From: Planctomycetota bacterium
GTDB lineage: Bacteria; Planctomycetota; UBA11346
Direction of reading: 5' to 3'
NCBI GenBank assembly: GCA_013696105.1
Contig: JACCZE010000230.1
Span: 1-58,472, forward strand
DNA: 58,472 bases
Shown here piece after piece: positions 1 to 58,472 of the stretch (position 1 is the stretch's first letter; the number at the start of each line of letters is the position of its first letter). Position numbers and translations under genes: made by a program. Under the pieces are notes generated by a model that did no database searches, had not been told where the DNA came from, and saw only the letters and a program-made list of their open reading frames with translations.

Positions 1-2185
1 CTTCGGGGCCGGCACCGCCGGCACCGCCGCCCTCGCCCGCGACCTTGGTGAATGCCGGCTCAGGGATCATCGCCTTGCGGCTCAGGCGGAACTTGCCCGT
101 GCGCTGGTCGACTTCCATGAGCTTGACCTGCACCTGGTCGCCTTCGCGCGCGACCTGTCTGAGATCGGAGATGTGCATCCAGTCCCACTCAGAGATGTGG
201 ACCAAGCCTTCGGTGCCGGGGATGAACTCGACGAACGCGCCGAAGTCCTTGATCGCCTTGATCGTCGCGGTGTAGGTCTTGCCGGGCTCGGGGAGCTCGG
301 TCAGGTCGGAGATCCAACCCTTGGCCTTCTCGATCGAGGCGGTGTCCGGCGAGGCGATGGTGATGATGCCATCGTCGTCGACGTTGATCTTGGCGCCGGT
401 CTCCTCCTGGATGCGGCGGATGGTCTCGCCGCCCTTGCCGATGATCTTGCCGATCAACAGCGGATCGATCTGGATCTGGATGATCTGCGGCGCGTACGGG
501 CTGAGCTGGCCGCGCGCAGCCGGGATCGCGGCGTTCATCTTCGCGAGGATGTGCAGCCGGCCCTGACGAGCCTGCTCGAGCGCTTCGCTCATCAGCTGGG
601 CGCTGATGCCCGCGATCTTGATGTCCATCTGCAGGGCGGTGACGCCCTTCTCGGTTCCGCAGACCTTGAAGTCCATGTCACCGTAGTGGTCCTCGTCGCC
701 GAGGATGTCGGTGAGCACCGCGTAGCGCTCGCCTTCCTTGACCAGGCCCATGGCAATGCCCGCGACCGGCGCCTTGATCGGCACACCCGAGGCCATCAGC
801 GCCATCGAGCCGCCGCACACCGAGGCCATCGACGATGAACCGTTGGATTCGGTGATCTCGGACACCAGTCGGATCAGGTACGGGAACTCCTCCTGCGCCG
901 GCAGCACCGACATCAGCGCGCGGCGCGCGAGCGCGCCGTGGCCGATTTCACGGCGTCCGGGACCCGGACGGCCGCCGGTCTCGCCGACCGAGAACGAGGG
1001 GAAGTTGTAATGCAGCAGGAAGCGCTCGTTGTACTTCGGCTTGAGGCCGTCGATCAGCATCTCGTCTTCCGAGGTGCCGAGCGTGCACACCACCAGGCCC
1101 TGGGTCTCGCCGCGCGTGAACATCGCCGAGCCGTGGGCGCGCGGGAGGACGTCGAGATCGATGACGATCGGGCGCACGGTCTTGGTGTCGCGGCCGTCGA
1201 TGCGCTTGCCCTCGAGGATCAGGTCGCGGAAGACCACGTCCTTGGCGTCGCCGTAGGCGGCCTTGATCTCGACCGCGGCCTTGTCCTTCTCGGCCTGCTC
1301 GCCGCCGGCGGTGGGCGCGAGTGCACCGATGATCGCTTCGCGGGCCGCCTTGACGGCGGATGCGCGTTCGTGCTTGTTCTGGGTGAGCAGCGCCTTGCGG
1401 ATGTCGTTGCGGTAGGTGCCGAGGATCTTGTCGACCCAGGGGCTCTGGACGGGCAGGTTGTGGACGGCCTTGGTCTTGCCGAACTTCGCGCGCAGCGCGT
1501 CGATCGCACCGCAGATCGTCTTGATCTGCTCATGTGCGAGCACCAGGGCCTCGACGAGCTTGGACTCGACGATCTCCTGGGCGCCGCACTCGACCATGGT
1601 GATCGCGTCCTTGGTGCCGGCCACGACCAGGTCGAGCGGCGAACCGACGCGCTGCGAAGCGGTCGGGTTGACGATCAGCTGGCCCTCGACCATGCCGATG
1701 CGCACCGCGCCGATGGGGCCGTTGAAGGGGATGTGGCTGCAGACCAGGGCGGCCGAGACGCCGATCATGCTGAGCATGTCGGACTCGTTCTCCTGGTCGT
1801 AGGACAGGACCATCGATTCGCACTTGGTGTCGCGCTTGTAGCCCTCGGGGAAGAGGGGGCGCAGCGGGCGATCGGTCAGGCGCGAGATCAGGGTCTCGTG
1901 GTCCGACGGGCGGGCTTCGCGGCGGAAGAAGTTGCCGGGGATGCGGCCCGCGGCGTAGTGCTTCTCGCGGTAGTCGACCGAAAGCGGGAAGAAGTCGAGA
2001 CCCGGGCGCGGGTCGCCGTCGCAGACGGTCGAGAGCACGATGGTCTCGCCGCAGCGGATCACCACCGCGCCGGCCGCCTGCTTGGCGACGTAGCCGGTCT
2101 CGAGGGTGATGGTCTTGCCGCCGAGCGAGATCTCGACGGTGTGCTTGTGCATGTTGAGGGCTTGGAGCGAGGATTCGCGATCCAT
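1..2185 (-). CDS. pnp: Polyribonucleotide nucleotidyltransferase (PNPase), 3' end outside window
   Basis: Phosphorolytic 3'-5' exoribonuclease that degrades mRNA in the cytoplasm, usually as a trimer. The reading frame is open from the ATG at 2185 to the window edge (about 728 codons seen). Two RNase PH-type domains are followed by a KH domain with an IGKGGETIRR motif (around 430-470) and an S1 RNA-binding domain (around 165-300, GTEGLVHISEW). A Gly/Ala-rich tail is running off the window end. The start at 2185 is chosen because AAGGA lies about 8 bases upstream; an in-frame ATG at 2152 is the alternative. It lies downstream of rpsO, the conserved order, and its leader contains strong hairpins. 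Confidence 0.96.
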   Translation of the reverse strand, partial: MDRESSLQALNMHKHTVEISLGGKTITLETGYVAKQAAGAVVIRCGETIVLSTVCDGDPRPGLDFFPLSVDYREKHYAAGRIPGNFFRREARPSDHETLISRLTDRPLRPLFPEGYKRDTKCESMVLSYDQENESDMLSMIGVSAALVCSHIPFNGPIGAVRIGMVEGQLIVNPTASQRVGSPLDLVVAGTKDAITMVECGAQEIVESKLVEALVLAHEQIKTICGAIDALRAKFGKTKAVHNLPVQSPWVDKILGTYRNDIRKALLTQNKHERASAVKAAREAIIGALAPTAGGEQAEKDKAAVEIKAAYGDAKDVVFRDLILEGKRIDGRDTKTVRPIVIDLDVLPRAHGSAMFTRGETQGLVVCTLGTSEDEMLIDGLKPKYNERFLLHYNFPSFSVGETGGRPGPGRREIGHGALARRALMSVLPAQEEFPYLIRLVSEITESNGSSSMASVCGGSMALMASGVPIKAPVAGIAMGLVKEGERYAVLTDILGDEDHYGDMDFKVCGTEKGVTALQMDIKIAGISAQLMSEALEQARQGRLHILAKMNAAIPAARGQLSPYAPQIIQIQIDPLLIGKIIGKGGETIRRIQEETGAKINVDDDGIITIASPDTASIEKAKGWISDLTELPEPGKTYTATIKAIKDFGAFVEFIPGTEGLVHISEWDWMHISDLRQVAREGDQVQVKLMEVDQRTGKFRLSRKAMIPEPAFTKVAGEGGGAGGAGPE

Positions 2186-2198
2186 GGGAGTCCTTTTC

Positions 2199-2234
2199 GT
2201 CGGAGCATCGCTCCGACTGGGGCCCGTAGGCCCC
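2199..2234 (-). promoter_or_regulatory. Paired hairpins in the pnp leader
   Basis: Two back-to-back inverted repeats lie just upstream of the pnp Shine-Dalgarno: an 8-bp stem with a 3-base loop (2199-2206 / 2210-2217) and a 6-bp stem with a 4-base loop (2219-2224 / 2229-2234). In E. coli a leader hairpin between rpsO and pnp is cut by RNase III and mediates PNPase autocontrol. A similar role here is inferred from position only. Confidence 0.5.
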
Positions 2235-2357
2235 GAGGGCCGCTTCCCATGTGCCTGTCCAAAGAGCTGTCGATCCGGTGCGATCGGCAGCTTTTTGGAA
2301 AGGGGCGGGGAAACGGCGGGTGGTTGGGAAAACAGAGACGGCAGATTGTGAAAGAGT

Positions 2358-2385
2358 GCGGCCAGCCCCCGAGAGGGCTGGCCGC
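2358..2385 (-). terminator. Hairpin between rpsO and pnp
   Basis: An 11-bp perfect stem (2358-2368 / 2375-2385) with a 6-base loop begins 11 bases past the rpsO stop. The T-tract after it on the minus strand is weak (CTCTTTC). It could be a partial terminator or an mRNA-stabilising or processing hairpin rather than a full stop, since pnp follows on the same strand. Confidence 0.6.
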
Positions 2386-2396
2386 GGAAACGGGTG

Positions 2397-2672
2397 TCAG
2401 ATCTTCTGGCGGATGCCGAGCTTCTCGGTGAGCTTGCGGTACTGCTCGATGTCCGTCTGGTTGATGTACTTGAGCAGCTTCTGCCGCTTGGCGACCATCA
2501 TCAGCAGGCCGCGCCGGCTGTGGAAGTCCTTCTTATGGCCCTTCAGATGCTCGGTCAGGTGGTTGATGCGTTCGCTGAGCAGGGCGATCTGCACGGCCGC
2601 CGATCCGGTGTTCTTGTCGGTGCCGCCGAACTCCTTGATGAGGGTGCCCTTGCGCTCTTTGGTCATGGTCAT
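2397..2672 (-). CDS. rpsO: 30S ribosomal protein S15
   Basis: Primary 16S rRNA-binding protein of the small subunit platform. The 91-aa product is close to the usual 89 aa and shows the family core ([42 protein letters not shown]). A longer in-frame start at 2738 exists, but the ATG at 2672 has AAGGA about 9 bases upstream and gives the family N-terminus (MTMTKERK). The rpsO-pnp order is conserved in many bacteria. Confidence 0.97.
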
Positions 2673-3014
2673 GGTACGCTGTCCTTGGGGTGTTTGCCGA
2701 ACTGAGACCTGGAGGGCGTCGCGTGATCGCGTCTCCACGTCGTGAGGGGCAGCACGGTATCTGCGGGGAGGTGATGAGCAAGGTATCCTATCCCCTGCAT
2801 GGGCTATGGGCTACGTCCACCGTTGCCCTCGAATTCACAGACGGACCTCAGTGGATGCCAATCGGGTTCCTGATTCGAAACCAGCAGAGCAGGCCACCAG
2901 TCCAGGAGGCGGGAGGAGCCCGTGCGTCCTTGACGTGATCGTCCGAGCGATGGGTCGTGCCATCGCTTTGGGTTCGCCGATTGCCAGTTCGCCTTCGCGG
3001 CATCCAATTCCCAT
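2673..3014. other. Divergent intergenic region rpsO / thiG
   Basis: About 340 bases without a convincing gene. It must hold the leftward rpsO promoter (a TAGGAT-like -10 lies on the minus strand near 2780-2790) and the rightward thiG promoter. I looked for a THI-box (TPP) riboswitch ahead of thiG and did not find its conserved blocks. A T-arm-like string near 2868-2885 has no matching tRNA arms. Confidence 0.5.
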
Positions 3015-3827
3015 ATGCCCAGCTCGCAGATCCCCCCTTTGCACGTCGGTTCCTATGTCTTCCGCAGTCGCCTGCTGGTCGGCACCGGGAAATATCCCGA
3101 CAACGAGACGATGAAGCTCGCGCTCTCGGAATCCGGAGCCGATGTCGTCACCGTCGCGGTCCGTCGTGCGAATCTCGGCGATCGCGGAACCGGCCAGAGC
3201 CTGCTCGACCACATCGGGCCCGAGTATCAGCTGCTGCCGAACACCGCGGGCTGCTTCAACACCGAGGACGCGTTGCGCACCGCCCGTCTCGGCCGCGAGC
3301 TCGGCATCTCGGACATGGTCAAGCTCGAGGTCCTCGCCGATCAGCAGACCCTGCTGCCGCATCCGACGCAGACGCTCGAGGCGACGCGCGTCCTGGCGCA
3401 GGAAGGATTCACCGTCCTGGTCTACACCAGCGACGATCCGGTGCTGGCGCTGGAGCTGGAATCCGCCGGCGCCGCCGCGGTGATGCCGGCGGGTGCGCCG
3501 ATCGGCAGCGGGCAGGGGATCCTCAACCGCAACAGCATGGAGATCATCATCGAGCGCGCGAAGGTGCCGATCATCATCGATGCCGGCGTCGGCACCGCAT
3601 CGGACGTGGCGATCGCGATGGAACTCGGCGCCGCTGGTGTCCTGCTGAACACCGGCATCGCCGGCGCCAAGGATCCGGTGCGCATGGCGCGGGCGATGCG
3701 GCACGCTTTGGAAGCCGGGTACTGGGCGGCAGGAGCCGGGCGCATCGGCCGCAAACGGTATGCCAACGCCAGTTCGCCCGTCACCGGACTGATCGCCTCG
3801 GCGCACGGTGGCATTCTCGGCGAGTGA
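3015..3827 (+). CDS. thiG: Thiazole synthase ThiG
   Basis: Forms the thiazole phosphate of thiamine from 1-deoxyxylulose 5-phosphate, dehydroglycine and the ThiS thiocarboxylate. The 270-aa TIM barrel starts with the family motif [12 protein letters not shown]. The lysine that forms the imine with the sugar substrate is K103 in MVKLEVL. The phosphate-binding end shows [13 protein letters not shown] and [12 protein letters not shown]. It stands alone on the plus strand; its partner thiS is about 2 kb away in another operon. Confidence 0.97.
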
Positions 3828-3833
3828 TGCCCA

Positions 3834-3847
3834 GCGGTTGCAACCGC
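3834..3847. terminator. Palindrome between convergent thiG and metF
   Basis: A perfect 14-bp palindrome (GCGGTTG/CAACCGC) lies 7 bases past the thiG stop and just beyond the metF stop on the other strand. It could help end transcription from both sides. There is no T-tract, so the call is tentative. Confidence 0.35.
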
Positions 3848-3919
3848 AGGCGGATACGGCGATCAGCGTTCTGCGATCATTCCTCGAACCGCCCGCGCTG
3901 GCGAGCGGAGGCGAGGGAC

Positions 3920-4801
3920 TCAGTTCAGGCAGCCGGCCAGTCGCAGCGCCGTGACCAGCTCCGCCGCGGCGGTGGAGCGGTTCAGCGCATAGATGTGCAG
4001 CCCGGGCGCGCCTGCCTCGAGCAGGTCCTGGCAGAAGGCGACGGTGCAGGCGATGCCGGCCTTGCGCACCGCGATGGGGTCATCGGCCAGCGGCGCGAGC
4101 GTGGCGCGCACCGAGTCCGGGATGGTCGCGCCGCACCGCGCGCAGAAACGCTCGAGCGCGTGGAAGTCGGTGATCGGCAGGATGCCCGGGATGATGCGCT
4201 GCCGTTTGCCGGTGGTGCGCGTGACGTGCTCGACCAGTTCCTGGTACGGCCGTGCCTCGAAGAAACATTGGGTGATCGCCGCGGTGGCTCCGCGGCGGAA
4301 TTTCTCGACCAGCCAATCCCAATCCGCGCTGCGGCTGGGATTGTCGGGATGGCCTTCGGGGAAGGCGGCGCAGACGATGGCGAAGCGGCGGTCGGTGCGG
4401 ATCAGGTCGATCAGGTCGGTCGCGTAGGCGCAGCCACCGTCGGTCGGCGTGAAGCGCGCTTCGCCCTTTGGTGGATCGCCGCGCAGCGCGAGCAGGTTCT
4501 CGATACCGGCGCCGTGGTACTCGTCGAACAGCGCGCGCAGTTCATCCTTGGTGGCATTGACGCAGGTGAGGTGCGCCATCGCGGTCACCCCGGTCTTGGC
4601 CTGGATGTGCTCGACCACTTCGCGCGTCTTCGCGCGCGTGCCGCCGCCCGCGCCGTAGGTCACCGAGATGAAATCGGGACCGAGCGGAACCAGCTGATCG
4701 ATGGTGTCTTCGAGGGTGTACCAGGCGCGTTCGTTCTTCGGTGGGAAGAATTCGAACGACAGGGTCTGGTTCCGGGTCGCGAACAACTGGTCCAGGCGCA
4801 T
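3920..4801 (-). CDS. metF: 5,10-methylenetetrahydrofolate reductase
   Basis: FAD enzyme that reduces 5,10-methylene-THF to 5-methyl-THF, the methyl donor for methionine synthesis. The 293-aa length is typical. The N-terminal FEFFPPK motif (catalytic glutamate, FxFFPP signature) is present, followed by ISVTYGAGGGTR, ALRGDPP and ITQCFF, all diagnostic. It is convergent with thiG and monocistronic as far as can be seen. Confidence 0.96.
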   Translation of the reverse strand: MRLDQLFATRNQTLSFEFFPPKNERAWYTLEDTIDQLVPLGPDFISVTYGAGGGTRAKTREVVEHIQAKTGVTAMAHLTCVNATKDELRALFDEYHGAGIENLLALRGDPPKGEARFTPTDGGCAYATDLIDLIRTDRRFAIVCAAFPEGHPDNPSRSADWDWLVEKFRRGATAAITQCFFEARPYQELVEHVTRTTGKRQRIIPGILPITDFHALERFCARCGATIPDSVRATLAPLADDPIAVRKAGIACTVAFCQDLLEAGAPGLHIYALNRSTAAAELVTALRLAGCLN

Positions 4802-4885
4802 CGCCGGATGATGCGCCGAGGCATCGATCCATCAAGATGAAACGATGGACTCACTGCCGCGACGACGATGCTCGCGGGTTAGGTC

Positions 4886-4916
4886 GCCGGGCCGTAGGGG
4901 CGAACCCCTGCATCAA
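4886..4916 (-). repeat. TTCG-loop hairpin repeat, copy 1
   Basis: First of two near-identical ~31-bp sequences (the other at 5041-5072) between metF and the small membrane-protein gene. On the minus strand each folds into a G-rich/C-rich stem closed by TTCG, a very stable tetraloop. This copy has a GGGG/CCCC stem. Confidence 0.65.
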
Positions 4917-4947
4917 CCGTGGCGCAGCCACCGGGCGCCGAGTGGCG

Positions 4948-4983
4948 GTGGCGGCATAGGATCGGCGCAGCCGATGCCGCCAC
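4948..4983. repeat. Two-tier hairpin between the TTCG repeats
   Basis: An outer stem (4948-4955 with 4976-4983) encloses an inner 6-bp stem (4961-4966 with 4970-4975). It sits between the two TTCG-loop repeats, in a 267-bp stretch with no gene. No T-tract is visible. Confidence 0.5.
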
Positions 4984-5040
4984 GATTACGCAGGCGCAGC
5001 CGGAGTGATCGAGCCACGACAAAGCCCGCGGGGTAGGCCC

Positions 5041-5072
5041 GCCGGGCCGTAGGGGCGAAGCCCCTGAATCAA
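5041..5072 (-). terminator. TTCG-loop hairpin repeat, copy 2
   Basis: Second copy of the repeat. Its 6-bp stem (5051-5056 / 5060-5065) lies 3-20 bases past the stop of the upstream minus-strand gene. The C(TTCG)G-type loop suits an intrinsic terminator or an RNA-stabilising 3' end for the rightmost-to-leftmost operon ending here. Confidence 0.6.
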
Positions 5073-5602
5073 TAGCTCAGCCAGATGCCGCCGAGGGCCA
5101 GCCCGAGGCCCGCCGCCCGATACACCAGCGCATCCGCGGGGCCGATGACCACGGGCTTACGCAGCAGTTGGCTGAGGATGCCGGACTCCGCCCGCCGCAG
5201 CATGCCGGCCATGATGATCATCAGGCAGCCGATCACCACGCTGATCGCGGCGAAGGCCACGACCAGGAAGGACTGGCCCATGAAGGTTCCGACCAGGCCA
5301 TACCCCATTCCGATCGAGATCAGCACCACGGTGGTGTAGAGGATGTCCGCGGGGCGCAGGCTGGCGTAGGCAGCTGGACGATGATCGGGGAGGTGCTCGG
5401 TGATGCGGGCGAGCAAGGCATGGTGGTGCTGCGGATCGAGCGGACGCGCGCCAGCGGTCATCGCTCGGTGGAGGTCGGCGAGCGCCTGGTGCTCGGCGGC
5501 GAGCTGAGGCCGATCGCGCAGCGACCGCTCGGTACCGGCGGCCTCGCCGGCCGTGAGTTCGCCATCGATCAGCCGTTGGGCGAAGAGGGCATCCTGGTTC
5601 AT
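5069..5602 (-). CDS. Small membrane protein with anti-sigma-like N-terminus
   Basis: 177 aa, no family recognised with confidence. The first ~65 residues (MNQDALFAQRLIDGELT, then a Glu/His/Leu-rich helix) resemble the cytoplasmic head of ECF anti-sigma factors (LIDGEL is typical), but no HxxxCxxC zinc motif is present. Three hydrophobic segments follow, near residues 87-105, 111-135 and 158-175, so it is probably an inner-membrane protein. It is the last gene of a leftward operon after thiS (77-bp gap). No sigma factor gene is adjacent, so an anti-sigma role is only a suggestion. Confidence 0.7.
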   Translation of the reverse strand: MNQDALFAQRLIDGELTAGEAAGTERSLRDRPQLAAEHQALADLHRAMTAGARPLDPQHHHALLARITEHLPDHRPAAYASLRPADILYTTVVLISIGMGYGLVGTFMGQSFLVVAFAAISVVIGCLMIIMAGMLRRAESGILSQLLRKPVVIGPADALVYRAAGLGLALGGIWLSY

Positions 5603-5679
5603 GTTCGGTTGGTCCTACATCCAAGACGAGCAAGGGGGGCGCGATCCAGACACGGGAATAGGTGGCGCAGACATATCTG

Positions 5680-5880
5680 CTACCCCCCACCTACCAGGGT
5701 GACGACCTCGATCCGGTCGCCAGCGGCCAGGGTCCGGCCCGCGTGATCGACCCGGCGAACGATCTGGCGGTTCACCTCGACGGCGACGCGGGTCCCGGGA
5801 AGGGCGAGTCGCGCCAACAGCTCGGAGACCGAACAGGGCTCGGGGATCTCCAGATCCTGGTCGTTCACGGTGACGCGCAT
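5680..5880 (-). CDS. thiS: Sulfur carrier protein ThiS
   Basis: Ubiquitin-fold carrier that is adenylated by ThiF and thiocarboxylated at its C-terminal glycine, then gives sulfur to ThiG. The product is 66 aa with the ThiS order: a beta-strand start (MRVTVNDQDLEI), VAVEVNRQIVRR, GDRIEVVTLVGGG. It ends in Gly-Gly-Gly, one glycine more than the usual GG end. An ATG six codons upstream (5898) is possible; 5880 matches family length. It lies 45 bases after queG in the same operon. Confidence 0.9.
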   Translation of the reverse strand: MRVTVNDQDLEIPEPCSVSELLARLALPGTRVAVEVNRQIVRRVDHAGRTLAAGDRIEVVTLVGGG

Positions 5881-5925
5881 CGTTGGGATTGTCCCCATCC
5901 ACTCGGCTGGGCAATGCGCGGCTGT

Positions 5926-6921
5926 TCACAGCCAGCCCAGTTCACGAGCCTGTTCCTGCACCAGCGGCAGTGCTTCAGTGAGGATCGGCAGTGCTGCATC
6001 GCGACTTCCCAAGCTGAACAGCGCGACCAGCAGGTTCCGCCGAAAGCGTTCGTAGCCGATACGGCGGACGGCACGGCCGGCGAAGACCCGATCGAAGGAC
6101 TCTGCCGTGACCGCGAGCAGCACGGCATCGACATCGCCGCCCACGAGTTTCGGATCTCCGGCAGGGGGTGCGAAACGGTTCCACGGGCAGGCCTCCTGGC
6201 AGAGATCGCACCCGAACCACCAGCCTTCGAAGCGCTCGGCGAGCGCACGCGGGATCACGCCGCGATGCTCGATGGTGAGGTAGCTGATGCATCGCTCAGA
6301 GATCACGCGGCGGTCGACCAGGGCAGCGGTGGGACAGCGACGCTCACAGGACGTGCACGAGCCGCAGCGGTCGGCGGCGAGGCCGCCGTCGCGGCGCTCG
6401 ATCGGCGCTTCGCTCAGGAGGAAGCCGAGGAAACGGTAGCTGCCGGTCTCGGGCGAGATGAGCAGCGCATTGCGGCCGATCCATCCCAGCCCAGCGAGGC
6501 GGGCGATGGTGCGCTCGTTCAGCGGAGCGGAATCCACCACCGCGCGGTGCTCCCAGACCGCGCCCATGCGCCGGTTGATGGCATCGCCGACGCGCGCGAG
6601 CTTCCGGCGCAACAGGTTGTGGTAGTCGCTGCCGGCGGCGTAACGCGCGCGCTTCAGTGCGCCGTCGTGACCATGCGGATGGTACGCCAACGCGACCGCG
6701 ACGATGCTGCGTGCGCTGGGCAGCAGCGCGGTCGGCGTCAGGCGCATCTCCGCGCGCTCCGCCAGCCACTCCATGTCGCCGACGCCGTCGGATAGCAGGC
6801 GTTCGAGTCCCTGCGGATCGAGTCGCGCCGGCGGTTCGATGACCGCCAGCGACTCGAGCCCCTGGACGCGGCACTCCTCGGCGAGCAGCTGCAATGGAAC
6901 CGTCTCGACCGGGATGGTCAT
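5926..6921 (-). CDS. queG: Epoxyqueuosine reductase QueG
   Basis: Cobalamin and 4Fe-4S enzyme that reduces epoxyqueuosine to queuosine in tRNA, the last step of Q synthesis. The 331-aa product has the catalytic aspartate region VDSAPLNER (D130), a first cluster motif CGSCTSCERRC (C186-C196) and a second with CDLCQEACP (C238, C241, C245). The start at 6921 is chosen because it forms an ATGA overlap with the upstream gene and matches family length; an upstream GTG/ATG extension would be Arg-rich shadow sequence. Translational coupling to the transposase-like gene is likely. Confidence 0.95.
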   Translation of the reverse strand: MTIPVETVPLQLLAEECRVQGLESLAVIEPPARLDPQGLERLLSDGVGDMEWLAERAEMRLTPTALLPSARSIVAVALAYHPHGHDGALKRARYAAGSDYHNLLRRKLARVGDAINRRMGAVWEHRAVVDSAPLNERTIARLAGLGWIGRNALLISPETGSYRFLGFLLSEAPIERRDGGLAADRCGSCTSCERRCPTAALVDRRVISERCISYLTIEHRGVIPRALAERFEGWWFGCDLCQEACPWNRFAPPAGDPKLVGGDVDAVLLAVTAESFDRVFAGRAVRRIGYERFRRNLLVALFSLGSRDAALPILTEALPLVQEQARELGWL

Positions 6922-7748
6922 CCCCAGACTCCGCACAGGCCGAGCTCGTCGTCGAGTTCGCGGAGCCGGCGGATGCGCCCTCGGCCATGATCGCGTGCGA
7001 GCCGCTGCAGGACCGCGCCGAGGCTCTCCGGTCGACCGAGCGCCCAACCCGATGTCAGGGCGCGGCCGTAGGCGATGCGCGCATCCGCTGAGATCGTCGC
7101 GGCGAAACGCCGCAGGTACCCGACGTGGTGCGGCGCCAATGGTGGCGCGCAGCCAGGTGGCGATTCATCCGCGGGAAAGAGGAATTCGTCTGGACCGATG
7201 CGTAATGGCGGTGCCGCGAGGGTCGGCAGGACTCTACCGGCTGCACGCGCATGCCTGCTGCAGGAGAGCGCCCCCAGCTCGGGTGCGGATTCTTCGAGCC
7301 AAGTGATCGCTGCGAGCACCGCGCGATCATCGGCGATGAAGGTCGAACGGAAGCGGCTCGCCCACATGCGTCCGCGCAGTCCATGACGTCGATTGCGGTC
7401 GCGGCTGTAGCGTTGCAACAAGGTCTGCATGAGTCCACCCAGGCTCGACAACCGCGCACGCAATCGCCCTGGTGTCGGTGATGATCGTGACGACAGCCGA
7501 GCCCAACGGTCGACCAGGGCAGCGTCGGAGTCCGCGGCGGCCTCCTCGTGTCGGATGATCAGGTGCAGTGCGGTCGGGGTCAGCGCGTAGGCGTAGATGC
7601 GCGACTCGAACACCACCCGCACGGTCTCCAGGTGAGCGAGGAAGCGGTCGCATTCGTCCGTCGAGGGAAATACCCGATGACCCGCCGCGGAGCCGACGGT
7701 GACATAGGAGGTCGCGGCGCCGGTGGGATCTTGGAGCCGGGCGACCAT
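6918..7748 (-). CDS. REP-associated (RAYT/Y1-type) transposase-like protein, degenerate HUH motif
   Basis: 276 aa, related to the IS200/REP-associated Y1 transposases that nick single-stranded DNA hairpins. The N-terminal shape (GAATSYVTVGSAAGHRVFP) matches the family strand GAxYHVTxRGNxRxxIF. Where the family has PNHVHLL, this protein has PTALHLI, so the first histidine of the metal-binding HUH pair is missing. The region around the nucleophile Tyr (QRYSRDRNRRHGLRG, then RFRS) is kept. There are no flanking insertion-sequence ends. The ATG at 7748 gives the family N-terminus; an upstream start at 7856 would add 36 atypical residues. It is probably domesticated or inactive. Confidence 0.8.
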   Translation of the reverse strand: MVARLQDPTGAATSYVTVGSAAGHRVFPSTDECDRFLAHLETVRVVFESRIYAYALTPTALHLIIRHEEAAADSDAALVDRWARLSSRSSPTPGRLRARLSSLGGLMQTLLQRYSRDRNRRHGLRGRMWASRFRSTFIADDRAVLAAITWLEESAPELGALSCSRHARAAGRVLPTLAAPPLRIGPDEFLFPADESPPGCAPPLAPHHVGYLRRFAATISADARIAYGRALTSGWALGRPESLGAVLQRLARDHGRGRIRRLRELDDELGLCGVWG

Positions 7749-7854
7749 CGATGCCACCGTATGTGAATTCGATGACACACAATGAATAAGCAGCTTGCCC
7801 CGTGGTCTGATGTCCTTAACGTCTGTGCCATTACAGCTCTTGAAGGACCAGTAC

Positions 7855-8715
7855 ATGGCGATCCATCCGCTCGCGGTGGTCGATAGTCAGGCGACCGTCC
7901 ACCCCGATGCCACCATCGGTCCATTCTGCTGCGTCCAGGGCCATGTGACCATCGGCCAGGGCGCCGAGCTGCGCAACCACGTCACGGTCTACGGCCGTTC
8001 GACCATCGGTGCGCGCACCATCCTCTTCCCCGGCTGCGTCATCGGCAGCGACCCGCAGGATCTCAAGTTCCGCGGCGAGGACAGCGAGACGGTGATCGGC
8101 AGCGACTGCCGCATCCACGAATTCGTCACCGTCAGCAAGGGCACGGCCGGCGGCGGGATGAAGACGATCATCGGCGACGCCACCCTGGTGATGGCCTATG
8201 CGCACATCGCGCATGACTGCATCCTCGCCGACCACGTGGTGATCGGCAACAACAGCCAGCTCGCGGGCCACGTGAAAGTGGGCCGGAAAGCGGTGATCAG
8301 CGGCATGATCGGCGTGCACCACTTCGCCTCGATCGGCGAACTGTCGTTCGTCGGCGCGATGAGCGGCGTTCGCTTCGACATCCCGCCGTTCATGATCGCC
8401 GAAGGCAACCCCGCCGAACCGCGGAACATCAACCAGGTCGGCATGCGTCGCGACGGGTGGAGCGAAGAGCACATCCGTGCGGTCAAAGATGCGTTCCGGG
8501 TGCTCTATCACGATCGTGGCAACAAAGCCCTCAGCCAGGCGGTTGCCGACTTCAGGGCTACGATGCCCACCGATGCCACCCACCCGGTGAATCGGCTCGT
8601 CACCTGGATCTCGGACCACCTCGAGACCAGCGTCCGTGGACGCGTCCAAGAAGCGACCCGCCAGCCGGCCGCGGGTCTGCGCACCTCGCTGCCCGCGGCC
8701 CAGGCTCAAGCCTGA
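7855..8715 (+). CDS. lpxA: UDP-N-acetylglucosamine acyltransferase LpxA
   Basis: First enzyme of lipid A synthesis; transfers a 3-hydroxyacyl chain from ACP to UDP-GlcNAc in the cytoplasm. 286 aa with left-handed beta-helix hexapeptide repeats from residue 7 (IHPLAVVDSQATVHPDATIG). The catalytic histidine is H120 in AHIAHDC (H125 in E. coli), and IGVHHFASIGE and PPFMIAEGNPA follow. ATG at 7855 has GAAGGA 7 bases upstream. The gene is divergent from the transposase-like gene and not grouped with other lpx genes. The tail after residue 260 is extended and low in complexity. Confidence 0.95.
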   Translation: MAIHPLAVVDSQATVHPDATIGPFCCVQGHVTIGQGAELRNHVTVYGRSTIGARTILFPGCVIGSDPQDLKFRGEDSETVIGSDCRIHEFVTVSKGTAGGGMKTIIGDATLVMAYAHIAHDCILADHVVIGNNSQLAGHVKVGRKAVISGMIGVHHFASIGELSFVGAMSGVRFDIPPFMIAEGNPAEPRNINQVGMRRDGWSEEHIRAVKDAFRVLYHDRGNKALSQAVADFRATMPTDATHPVNRLVTWISDHLETSVRGRVQEATRQPAAGLRTSLPAAQAQA

Positions 8716-8791
8716 GCGCTGGATCGCCCTGGCCGGGGCTTGCCCTGGGCATCAGAGGCCTATTCTCAGCACCCCCCGCAGCAGAGGTCAC

Positions 8792-8956
8792 ATGAGCATC
8801 CACGGTTCCTATGTCGGTAAGGGCGGCTTCCTCAAGCACCGCAATGTCCTGTCGCGTGTCGAGCGCATCGAGCGCCTCAAGGTCGACGGCAAGTGGGCCA
8901 AGGACAAGAACTCGATTTTCAACCTGCCCAAGGTCCGCAACATCAAGATGACCTGA
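8792..8956 (+). CDS. PVC-type small basic protein
   Basis: 54 aa, basic, matching the small basic protein family known from Chlamydiae, Verrucomicrobia and relatives (TIGR04137-like), with the pattern GGFLKHRNVLSRVERIERL, then a GKW and an LPKVR near the C-terminus. Function is unknown; the family has been suspected of ribosome or RNA association. AGAGG is 6 bases upstream of the ATG. This is one of the best lineage markers in the window. Confidence 0.85.
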   Translation: MSIHGSYVGKGGFLKHRNVLSRVERIERLKVDGKWAKDKNSIFNLPKVRNIKMT

Positions 8957-8983
8957 TTCCGGTCGGGCATCCGCTGACTCGCT

Positions 8984-9009
8984 GATCGGTCGCCATTCGG
9001 CGGCCGATC
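8984..9009 (+). terminator. Terminator-like hairpin after the small basic protein
   Basis: Inverted repeat GATCGG.CGCC / GGCG.CCGATC with an ATT loop, 28 bases past the stop, followed by GTCGTTTCTGG. One internal mismatch. A plausible intrinsic terminator for the short, probably highly expressed gene. Confidence 0.55.
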
Positions 9010-9052
9010 GTCGTTTCTGGCGGGCCGCGGCGGGGCGATGGTCTGCGGGCAC

Positions 9053-11089
9053 TCATCCAGGAAGCGACGTGGGGAACTGGGTTCGTCGGCCCGAGAGTTC
9101 GATCCAGCCGCCGACCTGGCCGGTCGGGAAGGACAGGGTCGTCTCTGCGATCCGCACCACGATCTCATCGGCGCGGATCAGCGGCTGAGCCGTCGGCACG
9201 GTGTCGACGCTGGCATCGGTCGCGGTGAGCACGTGGAGGAAGCAGTGCTCCTCAGCCGGCTCGCGCGGAGAGATCTCGATGCGGCATTCCGCCTCGGGGG
9301 CCGCGAACATGTGCGGCGCGCAGGGGAATTTCATGTCGTTGTAGGTGTAGAGCCGGTCCCCTTGGAACAGTTCCCGCGTTGTGCGTTCTGGCAGCACGGT
9401 CTGCACGAAGAGTCGACCGCCGCCATTGGTGATCACCAGCTTTCCATCGCGTTCGACCGGAGGCTTCATCGCGTGCAGCAGCCAGGTCTTCTTGAAGACC
9501 TGGCTGGTCGCGCGTACGCGGTCGAAGATCACGAAGGTTCCCGGCCTGAGGTAGACGATCTGTCGGGTGAACCACGACAGCTTGTGGCGCGAATACGCGC
9601 GTGTGCAGTCTCCGGCGACGTAGACGTGGCTCCCTGCATCCGCAAAGGCCAGCAGCTCGGCGATGTCGCCGAGTTCGCGGTTGCGGTGCCAGTGGTCGGC
9701 GTCGTAGGCGGCGCCATTGTGGCCGAATGCGCTTCCCACCCACGGGTAGGCCTGTCCGCCGTCGTTCGCGCCCTGCGCCGGCTGCGCACGGATGCCGGCA
9801 GGCCAGCGCTCCGCCCAATCGTGGATGAGCATGGAATTGTGGGCGATGGTCCGGATGTAGTAATTGACCTCGTGCTCGCTGTTCCAATCCCAGAAATGGC
9901 CGCCTTCGCCTGCCAGCTCGTGGTCGCGAAAGATGTAGAAGTGTCCGACATCGAGGTGCTGGTGCGAGGTGAAGCGCTTGCCGCACTTGAAGAAGAACCA
10001 CGTGGCATCCTCGCCCCAGGATGAACGCGCATAGGCGTGGCCCGGTCCGGAGCTGAGGTGCGACAGCGTGAAGGCCGCGAGGTCGCCTGTCGGGATGGAA
10101 CGGTCGTCCCACAGGAGATCCATGTAGGCGTTCTCATCCCCGCCGGATAGGGGGGTCGACAGGTTGAACGCATGCACTGCCTGATGGGCCGTGTCGTCTC
10201 GGTAGCGGCTGGCGAGGATACGCCTCGCGTTCAGCGCTTGGTCGCGGTCGTTGTTGAAGGAGCGGCCGCGCGCATCGCCCACGCCCATGGCGCGGCGTGA
10301 TCCGCGCTCGCGGATGCCCGGCAGCATCTCGAACATATTCGCCACCGCCGCCTTCTGATAGAAGCTGGGCACGAGCGCGTGGTAGTCGATGCCGGCGCAG
10401 GTGCGCGCGGTCTCGCAGAAGACCAGCCAGTGGTAGAGCCAGTAGTTGAGGTAGAAGCCCTCGGCGAAGCCGCCGCCGCGTCCGCACAATTCCAGCGCTG
10501 GCGACGCGCGTTCGCGGATGTCGCGGTCGAGCGAGGTGTAGAATTCCTCCGCGCTCGGGTTCTCGTGCATGGTCGCGAGCCACCCCACCCCAAGACCCCA
10601 GTTCTTGTAGGCCCACCAACCATTGTGGAACGGGCTGACCTCCTCGTAGATGTTGCGCAGGTGGCTCTCGTTCATGTAGGCGAAGAAGCGCTGCCGTTCA
10701 GCCTCGGTCCAGTGCGGATGGCAGAGGTCGTAGACGATCGCGCACATGCCGACATCGGCACCGAACACGTCGTGGCCGGTCTTCACCGGAAGGGCGATGA
10801 ACCGGTCGATCGCCAGCTCGATCGCCTGCCGACCGAGCGCGCGGTCATCTTCGATCGCACTCACCAGGGCGAGGCTGACCATCTTGCCGTAGGGAGTGAT
10901 CTGGGCGCCACGCTCGACGCCCGTCGCCGTGGTGATCACGCGATCGCGTGCCACCGCCAATGTGCGGCGGTAGGCGTCCGGCCGCTCCCGCGCGAGCGTA
11001 CGCAGGCGCTCGCGCGAACCGAAGAGGCGGGGGTGGGCCTGCGTCACGGAGGCGAGCGCCTGTGCGAGGTCATCCGTGTGGACTGTCAT
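9053..11089 (-). CDS. Heparinase II/III-family polysaccharide lyase-like protein
   Basis: 678 aa. The N-terminal half is alpha-helical (incomplete toroid type), with NGWWAYKNWGLGVGWLA around residues 157-173. The C-terminal half is beta-rich and contains the heparinase II/III signature HQHLDVGHFYIF and the following IRTIAHNSMLIHD, typical of lyases that break acidic polysaccharides by beta-elimination. No signal peptide is visible at the N-terminus, unusual for a polymer-degrading enzyme, so it may act on oligosaccharides inside the cell or on self-made polymer. Substrate cannot be told. There are no SusCD, sulfatase or sugar-transport neighbours. Confidence 0.85.
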   Translation of the reverse strand: MTVHTDDLAQALASVTQAHPRLFGSRERLRTLARERPDAYRRTLAVARDRVITTATGVERGAQITPYGKMVSLALVSAIEDDRALGRQAIELAIDRFIALPVKTGHDVFGADVGMCAIVYDLCHPHWTEAERQRFFAYMNESHLRNIYEEVSPFHNGWWAYKNWGLGVGWLATMHENPSAEEFYTSLDRDIRERASPALELCGRGGGFAEGFYLNYWLYHWLVFCETARTCAGIDYHALVPSFYQKAAVANMFEMLPGIRERGSRRAMGVGDARGRSFNNDRDQALNARRILASRYRDDTAHQAVHAFNLSTPLSGGDENAYMDLLWDDRSIPTGDLAAFTLSHLSSGPGHAYARSSWGEDATWFFFKCGKRFTSHQHLDVGHFYIFRDHELAGEGGHFWDWNSEHEVNYYIRTIAHNSMLIHDWAERWPAGIRAQPAQGANDGGQAYPWVGSAFGHNGAAYDADHWHRNRELGDIAELLAFADAGSHVYVAGDCTRAYSRHKLSWFTRQIVYLRPGTFVIFDRVRATSQVFKKTWLLHAMKPPVERDGKLVITNGGGRLFVQTVLPERTTRELFQGDRLYTYNDMKFPCAPHMFAAPEAECRIEISPREPAEEHCFLHVLTATDASVDTVPTAQPLIRADEIVVRIAETTLSFPTGQVGGWIELSGRRTQFPTSLPG

Positions 11090-11118
11090 GGCGTCACGCT
11101 AGGCGCGCTTCATGGAAC

Positions 11119-11316
11119 TCAATCCGCCGCCCCAGGCAGCGTCGCGGCCATCGCGTCGGCGATCGCCAGCGCGTCGGCATCGCCCGCTGAACGCAGGGCG
11201 GCGATGACCTTCAGCCGGCGCTCCGGGGTGTGGTGCTGGTTCAGCTTCCACTTCCCTTCCAGCGTCAACGCGTCGATGCGGAAGCAGACGATCGCCTGCA
11301 TCAGCTGTTCGGTCAC
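11119..11316 (-). pseudogene. C-terminal remnant of a PaiB-type FMN-binding regulator
   Basis: A 65-codon frame from a GTG at 11316 matches only the C-terminal end of PaiB-like FMN-binding proteins (IVCFRIDALTLEGKWKLNQ, then an AGDADALAIADAM tail); full proteins are about 200 aa. Upstream codons back to the gltD stop (11368) share no similarity to PaiB. It therefore looks like the stump of a deleted gene. It is in the same reading frame as gltD, 51 bases after its stop, and could still be translated. Confidence 0.6.
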
Positions 11317-11367
11317 AAGATGCGATCGAGCGCAAGCGCCGCGACATCGGTGTCGACGTCGGACGGT

Positions 11368-12849
11368 TCAATACGCGAACGCCTCGATGCGCACCTTCGG
11401 CAGCAGCGACTCCTGCTTCATCAGCCAGCTGTCGACGCAGCGCGCGACCTCGCGGCCTTCGCTGATCGCCCACACCACCAGGCTCTGACCGCGACGCGCA
11501 TCGCCCGCGGCGAACACGCCAGGAACGGTGGACATGCGCGTCTCAGCGTCGGTCTGGATGTTGCCGCGCGGATCGAGGGCGCAGCCGATCTGCTCGACGA
11601 TGCCGAGCTTGCGCGGGCCGAGGAAGCCCATCGCCAGCAGCACCAGGTCGCAGCCGAAGGTCTCTTCGGATCCGGCGACCTCGGTGGGCTTGCCTGACGA
11701 CCAATCGAGCTTCACCGTGGTCAGGCCGGTGACCTTGCCGTTCTCGCCGGTGAAGCGTTTGGTCGCCACCGAGTACAGGACGTCGCCGCCCTTCGTGGTC
11801 ATCTCCTCGACCGAGGACGAGATGCGCTTGATGCGCGCCCATTGCGGCCAGGGATTGCCGTACGTGCGCGCGCCGGGTGGCTCGGGCAGCAGCTCGAAGT
11901 TGGTGACGCTCACCGCGCCCTGGCGCAGCGAGGTGCCGATGCAGTCCGAGCCGGTGTCGCCGCCGCCGATGACGATCACCTTCTTGTGCGCGGCATCGAT
12001 GAGCTGCTTCTTGGGATGCAGGAACGCGAGGTCCTCGTCGCCCCAGTTGCGGCGGTTGGACTGCGGCAGGAACTCCATCGCATAGTGTACGCCGTCGAGA
12101 TCCCGGCCCTCGACCGGCAGATCGCGCGGCAGCTCGGCGCCGGTGGCGATGACCACGGCGTCATGGCGGCCCTTGAGCGCGTCCCAGGCGATGGTCACGC
12201 CGACATGGCAGTTGAACTGGAACTCGACGCCTTCGGCGGCGAGCAGATCCACGCGCCGCTGCACCTTCTCCTTGCGCAGCTTGTAGTGCGGGATGCCGTA
12301 CATCATCAGTCCGCCGGCACGGTCGGACTTCTCATAGACCGTGACCTGGTGGCCGGCGCGATTGAGCTGCTGGGCGCAAGCCAGGCCCGCCGGGCCCGAG
12401 CCGATGACGCCGACGGTCTTGCCGGAACGCGTGTGTGGGCGCTCGGGCTTGATCCACCCCATCGCGAAGCCCTTGTCGACGATCGACACTTCGTGCAGCT
12501 TGATCGCCACCGGCGGCTCGTTGATGCCGAGTACGCACGAGTTCTCGCATGGCGCGGGGCAGACGCGGCCGGTGAATTCCGGGAAGTTGTTGGTCGCGTG
12601 CAGTGCCGCCAGGGCTTCGCGCCAGCGACCGCGGAACACCAGGTCGTTCCAATCCGGGATGAGGTTCCCCAGCGGGCAGCCGGTCATGCAGAACGGTACG
12701 CCGCAATCCATGCATCGGCTGGCCTGGGTCTGGACCTGCTCCTCGGAGAACTCCTCGATGTGCTCCTCGTGATTCGCGAGGCGCTGATCGACCGGCAGGT
12801 ACTTCGGCACCTGGCGCGTATGCTTCATGAAACCCTTGGGATCACCCAT
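11368..12849 (-). CDS. gltD: Glutamate synthase small (beta) subunit
   Basis: NADPH-oxidising flavoprotein that passes electrons to GltB for glutamate synthesis. 493 aa. N-terminal cysteine groups for 4Fe-4S clusters are visible (CMDCGVPFCMTGCPLGN at about 46-62, and CPAPCENSC). The FAD site GVIGSGPAGLACA and NADPH site VIVIGGGDTGSDC are intact, as is the closing GVFAAGDARRGQSLVVWAI. The MGDPKGF start fits the family. Its Shine-Dalgarno GGAGAAC lies 8 bases upstream and is the terminal unit of a heptamer array. Third gene of nrpR-gltB-gltD. Confidence 0.97.
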   Translation of the reverse strand: MGDPKGFMKHTRQVPKYLPVDQRLANHEEHIEEFSEEQVQTQASRCMDCGVPFCMTGCPLGNLIPDWNDLVFRGRWREALAALHATNNFPEFTGRVCPAPCENSCVLGINEPPVAIKLHEVSIVDKGFAMGWIKPERPHTRSGKTVGVIGSGPAGLACAQQLNRAGHQVTVYEKSDRAGGLMMYGIPHYKLRKEKVQRRVDLLAAEGVEFQFNCHVGVTIAWDALKGRHDAVVIATGAELPRDLPVEGRDLDGVHYAMEFLPQSNRRNWGDEDLAFLHPKKQLIDAAHKKVIVIGGGDTGSDCIGTSLRQGAVSVTNFELLPEPPGARTYGNPWPQWARIKRISSSVEEMTTKGGDVLYSVATKRFTGENGKVTGLTTVKLDWSSGKPTEVAGSEETFGCDLVLLAMGFLGPRKLGIVEQIGCALDPRGNIQTDAETRMSTVPGVFAAGDARRGQSLVVWAISEGREVARCVDSWLMKQESLLPKVRIEAFAY

Positions 12850-12857
12850 GGCTGGCT

Positions 12858-12934
12858 GTTCTCCGTTCTCCGTTCTCCGTCCTCGGTCCCTTGCTCTCCG
12901 ACGGAGAACCGAGGACGGAGGACCCAGGACCTGT
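12858..12934. repeat. Heptamer array A (gltB-gltD spacer)
   Basis: Eleven consecutive 7-base units in unbroken phase fill almost the whole 93-bp gap. The left part is GTTCTCC-like (three exact copies, then GTCCTCG, GTCCCTT, GCTCTCC); the right part is its reverse-complement type (GACGGAG, AACCGAG, GACGGAG). The arms share a 13-base inverted match and can fold into a hairpin inside the operon mRNA. Confidence 0.9.
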
Positions 12935-12942
12935 CGACGTCG

Positions 12943-17547
<4,605 letters not shown>

Positions 17548-17573
17548 GGGAGCTTCGCGGTTCGGGTGTCGGG

Positions 17574-18758
17574 TCAGGGAGACGAGGCGGTCGAGGAGGT
17601 AGCGGCGATGAGCGTCGCTGCGCGTGCGCGGAACGAGCGGTAGGGGATCAGCTGTTCGAACGGGGCCGGGCCGACCATGGGTCGGCTGGTCTCCAGGCGC
17701 AGCACCGCGTCGCCGCGGGTGCCCGGCGCGAGGTGGTCCTTCTCCCACAGGCTCGCCAGCGGATTGAGTCCGGTCGCGAGGATCAGGCCCACGCGGCCTT
17801 CGTGCACCGGCACGTTCAGCACCGGCTGGCCCGGCCGGCCGATCATCATGATGCCGGGGAATCCCGCATCGCGGCACTCGTCGTGCAGTTCACGCAGCTG
17901 CGGCAGCGCGCTCATCGGCACCTCGCGGAACGACGCGGTGATCGCGCCAGATCCGGTGCGCGCGGCCTTGCTCACGCTGGTGAAGTTCGCGCGGATGAAC
18001 ACCTCGTTGGGGCTGAGCGTGGTCGAGTCGTAGCGGATCATCTCGAGGAAGTGCTGCGGCTGTCCCGCGTCGACATGCAGCAGACCGCCGAAGATCGGAT
18101 GGCTGGGGATGCCGCGGCGCATCAGCATGCCGGCGAGGGTCAACGAGCACATGGTGCCCAGGCCGATGCAGCCGTCGGGAACCTGGCGTCCGAGGATGTC
18201 GTCGCCGGGCTGCGCGAAGAGCACGCGCGATCCGACCGCGAGCCCGGCAGCGAACACCGCTTCGAGCTCATCGCACAATGGGATCAGGAATTCGCGCGGG
18301 ATGACATAGGCGTTGATCGACACCAGTCCCGCCGACTTCGCCAGGTCGAAGCTCAGCTGGCACATCGTCTCTTCCATGCGATAGAAGATGCTGCCCAGGC
18401 GGCGTGAGACGGTGAGCTCGCGCGCGACCTCGCCGCCGGCCGGAGTGAGTCGATAGCCGCGACGGCCATGGCGTTCGATCAGGCCGATGTCCGCCATCTC
18501 GGCGAGGTACAGCCGGAGCGTGCGCTCGGACAGGTCCAGCCCCAGAGCCGAGAGGTGGTCCATCACGTCGCGGGTGGTGACCAGCTCCTTCCAGGGTTGG
18601 TCGCGCAGGGCGGTCAGGATCGGCTGGAAACGTTCACCGTGCTGCTCGAGATGCTCGCGCAGCTCCGCCGCCGAGACGGAACGTACCGATCGGCTCGACG
18701 AGTCCTCGTCGTCCCCATCGGGTCCGGATAGCGGCAGGTTTTCCGATGTCAGGCTCAT
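17574..18758 (-). CDS. nrpR: NrpR-family nitrogen regulator
   Basis: 394 aa. Residues ~25-110 form a winged helix (LSERTLRLYLAEM, GLIERHGRRGYRLT). The rest matches the NrpR regulatory domain (DUF128): GTMCSLTLAGMLMRRGIP, FGGLLHVDAGQP, SVSKAARTGSGAITASFREVP and GRPGQPVLNVPV. NrpR is best known in methanogenic archaea, where it represses nitrogen-fixation and glutamine synthetase genes and is released by 2-oxoglutarate. Here it is first in nrpR-gltB-gltD, so control of glutamate synthase, including its own gene, is a strong inference. One regulatory domain is present, as in the single-domain archaeal forms. The start at 18758 is chosen over 18830 because the longer form would cover the operator. 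Confidence 0.9.
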   Translation of the reverse strand: MSLTSENLPLSGPDGDDEDSSSRSVRSVSAAELREHLEQHGERFQPILTALRDQPWKELVTTRDVMDHLSALGLDLSERTLRLYLAEMADIGLIERHGRRGYRLTPAGGEVARELTVSRRLGSIFYRMEETMCQLSFDLAKSAGLVSINAYVIPREFLIPLCDELEAVFAAGLAVGSRVLFAQPGDDILGRQVPDGCIGLGTMCSLTLAGMLMRRGIPSHPIFGGLLHVDAGQPQHFLEMIRYDSTTLSPNEVFIRANFTSVSKAARTGSGAITASFREVPMSALPQLRELHDECRDAGFPGIMMIGRPGQPVLNVPVHEGRVGLILATGLNPLASLWEKDHLAPGTRGDAVLRLETSRPMVGPAPFEQLIPYRSFRARAATLIAATSSTASSP

Positions 18759-18769
18759 GGGTGCTGCAG

Positions 18770-18793
18770 ATAGCGGCAATGTATTGCCGCTAT
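18770..18793. promoter_or_regulatory. Perfect palindrome, probable NrpR operator
   Basis: Two 11-base arms, ATAGCGGCAAT and ATTGCCGCTAT, separated by GT, lie 12 bases upstream of the nrpR start. A half-site-like GATAGCGGCA recurs at 18726-18735 inside the gene. Winged-helix dimers of the NrpR type bind such dyads, and autoregulation is inferred. Confidence 0.65.
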
Positions 18794-18844
18794 CGAGCGA
18801 TGTTCGTATGACTTGCCTCCCCCAATGCAAGACACGTCTTCACG

Positions 18845-18886
18845 CTAAATCATAACTTAAGTTATATTATATAAATACATTAAACT
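18845..18886 (-). promoter_or_regulatory. AT-rich promoter region of the nrpR operon
   Basis: The most AT-rich stretch near this operon, in otherwise GC-rich DNA. It contains a perfect 14-bp palindrome (ATAACTTAAGTTAT, 18852-18865) and TATAAT-like strings on both strands. The palindrome may bind a second regulator. The remaining ~150 bases up to 19034 show no gene. Confidence 0.5.
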
Positions 18887-19034
18887 TTCGCTTGGTTGGA
18901 TTCCTGCATGGGGCATCGTATCAGAGCGGCAGCGCCCACTGAGCGGCCTCTTTCCGACCATCCAAAGGGCTCTTCCACAGGTCACAATGCCGGTATTTCA
19001 TGATGACGAGGTCACAGAACGGCAAGTCGCTACC

Positions 19035-20042
19035 TTATCTAATGATGGCAATAGCAGCCAAATGCCCCCCGAAACCCAGACTGAGCTTCCAGATCCGCCG
19101 CGCGTCTCCCGACAATGCGATCGCGAGTTCCACCGCCCCGCTGGCGCCCAGGCAATGACCGATGCTGGGCTTGCAGTGCAGGCGGGGTGCGCGCGCCCAG
19201 GGACCGTCGTCCAGGCCGCGTCGTTCGTAGGCATCGCCGATCCGGGTGCCGGTACCGTGGGTGACGATGAGATCGGGATCCGGGCACGCGCTCCACAGCG
19301 CCTCGAGGCAGGTCGAGAGGGTGCGCGGGTCGACGAAATGAGTCTCGTGGCCGGCGTCGGCGGATCGCACGCCGGCGACCAGCCGCCACGGACCGTCGTC
19401 GGCGAGCGCGACGAATCCCGCCCCCTCGGCGAGCGCGAATCCCGTCGCATCGTCGTTGCACCCGGGGAAGGCTACGGGCGCGAGATCCGCGCAGGTGACG
19501 CCCAACGCCGCGAACCCCGCCAGGATCAGCGGCGTGAGCGAGCGATCCGCCGCGCCGGCGATGCCGCGCGCGCACGCGCCGCGTTCGATCAAGTCGGCTG
19601 CGGCGAGCACGGCGTACAGTCCGGTCGAACAAGCCGCTGCGACCGGGCAGGGGATGCCGTCGACGACGCCGAGACGCCCGGCCACGCGCAGGCTCAATCC
19701 GCCCGCGAACGCAGCCATGAGTCGGCGCGGCTCGCCGGCGCACGCATCGGCGAGGGCGTGCATGTCGCCCTTGCTGGTACTGATCGAACATGCGGTGGGA
19801 CCCGGGAGTTCGGCGATGGATCGCCACGGATGCTCGACCGCGCGCATGGCGGCGGTGATCAGGTCCTCACCGCCGAGCGCCGCGGGGATACGTCCGCACC
19901 AGCCGATCCCCGGTTCGCGGCCGATCGCCCGCACTCCGGTCGTGACAGCCCGCCACGAGGCACGGGCATCCCCCGCCGGGCTGAGGCAATCCCAGGCCGA
20001 TATCGCGACGCGGCGGTAGGTGGTGAGCGGCAGCGCGGACAT
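19035..20042 (-). CDS. Beta-ketoacyl-ACP synthase-like protein
   Basis: 335 aa, shorter than the ~410 aa of FabF-type enzymes. The thiolase-fold triad is present: C138 in AAACSTGLYAV, H262 in THGTGTRIGD and H296 in KPSIGHCLGASG. It should therefore condense acyl thioesters or act in a related reaction. The start at 20042 gives MSALPLTTYRRVAIS, the expected first strand; the frame is open further upstream. No acyl carrier protein, ketoreductase or other fatty-acid gene is next to it, so it is an orphan, perhaps from a secondary or aryl-polyene-like pathway. Divergent from gltA. Confidence 0.8.
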   Translation of the reverse strand: MSALPLTTYRRVAISAWDCLSPAGDARASWRAVTTGVRAIGREPGIGWCGRIPAALGGEDLITAAMRAVEHPWRSIAELPGPTACSISTSKGDMHALADACAGEPRRLMAAFAGGLSLRVAGRLGVVDGIPCPVAAACSTGLYAVLAAADLIERGACARGIAGAADRSLTPLILAGFAALGVTCADLAPVAFPGCNDDATGFALAEGAGFVALADDGPWRLVAGVRSADAGHETHFVDPRTLSTCLEALWSACPDPDLIVTHGTGTRIGDAYERRGLDDGPWARAPRLHCKPSIGHCLGASGAVELAIALSGDARRIWKLSLGFGGHLAAIAIIR

Positions 20043-20281
20043 CCCCGCATGGTTCGCAGCGCCCGGCACGCACAAGCCGATGACCAAAGCGCATCGCACA
20101 CCGCTGTGCGAAACATGCGTTCGAACCGGAGCCTCATGCGCTTGCACCGATTGGCGGAGGTGACAGCCTCGTTTCAACGCATCGGGACTCCTGGTTCCGA
20201 TCGGTTTTTCGCAGTCTGGCCGGCGGGCCGCATCGATTCCCGCCCGTAAGCAGGTGCCAGGACGGCACCACGGGGGCAGTG

Positions 20282-21499
20282 ATGAAGGAAGGCGCCAAGA
20301 GCGCGGTGCTGATGGAACTGACGAAGGACCAGCTCGAAACTGGCCTGCGCGGAGTCCCGGTCGGCTACTGCACCACGAGTTCGGTCGAAGCGCAGAAAGG
20401 CCTGTTCTACGTCGGCCGTCCGGTCGAGGAGATCGCCAACAGCGACCCCGAGCAGGTCATCCACCTGCTGCTGCACAAGACGTGGCCCACCGCCGAGCAG
20501 TCGGCCGAGTTCTCGAAGCTGCTCAAGGCCAACCAGGGCGTGCCGCGCGAAGTGCTCGACACCCTCAAGGCCCTGCCGCGCACCGGTCATCCGATGAAGT
20601 GGTTCATCCACGCGATCAATGCCCTGGGCATGGTCGGCGCATGCGGCGATTATCGCCGCGAATGCATCGACCTGATCGCGAAGATACCGGTCATCACCGC
20701 GGCCATCTTCCGCGTCCGCTCGGGTTGGGGCGAGCCGATCGCTCCGCGCACCGATCTCGGCTACATGGAGAACTTCGTCTACATGCTCGGCGTGCCCGGG
20801 CTGGACGCCGACAAGACGCGCAAGCTGACCAAGCTGATGCGCGTGTTCGACGTCGTGCATTTCGATCACGGCGGCGGCAACCTGTCCACCTTCGTCGGCA
20901 AGGCCGTGGCCTCCGGCAAAGCGGACATGTATGAGAGCATGTCCGCCGCGATGGCCGGTCTCGCCGGCCCGCTGCACGGCAAGGCCAACCAGGAATGCCT
21001 GGAATTCGTCCAGGAGTGCGTGGCCAAGGTCGGCGAGAACGTCAATGCCGATGCTGTGCGCGGACTCATCCAGCAGAAACTCGCGAGCAAGGAAGTGGTC
21101 TATGGCTTCGGCCACGCGGTCCTGCGCGTCGAGGATCCGCGCGCCAAGGTGCTGCGCGCCACCGGTGAAGAACTCTGCCCGACCGACATCAACTTCCGCA
21201 TGGTGAAGCTGCTGGCCGAGGTGGTGCCGCCGATCCTCGCCGCCAATCCCAAGATCTCGGATCCGCATCCCAATGTCGACAGCGCATCGGGTTCACTGCT
21301 GATGGCGTGCGGACTCACCGATCCGGATTACTACACGGTGCTGTTCGGCCTCAGTCGCGTGGTCGGCATCGCCGCGCAGATCGTCTATGAACGCTGCGAG
21401 GCCCGCCAAGGCAAGGGCACCCCGATCGTGCGTCCGAAATACTTCTTCAGCCCGCTCGGTACGTCTCAGGGCGAGGCGGAGATCGCCGGGACGGGTTGA
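20282..21499 (+). CDS. gltA: Citrate synthase
   Basis: Condenses oxaloacetate and acetyl-CoA at the entry of the TCA cycle. 405 aa. The three functional histidines can be placed in VHFDHGGGN, GPLHGKANQE and GFGHAVLRVEDPRA. The usual DHEQNAST is replaced by DHGGGNLST and GFGHRVYK by GFGHAVLR, so this is a divergent form. A GTG one codon earlier (20279) is an alternative start; GGGGG lies 6-10 bases upstream. Confidence 0.92.
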   Translation: MKEGAKSAVLMELTKDQLETGLRGVPVGYCTTSSVEAQKGLFYVGRPVEEIANSDPEQVIHLLLHKTWPTAEQSAEFSKLLKANQGVPREVLDTLKALPRTGHPMKWFIHAINALGMVGACGDYRRECIDLIAKIPVITAAIFRVRSGWGEPIAPRTDLGYMENFVYMLGVPGLDADKTRKLTKLMRVFDVVHFDHGGGNLSTFVGKAVASGKADMYESMSAAMAGLAGPLHGKANQECLEFVQECVAKVGENVNADAVRGLIQQKLASKEVVYGFGHAVLRVEDPRAKVLRATGEELCPTDINFRMVKLLAEVVPPILAANPKISDPHPNVDSASGSLLMACGLTDPDYYTVLFGLSRVVGIAAQIVYERCEARQGKGTPIVRPKYFFSPLGTSQGEAEIAGTG

Positions 21500-21509
21500 T
21501 CGGAGAAAC

Positions 21510-21713
21510 GTGCTCCGTCCTCGGTCCTCCGTTCTCCGTTCTTTGTTTCCTGTGATGGAATGGTGCGCGAGGGAACGAGTCGGGCGACTGATGACATGTT
21601 CCTGGGTCGAACGGTGGGATTCAATTGCGCTGAATCAGGTGTTCGCTCCCTGATCTAACACAGATCTTATCCCAGAAGACGGAGGACGAAGCACGGAGGA
21701 CCGAGGACAGGGG
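21510..21713. repeat. Heptamer array B with inverted arms and a unique core
   Basis: Left arm 21510-21551 (GTGCTCC, GTCCTCG, GTCCTCC, GTTCTCC, GTTCTTT) and right arm 21675-21713 (GACGGAG, GACGAAG, CACGGAG, GACCGAG, GACAGGG) are each phased at 7 bases. They share a 16-base inverted match and enclose ~120 bases of unique, gene-free sequence. The arrangement resembles a small transposon-like element with terminal inverted arms. It fills the gltA downstream region. Confidence 0.85.
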
Positions 21714-21716
21714 CAA

Positions 21717-22019
21717 TCAGACCGGCTTCTTCGATCCCTCGACCACGTGCGCGTCGAATGCCTCGGCGATCTCCTGCAGGCGGAATTCGTGCTCGTCCAT
21801 CGCCTGAACGTAGGCGTAGAGGTAGTATCCGTCCTTCGACCGGCTCAGCTCGGTCTTCATCATGCACTCGGGATCCTTGTAGCGGAACGTGTAGGTTCCG
21901 GTCGGTTCGAATCCGAGGTCGGCGAACACTGCGGTGAAATGGTCGAGGTCGTGGGTGAAGTCGACGATCTCCGAGGGATCGAGTGAGATCGCATATTTCC
22001 TGACCGAGATCGTCGCCAT
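21717..22019 (-). CDS. Hypothetical protein, 100 aa
   Basis: Not recognised. It is soluble, acidic, with no signal peptide or membrane segment. Opening MATISVRKYAISLDPSEIVDF and later YTFRYKDPE suggest a compact alpha/beta fold. Start at 22019 is the ATG preceding an otherwise protein-like composition; an in-frame ATG at 22070 would add an Ala/Gly/Pro-rich extension. Followed by larA-like gene on the same strand in genome order (upstream in transcription is nothing close except that cluster's downstream end). Confidence 0.65.
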   Translation of the reverse strand: MATISVRKYAISLDPSEIVDFTHDLDHFTAVFADLGFEPTGTYTFRYKDPECMMKTELSRSKDGYYLYAYVQAMDEHEFRLQEIAEAFDAHVVEGSKKPV

Positions 22020-22119
22020 GTTGGGGAAGTGTACCCCTGGCGCAGCGGCACGGCAAGGCGCCCCGCCCATTTCAAACAGCCTGGCTGCGTGCCCGCACCG
22101 ATCAGCTTAATAGCCCGGG

Positions 22120-23397
22120 TCACAGGTCCTTGAAGCGTCCCCGGTAAGCCCACAAGCCCAAGGCTGGATTGGAGATGTAGAAGATCCGCTCGCCATCGAC
22201 GGTGTTCCAGCCATCGACGAGCTTCGCCGGATCGTAGCGCCGCATGGTCCCGGCCAGGTCCGCATAGGCGTAGCCGACGCCCTCGATTTCGGCCCGGGTC
22301 AGATGCCCCGGACAATAGGTCACGGTGAAACGGCCTTCGCTCGATCCATGGATCAGGTGCGCGGCCGCCGACAGGTTTGTGCGCAGATCCTGGTGTTCGC
22401 GCACGAAACGCATGACCTCGGGCGTGGTGCGGTAGCCGTAGGCGCGGATCAGGCGATCGATCTCGGGATCCTCGCCGAAGCCCTTCAATCCCGGCGCGAG
22501 CACCACCAGCTCGCCGCGGTCCGCGATCGCCATGCGCGTGCGGTAGACCGATTTGTTGCCCAGCCACGTGGTGTGGAACTCTTCGGGGTCGAGGTACACC
22601 ACGACCTTTTTCGGCTCCTCGTCGAGGAGCTGGAAGTTCACCTCGAGCGACAGCTTCGCCGCCAGTTCGAAGCACTCGACGCCGTCGCCGATATAGAGTC
22701 CGCGCGTCACCAGGCCACCGGCGCCATCCGAGCCGACGACGGTGAGGACGAACACGATCGGCAGGTGCTTGCACAGCCGCAGCAGCGCTTCGTTCAAGAG
22801 ACGACGCACTGGCGTGTCCGCGCGGCCCATCATCCGCTCCATGCCGTAGGCCGCGCCGATGAAGTGGCTCTCGTTGATGCCCTCGGCGCCGCCGATTCCG
22901 ATGAACAGGTTCTTGGTGTGGTTGGCCATGCCCGCCACCTCGTGCGGCACCACCTGGCCGATCGACAGGATCAGGTCGTGGCCTCCGCCCCACGCGAGCT
23001 TGTTGAGCTGCGCCGGCCAGGGCTTGTCCCAGACGCCGTCGGTGGCTCGGGAGACGAACTCGGCCGGCAGCGAACCGATCGTCACCACGTCGTTGCGCCA
23101 ATCGTGGATGCGGAACAGGTCCTTGGGCACGCCGGCGTACATCTTGGCGATCTGCCAATCCGGCATGGGCGCGTGCGTGCCCAGCGCGGGCAGGACGTCG
23201 GTCAGTGCCGTGCCGAAATGGTCGTAGGTGATGCGCGTCAGGATCCCGGCGCGGCTGTTGAAGCGGGTGAAATCAGGCGGGATGGCCAGCACCTTGCGCC
23301 GTTTGCCGAGCTTCTCGAACGTTGCGGTCATGGCGGCGCGCAGGTCGGCGTCCGTGAGCACGGTGGTGGGGGAGCCCTTCGCGAAGTAGGTGGTCAT
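22120..23397 (-). CDS. LarA-like nickel-pincer-dependent racemase/epimerase family protein
   Basis: 425 aa, LarA/DUF2088 family. LarA enzymes use a nickel pincer nucleotide bound to a lysine to racemise lactate or epimerise other 2-hydroxy acids. Family motifs are PPDFTRFNSRAG near the N-terminus and GQVVPHEVAGMANHTKN, in which the His and Lys line up with the catalytic histidine and cofactor lysine of LarA. INESHFIGAAYGMERMMG follows. Start ATG at 23397 overlaps the stop of the FGGY kinase (ATGA), so translation is coupled. No larB, larC or larE is nearby; they would have to be elsewhere. A sugar-acid epimerase fits the neighbours better than lactate racemase. Confidence 0.85.
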   Translation of the reverse strand: MTTYFAKGSPTTVLTDADLRAAMTATFEKLGKRRKVLAIPPDFTRFNSRAGILTRITYDHFGTALTDVLPALGTHAPMPDWQIAKMYAGVPKDLFRIHDWRNDVVTIGSLPAEFVSRATDGVWDKPWPAQLNKLAWGGGHDLILSIGQVVPHEVAGMANHTKNLFIGIGGAEGINESHFIGAAYGMERMMGRADTPVRRLLNEALLRLCKHLPIVFVLTVVGSDGAGGLVTRGLYIGDGVECFELAAKLSLEVNFQLLDEEPKKVVVYLDPEEFHTTWLGNKSVYRTRMAIADRGELVVLAPGLKGFGEDPEIDRLIRAYGYRTTPEVMRFVREHQDLRTNLSAAAHLIHGSSEGRFTVTYCPGHLTRAEIEGVGYAYADLAGTMRRYDPAKLVDGWNTVDGERIFYISNPALGLWAYRGRFKDL

Positions 23398-24881
23398 CGT
23401 CGGGTCCGCCTCGTGCGCTTCGTGGAATCGGTCGGGTAGAGCGTGCGCTCGAGAGCGGCGAGCTCCACGCGTTCTCGCGCATACGCGCGCGCGTGCGTGC
23501 GCCGTGGTGCGATCGGCTCGCCGGTCGTCGCTGCGATCTGGTCTGCCGAGCGCAGGCGTTCGAGCGCCAATACCGCTGCGCCGCTCAGCGACGATTCGGG
23601 CTCGAGGCTCGGCCGCACCTCGCGTCCGAGCACGTCGGCCAGGCGCTGGAGCGCTCCGCGCGATTTCTGGATGCCGCCGCCGACCGCGATGCGCAGGCGT
23701 GAGCGCGAGCCAGGAAGCAGATCGATGATCGTCGCCAGCCGGTGGAAGCTCGCTTCGGTGGTCGCCTGCAGCACATCCAGCGCGCTGGTCGCCTGGGTCA
23801 GGCCGACGATGGCTCCGCGCAGATCCTCGCGCCAGGTCGGTGCGCGTTCGGCCAGCCAGAACGGCAGCACGCGCAGGCCGTGGTCTGGGCCCGGACGATC
23901 CGCGAGTGCGCGCTCGATCGCGGAGGGGTCCTCGGGCAGGCGCAGCTGGTCCAGACACCATGCGCGCAGCGATCCTGCGTTCGAGATCGCGCCGCCGACC
24001 AGGAACCGGCGCGCATCGACCCGGTAGCAGAACAATCCGAACGGCGCGCGGGCTTCGCCGCGATCGCGCAGGATGCGCACGGCACCGCTGGTGCCGAAGT
24101 TGATCGCCGCCCATCCGCGCCGGGTCGCGCCGACTCCGAGGTTGTTCGCGGCGCCATCGCCGATGGCCGGGTACCAGGCCGCATCGGCGATCTCGGGCCA
24201 GGCGCGGTGCCAACGCCGGTCGAGGCGCAGGGGGGTGTCGGCGATCGGCGACAGGCTCGACTGCGGGACGCCGAAGCGCGCGAGGGAGGGCGCATCCCAC
24301 GACATGGCCTCGGGATCGTAGAGCCCTGTACCCGTGGCCATGCCGTGCGCGCAGCGCAGGCCCGAAGACAGCTGCAGGTACAGCCATTCGGCAGGGGACA
24401 TCCAGCGCGCGACGCGCGAGAACACCCGCGGCTCGGTGCGTTGCAGCCACGCGAGCTTCGCCGGCCAGAAGGATGCGCGCAGCATGCAGCCGGTGCGCTG
24501 GTGGTAGCGCCGCTCGTCGTGATGGCCGCGCAGCCGGGCCGCGTCGTCGCGGCAGCGGCTGTCCGCCCAGGTGATCACCCGCGTCAGCGGACGGCCGTCG
24601 GCGGTGGTGCCTACCAGGCTGTGCCAGAAGCACGAGGTCGCGACACCAGCAATCGCGCGTCCGCGCAGTGTCCGATCGCGACGCGCGGCTGCGAGGGTGC
24701 GGCCGATGCAGGCGCGCACGCCGTCGAGGAGCGCCGCCGGCTCGATCTCGGCGCGGCCATCGCGGTCGGTGATCAGCGCATGCGTCGCCTGCGCGGTGGT
24801 CGTCACGATGCGCACACCGCTCTGATCGAAGAGCGCGGTGCGCGTCGAACTGGTGCCGATGTCGATGGCGAGGATGAGCAT
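23394..24881 (-). CDS. FGGY-family carbohydrate kinase
   Basis: 495 aa; ATP-dependent kinase of the gluconokinase/xylulokinase/glycerol kinase family. The N-terminal phosphate-binding strand is LAIDIGTSSTRTALFD and the second lobe has PAIGDGAANNLG with the likely catalytic aspartate and INFGTSGAVR, then GGGIQKSRG near residue 405. The C-terminal ~45 residues are Arg-rich. Substrate is not determinable, but the SDR upstream and LarA-like protein downstream suggest a sugar acid such as gluconate. Confidence 0.88.
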   Translation of the reverse strand: MLILAIDIGTSSTRTALFDQSGVRIVTTTAQATHALITDRDGRAEIEPAALLDGVRACIGRTLAAARRDRTLRGRAIAGVATSCFWHSLVGTTADGRPLTRVITWADSRCRDDAARLRGHHDERRYHQRTGCMLRASFWPAKLAWLQRTEPRVFSRVARWMSPAEWLYLQLSSGLRCAHGMATGTGLYDPEAMSWDAPSLARFGVPQSSLSPIADTPLRLDRRWHRAWPEIADAAWYPAIGDGAANNLGVGATRRGWAAINFGTSGAVRILRDRGEARAPFGLFCYRVDARRFLVGGAISNAGSLRAWCLDQLRLPEDPSAIERALADRPGPDHGLRVLPFWLAERAPTWREDLRGAIVGLTQATSALDVLQATTEASFHRLATIIDLLPGSRSRLRIAVGGGIQKSRGALQRLADVLGREVRPSLEPESSLSGAAVLALERLRSADQIAATTGEPIAPRRTHARAYARERVELAALERTLYPTDSTKRTRRTRR

Positions 24882-24888
24882 GATCAGG

Positions 24889-24925
24889 GCACGTCCGACG
24901 TCCGACGTCCGACGCCCGACGCCAG
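24889..24925. repeat. Heptamer array C (single arm)
   Basis: Five units of 7 bases (GCACGTC, three CGACGTC/CGACGCC-type units and CGACGCC) fill most of the 58-bp gap between the SDR stop and the kinase start. No inverted arm is present. The unit is palindromic in part (GACGTC), so strands can still pair. Confidence 0.85.
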
Positions 24926-24939
24926 GAAGCGGCGAAAAA

Positions 24940-25740
24940 TCATATCGTCTGCGACAGGAAGCCGCCGTCGACGCAGACGTCGCTGCCGGTGACGAATGCG
25001 GATGCCTGGGCCGATGCCAGGAAGACCGCGGCGCCGATCAGCTCGTCGGCTTCGCCGAAACGGCCCATCGGGGTGTGGCCGAGGATCTGCTGACCGCGAG
25101 CGGTCGGCGTGCCGTCGGCGTTGAACAGCAGCTTCTTGTTCTGTTCGGCGGGAAAGAACCCGGGCGTGATCGAATTCACCCGCACCCCGGAGCGCGCCCA
25201 CTCGCGGGCGAGGAATTTGGTCAGGTTCAGCACCGCGGCCTTGGCCGACGAGTACGACACCACGCGCGAGAGCGGGATGTGCGCGCTCACCGATGCGATG
25301 TTGATGATCGATCCGCGTTTGCGCGCGACCATGCCGGGTCCGAATTCCTGGCACGGCAGCAGCGCGCCGCCGATCAGGTTGAGATCGTAGTTCGCCTTCC
25401 AATCGGCGAGCGAGATGCCTTCGAAGGCCTTGTCGCCGACGACGGTCACCTTGGGATCGTTGCCGCCGGCGGCGTTCACCAGCACGGTCGGATCCCCGAG
25501 ATGCTTGGCGATCTCCTGGTGCGCGCGCTTCAGGCTCGCAGGATCCATCGCGTCGCAGGCGACGAACAACGATGTGCCTCCTGCCTCGCGGATGGCGTGC
25601 GCGCGGGATTCTCCGCGTTCGGCATTGCGGCCGACGACCGCTACCGGTGCTCCAGCGCGGGCCAGACCGCTGGCGAGCGCGCCGCCGAGGACGCCGGTCC
25701 CGCCGATGACGACGGCGATATCCTGGCTCAGATCGAACAT
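24940..25740 (-). CDS. Short-chain dehydrogenase/reductase
   Basis: 266 aa classical SDR. The NAD(P) site is VIGGTGVLGGALA, with the NAAGGN structural motif, the active-site Ser in NIASVSAH and Tyr-Lys in YSSAK; the C-terminal end has VTGSDVCVDGGF. Close in character to gluconate 5-dehydrogenase / mannonate oxidoreductase enzymes. First of three same-strand genes with the kinase and LarA-like protein; a heptamer array separates it from the kinase. Confidence 0.88.
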   Translation of the reverse strand: MFDLSQDIAVVIGGTGVLGGALASGLARAGAPVAVVGRNAERGESRAHAIREAGGTSLFVACDAMDPASLKRAHQEIAKHLGDPTVLVNAAGGNDPKVTVVGDKAFEGISLADWKANYDLNLIGGALLPCQEFGPGMVARKRGSIINIASVSAHIPLSRVVSYSSAKAAVLNLTKFLAREWARSGVRVNSITPGFFPAEQNKKLLFNADGTPTARGQQILGHTPMGRFGEADELIGAAVFLASAQASAFVTGSDVCVDGGFLSQTI

Positions 25741-25842
25741 GCGTACCCCCGGCGCGGCATTTGAGGCCGAGGCACCGACGCGTCAACCCGGCGAGGTGAA
25801 GCCGCACGCGGCATGCTCAGTGCCCACCACTGCCCGAATCGT

Positions 25843-26151
25843 TCAGCCGTCGCCGAGGGGGCTTGTGAGGTTGCGGCTGCGCTCCTCGACTCCTAGGCCC
25901 GCCTTCTCGAGGACGGTTCGCGCTTCATGCCGGTCCATGCCCAGGATGCGACACCGCAGGATGGCTCCCTGGTGGTAGGCGAGCAGGGTCGCCATCCGCA
26001 CGCGACCGTAGTCGGCGCGATAGGGGCCGTCGTCCACCGCGGCAGGCAGCTGGCCGTATTCCCGCTGCCAGGCGATCGTCACCCGCGTGATGGCGGCAGC
26101 CTGGACCGCAGCCACGAACGCATCGATCGCATCAAATTCACGATAGCTCAT
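25843..26151 (-). CDS. Hypothetical protein, 102 aa
   Basis: Not recognised. Helical composition (VAAVQAAAITRVTIAWQREYG) with no signal peptide, and a C-terminal third that looks like a small helical domain (GMDRHEARTVLEKAGLG). It is divergent from the sirtuin gene, 87 bases apart, so the two may share regulation. Confidence 0.55.
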   Translation of the reverse strand: MSYREFDAIDAFVAAVQAAAITRVTIAWQREYGQLPAAVDDGPYRADYGRVRMATLLAYHQGAILRCRILGMDRHEARTVLEKAGLGVEERSRNLTSPLGDG

Positions 26152-26238
26152 TGTCGCATCGGAATGTCTTGATCGCTACCGGCCCGGCCAGTACAAATCC
26201 TGGCTGTGGCGCAGCGGACGACTGAACTTCCGGGACAG

Positions 26239-27012
26239 ATGGAATCAGCACAAGCCGAAGCGGCTACGCTGCTTCGCGGGTGCCGCCGACTCCTGGTCAT
26301 GACCGGGGCGGGCATGAGCGCCGATGCCGGTGTCCCCACCTTCCGCTGCGAAGGGGGATTCTGGAAGAACCACCGGTTCGAGGATCTCGCGCACCCGGAC
26401 GGCTTCAAGCGCGACCCCGACCTCGTGTGGGACTGGTATCGTGAACGTCGCCTGTGCGTGGCCTCGTCGGCGCCCCACCCGGGCCAACGGACCATCGCGC
26501 TGCTGCAGCGCCATTACCCCGAACCCGGCCAGGTGCTGATCGCCACCACCAACGAAGACGACCTGCTGGAGCGAGCCGGAGTCGCGCCGGTCATCCACCT
26601 GCACGGATCGCTGTTCGACACCATCTGCTCGGGCACGTGCGGCTGGCGCTCCTCCGACGACCGCGACAACTCGCTGAGCATGATGCCGTGTCCGCGCTGC
26701 GGTGCGGCGGTGCGGCCGGGATCGGTGTGGTATGGCGAGTCGCTGCCGCGCGCGCCGCTGCAGGCGATCGCGCACTTCAATCCCGATGGCTGCCTGCTGG
26801 TCGGCTCCTCGTGCCTGGTCCAGCCGGCCGCGGCGATCCCATCCGACCTCGTGGCCGCCTCCGCACCCGTGGTCGAGATCAACACCGAAGAGACCTTGTT
26901 CTCTCCCATCGCCAGCTGCAGCATCCGCGGCACGGCGAAGGACGTGCTGCCCGGCATCGTCGACCTGCTGACCTCGCGTACCGTGCAGGATCAGAAGCGG
27001 CGCGTGACCTGA
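26239..27012 (+). CDS. cobB: NAD-dependent protein deacylase, CobB-type sirtuin
   Basis: Removes acetyl or succinyl groups from lysine using NAD. 257 aa from the ATG at 26239; a GTG at 26206 would add 11 residues. NAD motif GAGMSADAGVPTFR and catalytic HLHGS are clear. TTNEDDLLERAG replaces the usual TQNxDxLHxRAG. Four zinc cysteines are seen in CSGTC and CPRCG. WYRERR places Tyr and Arg as in class III (desuccinylase/demalonylase) sirtuins, as in E. coli CobB. Confidence 0.92.
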   Translation: MESAQAEAATLLRGCRRLLVMTGAGMSADAGVPTFRCEGGFWKNHRFEDLAHPDGFKRDPDLVWDWYRERRLCVASSAPHPGQRTIALLQRHYPEPGQVLIATTNEDDLLERAGVAPVIHLHGSLFDTICSGTCGWRSSDDRDNSLSMMPCPRCGAAVRPGSVWYGESLPRAPLQAIAHFNPDGCLLVGSSCLVQPAAAIPSDLVAASAPVVEINTEETLFSPIASCSIRGTAKDVLPGIVDLLTSRTVQDQKRRVT

Positions 27013-27086
27013 GGCCCCATCGCACCACGTGCGAAGACCACCACCCGCGATGAACGATCCAAGACCAGCCGATCGGCGCGCGACGA

Positions 27087-28430
27087 ATGCCGGATAACCG
27101 AAGCGACCACGATCTCTCGGCCAACGTGCTCGCATCCGCGGCACATCTGCTGCCGCGCGACGGAGCCACCGTGCTGGTCGCCGTCAGCGGAGGGGCGGAC
27201 AGCGTCGTGCTGTGGGACATCCTCGCGCGTGCGCAGCGCTGGACGGTCGTCGCCTACCATCTCGACCATGCGCTGCGCGATGCTTCGGCCGTGGATGCGG
27301 CATTCGTCCTGGCGCTCGCGCAGGATTTCGCCGCCGCCGGCATCGCTACGCGGGCTCTGTGCGAACGTGTCGAGATCGCTCGCCTGGCCGCCGATTGGCG
27401 CTGCGGACTCGAGGCAGCGGGCCGCCGTCATCGCTATGCCCGACTCGAGCAGATTGCTGGCGACGTCACAGCGGCCGCCGTCGTCACCGCGCACCACCGC
27501 GACGATCAGGCCGAGACCGTGCTGATGAACCTGCTGCGTGGTTCCGGTCGTTCCGGCCATCGCGGCATCCCTGCGCTGCGTCGTCTGGGTGCGGTGCCGC
27601 TGATCCGACCCCTTCTGCCGTATGCGCGCTCACGACTGCGGGCATACGCGCGCGAACGCGGACTGTCTTGGCGCGAGGACGCGAGCAACGACGACGAACG
27701 CTTCCGCCGCAACGTGGTGCGCAGGCGCGTCCTACCGGTGCTCGAGGCCGCGTGTCCCGGTACCGCGGAGGCGTTGATCGCGCTCTCCGACGCGCCCGAG
27801 ATCATCGCTGGACCAGCGATCGATGCCGCTGCGGGGGCGATCGCCATCGCGCGTCTGCCCCAATCGCCACATGAGCGCGCCACCGTGTGGCGGCGCATGC
27901 TCATCGATCTCGCGATCGAACCCGGACGAACGCGCATCCGCGAGTTGGAGTCGCTGGTCGGCGGCGTTCCTGGTCGAGCCTACCGTCTCGGAACCTGGCG
28001 CTTCCAGCGCACGCGCGAGACCATCGTCTGGCTGCAGGCGTCTCCTACCGTGTGTTCCGACGAGGTCGCGATCCCGGAGCCGGGCATCTACCGTCGCGGC
28101 GGCCAGGAACTGACCATCCGCCCGGCGCCATCGCCCGCGGATGCGCGGACGCCGAGCGGTGAAGCCTGGCTGTCGGCCGACCGCGTGGCGCTGCCGCTGG
28201 TGTGGCGGCTCGCGGGCGCCACCGAACGCTGGCGACCGCTCGGCTCGCCAGGGGGGCGGACCGTGCGCAAGTACCTCGCCGACCGCAAGGTGCCCGCGGA
28301 CGCACGCGCCGCGGTCGCGGTCGTCGCCGACCGGGATGGCGTGGTGTGGATTCCCGGTTTCGGCATCGCCGAACGGGCGCGCGTCGATCCCGACGCGCCA
28401 CGAGTGCTTCATGGCAAGATCGCGGGGTGA
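27087..28430 (+). CDS. tilS: tRNA(Ile)-lysidine synthetase
   Basis: ATP-dependent enzyme that converts C34 of the tRNA-Ile CAU anticodon to lysidine, needed to read AUA. 447 aa. The PP-loop is VAVSGGADSVVLWD near residues 32-45, followed by HLDHALR, TAHHRDDQAETVLMNLLRGSG and EDASNDD, all diagnostic of TilS. The C-terminal TilS_C domain (residues ~370-447, RWRPLGSPGGRTVRKYLADRKVP) is present. Followed by the GlmU-like gene after 15 bases. Confidence 0.95.
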   Translation: MPDNRSDHDLSANVLASAAHLLPRDGATVLVAVSGGADSVVLWDILARAQRWTVVAYHLDHALRDASAVDAAFVLALAQDFAAAGIATRALCERVEIARLAADWRCGLEAAGRRHRYARLEQIAGDVTAAAVVTAHHRDDQAETVLMNLLRGSGRSGHRGIPALRRLGAVPLIRPLLPYARSRLRAYARERGLSWREDASNDDERFRRNVVRRRVLPVLEAACPGTAEALIALSDAPEIIAGPAIDAAAGAIAIARLPQSPHERATVWRRMLIDLAIEPGRTRIRELESLVGGVPGRAYRLGTWRFQRTRETIVWLQASPTVCSDEVAIPEPGIYRRGGQELTIRPAPSPADARTPSGEAWLSADRVALPLVWRLAGATERWRPLGSPGGRTVRKYLADRKVPADARAAVAVVADRDGVVWIPGFGIAERARVDPDAPRVLHGKIAG

Positions 28431-28445
28431 CGCTTAACTGCGCGC

Positions 28446-29201
28446 ATGAGCGCCACCGTCCCCGTCAATGCCAACACGTCCGCTGTCGTCCTTGCCGCAG
28501 GCAAAGGCACGCGCATGGGCTCCGACCTGGCGAAGGTCCTGCATCCGCTCGCGGGGCGGCCGCTGATCGCCCATGTGCTGGATACCTGCCGCGCACTGGG
28601 CGTCGGCCAGGCCGTGGTGGTGGTCGGCTGGCAGCGCGAACGCGTCGAAGAGGCGGTGCGGCCGTGGAAGCCGACGTGCGTGCTGCAGGACCGTCAGTTG
28701 GGCACCGGCCATGCGGTGCTCGCCACGCAATCCTCGGTGCGCGGCGAGGTCGTGCTGGTGCTGTGCGGTGACTGTCCACTGACTCCTCCGGCGCTCCTGC
28801 AGGAGGTGCTGACCAAGCACGCCCGCACGGGCGCGTCCTGCACCGGCGTCGCCGCGCGCATGCAGGATCCCACCGGGTACGGACGCATGATCACCGATGC
28901 GGCCAGCCGTCTCGTCGGTATCGTCGAACACAAGGACGCGAGCCCTGATCAGCGCGCGATCGACCTGGTCAACAGCGGCATCTACGCCTTCCGCCGCGCC
29001 GACCTGTTCCGCTGCCTGGCGAAGGTCCGGCCGCAGAATGCGCAGGGGGAGTACTACCTGACCGACGTGGTGGCCATGCTGGTCGCCGAGGGTGAGCCGG
29101 TCGAACTGGTGGTCACCGACGACGTCGCCTCGGTGCTTGGCGTCAACACTCCGGCGGACCTCGCCACCGCCGAGCGCCTGCGCGCTGGACGCGCGCCATG
29201 A
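28446..29201 (+). CDS. GlmU-like nucleotidyltransferase, uridylyltransferase domain only
   Basis: 251 aa. The sugar-nucleotidyltransferase fold of GlmU is clear: VVLAAGKGTRMGSDLAKVL, the QDRQLGTGHAVLAT core, GYGRMI, and NSGIYAFRRADL. The C-terminal left-handed beta-helix that acetylates glucosamine 1-phosphate in full-length GlmU is absent; the gene stops after the first domain. It probably makes UDP-GlcNAc from UTP and GlcNAc 1-phosphate or a related NDP-sugar. The acetyl step would need another protein. Overlaps the next gene by ATGA. Confidence 0.85.
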   Translation: MSATVPVNANTSAVVLAAGKGTRMGSDLAKVLHPLAGRPLIAHVLDTCRALGVGQAVVVVGWQRERVEEAVRPWKPTCVLQDRQLGTGHAVLATQSSVRGEVVLVLCGDCPLTPPALLQEVLTKHARTGASCTGVAARMQDPTGYGRMITDAASRLVGIVEHKDASPDQRAIDLVNSGIYAFRRADLFRCLAKVRPQNAQGEYYLTDVVAMLVAEGEPVELVVTDDVASVLGVNTPADLATAERLRAGRAP

Positions 29202-29788
29202 GCCCGGTCACGCACGGCCTCCTGAGCTGGGTGCTCGCCCACACCCCGGGCGTCGCTCCGGCGATCGATCGACGTGGGCGCGCGGCGATCACCATCGCGG
29301 GCCTCGCGCCCGACCTCGATGGGTTCGGCTATCCCTTCCAGCTGCTCACGCGCAACAACGCCGAGCCGTTGGACTGGTTCACGCGCTTCCATCACCACCT
29401 CGCCCACAACCTCCTGGCGACCATCGTCATCGCCGCGCTCGCGTGCGCGTGGGCGCGTGGATCGTGGCGGGTGGCCGTGCTGGCGCTGATCGCCGCCAAC
29501 CTGCACATGGTCTGCGATCTGATCGGCGCCCGCGGACCCGACGGCAACCAGTGGCCGATCCCGTACTGGCAGCCGTTCTCGGACGTGGGTTGGGTCTGGA
29601 CGGGCCAATGGCGGTTGGACTCCTGGCAGAACCTGGTGATCACCCTGTCGGCGCTCGCCCTGAGCGTCGCCATCGCTCTGCGGCACAGTCGTACGCCGGT
29701 CGAGATCGCCTCGATGCGCGCCGATCACGGGGTCGTGGCGACGATCCGACGCTGGTTCAGGCGCACGCCGGTCGACGGCCAGGCCTGA
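29198..29788 (+). CDS. YdjM-like membrane-bound putative metal-dependent hydrolase
   Basis: 196 aa, related to the YdjM/DUF457 membrane family. MSPVTHGLLSWVL and GLAPDLDGF provide the His and Asp pattern, and FHHHLAHNLLATIVIAAL and NLHMVCDLIG supply further His/Asp residues inside hydrophobic segments. About four membrane segments. In E. coli YdjM is LexA-regulated. Its ATG overlaps the stop of the GlmU-like gene, so the two are coupled. Confidence 0.75.
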   Translation: MSPVTHGLLSWVLAHTPGVAPAIDRRGRAAITIAGLAPDLDGFGYPFQLLTRNNAEPLDWFTRFHHHLAHNLLATIVIAALACAWARGSWRVAVLALIAANLHMVCDLIGARGPDGNQWPIPYWQPFSDVGWVWTGQWRLDSWQNLVITLSALALSVAIALRHSRTPVEIASMRADHGVVATIRRWFRRTPVDGQA

Positions 29789-29896
29789 CGGCCTGATTTC
29801 CCCACGGGGACGATATCGGGCCGGTTTTGCATTCGCGCCTCGCGCCATATGCTGCCGCGCCCTCGCACGAATCACCAATCACCGCCCGGAGCCGCC

Positions 29897-30910
29897 ATGG
29901 CCATCAAGGTCCACTACGAGAAGACCGCGAAGATCGCACCCGTCCAGAAGAGCACCGTCGCCGTCATCGGCTACGGCAGCCAGGGCCACGCCCACGCGCA
30001 GAACCTGCGCGACAGCGGAGTGAAGGTGATCGTCGGCAACCACAACCGCACCAGCCCGAACGCGAAGCTCGCGCTCAAGCACGGCTTCCAGGTGCTGCCG
30101 CCGGCCGATGCGGTGAAGAAGGCCGACATCGTCATGTGCCTGGTGCCGGACGAGTTCCTGCCCGAGGTCTACGATCGCGACATCGAGCCGAACCTGCGGC
30201 CCGGCATGATGCTGATGGTCGCCCACGGCTTCAACATCCACTTCGGATTCGTCAAACCGCCGCGCGACATCGACGTGACCATGATCGCCCCCAAGGGCCC
30301 CGGCCACACCGTGCGCAGCGAATACCTCAAGGGCGGCGGAGTGCCGTGCCTGGTCGCGGTCAAGCAGGACGCCACCGGCAAGGCGCTCAATCGCGCCCTC
30401 GCCTACGGCAACGCCATCGGCGGCGCGCGCGCGGGCATCATCGAAACCACGTTCAAGGACGAGACCGAGACCGATCTCTTCGGCGAGCAGGTGGTGCTCT
30501 GCGGCGGACTGAGCGAGCTGATCAAGGCCGGCTTCGAGACGCTGACCGAAGCGGGTTATCCGCCAGAGATGGCCTACTTCGAATGTCTGCACGAGGTGAA
30601 GCTGATCGTCGACCTGATGTACGAGGGCGGCCTGAGCTACATGCGCTATTCGATCTCGAACACCGCCGAATACGGCGACTACGTCTCGGGCCCGAAGATC
30701 ATCACCCCGAAGACGCGCAAGGCGATGCGCAAGATCCTCAAGGACATCCAGAAGGTGAAGTTCGCGAAGGCCTTCCGCAAGGAATGCGCCGCGGGCAAGC
30801 CGTTCATGAACAAGATGCGCAAGAGCGAAGCCAACCATCCGATCGAGCAGGTCGGCCGCAGCCTGCGCAAGATGATGAAGTGGATCGACTCGAAGGAGAC
30901 ACGGAAATAG
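29897..30910 (+). CDS. ilvC: Ketol-acid reductoisomerase
   Basis: NADPH- and Mg-dependent second step of valine, leucine and isoleucine synthesis. 337 aa, class I length. [21 protein letters not shown] is the N-terminal cofactor site; [23 protein letters not shown] and the final SNTAEYGDY with the metal-binding acids follow. ATG at 29897 has GGAG 8 bases upstream and gives the family start (MAIKVHYEK). No other ilv or leu gene is next to it. Confidence 0.96.
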
Positions 30911-30921
30911 TCGGGCGCCGC

Positions 30922-32475
30922 GTGTCGGCGCGCAGCGCGCTGCTGATCATCGCGCTGCTCGCCGTCTGCGGGCGATCGGCGCTGGCGTCGGATATCGGCG
31001 AGACCGATCGCGCGCTGCTCGCGCGCTCGCTGACCGATGCGTCTGCGGCTGATCTGGTGCGCGCGTCCGATCTGCCGTTCTGCCGCATCGATGCCACCTA
31101 CGACCGGGACCTCCACCGGATAACCGCGCGCCAATCGCTGCGGATGGTCAATCGCAGCGACCAGCCGCTGTCCGACCTCGCCTTCCACACCTATGCCAAT
31201 GCCGTGGTCTATCACGGCGCGAGCATGACCATCACCTCGGCCACGGTCGATGGAACCTCGGCCCGATGCGAAGAGGTCCGCGAACGCACCGCCGTGCTCG
31301 TCACCCTGCCAGGTCCGTTGGCGCCCGGCGCGCAGGCCGACATCGTGCTCGCATTCACCTGCACGCTGTCCACCACAGGCGGGAATTACGGTCTGCTCGC
31401 CAGCAACGACGCGGTCGACTGTTTGTACGGCTGGCATCCCGAACCCGCGGTGCGGCGCGACGGCCGCTGGCAGCTCCATCCCGTCGGCGAGCAGGGCGAC
31501 CCGACTCAGAACGAGATGTTCCACGCGGTGGTGTCGCTGACGTTGCCGAGCGGACTGCAGCTGATGAACTCGGGTTCACAGGTCGGTGACAGCGCAGGTG
31601 CCGACGGCTCACGCACGGTGGTCGTCGCCAGCGCCTTCACCCGCAACGTGGTGCTGGTGATCGGTTCCGGCTTCGAGTCGCTGAAGAAGCAGGTGGGCGA
31701 TACCGAGGTGGTGTCGTGGTTCCATCCCGATGACCAGGCCGGTGGGAAGAGCGCGCTCGATACCGCCGCGGATTCGCTGGCCTTCTTCGAAGAGCACCTC
31801 GGCCTCTACCCGTACCGCGATCTGGATGTGGTCGAGGTGCGCCTGGGTCCCAACGTGGGCGGGATGGAATCGACCGGACTGGTGCTGATCGAGCGCGGGA
31901 GCTACGCCGCCATGCGCATGGCAGGCGATACCGCGGGCATGGAGACCATGCCGTCATTCATGATGGCGACCATCGTCTCGCACGAGGTAGCGCACCAGTG
32001 GTGGTACAACCTGGTGGGAAGCGACTCGTTCCTCTACCCGTGGGTCGACGAGAGCCTGACCAACTGGACCGGTTGCTGGTACCTCGAGCAGCGCGGCGGG
32101 CCGATCAGCCGCGCCGGCGGGTGGCAGATGTGCTACATGGAATGCGCGTCGGTCCCGCGGGCGCGGACCATCCCGATCAACCTCGCCGCCGACGCCTACA
32201 GCCTGCTCGCCTACGGCGGCATCGTCTACGGCCGGGGGGCCTTGATGTACCAGGCGCTGCGCAAGCGAGTGGGCGACGATGCCTTTGTGGCTTTCCTGCG
32301 CGGCTACCACGAACGCTTCCGCTATGGCTATGTTCGCGAATCCGACCTGCTAGCCACCGTGGGGGAGGCCCTAGGAGAGGACATAGCCGCCTGGTTCCGC
32401 GCTACCTGGATCGAAGGCGACGGACTGACCCAGCGCGACATCATGGAAGCGTCCAAGCCCTTGCCACGACGGTAG
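30922..32475 (+). CDS. Exported M1-family (gluzincin) metallopeptidase-like protein
   Basis: 517 aa from a GTG at 30922, which creates a signal peptide (ALLIIALLAVCGRSALAS, cleavage near residue 23). The N-terminal half is a beta-rich domain. The exopeptidase motif is GGMEST (family GAMEN) and the zinc site is HEVAH at 354-358 with the third ligand E377 in VDESL. A following tyrosine-containing YGRGALMY helix also matches M1 peptidases. It probably trims peptides in the periplasm. It starts 11 bases after ilvC, but its role is unrelated, so co-transcription may be incidental. Confidence 0.85.
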   Translation: MSARSALLIIALLAVCGRSALASDIGETDRALLARSLTDASAADLVRASDLPFCRIDATYDRDLHRITARQSLRMVNRSDQPLSDLAFHTYANAVVYHGASMTITSATVDGTSARCEEVRERTAVLVTLPGPLAPGAQADIVLAFTCTLSTTGGNYGLLASNDAVDCLYGWHPEPAVRRDGRWQLHPVGEQGDPTQNEMFHAVVSLTLPSGLQLMNSGSQVGDSAGADGSRTVVVASAFTRNVVLVIGSGFESLKKQVGDTEVVSWFHPDDQAGGKSALDTAADSLAFFEEHLGLYPYRDLDVVEVRLGPNVGGMESTGLVLIERGSYAAMRMAGDTAGMETMPSFMMATIVSHEVAHQWWYNLVGSDSFLYPWVDESLTNWTGCWYLEQRGGPISRAGGWQMCYMECASVPRARTIPINLAADAYSLLAYGGIVYGRGALMYQALRKRVGDDAFVAFLRGYHERFRYGYVRESDLLATVGEALGEDIAAWFRATWIEGDGLTQRDIMEASKPLPRR

Positions 32476-32542
32476 GCCCGACGGGCGGGAGTCGGCCTGA
32501 GGGAGTAGGCGCAGGCTCCGCCATAGGGTATACTCACTGACG

Positions 32543-34207
32543 ATGCGTACCCATGGTCCGACCGCAGAGGGCGTCACTCCCGCCAGCACCGAGCTCGGCG
32601 TGGTCGCCCAGCTCCTGAAACGGCTCGACAAGCTCAACGCCATCGGCATCGCCCTGTCGTCCGAGAAGGACCCCATGCGCCTGGTCGAGCAGATCCTGCT
32701 CGGCGCGAAGGACATCACCAATGCGGACGGTGGCACGGTCTATTCCGTGACCGGCGACGGCACGCTGCGCTTCGAGATGCTGCGCAACGATACCCTCGGC
32801 CTGGTGATGGGCGGTTCGAGCGGCGTGACCATCCCGTACAAGCCGCTGTCGCTGCGCCGCGAGGACGGTTCCGCCAACCACGCCTCGGTGGTCGCGCATG
32901 CGGTGGTCACCGGCGACACGGTGAACATCCCGGACGCTTACCACGCCGACGGCTTCGACTTCGCCGGCACCCGGGCGTTCGACGCCAAGACCGGTTACCG
33001 TTCGACGTCGATGCTGACGGTGCCGATGCGCAACCACGAGGGCGAGATCACCGGTGTGCTGCAGCTCTTGAATGCGCGCACCGACGATGGCACCGTCTGC
33101 CCTTTTTCCGAGTCCGAGCAGCGCCTGGTCGAAAGCCTGGCCTCGCAGGCCGCGACCGCGCTGACCAAGCACGATCTGATCGAGGGCATGCGCAAGCTCT
33201 TCGAGTCGTTCGTCCAGCTCATCGCCACCGCGATCGACGAGAAGTCGCCGTACACCGGCGGCCACTGCCGCCGCGTCCCGGAACTGACCATGATGCTCGC
33301 CGAAGCGGCGGCGCGGGTGAAGGCCGGTCCGCTGGCAGGCTTCAGCATGTCCGAAGGCGACCGCTACGAACTGCACATCGCTTCGTGGATCCACGACTGC
33401 GGGAAGATCACCACGCCCGAATACGTCATGGATAAGGCGACCAAGCTGCAGACCATCTACGATCGCATCGGCCTGATCGAGACGCGCTTCGAGATCATCA
33501 GGCGCGACCTCGAGATCGCATCGCTGCGCGCGCTCGCCACCGCGCCGGCGGACGGACGCGCCGCGATCGAGGCCGACCTGCGCACCGCGCTCGCCGCCCT
33601 GGACGAGGATCTGGCGTTCATCCGCCGCGCCAATACCGGCGGCGAATTCATGAAGCCCGAGGATCAGGAACGCATCCGCCGCGTGGCGATGCGCACGTGG
33701 CGGACCCCGGAAGGGGACCTGCAGCCGCTGCTTACCGACAACGAGGTGCGCAACCTCACCATCGCCAAGGGCACGTTGCTTCCCGAGGAGCGCGCGATCA
33801 TCAACCACCACATGACCGCGACCATCAAGATGCTCGAATCGCTGCCGTATCCCAAGCACCTGCGTCGCGTGCCCGAGTTCGCCGGCGGCCACCACGAGCG
33901 CATGGACGGCAAGGGCTACCCCAAGGGCCTGACGCGCGATCAGATGTCGGTGCAGGCGCGGGTGATGGGCATCGCCGACATCTTCGAGGCGCTGACCGCC
34001 GACGATCGCCCCTACAAGAAGGCCATGAGCCTGAGCATGGCGCTGGGCATCCTCGGTCGCATGGCGGGCGAAGGCCACATCGATCCCGACCTGTTCGACG
34101 TCTTCATCAGCGAAGGCGTGTACCTCGATTACGCGAAGAAGCACCTCAGTCCGGAGCAGATGGATGCGGTCGATCTCGCGAAGATCCCGAATTATCGCAA
34201 GAGTTAG
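32543..34207 (+). CDS. GAF and HD-GYP domain protein, probable cyclic-di-GMP phosphodiesterase
   Basis: 554 aa, no membrane segment. Residues ~45-205 form a GAF sensory domain (GGTVYSV, GYRSTSMLTVPM, VLQLLNAR). The HD-GYP domain begins with SPYTGGHCRRV and WIHDCGKITTPEYV; the GYP motif is HHERMDGKGYP and GIADIFEALTADDRPYK follows. About 100 extra residues lie between the HD motif and the following HH, a known insertion subtype. TATACT, a good -10 hexamer, sits 8 bases ahead of the ATG, so the leader may be very short. Confidence 0.92.
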   Translation: MRTHGPTAEGVTPASTELGVVAQLLKRLDKLNAIGIALSSEKDPMRLVEQILLGAKDITNADGGTVYSVTGDGTLRFEMLRNDTLGLVMGGSSGVTIPYKPLSLRREDGSANHASVVAHAVVTGDTVNIPDAYHADGFDFAGTRAFDAKTGYRSTSMLTVPMRNHEGEITGVLQLLNARTDDGTVCPFSESEQRLVESLASQAATALTKHDLIEGMRKLFESFVQLIATAIDEKSPYTGGHCRRVPELTMMLAEAAARVKAGPLAGFSMSEGDRYELHIASWIHDCGKITTPEYVMDKATKLQTIYDRIGLIETRFEIIRRDLEIASLRALATAPADGRAAIEADLRTALAALDEDLAFIRRANTGGEFMKPEDQERIRRVAMRTWRTPEGDLQPLLTDNEVRNLTIAKGTLLPEERAIINHHMTATIKMLESLPYPKHLRRVPEFAGGHHERMDGKGYPKGLTRDQMSVQARVMGIADIFEALTADDRPYKKAMSLSMALGILGRMAGEGHIDPDLFDVFISEGVYLDYAKKHLSPEQMDAVDLAKIPNYRKS

Positions 34208-34264
34208 GGGCGGTGGTCTTGCGAGCGGGTTGGCCACCTTGCCGTGGTGCCTCGCCTCGCAGTC

Positions 34265-34281
34265 TCCAATGTAGCATTGGA
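34265..34281. terminator. Hairpin after the HD-GYP gene
   Basis: A 7-bp perfect inverted repeat (TCCAATG / CATTGGA) with a TAG loop, 57 bases past the stop, in an otherwise GC-rich 200-bp gap. It could be a terminator or a binding site for the next gene. The rest of the gap up to 34409 shows a GTATAT -10-like string near 34326 and nothing else. Confidence 0.4.
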
Positions 34282-34409
34282 CTAGTAGAACCTGGGTCGG
34301 GTGGCGCAACCTGCTGCAGGAAAGTATATTGCCTCTGCAGTCATAGGGAGTCGCGAGGCCCGTAGACATTTCGATGCAAGAAAACACCGCCCACAGGGGA
34401 GACATAGGC

Positions 34410-37184
34410 ATGGACGCCCTCACGGAGGAGATCGATGGGGATCTGCTGCAGAGCTTCGTGGACGGCGAAGCCACCGAGCGGGAACACGCTTTCGCCGGAC
34501 TCGTGCACCGTCATGGCGCCATGGTGGTCGCGGTCGCCCGCAGACATGTCGGCCCGGCCGATGCCGATGACGTCGCGCAGGCGGCCTTCCTCGTGCTCGC
34601 GCGCAAGGCGTCGGCGCTGCGTTCGCATCCCTCGCTCGCGGGGTGGCTGCACCGCGTCGCCCGCAACATCGCCCGCCGGCATCGCGATGCGACCGGGGTG
34701 CGCTCGCGGCGCGAACGTCAGGCGGTGGTCGTGAAGGCCGCAGACGAGCCCGTCGCCTGGCGAGATGACCTCGATGAGGCGCTCGCGCACCTGCCCGAGC
34801 GCTATCGGACGCCATTGGTGCTGCATTACCTCGAGGGCTGCAGCCAGGAGGACGTGGCGCGGACCCTCGATGTGCCCGCGGGCACGCTCGCATCGCTGCT
34901 GAGTCGCGGCCGCGATCTGCTGCGCACCAACCTCGCACGGCGAGGCGTGCGCACGAGCGCGCTCGCGATCCTCGGCGCGGCCGCCCACGACGCCGCTGCT
35001 GCTCAGATACCCGCGTTCGCGCAGCCGCTCGCGGTCGCGATCGTCCGCTCCAAGCCCTTGTCCCCCGGAATCACCTCGCTCGCCAACGGAGAAATCACGA
35101 CCATGGCTCTGCACAACCTGTCGCTCACCTCTGGCATCGCGGCGTCTCTCGTCGCCATCCTCGCCCTCGGTCTATCGTTCGGCCGCGCCTCGGCGCAGGA
35201 GCCGGTGACGCCACCCAAGCCCGCGCCCAAGCCGGCCGCGACCTCCCCGGCCAAGGTCGGCTTCGTGCCCCACATCAAGGTGCTGTCGGACAAGGTCCCC
35301 GACGTGTCCTCGATTGATGCGTGGAAGAAGTCGTACATCACCGAGGGGATGACCGACGAGCAGAAGGGCATGGCGTGCTGGAAGAGCGTGTGGACCTACC
35401 AATACCAGGATGGTCCGCCGTGCGAATTCCTCCAGCACGACGACATCGTGTACGATGCGATCAAGGTCTTCAACGTCTACGGCTACGCCATGTGTGGAAA
35501 CGCCGCGGCGCACATGATGTCGCTCGCACGCAACGTCGGACTCGAAGCGCGCAGCTACGGCATCAACGCGCATAGCGTCGGCGAGCTCAAGTGGGGCGGC
35601 TCCTGGCACCTGCTCGATCCGTCGCTGATCAACTACTTCCCCAAGGCCGACGGCCAGCCCGCGAGCGTGGCCGAGATGACCGCCGGCGTGCAGGAATGGC
35701 TGAAGGCGCATCCCGAATGCATGGACGAGAAGGGCCGCGCCCGGGGCGACAAGATCAAGGAACTGCACGCGCAGGGCGGTTGGATGGGTTGGAAGCAGGG
35801 CCCCGAGATCCTCTCGCGATGCCCGACCTGGGGTGACCGTGGGTGGTACCCGGCGAAGACCCACGGCTGGTACTCGACCATGCAGGAATACGACGGCGGC
35901 GGCGGAGGCACGGGCAACACCCAGTTCCTCTACGAGTACGGAGCGTCCGAAGGGTATCAGGTCGACATCCGTCTGCGTCCGGGCGAGAAGTTGGTGCGCA
36001 ACTGGTCCAACAAGGGCCTGCACGTCAACATGGGCAACGCCAATTGGGGCGCCCCGGGTTGCCTGAACATGACCGTCGATCAGCTGGTCTACAGCCGGGC
36101 CAATGGCGACCTCACCAACGGCCGCGTCGGAAACGGTACCCACGACTACGTCGTTCCGCTCGCCGATGGCACCTTCAAGGCCGGCGCCTGGCAGATGGAC
36201 AACCTCGCCTGCACCGCCGACGACAAGGCCAAGCCGGCGCTCCATGCCAAGAATGCCGCTGATCCCGCGTCTCTGGTGATCCGCATGCCCACCAGCTACG
36301 TCTATCTCACCGGCACCGCCAAGGCTACCGCGGTGGTCGGCAAGGACGGCTCGATCGCAGTCCAGTTCAGCGACAACAACGGTCTGGATTGGAAGGACGT
36401 TTCGACCATCAACCAATCCGGCGAGACCAGCATCGACCTCGCGCCCTTCGCGGTTCGGCGGTACGATTACCTGCTCAAGCTCACCCTGAAGGGCGCGGGC
36501 ACCGGTTTGGATGCACTCACCATCAGCCACGACGTGCAGCATTCGCAGCGCGCCCTCCCGGCGCTGGCCGAGGGTGATAACGCCATCAGCTTCAGCGCGG
36601 GCATGCCGGAACAGACCATCACGGCGGAAGCTGCGACGACCGATGGCCACGAGAAGTACCAGGTCACGCCCAAGGATTTCCACGCGGTCGCCACCGGCTT
36701 GTCGAACTACCGCAAGGTCGAAGGCAAGACCGGCGATCTGACCGTGCCGATCTCGACCCCGGCCGACATGGTCCGACTGCGTTTCGGCGGCTTCTATCGC
36801 AACTGGAGCGACCAGGATTCGTGGGAATACCACGTGTCGTTCGACGATGGCAAGACCTTCAAGAAGGTCTGCGACGCACCCAAGCAGATGGCGGGCTGCA
36901 CCAAATACATCACGGTCAGCGACATCCCCACGGGCACGCGCAAGGCGCTGGTACGCTACGTCGGCAACTCCGCCGCCGCGACCATGCTCTGGAGCTTCCG
37001 CATCGATGCGGATTACGTCGCTCCGAACGCTGGCTTCGCACCGGTCAAGGTGACCTATACGTGGGACGAGAGCGGGCAGGAGAAGACTGACGTCCACATC
37101 GCGACCAAGGCGGAGGACACCTACAAGATCACCTGCGGCGCGAAGACGACGATGAAGTCGATCGCCCTCGAGTTGGCTCCGTAG
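34410..37184 (+). CDS. ECF sigma factor fused through a membrane anchor to an extracytoplasmic transglutaminase-like domain
   Basis: 924 aa in one continuous frame. Residues ~20-90 are sigma region 2 (ADADDVAQAAFLVLARKA, GWLHRVARNIARRH) and ~120-175 are region 4 (LPERYRTPLVLHYLEGCSQEDVA). A linker leads to one hydrophobic segment (~238-262) and a Pro/Ala-rich stretch. The exported part starts near 280 and has a transglutaminase-type triad: C362 in MCGNAAAH, H388 in NAHSVG, D403 in LLDPSL. Beta-rich domains fill 480-924. Planctomycete ECF factors with such anchored extensions are known, but a transglutaminase-like partner is one I do not recognise. GGGGAG lies 8-14 bases before the ATG at 34410. 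Confidence 0.85.
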   Translation: MDALTEEIDGDLLQSFVDGEATEREHAFAGLVHRHGAMVVAVARRHVGPADADDVAQAAFLVLARKASALRSHPSLAGWLHRVARNIARRHRDATGVRSRRERQAVVVKAADEPVAWRDDLDEALAHLPERYRTPLVLHYLEGCSQEDVARTLDVPAGTLASLLSRGRDLLRTNLARRGVRTSALAILGAAAHDAAAAQIPAFAQPLAVAIVRSKPLSPGITSLANGEITTMALHNLSLTSGIAASLVAILALGLSFGRASAQEPVTPPKPAPKPAATSPAKVGFVPHIKVLSDKVPDVSSIDAWKKSYITEGMTDEQKGMACWKSVWTYQYQDGPPCEFLQHDDIVYDAIKVFNVYGYAMCGNAAAHMMSLARNVGLEARSYGINAHSVGELKWGGSWHLLDPSLINYFPKADGQPASVAEMTAGVQEWLKAHPECMDEKGRARGDKIKELHAQGGWMGWKQGPEILSRCPTWGDRGWYPAKTHGWYSTMQEYDGGGGGTGNTQFLYEYGASEGYQVDIRLRPGEKLVRNWSNKGLHVNMGNANWGAPGCLNMTVDQLVYSRANGDLTNGRVGNGTHDYVVPLADGTFKAGAWQMDNLACTADDKAKPALHAKNAADPASLVIRMPTSYVYLTGTAKATAVVGKDGSIAVQFSDNNGLDWKDVSTINQSGETSIDLAPFAVRRYDYLLKLTLKGAGTGLDALTISHDVQHSQRALPALAEGDNAISFSAGMPEQTITAEAATTDGHEKYQVTPKDFHAVATGLSNYRKVEGKTGDLTVPISTPADMVRLRFGGFYRNWSDQDSWEYHVSFDDGKTFKKVCDAPKQMAGCTKYITVSDIPTGTRKALVRYVGNSAAATMLWSFRIDADYVAPNAGFAPVKVTYTWDESGQEKTDVHIATKAEDTYKITCGAKTTMKSIALELAP
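35088..35105 (+). promoter_or_regulatory. Internal Shine-Dalgarno and ATG in the sigma-transglutaminase gene
   Basis: GGAGAA (35088-35093) sits 9 bases before the in-frame ATG at 35103 (Met232). From there the product would begin with a signal-peptide-like segment ending in RASAQ, giving a separate exported transglutaminase-like protein of about 693 aa. The equivalent Met is also common in fused planctomycete sigma factors, so this may be coincidental. Confidence 0.45.
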
Positions 37185-37212
37185 CGTTCGGGCACCGCAA
37201 ACCATCATCGAA

Positions 37213-37238
37213 CGTCGCCGGTGGCACTGCCGGCGACG
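37213..37238 (+). terminator. Hairpin after the sigma-transglutaminase gene
   Basis: A 9-bp perfect stem (37213-37221 / 37230-37238) with an 8-base loop, 28 bases past the stop. No T-tract is visible, so it may also be a stabilising hairpin. The remaining ~260 bases to the next small gene contain a TATGGT string at 37351-37356 that could be a -10. Confidence 0.55.
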
Positions 37239-37501
37239 GATAGCTCGGCAGGGGTTTCGGCGTGGCGGTCGCAAGAAGGCAACGATCGACCGACCGTTGT
37301 AATGGTCGGACCCGGAATCAGGTGCACAACGAGTCAGCGTGATCGTCTAGTATGGTGTGAGCGTGCCGGCGTCCTCGCTGGCCGCAGCTCATTGCGGAGG
37401 GTGCGGAGCCGGGTCACCGGCGCCGTGCCCGTCTGCGCACAACCGAGCATGGCAGGCGATCGCCTCACGCCGCGCTCCACGCGACCCGGAAAGGGCACAC
37501 C

Positions 37502-37636
37502 ATGAAGACCATCTCCACCGAGACCATGCAATCGATCCAGGGCGGCATGCTTTGGTCCGGCCTTTTGTCGGATAATTACCGCTTCACCCCGGCGTGGGCT
37601 GGCCCCGGTAACGTCATTGACATCCGCTGGCTGTGA
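37502..37636 (+). CDS. Putative double-glycine-leader peptide precursor, 44 aa
   Basis: Short gene with a strong Shine-Dalgarno (GGAAAGG, 7 bases before ATG). The N-terminus MKTISTETMQSIQGG matches the double-glycine leader pattern of bacteriocin- and RiPP-type precursors (LS-x-E-x-[LM]-x-x-I-x-GG), with cleavage expected after G15. The 29-residue remainder is rich in aromatics and Gly/Pro (MLWSGLLSDNYRFTPAW, then a GPGN turn and RWL end), and has no Cys. No C39 peptidase/ABC exporter or modifying enzyme is close by; only the unrelated lptB is in the window. The role (antimicrobial, signal, or surface peptide) is unknown. Confidence 0.55.
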   Translation: MKTISTETMQSIQGGMLWSGLLSDNYRFTPAWAGPGNVIDIRWL

Positions 37637-37785
37637 TGAACCGACGGGGCCGGTGCCGGGGGAGGTTGTCAGCCTGCACCTGCCCGTCCCTGGAATTATA
37701 GAGGATTCAGCCGCCTCTCAGGCGTGTGGCGCATAGTGCCCTGGTGCCGGCAACAGTTCCTGGCGCCAGGGCGTCCAGCATCGCC

Positions 37786-37902
37786 TCACGCGTGGTGGGC
37801 ACGCCGGGCGCGCGCGGGAGCCGCATGGCGATGCATGAACCGCTTCGCGACCCACCGGGCCACAGCGACGAGCAGGAACTTCCGGAAGAGGAATTTGAAC
37901 AT
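37786..37902 (-). CDS. Small cationic peptide, 38 aa (tentative)
   Basis: ATG at 37902 is preceded by GGAGG with 4 bases spacing. The product begins MFKFLFRKFLLVAVARWVAKR and has an Arg/His/Ala-rich tail; it would form a basic amphipathic helix able to sit on a membrane. It lies between the double-glycine peptide gene and the phosphohexomutase stop (37937), pointing away from both, in the same strand as the mutase. No homologue recognised. Confidence 0.35.
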   Translation of the reverse strand: MFKFLFRKFLLVAVARWVAKRFMHRHAAPARARRAHHA

Positions 37903-37936
37903 AGGGCCTCCGCAGCTTGGGATTAACCAGCTGATT

Positions 37937-39262
37937 CTAGCGGGTTATCAGCTGCGTCACCTCTGCGAGCTTGGAATCCCTCGACGCGGGGGTGTCGGCT
38001 TCCAGGTTCAGCCGGACGACGGGCTCGGTGTTGGACGCGCGCAGGTTGCACCACCAGGTCGGAAACCGGACGGTGACGCCGTCGAGTTCGCTGACCTTGG
38101 CGTCAGGCATGGAGCGGATGCGATCCATCACCACTTTCGCATCGGGCACCTTGAAGTTGATCTCGCCGGTGTGGTAATACTTCTGCAGGGGAGCCATGAG
38201 CGATGAGAGGCTCTGGCCCTGGGCAATGATGTTCCCCAGAAGGAGGAAGGCATAGAGGCCGGAATCCGCGCCGTAGAAATCGCGGAAGTAATAATGGCCG
38301 CTGAGTTCGCCGGCGAACGACGCGTGGTGCTCCTTCATGGTCTGCTTGATGAAGGTGTGGCCGACCCGGGTTTCGACCGGGGTGCAGCCGAGCGAGTGGA
38401 TGAATTCCGGGACCACCTTCGAACTGCGGAGGTCGTAGACCATCGCGCTCGGGCCCTCGACCGTGGCGAAATGCTTGGCCAGCAGGGCGGTGACCAGATC
38501 GCAGGGCACGATGCCACCGCGCTCGTCGACCAGCGCGCAGCGGTCGCCGTCACCGTCGAAGCCGGCGCCGAAGTCGGCATTCTCTGCTTTCACCCGGGCG
38601 ATGAGGTCCTTGAGATTCTCGGCCTTCAGCGGATTGGCCTCGTGCCGCGGGAAGCGACCGTCGGGGTCGAAGTACATGGGAATGAGGGTGATGCCGGTGA
38701 GCTTGGGCAGCAGCGCCTGGAACATCGTGCCGATGATGCCGTTGCCGCCGTCGACCACGACCTTCAGTGGTCGGGTTGGCGTGAACAGCTTGGCCAGCAG
38801 CTGCGCATAGGCGTCGATGGTGACCGCCTCCTCGACGCGACCTCCGTCCTTCTTCATCACGTTCTTCGAGCGGGCGACCTCCTCGATCTCCTCCATGCCG
38901 GTCCCGGCGCCGACCGGCTTGAAACCAGGCGCGGTGATCTTGACACCGCCGTAGGCGGCCGGGTTGTGGCTGGCGGTGATCTGGGCCCCGCCCGCGGTAT
39001 CCAGGTGGTGCATGGCGAACGTGACGCCGGGAGTCGACAGCATGCCGACGTCGACGACCACCACTCCGGCATCGACGAGGCCGTTGATGAATGCGGCTTT
39101 GAGCATCGGCCCGGACACGCGCATGTCGCGTCCGACCGTGTATCGCTTGCCCGCGAGCCCGAGGACCTGGGCGGTGGCGTTGCCGATGCGGTAGGCGAGG
39201 TCTTCGTCCAGTTCCTGGGGATAGAGGCCGCGGATATCGTAGGCTTTGAAGGGATCGGGCAT
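37937..39262 (-). CDS. Phosphomannomutase/phosphoglucomutase
   Basis: 441 aa alpha-D-phosphohexomutase, AlgC/ManB type, interconverting hexose 1- and 6-phosphates for NDP-sugar synthesis. AYDIRGLYP near the N-terminus, phosphoserine loop TASHNPAAYGG, Mg-binding FDGDGDRCALVD, sugar-binding GELSGHYYFRD and phosphate-binding RASNTEPVVRLN are all present. ATG at 39262 lacks a clear Shine-Dalgarno. Divergent from purL across a 180-bp region filled by a heptamer array. Confidence 0.93.
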   Translation of the reverse strand: MPDPFKAYDIRGLYPQELDEDLAYRIGNATAQVLGLAGKRYTVGRDMRVSGPMLKAAFINGLVDAGVVVVDVGMLSTPGVTFAMHHLDTAGGAQITASHNPAAYGGVKITAPGFKPVGAGTGMEEIEEVARSKNVMKKDGGRVEEAVTIDAYAQLLAKLFTPTRPLKVVVDGGNGIIGTMFQALLPKLTGITLIPMYFDPDGRFPRHEANPLKAENLKDLIARVKAENADFGAGFDGDGDRCALVDERGGIVPCDLVTALLAKHFATVEGPSAMVYDLRSSKVVPEFIHSLGCTPVETRVGHTFIKQTMKEHHASFAGELSGHYYFRDFYGADSGLYAFLLLGNIIAQGQSLSSLMAPLQKYYHTGEINFKVPDAKVVMDRIRSMPDAKVSELDGVTVRFPTWWCNLRASNTEPVVRLNLEADTPASRDSKLAEVTQLITR

Positions 39263-39277
39263 GGGAGGATGGGGGCC

Positions 39278-39373
39278 GGTGGTTGGTGGATGGTGGTCGG
39301 TGGTCAGGAGCGTACGGACGTCCCTGGTTGGTACGGGCCGACGGGTGAACCACAAACCACAAACCACCAACCC
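39278..39373. repeat. Heptamer array D with inverted arms (pmm-purL divergent promoter region)
   Basis: Left arm 39278-39308 is GGTGGTT, GGTGGAT, GGTGGTC, GGTGGTC; right arm about 39345-39373 is AACCACA-type units. Both are phased at 7 bases and complementary in sense. A GGCGCC-CCTCC-GGCGCC hairpin follows at 39374-39390. The array occupies most of the divergent spacer, so one or both promoters must lie in or beside it. Confidence 0.85.
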
Positions 39374-39442
39374 GGCGCCCCTCCGGCGCCACCCCGCCAC
39401 GACTTGCCGCCCCCACCGGCGCTCCACACTACCGCCGCACCC

Positions 39443-42319
39443 ATGGCAACCCATCGCATCGACATCGTCGCGGCCTCGCCAGCGACGGACCACCACCTGG
39501 CGCACGAAGCGAAACTGTTGGGGCTGGACCACATCCGGGATATCCGCCGCAGTCGCTATTACCTGGTGCAGGGGCAGGTGGACGTCCGCGCTGCGACCAG
39601 GCTGGCTGAGACCCTGCTCTGCGACCCCGTGATCGAGCGCGCCGTTCTGACACCGCCTCCGGTGCAGGGTCGTCGGGTCATCGAGGTCCAGCGCAAGACC
39701 GGGGTCATGGATCCCGTCGAAGCCTCGATCATCAAGGGCGCCGCCGATCTCGGCATCACGCTGACCCTGGTGCGGGTCGGTACCCGCGTCGAGCTGGCTG
39801 GCGGAAGCGACGACGATCTCGCGCGACTGGCCTGGAAGTCCCTCGCCAACCAGGCGATCGAAGAGGTCGCCATCGACCCGTCCGAACCGGTGCGCTTGAA
39901 GGCTCCCGGCGGCACCGACCGCCACCCGCGGACCGAGGTCGATATCGCCAAGCTCGACGATGCCGGATTGGTCGAGCTGTCGCGAGCCGGCACGCTCAGC
40001 CTCACCCTCGAGGAGATGCGCGCGATCCAGGAGCACTTCCGCGCCGCTGGACGCATACCCACCGACATCGAGCTTGAGTCCCTCGCCCAGACCTGGTCCG
40101 AGCATTGCGTGCACAAGACGCTCAAAGGCGTGGTCGAGTATACCGGACCGACGGGGGTCGACGGCCCGACCGCGACCATCGTCATCGACAACCTGCTCAA
40201 GCAGACCATCGCGCGCGCAACCACCGAGCTGGCTGCCCCCTGGTGCCTGTCGGTCTTCAAGGACAACAGCGGGGTCATCGCCTTCGATGACCACTACGGC
40301 GTCTGCATCAAGGTAGAAACCCACAACCGGCCATCGGCGATCGAGCCCTACGGCGGCGCGAACACCGGTCTAGGAGGGGTGGTCCGCGATGTCATCGGCA
40401 CCGGCGTCGGCGCCAAGCCCATCTTCAGCACCGACGTCTTCTGCTTCGGCGAGCTCGATGCGGATGCGGCCGATCTTCCGCCCGGCACCATCCACCCGCG
40501 GCGCCTGATGCGCGGCGTGGTGTCCGGAGTACGCGACTACGGCAATCGCATGGGCATCCCCACGGTCAACGGCGCGATCCGCTTCGATCGCCGGTTCGTC
40601 GGCAATCCCCTGGTCTTCTGCGGCACGGCCGGACTGATCCCGCGCGCGGCGGTCGAGAAGGCGGCACTGGTCGGCGACCACATCCTGGTGATCGGCGGCC
40701 GCACCGGTCGCGACGGCATCCATGGCGCGACCTTCAGCAGCGCCGAGCTGACCCACGAATCCGAAGTGGTGTCCAGCGGCGCGGTGCAGATCGGCAACGC
40801 CATCGAAGAGAAGAAGGTCCTCGACACCATGCTCCAGGCCCGCGATGCGGGCTGCTTCAGCGCCATCACCGACTGCGGCGCGGGCGGGCTATCGAGCGCC
40901 GTCGGCGAGATGGCGGGCGAACGCGGATGCCATGTCCACCTCGATCGCGTGCCGCTGAAGTACGCCGGACTGAGCTACACCGAGATCTGGATCAGCGAGT
41001 CGCAGGAGCGCATGGTCGCCGCGGTTCCCGAAGCGAAACTGAAGCAGGCCCTCGCGATCTTCGCCGCCGAAGGCGTGGATGCGACCGCGATCGGCATCGT
41101 CACGGATACCCACCGCCTGGAGCTGTTCTACCACGGTGAACAGGTCGGCGATCTCGCGATGCACTTCCTGCACGACGGCGTCCCGCGGCTCAAACGCACG
41201 GCGCGTTTCACGCCGCACGCCGAAGCCGACGCGCACCTGCCGCCGTGCGCGGACATCGCCGACGCGCTCGCGCGCGTGCTCTCGCGGCCGAATGTCGCAA
41301 GCAAGGAATGGGTGATCCGCCAGTACGACCACGAGGTCCAGGCGGGTTCGATCGTCAAGCCGCTGGTCGGTGCGACCCACGACGGACCCAGCGATGGCGC
41401 GGTGGTCGCTCCGCTGGTGGGGAATAACCGCGGGGTCGCGGTGGCCTGCGGCCTGAACACCAACTTCAGCGACTGGGACGCCTACCACGCCGCCGCAGCC
41501 GGCATCGAAGAAGCGCTGCGCAACCTGGTCTGCGTCGGCGCGCCGCTCGGGCAGGTGGCGATCCTCGACAATTTCAGCTGGGCCAAGTGCACGGATCCGG
41601 AAGTGTTCGGCGCGCTCGTGCGCGCGTGCCAGGCGTGCTACGACCTGGCGATGTACTTCGGTACGCCCTTCATCTCGGGCAAGGACAGCCTCTCGAACGA
41701 GTTCACCTACCACGGCCTCACCATCCGCATTCCGCATACGCTTCTGATCACCGCGATGACGGTGATGCCGGACATCGCCAAGTCGGTGACCATGGATGCG
41801 AAACGCGCGGGCGACTCGGTGATCCTCGTCGGCCGCACGCGCAACGAGCTCGGCGGCAGCGAGTACCTGGCGATGCTCGGCGTCCCCGGCGGCATCGTGC
41901 CCAAGCTCGATCGCGCCCTCTCGCTGCCGATGCTCGAGGCCGTATCGGCGTGCTGCCAGGCCGGCGTGGTCTCGGCCGCGCACGATTGCTCCGATGGCGG
42001 CCTCGGCGTCACCCTCGCCGAGATGGCGTTCTCCGGCGGCCTGGGCATGGACATCGACGCGGACCGCGCGCCTCGCGACGGCATCGCGCGACTCGATCAG
42101 CTGCTGTTCAGCGAATCCAACAGCCGCATCGTCATCACCGTCCCCGCAGCGCGACTGGCCGAGGCCGAGCGGCTGCTCGCGGATGTCCCGCATGCGGTCA
42201 TCGGGCAGGTCACCGCCGGGCCGCAGCTGGTGATCCGCGGCCTCGGTGGCGCCTGCCGCGCCCCGCTGGCGGATCTGAAGGCGGCGTGGCAGCGACCGTT
42301 GAGCATCATGGAGGGGTGA
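39443..42319 (+). CDS. purL: Phosphoribosylformylglycinamidine synthase, fused PurS-PurL
   Basis: 958 aa. The first ~80 residues (MATHRIDIVAASPATDHHLA, then SRYYLVQGQVDV) look like PurS and the rest like the ATP-grasp-type PurL ligase. PurL motifs are SEHCVHKTLKGVVEYTG, KVETHNRPSAIEPYGGANTGLGGVVRD, FGTPFISGKDSLSNEF and SDGGLGVTLAEMAFSGG. The glutaminase PurQ is absent, so ammonia must come from a separate PurQ. It catalyses the fourth step of purine synthesis. No Shine-Dalgarno is evident at 39443. Confidence 0.93.
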   Translation: MATHRIDIVAASPATDHHLAHEAKLLGLDHIRDIRRSRYYLVQGQVDVRAATRLAETLLCDPVIERAVLTPPPVQGRRVIEVQRKTGVMDPVEASIIKGAADLGITLTLVRVGTRVELAGGSDDDLARLAWKSLANQAIEEVAIDPSEPVRLKAPGGTDRHPRTEVDIAKLDDAGLVELSRAGTLSLTLEEMRAIQEHFRAAGRIPTDIELESLAQTWSEHCVHKTLKGVVEYTGPTGVDGPTATIVIDNLLKQTIARATTELAAPWCLSVFKDNSGVIAFDDHYGVCIKVETHNRPSAIEPYGGANTGLGGVVRDVIGTGVGAKPIFSTDVFCFGELDADAADLPPGTIHPRRLMRGVVSGVRDYGNRMGIPTVNGAIRFDRRFVGNPLVFCGTAGLIPRAAVEKAALVGDHILVIGGRTGRDGIHGATFSSAELTHESEVVSSGAVQIGNAIEEKKVLDTMLQARDAGCFSAITDCGAGGLSSAVGEMAGERGCHVHLDRVPLKYAGLSYTEIWISESQERMVAAVPEAKLKQALAIFAAEGVDATAIGIVTDTHRLELFYHGEQVGDLAMHFLHDGVPRLKRTARFTPHAEADAHLPPCADIADALARVLSRPNVASKEWVIRQYDHEVQAGSIVKPLVGATHDGPSDGAVVAPLVGNNRGVAVACGLNTNFSDWDAYHAAAAGIEEALRNLVCVGAPLGQVAILDNFSWAKCTDPEVFGALVRACQACYDLAMYFGTPFISGKDSLSNEFTYHGLTIRIPHTLLITAMTVMPDIAKSVTMDAKRAGDSVILVGRTRNELGGSEYLAMLGVPGGIVPKLDRALSLPMLEAVSACCQAGVVSAAHDCSDGGLGVTLAEMAFSGGLGMDIDADRAPRDGIARLDQLLFSESNSRIVITVPAARLAEAERLLADVPHAVIGQVTAGPQLVIRGLGGACRAPLADLKAAWQRPLSIMEG

Positions 42320-42384
42320 GGCCGCTCGCAGGGGGCCAGTCGCCTGGTTGCAGTAAGGGACCCGGACCCACACTGCTGCCCCCC

Positions 42385-43893
42385 ATGCTGGCCTTCTATC
42401 TCATCGCAGCCGCCGTGCTGCTGCTCCTGAACGCATTCTTCGTGCTCGCCGAATTCGCCGCGGTCAAGGTGCGCGGTTCCAAGATCGAGGAGATGGTCAA
42501 CCAGGGCAACGCCCGCGCCAAGCTCGTCCAGCACATCAACGAGAACCTCGACGAGTACCTGTCGGTCTGCCAGGTGGGCATCACCTTCGCCTCGATCGCG
42601 CTCGGCTTCGTCGGCGAGCCGATGGCGAAGATGCTGATCCAGCCGATGGTCGAAAACGTCGCGGGCGCCTACTCCGAACAGGTTTCGCACACCATCGCCA
42701 CCGTCATCGGCGTCTTCATCGTCTCGGCGATCCACATCCTCTTCGGCGAACAGATCCCCAAGCTCATCGCGCTGCGCCTGTCCGAACGCGCGGCGACCTG
42801 GACGGCCGTGCCCTTGCGCGTCTCGCGCGCGATCTTCTTCGTCCCGCTCTGGCTGCTCAACGGCGCCTCGCAGCTGATCCTGCGCGTGTTCGGCCTGCAC
42901 AAGACCGGCGAGGGCGAGGAGCATTCCGAGGACGAGCTGCGCATCATCCTCGACCGCTCGCAATCGACCGGCGTGATGTCGTTCCGCCGGCTGCTGTTCA
43001 TGGAGAACATCTTCGAGCTCGGCGAGTTGAAGGTCGTCGACGCCATGCGCCGCCGTACGAGCGTGCGTTTTCTCCACCAGCATGCGCCCTGGGACATGAA
43101 TCTCGAGGTGCTGCGCAGCTACCGCTATTCCCGGTTCCCGCTCTTGGACAATGAGCACGCCGAGAAGCCATTCGGCATCATCCACGTGAAGGATCTGCTC
43201 CTGCAGCCGGCGGCGGAGCCCGATCTGGAGAAGCTCGCCCGGCCCTACCTGATCACCTCCGAGTCCACTCCGCTCGAGAACCTGCTCGCGGACATGCAGC
43301 GCCGGCGCACCCACGTCGCCATCGTCATCGGTGCCGAGGGGGTTTGGACCGGCTTCATCACCATGGAAGACATCATCGAGGAGATCATCGGCACGGTGAC
43401 TGACGAATTCGAGGCCGATGCTCCGATAGAACTCGGCGATGTCATCACCACCGGGCGCATCGTGCTCGGAGTCGAAGCGAAGACCCTAGCGGCGGCGATC
43501 CGCATCGCGCTCGGCCGGATCCCGGTCGGAGACCTCGGCCAGGATACCGAGACCGTGATCAAGGCGGTGCTCGAACGCGAGCGCATCGCCGGTACCTACC
43601 TGGGCAAGGGGGTCGCCCTGCCGCACGCGCGTATTCCCGGGCTCCCCAAGCCGATCCTGCTCTTCATCCGCTCCGACGAAGGCATCCCGGTGGAGGGCAC
43701 CAGCGAGCGCGCGAATCTCCTGTTCGTCCTGCTGACGCCCGCGGGCATGGCCCGTGTCCATCAACGCCTGCAGGCGCGCATCGCCGGGATCCTCGAGAAC
43801 AGCGAGTACGTCGAAGACCGCCTGCGCAACGCCGAGACCCCGGCCGAGGTGCTGGATGTCATCCGTACGGGTGAGCAGGCCAGCCTCGACTGA
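42385..43893 (+). CDS. CNNM-CBS transporter-type protein fused to a PTS EIIA-like domain
   Basis: 502 aa. Residues ~1-180 form the CNNM (DUF21) membrane domain with four hydrophobic segments (LIAAAVLLLLNAFFVLAEF at the start). CBS-pair domain spans ~200-345 with YSRFPLLDNEHAEKPFGIIHVKDLL. Residues ~355-502 match PtsN/EIIA type-2 domains; the phosphorylatable histidine is H414 in KGVALPHARIPGLP. CNNM proteins are linked to Mg/Co efflux; CBS domains usually sense nucleotides. The EIIA part would add a phosphate input. Starts 65 bases after purL. Confidence 0.88.
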   Translation: MLAFYLIAAAVLLLLNAFFVLAEFAAVKVRGSKIEEMVNQGNARAKLVQHINENLDEYLSVCQVGITFASIALGFVGEPMAKMLIQPMVENVAGAYSEQVSHTIATVIGVFIVSAIHILFGEQIPKLIALRLSERAATWTAVPLRVSRAIFFVPLWLLNGASQLILRVFGLHKTGEGEEHSEDELRIILDRSQSTGVMSFRRLLFMENIFELGELKVVDAMRRRTSVRFLHQHAPWDMNLEVLRSYRYSRFPLLDNEHAEKPFGIIHVKDLLLQPAAEPDLEKLARPYLITSESTPLENLLADMQRRRTHVAIVIGAEGVWTGFITMEDIIEEIIGTVTDEFEADAPIELGDVITTGRIVLGVEAKTLAAAIRIALGRIPVGDLGQDTETVIKAVLERERIAGTYLGKGVALPHARIPGLPKPILLFIRSDEGIPVEGTSERANLLFVLLTPAGMARVHQRLQARIAGILENSEYVEDRLRNAETPAEVLDVIRTGEQASLD

Positions 43894-43948
43894 CGACGGC
43901 TCAGCATGCACGCGCTTGCTCGCATCGCCCACCATCGACACTGGTGGG

Positions 43949-44485
43949 ATGCCCCAGTTCGGCGGTGAGACCGTCATCTCGAAGGACGTCAAGCTGATCC
44001 TCATGGATTGCTTCGAGACTCTCGTCGAGCTCGATGACCGGCGCTACGTGCCCAGGCAGGGCATCGGCGATTTCCTGCGCCATTTCGTCCGCGATGCCAA
44101 GGTGCCCGTGGTGGTGGTCAGCGACGCCGGCGAGGACCTGCTGAAAGCAGCCTTGGCTCAGGCCAATCTGCGTCATCTCATCACCGCCATCTACCATGCC
44201 GGCAATGCATCAGAGCCGTTGGACGGCGGCCGCACGCGCAAACGCCTCGATGTGCCGTTGCGCGACTTCAAGGTCCAGGCGGCAGACGCCGTCTTCATCG
44301 GCGACAGCCCGCTCGACGCGCAAGCCGCCCAACACCACGGCGTGCCCTTCATCCGCGTGCCGCGCAGCGAGGACGCGATGTTCAGCTTCACCACCCTGGT
44401 GACCGGTCCGAGCCGCTATCGCAGTGTGGACTTCTCGAACGTCCTGGAGGAGCGCTATCGCAAGGAACCCGAGAAGGAGGAATGA
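43949..44485 (+). CDS. HAD-family hydrolase-like protein
   Basis: 178 aa. The nucleophile motif is LILMDCFETLVELDD: the first Asp is present, but the second Asp of DxD is Phe, as in haloacid-dehalogenase-type members. The C-terminal acidic motif is FIGDSPLDAQAAQHHGVPF and VVVSDAGEDLL supplies motif II Ser. Mg-dependent phosphatase activity is possible but uncertain. ATG at 43949 follows GGTGGG closely; the longer frame upstream is shadow. Ends just before heptamer array E. Confidence 0.75.
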   Translation: MPQFGGETVISKDVKLILMDCFETLVELDDRRYVPRQGIGDFLRHFVRDAKVPVVVVSDAGEDLLKAALAQANLRHLITAIYHAGNASEPLDGGRTRKRLDVPLRDFKVQAADAVFIGDSPLDAQAAQHHGVPFIRVPRSEDAMFSFTTLVTGPSRYRSVDFSNVLEERYRKEPEKEE

Positions 44486-44510
44486 GGACAGGGGTGCTCC
44501 GTCCTCCGTC

Positions 44511-44614
44511 CTCCGTGCTCCGTCTCCTTTGAATTCGTCCTTCGCGCCGATACCCATCAACGAGACCGGCCTCCGACCCCGAGACGGAGGACGGAGGACC
44601 GAGCACGGAGCACG
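44511..44614. repeat. 104-bp hairpin element, copy 1
   Basis: Heptamer arms flank a ~50-bp unique core (starts TTTGAATTCGTCC). It is repeated at 44655-44758 with two mismatches in 104 bases, found by eye at 44533/44677 (A/G) and 44579/44723 (C/A). Confidence 0.9.
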
Positions 44615-44654
44615 TTCCCCGTAGGAGTTACCGAGGACAGCGAGTCTCCGGGTT

Positions 44655-44758
44655 CTCCGTGCTCCGTCTCCTTTGAGTTCGTCCTTCGCGCCGATACCCA
44701 TCAACGAGACCGGCCTCCGACCACGAGACGGAGGACGGAGGACCGAGCACGGAGCACG
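44655..44758. repeat. 104-bp hairpin element, copy 2
   Basis: Direct repeat of 44511-44614, offset by 144 bases. The core is as well conserved as the arms, so the whole element was copied, not only the heptamers. Confidence 0.9.
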
Positions 44759-44831
44759 GTCCCTCCAGCACGGAGCACGTATCCCCCAGGCCCTCCCTTC
44801 CCTTGCGCGAACCACCATCGATTCTCGCCCC

Positions 44832-45479
44832 ATGGCCTTCGCGGTGCATCCGATCCCGACCTGCCTGATCCAGTCCGTCGGCATGCTCATCCTGCGTCCG
44901 CTGGTGCTGTTCACCTTCCGCACCAGGGTCAGGCGCGCGCGCGGTTCGGACGCGACGCCCTGCGTGTACGCGGCGAACCACCGCAGCTTCTTCGACCCGC
45001 CGTTCGTCGGCATGTGGGTGCGCGAACCGTTGTCGTATTTCGCGCGCGGGGACCTCTGGAAGAACCACTTCTTCCGCTTCATCCTCGGGATGATGCACGG
45101 CATCCCGGTCGATCGGGAGCATCCCGGCATGTCGAGCATGAAGGGGGCGGTGGAGCGTCTGCGCTCGGGCATCTCCGTCCTGGTGTTCCCGGAAGGCACG
45201 CGCACGCGATCGGGCAGGGTGGGTCCGATGCGCGACGGCCCTGCGCTGTTCGCCCGCCGCGCCGGTGTCCCCGTGGTGCCGGTCTACGTCCATCGTACCG
45301 AGTTCTGCTGGCCGCGCGGAGGGGTGGTGCCGCGGCTGTCCGGCGGCCGGCTCGAGATCCGTTTCGGATCGCCGCTCATCGCTCCGCGGCGATTGCCTCC
45401 ACGTGAACAGGACGCCTGGGTGACCCGGCGGCTCCAACGCTGGATGCTCGCGCAGGAACGCGACCTCTACCGCTCGTGA
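44832..45479 (+). CDS. PlsC-like 1-acylglycerol-3-phosphate acyltransferase
   Basis: 215 aa. The acyltransferase catalytic motif HX4D is NHRSFFDPP, and the second motif is FPEGTRTRSGRVG near residues 118-130; PVVPVYVHR follows. An N-terminal hydrophobic stretch (SVGMLILRPLVLF) suits membrane attachment. Probably acylates lysophosphatidic acid or a related lipid. ATG at 44832 is chosen; the open frame upstream runs through repeat element copy 2 and is not gene-like. Confidence 0.87.
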   Translation: MAFAVHPIPTCLIQSVGMLILRPLVLFTFRTRVRRARGSDATPCVYAANHRSFFDPPFVGMWVREPLSYFARGDLWKNHFFRFILGMMHGIPVDREHPGMSSMKGAVERLRSGISVLVFPEGTRTRSGRVGPMRDGPALFARRAGVPVVPVYVHRTEFCWPRGGVVPRLSGGRLEIRFGSPLIAPRRLPPREQDAWVTRRLQRWMLAQERDLYRS

Positions 45480-45525
45480 TCGGCTCTGGCGTTGCACTGC
45501 CTGCTGCGCGAGGACACTGCGCGCG

Positions 45526-47100
45526 ATGGACTCCACCGCCCCCCGACCCGTCGATTACGAGGCTCGCCTCCCCGAGGGTCAGCGGTGGCTGAACCGCACC
45601 TGCGAGAACTGGATCTTCGCGTTCCTGGTCGCGATGGCGATCCGCCATTTCGTGATCGAAGCTTTCCGCATCCCCACCGGATCGATGGAGCCGATGCTCT
45701 ACGGCGACCCCGGCTTCCTGAAGGGGGACCATGTCGTCGTCGACAAGTTCTTCGTGCGCTTCACCGGCGTCGATCGCTGGGACGTCACCGTGTTCCAGTT
45801 TCCCCAGCCCGAGATCGAGGGTAGCAACAACGACGCGCGTCCCGCCGTGGCCGCGGACGGCAAGCGGCTCGACAAGCCCTTGATCAAGCCGCTGATGTAT
45901 CGGAATTTCGTCAAGCGCTGCGTCATCCTGCCAGGAGACACCTTCTTCATCGCGAACGGGAACGTGTACCTCAAGCAGGGCGATGGTTTCCAGGTGGCTC
46001 GCAAGCCGCCGAAAGTCCAGGAAGCGTTGTGGCATGAAGTCTATCGCTCCGGCGCGCAGGCCGGTCACCTGCCCTGGAATGGGAGCGGCGGCAGCACCGT
46101 GGCCGCTCGTGACGGGAGCGCGATCGACCTCACGCTCGTCCCGGGTGGCTCGGTCGCCTTCACCCAGCCGTTCCGCAACCTCTACGTGAAGCCCGGGGCG
46201 GTGCGCGTGAAGCGCCTGCCATCGACCGATGACGGCATGGTGGTCGATGTCGCGATGACCCGTCCGCAGTTCACCTACGATCGTGGTGTGATCGGCAACA
46301 TCTGGGACCTCGATCACTGGGAGGTGCAGCGCCTGACCAGCGCGGACCTGGATAACGGCGGGTACGGCACCCAGCTGAACCACTATCAGAAGGAGTGGGT
46401 CGGCGATGTCCGTATCACCGCGCGCATCGCTGCGCTCACCGGTGCGTGCGATCTCATCCTCCGTCATGGCCGCAAGCTCGGCGGACGGCTGCATGTCACC
46501 CAGAACGGCTGGTCCCTCCACGGCACCGATGAACTCGCATCCGAGAAGCCGCTCGCGCAGGGGGCCGACCAGCTCGTCGGTCATGCGGTGTCGATCATCC
46601 ATCTCGACGACCGGCTCGTCGTCGCCGTCGATGGGATGGAGAAGGCCCAGGTCGACGTACCCCAGGTCGACCCCAATCGCCTGCGCACCGAGTTCGCGGT
46701 CGAAGGTGAGGGCTCTCTTTCCCTGGCCGAGGTGACCGTCGAGCGCGACATCCATTACACCAGCAGCTGGGTCCTGACCAATGCCGTGGACGAGAGGCGG
46801 TCGTTCGAAGCCAAGCTCGCCAGCGATCGCCTATCGAGCGAGGAGCGCGACAAGCAGCAGAGCAGACTCGATGACATCGGCCGGATCCGGCTGCAGTTCA
46901 AGGCCAATGATGACGTGTCCGCCTGGGGATGCAGCCCCGAGACCGCGGTCACCGCGCCGAAAGGCGCCTACCTGATGCTCGGCGACAACAGTCCCACGAG
47001 CTGGGATGGACGCGCCTGGGGGTGGGTCCCGGAAGTGAATCTGCGCGGGCATGCCATCGCTGTCGTCCTGCCGCCCAATCGTTGGCGGGTGGTGAAATGA
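45526..47100 (+). CDS. lepB: Signal peptidase I with a large inserted domain
   Basis: 524 aa versus ~250-320 usually. N-terminal membrane segment (~28-45), serine nucleophile S53 in RIPTGSMEPML and lysine base K130 in RNFVKRCVILPGD are present. The conserved GDNS motif sits at residue 486, about 350 residues after the lysine. The insertion includes a beta-rich stretch (~285-405) resembling LamG/concanavalin-like folds and a short coiled stretch (~425-450). It cleaves signal peptides at the outer face of the inner membrane. Confidence 0.9.
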   Translation: MDSTAPRPVDYEARLPEGQRWLNRTCENWIFAFLVAMAIRHFVIEAFRIPTGSMEPMLYGDPGFLKGDHVVVDKFFVRFTGVDRWDVTVFQFPQPEIEGSNNDARPAVAADGKRLDKPLIKPLMYRNFVKRCVILPGDTFFIANGNVYLKQGDGFQVARKPPKVQEALWHEVYRSGAQAGHLPWNGSGGSTVAARDGSAIDLTLVPGGSVAFTQPFRNLYVKPGAVRVKRLPSTDDGMVVDVAMTRPQFTYDRGVIGNIWDLDHWEVQRLTSADLDNGGYGTQLNHYQKEWVGDVRITARIAALTGACDLILRHGRKLGGRLHVTQNGWSLHGTDELASEKPLAQGADQLVGHAVSIIHLDDRLVVAVDGMEKAQVDVPQVDPNRLRTEFAVEGEGSLSLAEVTVERDIHYTSSWVLTNAVDERRSFEAKLASDRLSSEERDKQQSRLDDIGRIRLQFKANDDVSAWGCSPETAVTAPKGAYLMLGDNSPTSWDGRAWGWVPEVNLRGHAIAVVLPPNRWRVVK

Positions 47101-47331
47101 CCCGAACGGCTGCCCTCACCGGTTTCCCCCCGGTTCTCCACCATGAGATGCAATTGAAACAGCTTCTCGCGGCGTGTTACGTTTGTTCGGGGGAGATATC
47201 CCCAAGGCCCTGTAAATACAGCATAAGATGAGTTATTACCCATATATAGGGCTTGAATCAGGGGCTCGGTCCCGGGTCTTCACGCCTGCGCGCGATCGCA
47301 GCGATGCTCGTGGACCCTCGAGTTCTCCACA
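47101..47331 (+). other. lepB-lptB intergenic region
   Basis: 231 bases. A GGGG-AGATAT-CCCC hairpin (47190-47205 region) and a CTGTA/TACAG hairpin (47212-47223) precede an AT-rich stretch (TTATTACCCATATATAGGG) that is the likely lptB promoter. No gene or repeat array seen. Confidence 0.5.
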
Positions 47332-48051
47332 ATGAATCTGTTTTCAGTGAACGGATTGTCAAAAAGGTTCGGGAACCGCTTCGTGGTCTCCGGATTCAAC
47401 ATGTGGGTGAATCCCGGCGAGATCGTCGGCCTGCTCGGCGCGAATGGGGCCGGCAAGAGCACCACCTTCCGGATGGTCGTCGGCTTGTTGCGGCCGGACG
47501 CCGGTTCCATCCATTTCGATGGGCGCGACGTGACGCGCATGCCGATGTACGCGCGCGCTCGGCTGGGGATGGGCTATCTCGCCCAAGAGCCCACGGTCTT
47601 CTCGCAGCTCTCGGTCGCCGACAACGTGCGCATCATCCTCGAGCAGCACTATCCGCGGTCGGAACATGCCAAGCGCGTCGATCAGCTGCTGAACGAACTC
47701 GGTCTGAACCACTTGCGCGACAATCTCGCTCGCGGCCTCTCGGGCGGGGAACGTCGCCGCCTCGAGATCACCCGGGCCCTCGTGGTCGAGCCCAAGCTGC
47801 TGTTCTTCGATGAGCCGTTCGCTGGCGTCGACCCCAAGAGCCGCGCCGATATCACGGCGATCATCCACTCCCTGCGCAAACGGGGCGTGGCGGTGCTGAT
47901 CACCGACCATCATGCGGAAGCCATCCTCGGCATGGTCGACCGCCTCTACGTGATGAAGGCCGGCAGCAACCTCGCCGAGGGCTCCCCGACCGAGATCGTG
48001 GCCAATCAGTCGGTGCGCCAAGAGTACCTGGGCGAGCATTTCCGCCTATGA
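47332..48051 (+). CDS. lptB: LPS export ABC transporter ATPase LptB
   Basis: 239 aa cytoplasmic ATPase that powers LPS extraction by LptFG. Walker A is GANGAGKST, the signature LSGGERRRLEITRAL, and Walker B LLFFDEPFAGVDP; the H-switch is LITDHHAEAIL. The fit to LptB over branched-chain amino acid ATPases rests on the short length and the FDEPFAGVDP and RMPMYARARLGMGYLAQE motifs. Other lpt genes are not in the window. Start ATG has no strong Shine-Dalgarno. Confidence 0.9.
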   Translation: MNLFSVNGLSKRFGNRFVVSGFNMWVNPGEIVGLLGANGAGKSTTFRMVVGLLRPDAGSIHFDGRDVTRMPMYARARLGMGYLAQEPTVFSQLSVADNVRIILEQHYPRSEHAKRVDQLLNELGLNHLRDNLARGLSGGERRRLEITRALVVEPKLLFFDEPFAGVDPKSRADITAIIHSLRKRGVAVLITDHHAEAILGMVDRLYVMKAGSNLAEGSPTEIVANQSVRQEYLGEHFRL

Positions 48052-48124
48052 ATCCCCGTCTGATTCCGCGCAATGAGAGCCATGCCCGCTCGCTACCGCC
48101 CCGGGATCGCAGCGCGAGGCGCTC

Positions 48125-49066
48125 ATGGCTGCGTTGACCTCGGCGCGCGTCCACGCCATCGTCAGCGAGAGCGCGCGGCTGCGCGACGAGGCTCTGGCTG
48201 AGATCTGCGCCGACTGGACCGGGCCGGTCAAGCGCTCGAGCGAACCGGCCGATCTGCAGACCCTCCTCCTGGACCTCGATACGCCGTCGCTCTTCGACCC
48301 GCCGGCGCTGTGGATGGTGCGCGCAGACGACAAGTATCTCAAGCGGCACAACGAACTGCTCGCCGACGCGGTCGCGAAGCCGGTCGCCAATGGCGTGCTG
48401 CTGCTGGTCGCCAGCGCCCTGGATGGCAAGTCCAAGCTCGCGAAGGCGCTGACCGCCCGCGAGGTCCTGTACCTGCCTGGCAGCCCGGGTCCCAAAGACG
48501 TCGGCGAGTGGCTGACGGGTCGGTTGGCCGGTGTTCCCCATGGCGTCGAACGTCCGCGCGAGGTGGCCCATGAGCTCATCGAGCATGTCGGACCTGATAT
48601 CGATGCGCTGCTGGCGACGGTGGATACCGCCGTGCTGTATTGCTGGGGGACGCCGCTGACGGTGGAAGCCGTCCGCGCGGTCACCGACGGGACCGCCGAG
48701 CGTCCGATCTACGAATTCACGGCCGCCGTGCTCGAAGGTCAGGCGTCGCGGGCCATCAGCCTCCTGCATGCAGGCGGGGGGATCGGAGCCCAGCAGGCCC
48801 TATCGGCCTTGACTTCGGAGGCGCGCAAGCTGATCGCCTGCTGCGACACCAGCGATGACGCCGAGGCCGCGGCGTGGGCGGGCATGCGGGGTCGGTCGAA
48901 CCTCTATTATGCGCGAAAACGCGCCCGCGATCTCGGCAAGGCCACCCTGTCCCGGCTGCTCCATGGCATGATCCTGGCCCAACGCCAGTTGCGCCAGTCC
49001 GGCCACGACCCCGACACCACCCTCGAGGTCTTCGCCCTGAACGCCCAACGGGTGATCAGGCGATGA
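48125..49066 (+). CDS. holA: DNA polymerase III delta subunit
   Basis: 313 aa. The delta subunit is the AAA+-related wrench of the clamp loader. The sequence shows the family pattern without ATP motifs: LLLDLDTPSLFDPPALWMVR, a short basic linker, EVLYLPGSPGPKDVGEWL, then helical collar (IGPDIDALL, YARKRARDLGKATLSRLLHGMILAQRQL). Family assignment rests on overall pattern, so is less certain than for catalytic proteins. Follows lptB by 73 bases. Confidence 0.7.
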   Translation: MAALTSARVHAIVSESARLRDEALAEICADWTGPVKRSSEPADLQTLLLDLDTPSLFDPPALWMVRADDKYLKRHNELLADAVAKPVANGVLLLVASALDGKSKLAKALTAREVLYLPGSPGPKDVGEWLTGRLAGVPHGVERPREVAHELIEHVGPDIDALLATVDTAVLYCWGTPLTVEAVRAVTDGTAERPIYEFTAAVLEGQASRAISLLHAGGGIGAQQALSALTSEARKLIACCDTSDDAEAAAWAGMRGRSNLYYARKRARDLGKATLSRLLHGMILAQRQLRQSGHDPDTTLEVFALNAQRVIRR

Positions 49067-49160
49067 GCCGGGTGTCACTCAATCGCGGAGATCGTTCGCC
49101 GGATACCCCTAGAGATCGCGATGTCGCAAGTACGCTTTCGGTCGCTCGAGGGTTCGCGGC

Positions 49161-50306
49161 ATGAATGTGTATTTCTGCGATAGCTGCGGGGTGAGGGTCA
49201 CCGATGTCGACCTCCACAGCGGGCATGGCATGCGCCGGCGCAACGATGTCATCTGCGCGACCTGCATCGATCTGGGCCACGGCAAGGATTGGATGCAGAA
49301 GGGCCAGGCCCCGGTGCTCGCGGCCGTCGGCGCCGGGGTGGCAGAGGACGCCGACCAGCAGCGCGCGGCGCAGCGACCCTCGTCGCCGATCATCGCGGTC
49401 GCCCGCGATCGCGCGCGCACCGTCGAGGAAGAGGAAGAGCCCGCGGCCGTAGCCCCGGTGGTGATGCGCGCCGACCTGTCGGCACATGTCGTCGAAGGGG
49501 TTCCCGATCTCGACGATGATTCCGCCACCGCCAAGGTCCCGATCCTGCATCAGAATCTGGCGTCCACCGCCGCCGGCTTCGCTGCGCTCGGTCAGCCAGT
49601 GGACGAGTCCAGGTCGTCCGATGACGATGACCTCGAAGAGACCCCGGTTCCGCAGAAGCCGGATGACACCGGCGCGGAATCCATCCTCGCGCCCACGGCC
49701 GCCCCCGCTCCGGGCGTATCCCCATTCGAATCGAGCAAGGACGCGCCGGACACGGACCGCGAGAAGGAAGAGACGCGCATCCCGTCCTCTCCCGACACCG
49801 AAATCGCGCACAAATCCAGCGATCGCCTGAGCAAATCGCAGAAGAGCGCACGAGGCAAGACCTCGGCGTCGCGCGCAGGCAAGCCCGGGAAGTCGACCTC
49901 GCGGCGGGGGAAATCCAGCAACCAGCAGATCCTGATCATGAGCGCCGTCACCGGCGTCCTGATCCTGATCATCGGCGTCCTGGTGATCGTGAAGGCGAGC
50001 AATCGCGGACCCAGGACGCCACAGACGATCGTCGAGGACCTGACCAAGAAGATCCGCACCGAGGTCAAGGCGGCAGCCACCACCGCCAAAGCCGCGCTGC
50101 AGAGCAAGGATCCGGCCGCTCTCCAGGATGCCCGGACGAAGCTCATGGCGCTCCAGGCGGACGTCAACACCTTCAATATCGCCGCGCAGAAGGCGAGTTG
50201 GAGCGAGGACAATGTCGAGACCTTCCTCGAACGCGACGTTCACTACCAGGACGTCAAGACGATGCTGCGTTTGGTCAACGACGAGCTGGTGAAACAGCGT
50301 AAATGA
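49161..50306 (+). CDS. Zinc-ribbon single-pass membrane protein
   Basis: 381 aa, family not recognised. The N-terminal CxxC...CxxC ribbon uses C6, C9, C32 and C35, and should bind zinc. A long, low-complexity acidic and Ser/Pro/Lys-rich stretch (residues 75-250) follows, then one membrane segment (~256-275, QQILIMSAVTGVLILIIGV) and a helical ~100-residue domain likely outside the membrane. It resembles planctomycete-specific membrane proteins of unknown role. It ends 8 bases before rsmB. Confidence 0.7.
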   Translation: MNVYFCDSCGVRVTDVDLHSGHGMRRRNDVICATCIDLGHGKDWMQKGQAPVLAAVGAGVAEDADQQRAAQRPSSPIIAVARDRARTVEEEEEPAAVAPVVMRADLSAHVVEGVPDLDDDSATAKVPILHQNLASTAAGFAALGQPVDESRSSDDDDLEETPVPQKPDDTGAESILAPTAAPAPGVSPFESSKDAPDTDREKEETRIPSSPDTEIAHKSSDRLSKSQKSARGKTSASRAGKPGKSTSRRGKSSNQQILIMSAVTGVLILIIGVLVIVKASNRGPRTPQTIVEDLTKKIRTEVKAAATTAKAALQSKDPAALQDARTKLMALQADVNTFNIAAQKASWSEDNVETFLERDVHYQDVKTMLRLVNDELVKQRK

Positions 50307-50313
50307 CCGCCGC

Positions 50314-51534
50314 GTGACCGACCAGGCGACCTCCGCCCGGGACGCAGCATTCCAGGCACTCGATGATCTCTCCGGCGGGCGCATCGACCGGCTCGACGAG
50401 CGCTTCGATCGCATGCGCGCGCTCGATGATCGCGATGCGGGACTCGCACGCGAACTCGCGCTCGGCGCCGTGCGCTACCAGCGGCTCTACGATCACCTCG
50501 CCGCCCGCTTCCTCAAGCGCGGGCCGCAGCCGCCGCCGCTGATGATCGCGTTGCGCCTGGCCTGCCACCAGCTGTTCGCGCTCGACCGTGTTCCTCCGCA
50601 TGCGGCCGTGCACGAGACCGTCGAGTCGCTGCGACGCGCGGGCCACCGCAAGCTGGTTCCGGTGGCGAACGCGGTGATGCGGCGATTGTCCGAGATGCGC
50701 CAGGACACCCGCATCGGCGATGGGCCGCTGGGTCGTATCGCCGCCGAGGACCAGCCCGATCAGGCCGCGGTGCGCCACAGCGTGCCCGATCGCCTGCTGG
50801 ACGATCTGCGTCCGGTGCTGCCCGACGGGAACGAGGATGCGCTCGCAAGCCTCAATCTCGTGCCGCATCTGTGCACGCGCACCCGTCCGGGCAGGCCTCA
50901 GCCGTCGGGCGCGAGCGTCCTCAAGCGCGATGGGGCGCTGACCTGGTGGGACGATCCGCAGGAGGCGCTGCGCGGACCCGTGGCCGACGGGATATGCGTG
51001 GTCCAGGACGCGGCGCAGGGCGACGTCGTGCGCATGAGCGGCGCGCGCCCCGGCGATCTGGTGCTCGATTGCTGCTCCGCTCCCGGCGGAAAGGCCGTCG
51101 CCCTCGCGGATCGCGGCTGCCGCGTGATCGCTGCCGATCTGTCCATCGTCAAGCTGCGCTCGATGCGCGAGCCGGCGATCCGTCTCGCGCAGGACGGCTG
51201 CGCTCCGGCCCTGGCCGCGGGGGCCTTCGATGTCGTGCTCGTCGATGCGCCGTGCTCGAACTCCGGCGTCATCGCACGCCGACCCGAAGCGCGCTGGCGC
51301 TACGAGCCCAAGCAGATCGCTTCGCTCGAGCGGCTGCAGGGCGCGCTGCTGCGCGCCGGCGCGGCGCTGGTCGCCCCTGGCGGCCGGTTGGTGTACAGCA
51401 CCTGCAGCCTGGTCCCGCGCGAGAACCAGGCGATCGCGCATCGCCTCGTTGGATGGCGGCTGCTGATGGAACAACTCTCGTGGCCCGACGCCTGGCGTGG
51501 CGGCGGATACGTCGCGGTCCTGGTCCGCAGCTGA
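50314..51534 (+). CDS. rsmB: 16S rRNA m5C967 methyltransferase (RsmB/Sun-like)
   Basis: 406 aa. The N-terminal NusB-like helical domain runs from 1 to ~140. The methyltransferase domain has the SAM-binding VLDCCSAPGGKAVALAD, DAPCSNSGVIARRPEARW with the first catalytic cysteine and YSTCSLVPRENQ with the second. Starts at a GTG, 8 bases after the previous stop. It adds a methyl to C967 (E. coli numbering) of 16S rRNA. Confidence 0.88.
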   Translation: MTDQATSARDAAFQALDDLSGGRIDRLDERFDRMRALDDRDAGLARELALGAVRYQRLYDHLAARFLKRGPQPPPLMIALRLACHQLFALDRVPPHAAVHETVESLRRAGHRKLVPVANAVMRRLSEMRQDTRIGDGPLGRIAAEDQPDQAAVRHSVPDRLLDDLRPVLPDGNEDALASLNLVPHLCTRTRPGRPQPSGASVLKRDGALTWWDDPQEALRGPVADGICVVQDAAQGDVVRMSGARPGDLVLDCCSAPGGKAVALADRGCRVIAADLSIVKLRSMREPAIRLAQDGCAPALAAGAFDVVLVDAPCSNSGVIARRPEARWRYEPKQIASLERLQGALLRAGAALVAPGGRLVYSTCSLVPRENQAIAHRLVGWRLLMEQLSWPDAWRGGGYVAVLVRS

Positions 51535-51597
51535 GCGTCGGGTTGCTTTCACCCCCACCGGGATAAAGTCCGCGCTCACCTCGACTTCGGAGCATAA

Positions 51598-52647
<1,050 letters not shown>

Positions 52648-52667
52648 GTCCGCGCGGGGCGGCGGAC

Positions 52668-52737
52668 GGTTGGTGGTTGGTGGTTGGTGGTTGGTGGTTG
52701 GGTGCTTTGTGGTCACCACCAACCATCCACCACCAAC
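52668..52737. repeat. Heptamer array F with inverted arms
   Basis: Ten units of 7 bases in one continuous phase: four exact GGTTGGT, GGTTGGG, TGCTTTG at the turn, then TGGTCAC, CACCAAC, CATCCAC, CACCAAC. The arms can form a long hairpin 20 bases past the gap stop, so it could act as a 3' end structure. Confidence 0.9.
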
Positions 52738-52820
52738 GCGCCGGAGTCGCCCGTGCCACCTTCCCTCTCCGGGGGTAGTACCCGGGCGCCTAGACGCTAC
52801 ATAACCATCAGGACCAAGGC

Positions 52821-53582
52821 ATGAAGCTGATCGTCTGCGAGAACCGCGAGGCCTCCGCCGATCTCATCGCCGGGATGCTGGTCACCGCGATCGCCAAGAA
52901 TCCGCGCATCCGGCTCGGCTTGTCGGCTGGCCGCACCAGCCTGCTCGCCTACGAGGAGCTGGCTTGCCGCTATCATGAGAACGGCGGCTTCAGCTTCGCC
53001 AAGGTCACCGCCTTCACGACCGACGAATACGTCGGGCTGACGCCCGAGGACCGTCGCAGCACGCGCTCGATCATGAACGCGCACCTGTTCCGGCAGGTCG
53101 ACATCCCGCGCGAGCAGACCTTCACGCCCCGCGGCGACGTCCCCAATCTCGAAGCCGAGTGCAAGGCCTTCGATCTGCTGATCGAAGCGCGCGGCGGTCT
53201 GGATCTGGTCGTGCTGGGCCTGGGGCATAATGGCCACGTCGGCCTCAACGAGCCCGGGAGCTCACCCAAGAGCCGCACGCGCCTGGTCGAGCTGACGCCG
53301 TCGACGCTCGCGGCCATCTCCGGCGGCGAGCGCTTCCGCAACCTCGATGCGACGCCGGCGAGCGCGATCTCGATGGGCATGACCACGATCCTCGAGGCGA
53401 CGCGCGTGCTGCTGGTCGTCACCGGCCTGGGCAAGGCCGAGGCGCTGCACCGCATGGTCGAGGGCCGCGTCGGCCCGGGCGTGCCCGCCAGCCTGCTCAC
53501 CGGTCACCGCGACCTCACCGTCGTGGTCGACCGCGACGCCGCGTCCAAGCTCGAATCGCGGCACCTCGAGCGCGCGACATGA
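52821..53582 (+). CDS. nagB: Glucosamine-6-phosphate deaminase
   Basis: 253 aa. Interconverts glucosamine 6-phosphate and fructose 6-phosphate plus ammonia. LGLSAGRTSL, FTTDEYVGL (catalytic Asp region) and LVVLGLGHNGHVGLNEPGSS with the active-site His, Asn and Glu are all present. AGGA lies ~6 bases before the ATG. It overlaps the DUF4954 gene by ATGA at 53579-53582, so the two are coupled; this pairing recurs in Bacteroidetes and PVC genomes. Confidence 0.92.
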   Translation: MKLIVCENREASADLIAGMLVTAIAKNPRIRLGLSAGRTSLLAYEELACRYHENGGFSFAKVTAFTTDEYVGLTPEDRRSTRSIMNAHLFRQVDIPREQTFTPRGDVPNLEAECKAFDLLIEARGGLDLVVLGLGHNGHVGLNEPGSSPKSRTRLVELTPSTLAAISGGERFRNLDATPASAISMGMTTILEATRVLLVVTGLGKAEALHRMVEGRVGPGVPASLLTGHRDLTVVVDRDAASKLESRHLERAT

Positions 53583-55528
53583 GCACCAGGCCGATCACAT
53601 CGGCGGAACCGGACTCTGCCGCCACCGGACGCCTGTCCGTTTTGAAGGTGCCCGATGCGCCGAAGACCCTCGTGGAGCTCGCGGCGCGCATCGGCGCGAA
53701 CTCCGAGCTGGTCGAAGCCGCGCGTCAGGTGGCCAAGCGGAAGGACAACGTCCTCGGCCTGCTGCTGCGCGAGCTCACCCGCGAGGAGATCGCCGTGATG
53801 GAGGACCGCGGCTGCCGCGCCTCCGATTGGAACCTGGTGCAGGTCGCGCAGGATTTCGATAGCTTCCGCGTGCGCCGCACGCACTTCAAGGGCGCCTGCG
53901 TGGTCGGCCGTTTCGGTGGCGAGATCGAGGTCTCGCCCGGCCTCTCACTGCCCACCGGCATCTACGACTGCACCCTGGTCGCCTGCCAGATCGGCAACGA
54001 CTGCCTGCTCGAGAACGTGCGTTTCGCCGCCAACCTGATCATCGAACGCGAGGCGGTGCTGTTCGACGTCGGCTCGATCACCTGCACGGGATCGTCCTCC
54101 TTCGGCTGTGGACAGCTGCTGCCCCTGGCCGGTGAAACTGGCGGCCGCGAGGTCCCGATGTGGGCCGAGGGCACCGTCGACACCCTGGCCATGGCGACGC
54201 GCCAACGCGGCGATGCCACCGGCCAAGCCGCGCTGCGTGACGCCGTGGCGAAATACACCGCCGCGGTGAAGAGCCCGGTGGCGTGGGTCCGCCGCAAGGC
54301 GCGCGTGCTGCACAGCAACCGCGTCCGCGACGCCTACATCGGCATGGGTGCGGTGGTCGATAACGCCCTTGATCTTTCCAATTCGACCGTGCTCTCGAGC
54401 GTCGACGAACCCACCGAGGTCACGGGCGGCGCCGCCGTCACCGACTCGATCCTGCAATGGGGCGTGAAGATCACCGGCAACGCCATCATCCGCCGCAGCG
54501 CGATGCTCGAGCACAGCGCCGCCGATGAGCACGCTGCGGTCGAGAGCAGCGTCATCGGCCCGAACACCACCATCTCCAAGGGCGAGGTCACCGCGACTCT
54601 GCTCGGCCCGTTCGTCGGCTTCCATCACCAGAGCCTGCTCATCGCCGCCTACTGGCCCGAAGGCAAGGGCAACATCGCCTACGGCGCGATGGTGGGTTCC
54701 AACCACACCGGACGCGCCCCCGACCAAGAGATCTGGCCCGGTGAGGGGGCGTTCTTCGGCCTCGGCTGCGCGATCCGCTTCCCCACCGATTTCAGTGAAG
54801 CTCCGTACATGGTCATCGGCATGGCCGTGAGCACGCTGCCGCAGCGGGTGCGCTTCCCATTCAGCCTGATCACCGTCCCTGCCGAGACCATCGACGAGGC
54901 GGCCAAGGTCCCGCGCGCCTACAACGAGCTGATCCCGGCGTGGGGCCTGTACTCCAACGCCTACGGCCTGGTGCGCAGTGAGCTCAAGTTCCGCCAGCGC
55001 GACCACTCGCGCCGGCACGACATCGACTACAAGGTCCTGCGTCCGCACATCATGCGCCTGGTGCAGGACGCCTACGACCGCCTCACCGCGGTGAAGACGA
55101 TCAAGACCGCCTACCTCGACACCGACATCGAAGGCATCGGCAAGAACTTCCTACGCGAAGCGACTCGCTTGAAGGCGATCCAGTACTACGGCCAAGCGTT
55201 GACTCGCTACGCCCTGCGCCTGCTCCTGAACGAGCGCGAAGGCAACCTGCAGATCCCGGGCTCGGCCGAGATCGCCCACGAACTCGCCGACCGTTTCCTG
55301 CCGAAATCCGATTTCGACGTGCGCATGCGCCGCCTGGTCGAGATCGAACGCGACAACGCCAAGCTCGTCCAGCAGAGCAAGCACCAGGACGACGAACGCG
55401 GTGCCCGCGTCATCCCCGGTTACGCCGACGCCCACACCTCGGCCGAAAAGGACCGCTTCGTCGAAAGCGCCTGGGACCGCGTCAAGCGCACCGAGGAGCG
55501 GGTCGCCGCGGTTGGCGTCCGCATCTGA
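53579..55528 (+). CDS. DUF4954-type left-handed beta-helix protein
   Basis: 649 aa, matching DUF4954/DUF6819 proteins. Residues ~125-430 contain hexapeptide-like repeats (GIYDCTLVACQIGNDCLLENV, GPNTTISKGEVTATLLGPFVGFHHQ), and helical segments flank this. Function is not established; helix geometry and coupling to nagB suggest a sugar-phosphate or amino-sugar step. No signal peptide. The downstream surface-type gene begins only 17 bases after its stop. Confidence 0.8.
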   Translation: MSTRPITSAEPDSAATGRLSVLKVPDAPKTLVELAARIGANSELVEAARQVAKRKDNVLGLLLRELTREEIAVMEDRGCRASDWNLVQVAQDFDSFRVRRTHFKGACVVGRFGGEIEVSPGLSLPTGIYDCTLVACQIGNDCLLENVRFAANLIIEREAVLFDVGSITCTGSSSFGCGQLLPLAGETGGREVPMWAEGTVDTLAMATRQRGDATGQAALRDAVAKYTAAVKSPVAWVRRKARVLHSNRVRDAYIGMGAVVDNALDLSNSTVLSSVDEPTEVTGGAAVTDSILQWGVKITGNAIIRRSAMLEHSAADEHAAVESSVIGPNTTISKGEVTATLLGPFVGFHHQSLLIAAYWPEGKGNIAYGAMVGSNHTGRAPDQEIWPGEGAFFGLGCAIRFPTDFSEAPYMVIGMAVSTLPQRVRFPFSLITVPAETIDEAAKVPRAYNELIPAWGLYSNAYGLVRSELKFRQRDHSRRHDIDYKVLRPHIMRLVQDAYDRLTAVKTIKTAYLDTDIEGIGKNFLREATRLKAIQYYGQALTRYALRLLLNEREGNLQIPGSAEIAHELADRFLPKSDFDVRMRRLVEIERDNAKLVQQSKHQDDERGARVIPGYADAHTSAEKDRFVESAWDRVKRTEERVAAVGVRI

Positions 55529-55545
55529 AGACGTCGATCGCGGAT

Positions 55546-58472
55546 GTGCCGAAGTGCTCGATTTTTACCACCCGCTACAGCATCGATGGCTCGGCGATCA
55601 CGCCGCTGTCACCGATCTACGAAAAGCCGATCAAACTCGCGACCACCACCACGCTGCGCTCGCAGTCCTTCCTCGACGGCGTCGCCAGCGCCGAGGTCTC
55701 GGTCACCTACATCATCACCGGGGTGAACAACGTCGGCGCCACGCCGGTGTTTTCGCCCCTGCCCGGGTCGTTCACCGCGCCGACCGCGGTCACCATCACC
55801 TCGACCACGCCCGGCACCACGCTCCACTACACCGTAGACGGTTCCGAACCGACCACCGCGAGCCCGACCTACGGCGCTCCGGTCGCCATCGGCGCCAACA
55901 CCACGCTGCGCGCGCGCGGCTTCGCCAACGGCTACTTCGAGGGCGCGGTCGCGGTGGGGGTGTACACCTTCCAGGTCGCGCAGCCGACCGCGGACCAGGA
56001 TCCGGCCATCGTCCACCCGGGCCCCATCGACGTCACCCTGGCCAGCGCCACGCCGGGCTCGGCGATCTTCTACCGCTTTGATGGCGTCACGCCCGACCAG
56101 GCCACCGGCATCGCCTACACCGGTCCCATCCGCCTCGCCGCCAGCGCCACCATCACCGCGCGCGCGTTCAAGATCGGCTGGACCGAGAGCGCCTCGCTGA
56201 TCGCGTCCTACACCATCAACCAGGGCGTGAACGCGCCGCCGTCGTTCACCGGCGGCGCCGACCAGACCGTGGCCGAGGACGCCGGCGCGGTCAGCGTCGC
56301 CGGCTGGGCCACCGCCATCAGCCCCGGCCCCGCCGCGGAGTCCTATCAGACGGTCTCGTTCCAGGTCACCGTCGACCTGCCTGCGCTCTTCGCGGTGCAG
56401 CCCGCGGTATCCTCCGCCGGCACCCTGACCTTCACCCCCGCCGCCAACGCCTACGGCACCGCGGTGGTGTGGGTGAACGCCCGCGACAACGGCGGCGCGG
56501 CCAACGGCGGCGTCGACGTCAGCCAGAACCACCGCCTCGAAATCGTCGTCACGCCGGTCAATGATGCGCCCTCGTTCACCACGGGCGCCGACCAGGTCGC
56601 GCTCGAGGATTCCACCGCCGCCACCGTCGCCGGTTGGGCCACCGCGATCAGCGTCGGCCCCGCCAACGAAGCCGGGCAGACGATCGCGTTCCAGGTGACG
56701 GCCGCGGATCCGGCCCGCTTCAGCGTCGCGCCCGCGATCGACGCGGCCGGCACGCTCAGCTTCACCCCCGCGGCCAACGCCCAGGGCACCACCGTGATCA
56801 CCGTGCGCGCCCAGGACAGCGGCGGCGTCGCCACCGGCGGCGTGGATCTCAGCCCGGCGCAGACGTTCAGCATCACCCTCACCGCGGTCAACGACGCGCC
56901 GTCGTTCACCAAGGGCGCGGATCAGACCGTGCTCGAGGATGCGCTCGCGCAGTCGATCAGCGGCTGGGCGACCGCCATCGCCAGCGGGCCGGCCAATGAG
57001 GCGGCGCAGGTCGTAAGCTTCTCGGTGACCAGCGACAACGCCGCGCTGTTCGCGGTCGCTCCGGCGCTGTCGGCGACGGGTGTGCTCAGCTTCACCGCGG
57101 CGGCCAACGCCAACGGCGTGGCGGTCATCACCATCGTCGCCAACGATGACGGCGGCACCGCCAACGGCGGTATCGCCGCGAGCGCGGCGCAGACCGCGAC
57201 CATCACCGTGACCCCAGTCAACGATGCGCCGTCGTTCACCAAGGGCGCGAACATCGCCGTGCTCGAAGACGCGGGCGCGCAGTCGCTCAGCGGATGGGCG
57301 ACGGCGATCGCCGCCGGTCCGGCCAATGAGGCGGCGCAGGTGGTGTCGTTCAGCGTGACCACCGACAATGGCGCGTTATTCGCGGTCGCGCCGGCGCTGT
57401 CGCCGGCCGGAGTCCTCGGCTTCACCCCAGCGGCCGACGCCACCGGCGTGGCGATCATCACCATCGTCGCCAACGATGACGGCGGGGTCGCCAACGGCGG
57501 CATCGCCGCGAGCGCGGCGCAGACCGCGACCATCACCGTGACCGCGGTCAATGACGCGCCGGTCGCCGTCGCCGATGCCTACGCCGCGTTCGAGGATACG
57601 GCTTTGGTGATCGCCGCCGCCAACGGCGTGCTCGCCAACGACATCGACCCCGATGACGCGCAGCTGCTGGCATCGCTGGTCGCGGCGCCGCTGCACGGCG
57701 TCCTGGATCTGGCCGCCGACGGCGGCTTCAGCTACCTGCCTGCGGCCGGATACGCCGGCCCCGATGCGTTCTCCTACCGCACCAGCGACGGAGCCGGCGA
57801 TTCGGATCCGGTCGCCGTCGCGATCACCGTGGCGAGCGTGAACGATGCGCCGAGCTTCGCCAAGGGACCCGACCTGACCGTCGCCGTCAGCGATGGCGCG
57901 CAGACCGTACCGGCGTGGGCCACCGCGATCTCCGCCGGTCCCGGGGAAGGGGGCCAGGCCCGCGACTTCCAGGTGACGAACGATCATCCCGAGTTCTTCG
58001 CGGCGCAGCCCGCCATCGCCGCCGATGGCACCCTGACCTTCACCCCGTCCGCCGCCGGCACGGCCCTGGTCTCGGTGCGCCTGCATGACAACGGCGGCAC
58101 CGCCAATGGCGGCATCGATCTCAGCGCGGTCCAGACCTTCCTGATCACCATCACCGGCGGCGGTGGCAACGGTGATCCGGATCCGGATCCCGTCGCCCCG
58201 GTGATCGGAGCGGTGACCATCGCCATCACCGGCGGTCTGACCGGCGATCAGCAGGATGCGACCAGCGGCGACCATTTCACCAAGAACGCCTCGGTCACCG
58301 TCACGGTCACGGCCAATGCCAGCCCCGGGACGATCGACGGCCTGAGCGTGCTCAGCAGCGATGGCCAGAGCGTCCCGTGTATCGGTGGCCAGTGCACCTT
58401 CACGCCCAGCGCCGAAGGCCGCATCACGCTCACCGGCTCGGCGATCGCCAGCAATGATGGCCTGACCGTGTC
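55546..58472 (+). CDS. Repeat-rich surface-type protein (chitobiase-C-like and Ig/cadherin-like domains), 3' end outside window
   Basis: Frame open from before 55546 to the window end (about 975 codons seen from the GTG at 55546). It opens directly inside a chitobiase/HexA C-terminal-type domain (TTRYSIDGSAITPLSP), followed by two more of these (YTVDGSEPT, YRFDGVTP). Four tandem Ig-like repeats of 110 residues begin with VNDAPSF or similar at 56227, 56557, 56887 and 57217. A VCBS/cadherin-like domain (ANGVLANDIDPDD) and further Ig-like modules follow. No signal peptide or convincing start is visible, unusual for an exported adhesin-like protein. Confidence 0.75.
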   Translation, partial: MPKCSIFTTRYSIDGSAITPLSPIYEKPIKLATTTTLRSQSFLDGVASAEVSVTYIITGVNNVGATPVFSPLPGSFTAPTAVTITSTTPGTTLHYTVDGSEPTTASPTYGAPVAIGANTTLRARGFANGYFEGAVAVGVYTFQVAQPTADQDPAIVHPGPIDVTLASATPGSAIFYRFDGVTPDQATGIAYTGPIRLAASATITARAFKIGWTESASLIASYTINQGVNAPPSFTGGADQTVAEDAGAVSVAGWATAISPGPAAESYQTVSFQVTVDLPALFAVQPAVSSAGTLTFTPAANAYGTAVVWVNARDNGGAANGGVDVSQNHRLEIVVTPVNDAPSFTTGADQVALEDSTAATVAGWATAISVGPANEAGQTIAFQVTAADPARFSVAPAIDAAGTLSFTPAANAQGTTVITVRAQDSGGVATGGVDLSPAQTFSITLTAVNDAPSFTKGADQTVLEDALAQSISGWATAIASGPANEAAQVVSFSVTSDNAALFAVAPALSATGVLSFTAAANANGVAVITIVANDDGGTANGGIAASAAQTATITVTPVNDAPSFTKGANIAVLEDAGAQSLSGWATAIAAGPANEAAQVVSFSVTTDNGALFAVAPALSPAGVLGFTPAADATGVAIITIVANDDGGVANGGIAASAAQTATITVTAVNDAPVAVADAYAAFEDTALVIAAANGVLANDIDPDDAQLLASLVAAPLHGVLDLAADGGFSYLPAAGYAGPDAFSYRTSDGAGDSDPVAVAITVASVNDAPSFAKGPDLTVAVSDGAQTVPAWATAISAGPGEGGQARDFQVTNDHPEFFAAQPAIAADGTLTFTPSAAGTALVSVRLHDNGGTANGGIDLSAVQTFLITITGGGGNGDPDPDPVAPVIGAVTIAITGGLTGDQQDATSGDHFTKNASVTVTVTANASPGTIDGLSVLSSDGQSVPCIGGQCTFTPSAEGRITLTGSAIASNDGLTV
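56227..57546 (+). repeat. Four in-frame 330-bp tandem repeats
   Basis: The units begin at 56227, 56557, 56887 and 57217, exactly 330 bases apart, and the next domain starts at 57547. Units 3 and 4 are the most alike (shared SFSVT, IVANDDGG, AASAAQTATITV), suggesting a recent duplication. Confidence 0.85.

What the first reader, a model, noticed from the sequence alone, without database searches (positions are those of the whole stretch)
34410..37184. ECF sigma factor fused to an extracytoplasmic transglutaminase-like domain
One protein joins sigma regions 2 and 4, a membrane segment and an exported domain with an intact Cys-His-Asp triad (C362, H388, D403), plus large beta-rich modules. Anchored ECF fusions are known in Planctomycetes, but with this catalytic-type partner I know of no description. 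It could act as a one-piece envelope sensor in which cysteine-dependent chemistry or cleavage outside releases the sigma factor inside.
Basis: partly seen in the sequence, partly recalled or inferred. Interest (0 to 1): 0.8.

Follow-up and report, generated by a model that had tools for sequence, protein, structure and literature searches.

The report
Sigma factor fused to secreted enzyme
In an uncultured planctomycete one gene joins a transcription (sigma) factor to an exported transglutaminase-like enzyme, and a hidden second start site inside this gene, also found in many related sigma fusions, suggests that the same gene makes both a membrane-tethered regulator and the free exported enzyme.

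Summary
Window 34410-37184 is one intact frame: ECF sigma regions 2 and 4, a linker, one hydrophobic segment, a transglutaminase-like domain (C362-H388-D403) and reelin/BNR-type beta modules. The reading needs revising in four ways. (1) ECF-membrane-X fusions are a large known planctomycete class; this genome has at least five others with different exported parts. The transglutaminase partner is new to me and to the papers searched. (2) That partner belongs to a secreted family of Planctomycetota, Armatimonadota and Verrucomicrobiota, nearly always stand-alone. The ECF fusion was found only in the window's genus, but arose there twice independently. In other planctomycetes the family sits in ECF-FecR-STN-transglutaminase operons, so the link to ECF signalling recurs. 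(3) The membrane segment looks like a signal peptide (ASA|Q). (4) A Shine-Dalgarno site and ATG precede it in frame (35088, 35103). The same arrangement occurs in 44 of 57 distinct ECF-membrane-X genes that carry a Met there (synonymous-shuffle null 19.3 +/- 2.7; internal membrane segments of other proteins 2 of 60; real starts 24 of 34). Best reading: one gene, two products, a tethered sigma-sensor and the free exported enzyme. Tethering and release by proteolysis are inferred; nothing was tested at the bench.

The parts
34410..37184 (+). single frame: ECF sigma - linker - signal-peptide-like segment - transglutaminase-like domain - beta modules (924 aa)
34396..34401 (+). Shine-Dalgarno GGGGAG, 8 nt before the ATG at 34410
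   Evidence: sequence
34500..34685 (+). sigma-70 region 2 (residues 31-92)
   Evidence: PF04542 E 1.5e-10
34764..34916 (+). sigma-70 region 4 (residues 119-169)
   Evidence: PF08281 E 6.5e-15
34926..35102 (+). linker (residues 173-231), alignable with other ECF-membrane-X proteins
   Evidence: tblastn matches run through it to residues 240-290
35088..35091 (+). internal Shine-Dalgarno GGAG, 11 nt before the in-frame ATG; codons 223-228 identical in the sister species
35103..35105 (+). internal in-frame ATG (M232), proposed second start
35103..35195 (+). signal-peptide-like or membrane segment (residues 232-262, ends ASA|Q; the ASA|Q is kept in the sister species)
   Evidence: cleavage site by inspection
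35265..35714 (+). transglutaminase-like domain (about residues 286-435)
35493..35495 (+). Cys362, at the N-terminus of a helix in the model
35571..35573 (+). His388
35616..35618 (+). Asp403, invariant in 53 of 53
36267..37181 (+). beta-rich modules (residues about 620-924), reelin-subrepeat/BNR-like, resembling glycan-binding sandwiches

Best explanation
An ECF sigma factor of the planctomycete ECF-linker-membrane-X class whose exported part X was taken from a family of secreted transglutaminase-like proteins. The gene probably makes two proteins from one frame: (i) full-length, with sigma regions 2 and 4 held at the inner face of the membrane and the enzyme module outside as sensor; and (ii) from the internal ATG at 35103, the enzyme module alone with an ordinary signal peptide, exported like its stand-alone paralogues. 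Binding or processing of a substrate outside, or cleavage of the tether (signal peptidase at ASA|Q or another site-1 protease, then an RseP-type site-2 protease), would free the sigma domain to switch on its own gene and related degradative genes; the free enzyme would compete for the same substrate. Shown by sequence: the fusion, the domains, the triad, two independent origins, the conserved internal ribosome-binding site and start, the operon link of relatives to ECF/FecR. Inferred: use of the internal start, tethering, release by proteolysis, substrate and target genes.
For: Fusion intact and conserved up to the contig edge in the sister species. Two unrelated ECF modules joined to two different family branches in one genome (one-clade rejected: ECF p-AU 1.5e-37; enzyme part p-AU 0.0015 on 25 rows). 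Stand-alone paralogues in the same genome are secreted, as are those elsewhere. Internal start: 44/57 with Shine-Dalgarno against 19.3 +/- 2.7 under synonymous shuffling, best of 200 shuffles 26; Gly before the Met is GGA in 35/44 against 19.7% background; spacing to the Met SD 2.1 nt, to the membrane segment 11 nt; out-of-frame ATGs 1/23; seen separately in three families (8/12, 17/22, 18/20, each above every shuffle); controls 2/60 and 24/34. Relatives with an STN-like domain stand behind ECF and FecR genes. Site-2 protease homologues present. Precedents: IutY, one-piece sigma/anti-sigma freed by Prc and RseP (PMC5411451); RsgI anti-sigma factors with outside sensor modules cut by RseP (PMC12203970); SCO4117 (PMC5826349).
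Against: No transcript, protein or activity data. The signal-peptidase site is judged by eye; if it were cut at once, the outside module could not signal to the sigma factor. 20 of 77 ECF-membrane-X genes have no Met at that place. The Shine-Dalgarno spacing here (11 nt) is at the long end. The sigma half of the sister gene is not on its contig. No target promoters were identified.
Confidence: 0.5

Rival explanations
1. Only the full-length protein is made; the Shine-Dalgarno-like sequence is a codon-level or pausing signal that helps membrane insertion, and the protein is a plain anchored one-piece sensor.
For: Full-length frame intact; linker and hydrophobic segment alignable across the ECF class; ECF52 and IutY precedents (PMC5826349, PMC5411451).
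Against: The site keeps its distance to an ATG, not to the membrane segment; internal membrane segments of other proteins lack it (2/60; kinases 0/7); the rate equals that at real starts (24/34).
Confidence: 0.25
2. The gene works as two proteins: the sigma part is a cytoplasmic or quickly freed transcription factor and the enzyme part a secreted enzyme; reading-through in one frame is merely a way to co-express them, with no sensing by the exported domain.
For: Internal start and canonical signal peptide; stand-alone secreted paralogues; nearest stand-alone relatives of both fused enzyme parts exist.
Against: No stop codon has been gained between the halves in either fusion; the STN-like/FecR context ties relatives to surface signalling rather than to plain co-expression.
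Confidence: 0.2
3. A recent neutral gene fusion or assembly error without function.
For: The fusion is confined to one genus; draft metagenome assembly, 481 contigs.
Against: Conserved in the sister species at 78% identity with the triad intact; second independent fusion in the same genome.
Confidence: 0.05

Closest known systems
ECF52 group, SCO4117 of Streptomyces (PMC5826349, PMC8999054)
   Same: One polypeptide with ECF sigma, membrane segment and exported carbohydrate-binding part; proposed release by proteolysis.
   Different: ECF52 has a zinc-finger anti-sigma domain and is described as exclusive to Actinobacteria; here no zinc finger was found, the partner is a transglutaminase-like enzyme, and there is an internal start.
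IutY, sigma/anti-sigma hybrid of Pseudomonas putida (PMC5411451)
   Same: N-terminal ECF sigma tethered through one membrane segment to a periplasmic domain.
   Different: IutY's periplasmic part is an anti-sigma domain of the cell-surface-signalling (FecR) type driven by a TonB receptor; none here. It is shown to be cut by Prc and RseP; not tested here.
RsgI anti-sigma factors of Clostridium thermocellum (PMC12203970)
   Same: Outside sensor modules, some of them enzyme domains such as GH10, control a sigma factor inside through stepwise proteolysis.
   Different: RsgI is an anti-sigma factor for SigI and a separate protein; here sigma and sensor are one chain.
ECF57 group of Planctomycetes (PMC8999054)
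   Same: Planctomycete ECF with a long C-terminal extension.
   Different: ECF57 extensions are described as WD40-like; different domain here.
FecI-FecR-FecA cell-surface signalling
   Same: Relatives of the enzyme part (L039, L046, L056, L076) lie behind ECF and FecR genes and carry an STN-like domain.
   Different: The transglutaminase-like protein stands where FecA, a TonB receptor, would be; and in the window everything is fused without FecR.
Two-polypeptide phage endolysins (PMC9430671)
   Same: Two proteins from one frame by an internal start codon.
   Different: Lytic enzymes of phages, not transcription factors; proven there by experiment.

Membership tests
ECF sigma factors (sigma-70 family, group 4) | Sigma regions 2 and 4 without region 3 | tested here: met
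   PF04542 and PF08281 over cut-off, TIGR02937 66.4 bits over 42.9
ECF-membrane-X fusions of Planctomycetota | Linker and one hydrophobic segment after region 4, alignable with other members carrying unrelated C-terminal parts | tested here: met
   Matches through residues 240-290 in many genomes, C-terminal parts differ
Transglutaminase-like superfamily | Cys-His-Asp triad on a papain/transglutaminase core | tested here: met
   Triad conserved; model order helix-Cys, strand-His, strand-Asp; Foldseek best hits TGases, probability 1, E 2e-3 to 3e-3; Pfam sub-threshold for this member, 10/53 relatives at E <= 0.01
Transglutaminase-like superfamily | Enzyme activity (cross-linking or peptidase) | not testable with these tools
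   needs biochemistry
ECF52/53/48 (Actinobacteria) | Zinc-finger anti-sigma domain between sigma and membrane segment | tested here: not met
   No zinc-finger hit at E <= 1
IutY type | Fused periplasmic anti-sigma (FecR-type) domain | tested here: not met
   No FecR hit
ECF57 | WD40-like C-terminal extension | tested here: not met
   No WD40 hit; TG core plus reelin/BNR-like modules instead
Genes with in-frame internal start | Shine-Dalgarno at proper spacing before an in-frame start codon, conserved beyond amino-acid constraint | tested here: met
   for the class; this gene and its sister
Genes with in-frame internal start | Second protein actually made | not testable with these tools
   needs ribosome profiling or proteomics

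The most novel reading that the evidence does not exclude
Planctomycete ECF-membrane-X genes as a class encode two proteins in one frame: a membrane-tethered sigma factor bearing an exported module, and, from a conserved internal ribosome-binding site, the exported module alone, so that sensor and effector are the same domain made in two forms and compete for the same substrate.
Probability: 0.5. Interest if true: 0.85.

Novelty: new variant of a known kind. Interest (0 to 1): 0.68.

Why it matters
Planctomycetes carry dozens of ECF sigma candidates per genome, many with long exported extensions, and the 2021 review read here states that C-terminal extensions have only begun to be characterised (PMC8103513). 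A conserved internal start just before the membrane segment gives a direct, testable clue to how this class works: each gene may yield a tethered regulator and a free exported partner. Annotation pipelines would miss the second product. The transglutaminase-like family, seen both fused to ECF factors and behind ECF-FecR pairs, links an exported enzyme to surface signalling.

Tried and rejected
Frame error or two genes split by a stop: rejected, one open frame. Assembly chimera: unlikely, sister species conserved up to its contig edge and a second fusion. A single ancestral fusion for both copies: rejected; a first test on 60 enzyme parts was not conclusive (p-AU 0.076). Transglutaminase domain by single-sequence Pfam: sub-threshold, needed relatives and structure. 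A profile of the family against PDB sequences found nothing useful. Met conservation as a mere protein motif: rejected, Gly codons are GGA far above background and the GGAG motif occurs in two codon phases, 25 in one, 10 in another, 1 in the third. Serine/threonine kinases with a membrane segment as control: only 7 usable cases, 0 with a site; polytopic proteins gave the larger control. Neighbours of stand-alone members: mixed (sulfatases, FecR, hydrolases), no single pathway. Five searches for earlier reports of this partner, of this fusion class or of an internal start in ECF genes gave only the precedents cited. The Casas-Pastor (by DOI), Jogler and Wiegand papers are not held, so the ECF group number was not assigned.

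Full report
1. What is there. Window 34410-37184 on the + strand is one open frame of 924 aa. An in-frame ATG at 34374 would add 12 residues, but 34410 is preceded by GGGGAG at 8 nt. Pfam finds sigma-70 region 2 (31-92) and region 4 (119-169) with confidence and Transglut_core only at E=0.057; NCBIfam finds the sigma70-ECF superfamily. The most hydrophobic stretch is 237-255. On the opposite strand there are long frames, as expected in GC-rich DNA; I take none as a gene.

2. The enzyme part. The part after the hydrophobic segment has four more members in the same genome: one is again fused to an ECF sigma factor (L002, 927 aa), three are stand-alone with signal peptides. The sister species has about ten, one of them (L009) the orthologue at 78% identity. 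A scan of named genomes gave 59 loci in Planctomycetota, Armatimonadota, Abditibacteriota, Verrucomicrobiota and Myxococcota plus one remote match in a Chloroflexi MAG. Judged by the frame upstream of each match, these are secreted stand-alone proteins, apart from the truncated orthologue and a few cut off at a contig end. Among 392 sampled genomes of the phylum 18 have the family and only the window's genome has it fused to ECF; the orthologue in the sister species is cut off before its sigma half. C362, H388 and D403 are kept in 50, 50 and 53 of 53 sequences; the three that lost C also lost H. An AlphaFold2 model of residues 286-924 has mean pLDDT 94.7 and pTM 0.93, with Cys at a helix start and His and Asp on strands. 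Searched alone, the first 150 residues match TGases, TglA, TgpA and LapG-type proteins (probability about 1, E 2e-3 to 6e-2); the beta modules match reelin repeats, GH101 and a glycan-binding protein (E 1e-7 to 1e-4, low TM-scores). Pfam over relatives agrees: Transglut_core 10/53, Reelin_subrepeat-B 9/53, BNR 6/53.

3. The sigma part. Its closest relatives are ECF factors of other genomes of the same family and phylum whose linker and hydrophobic segment align but whose C-terminal parts differ. The window's own genome has further ECF fusions: with right-handed beta helix (L008/L103; L102 looks alike), with a part I read as cyclase-like (L089; no Pfam hit outside sigma), with secretin/FecR_C-like repeats (L093) and others. 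So the fusion class is general; only the partner is special.

4. Two independent fusions. The two fused enzyme parts lie in different branches: the window's with stand-alone L003, the other with stand-alone L017 of the sister species (73% identical). Holding them together is rejected on 25 rows (p-AU 0.0015), not on 60 rows (p 0.076). The ECF parts are still further apart (p-AU 1.5e-37). Independent repetition argues for a functional link.

5. The link to ECF signalling in relatives. In L039, L046, L056 and L076 the family member carries an extra domain after the signal peptide that resembles the STN domain (for L039, PF07660 E=0.044, below cut-off; otherwise by inspection). Directly upstream are an ECF sigma gene and, in the first three, a gene with a significant FecR domain; in L076 the same order is seen in the frames. 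This is the FecI-FecR-FecA order with the transglutaminase-like protein in FecA's place. ECF genes also lie near family members in L004 and L024/L048.

6. The internal start. The hydrophobic segment begins MALHNLSLTSGIAASLVAILALGLSFGRASA|Q, which reads like a signal peptide (by inspection). The DNA before it is AACGGAGAAATCACGACCATG; in the sister species AACGGAGAACTGAAGACCATG, with codons 223-228 identical although only 63.5% of codons for conserved residues are identical overall. Such a run is not rare in itself (ten runs of five or more). I therefore tested the class: 77 distinct ECF-membrane-X frames, 57 with a Met near the segment. 44 of 57 have a Shine-Dalgarno motif there, against 19.3 +/- 2.7 when synonymous codons are shuffled within each gene (best of 200: 26). 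The Gly before the Met is GGA in 35 of 44 cases against 19.7% elsewhere. Spacing to the ATG is narrow (SD 2.1 nt), to the membrane segment wide (SD 11 nt); of 23 out-of-frame ATGs one has a motif. The result holds separately in three families (8/12, 17/22, 18/20; each above every shuffle), and Met is twice as frequent there as elsewhere. Controls: internal membrane segments of polytopic proteins 2/60, below their null of 7.1; real start sites of the stand-alone enzymes 24/34; kinases 0/7. Both fused genes of this genome have the motif. K or R lies within the first ten residues from the Met in 31 of 36 exact sites, as in signal peptides. This is strong evidence for selection on a start site, not proof of its use.

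7. Mechanism. I propose a tethered sigma-sensor plus a free copy of the sensor's own module. One-piece and two-piece systems with outside modules are freed by proteolysis (IutY, PMC5411451; RsgI, PMC12203970; proposed for SCO4117, PMC5826349), and RseP is also reported to clear signal peptides (abstract of PMC8144685); site-2 protease homologues exist here. If signal peptidase cuts at ASA|Q, the remaining stub would be of the size RseP accepts (PMC5411451 on size filtering). That step is inference. A rival is that the exported part never signals and the frame only couples synthesis of two proteins.

8. Novelty. ECF-membrane-X fusions are known; the transglutaminase-like partner, its double origin, the ECF-FecR-STN-like operons and above all the conserved internal start are, as far as the searched papers go, not described. 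The three papers most likely to mention them are not held, so this is a limited claim. I file it as a new variant of a known kind.

Noticed in passing
35088-35105 and loci L002, L009, L016, L028, L089, L093, L111-L113, L116, L119, L120, L122 and others: Conserved in-frame Shine-Dalgarno plus ATG just before the membrane segment of planctomycete ECF-membrane-X genes (44 of 57 with a Met there).
   Followed up: yes
L039 1945-5929, L046 2061-5926, L056 1786-5914, L076 2028-5962: ECF sigma - FecR - STN-like/transglutaminase operons, the FecIRA order with a transglutaminase-like protein in place of the TonB receptor.
   Followed up: partly
L002 1435-4218 (G000 contig 344): Second ECF-transglutaminase fusion in the same genome, of independent origin, with its own internal GGAG-ATG.
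   Followed up: yes
L008/L103, L102, L089, L093, L091, L094 (same genome): Further ECF-membrane-X proteins with beta helix, a cyclase-like part, secretin/FecR_C-like repeats and LamG-like parts; several of the C-terminal assignments are by eye.
   Followed up: partly
L055, L061, L073 (= L023): One branch of the transglutaminase-like family has lost both Cys and His but kept Asp, so it may bind without catalysis.
   Followed up: no
L235 (G130 contig 688): A family member preceded in frame by what looks like a right-handed beta helix (frame 1382 aa).
   Followed up: no
L022 1495-4122 (-), L024 (sister genome contig 493): Tandem cluster of family members, one with an STN-like domain, with an ECF gene alongside.
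   Followed up: partly
window 32543-34207 (+): GAF-HD domain protein (HD_5, HD-GYP-like) directly upstream on the same strand; no evidence of a link.
   Followed up: no
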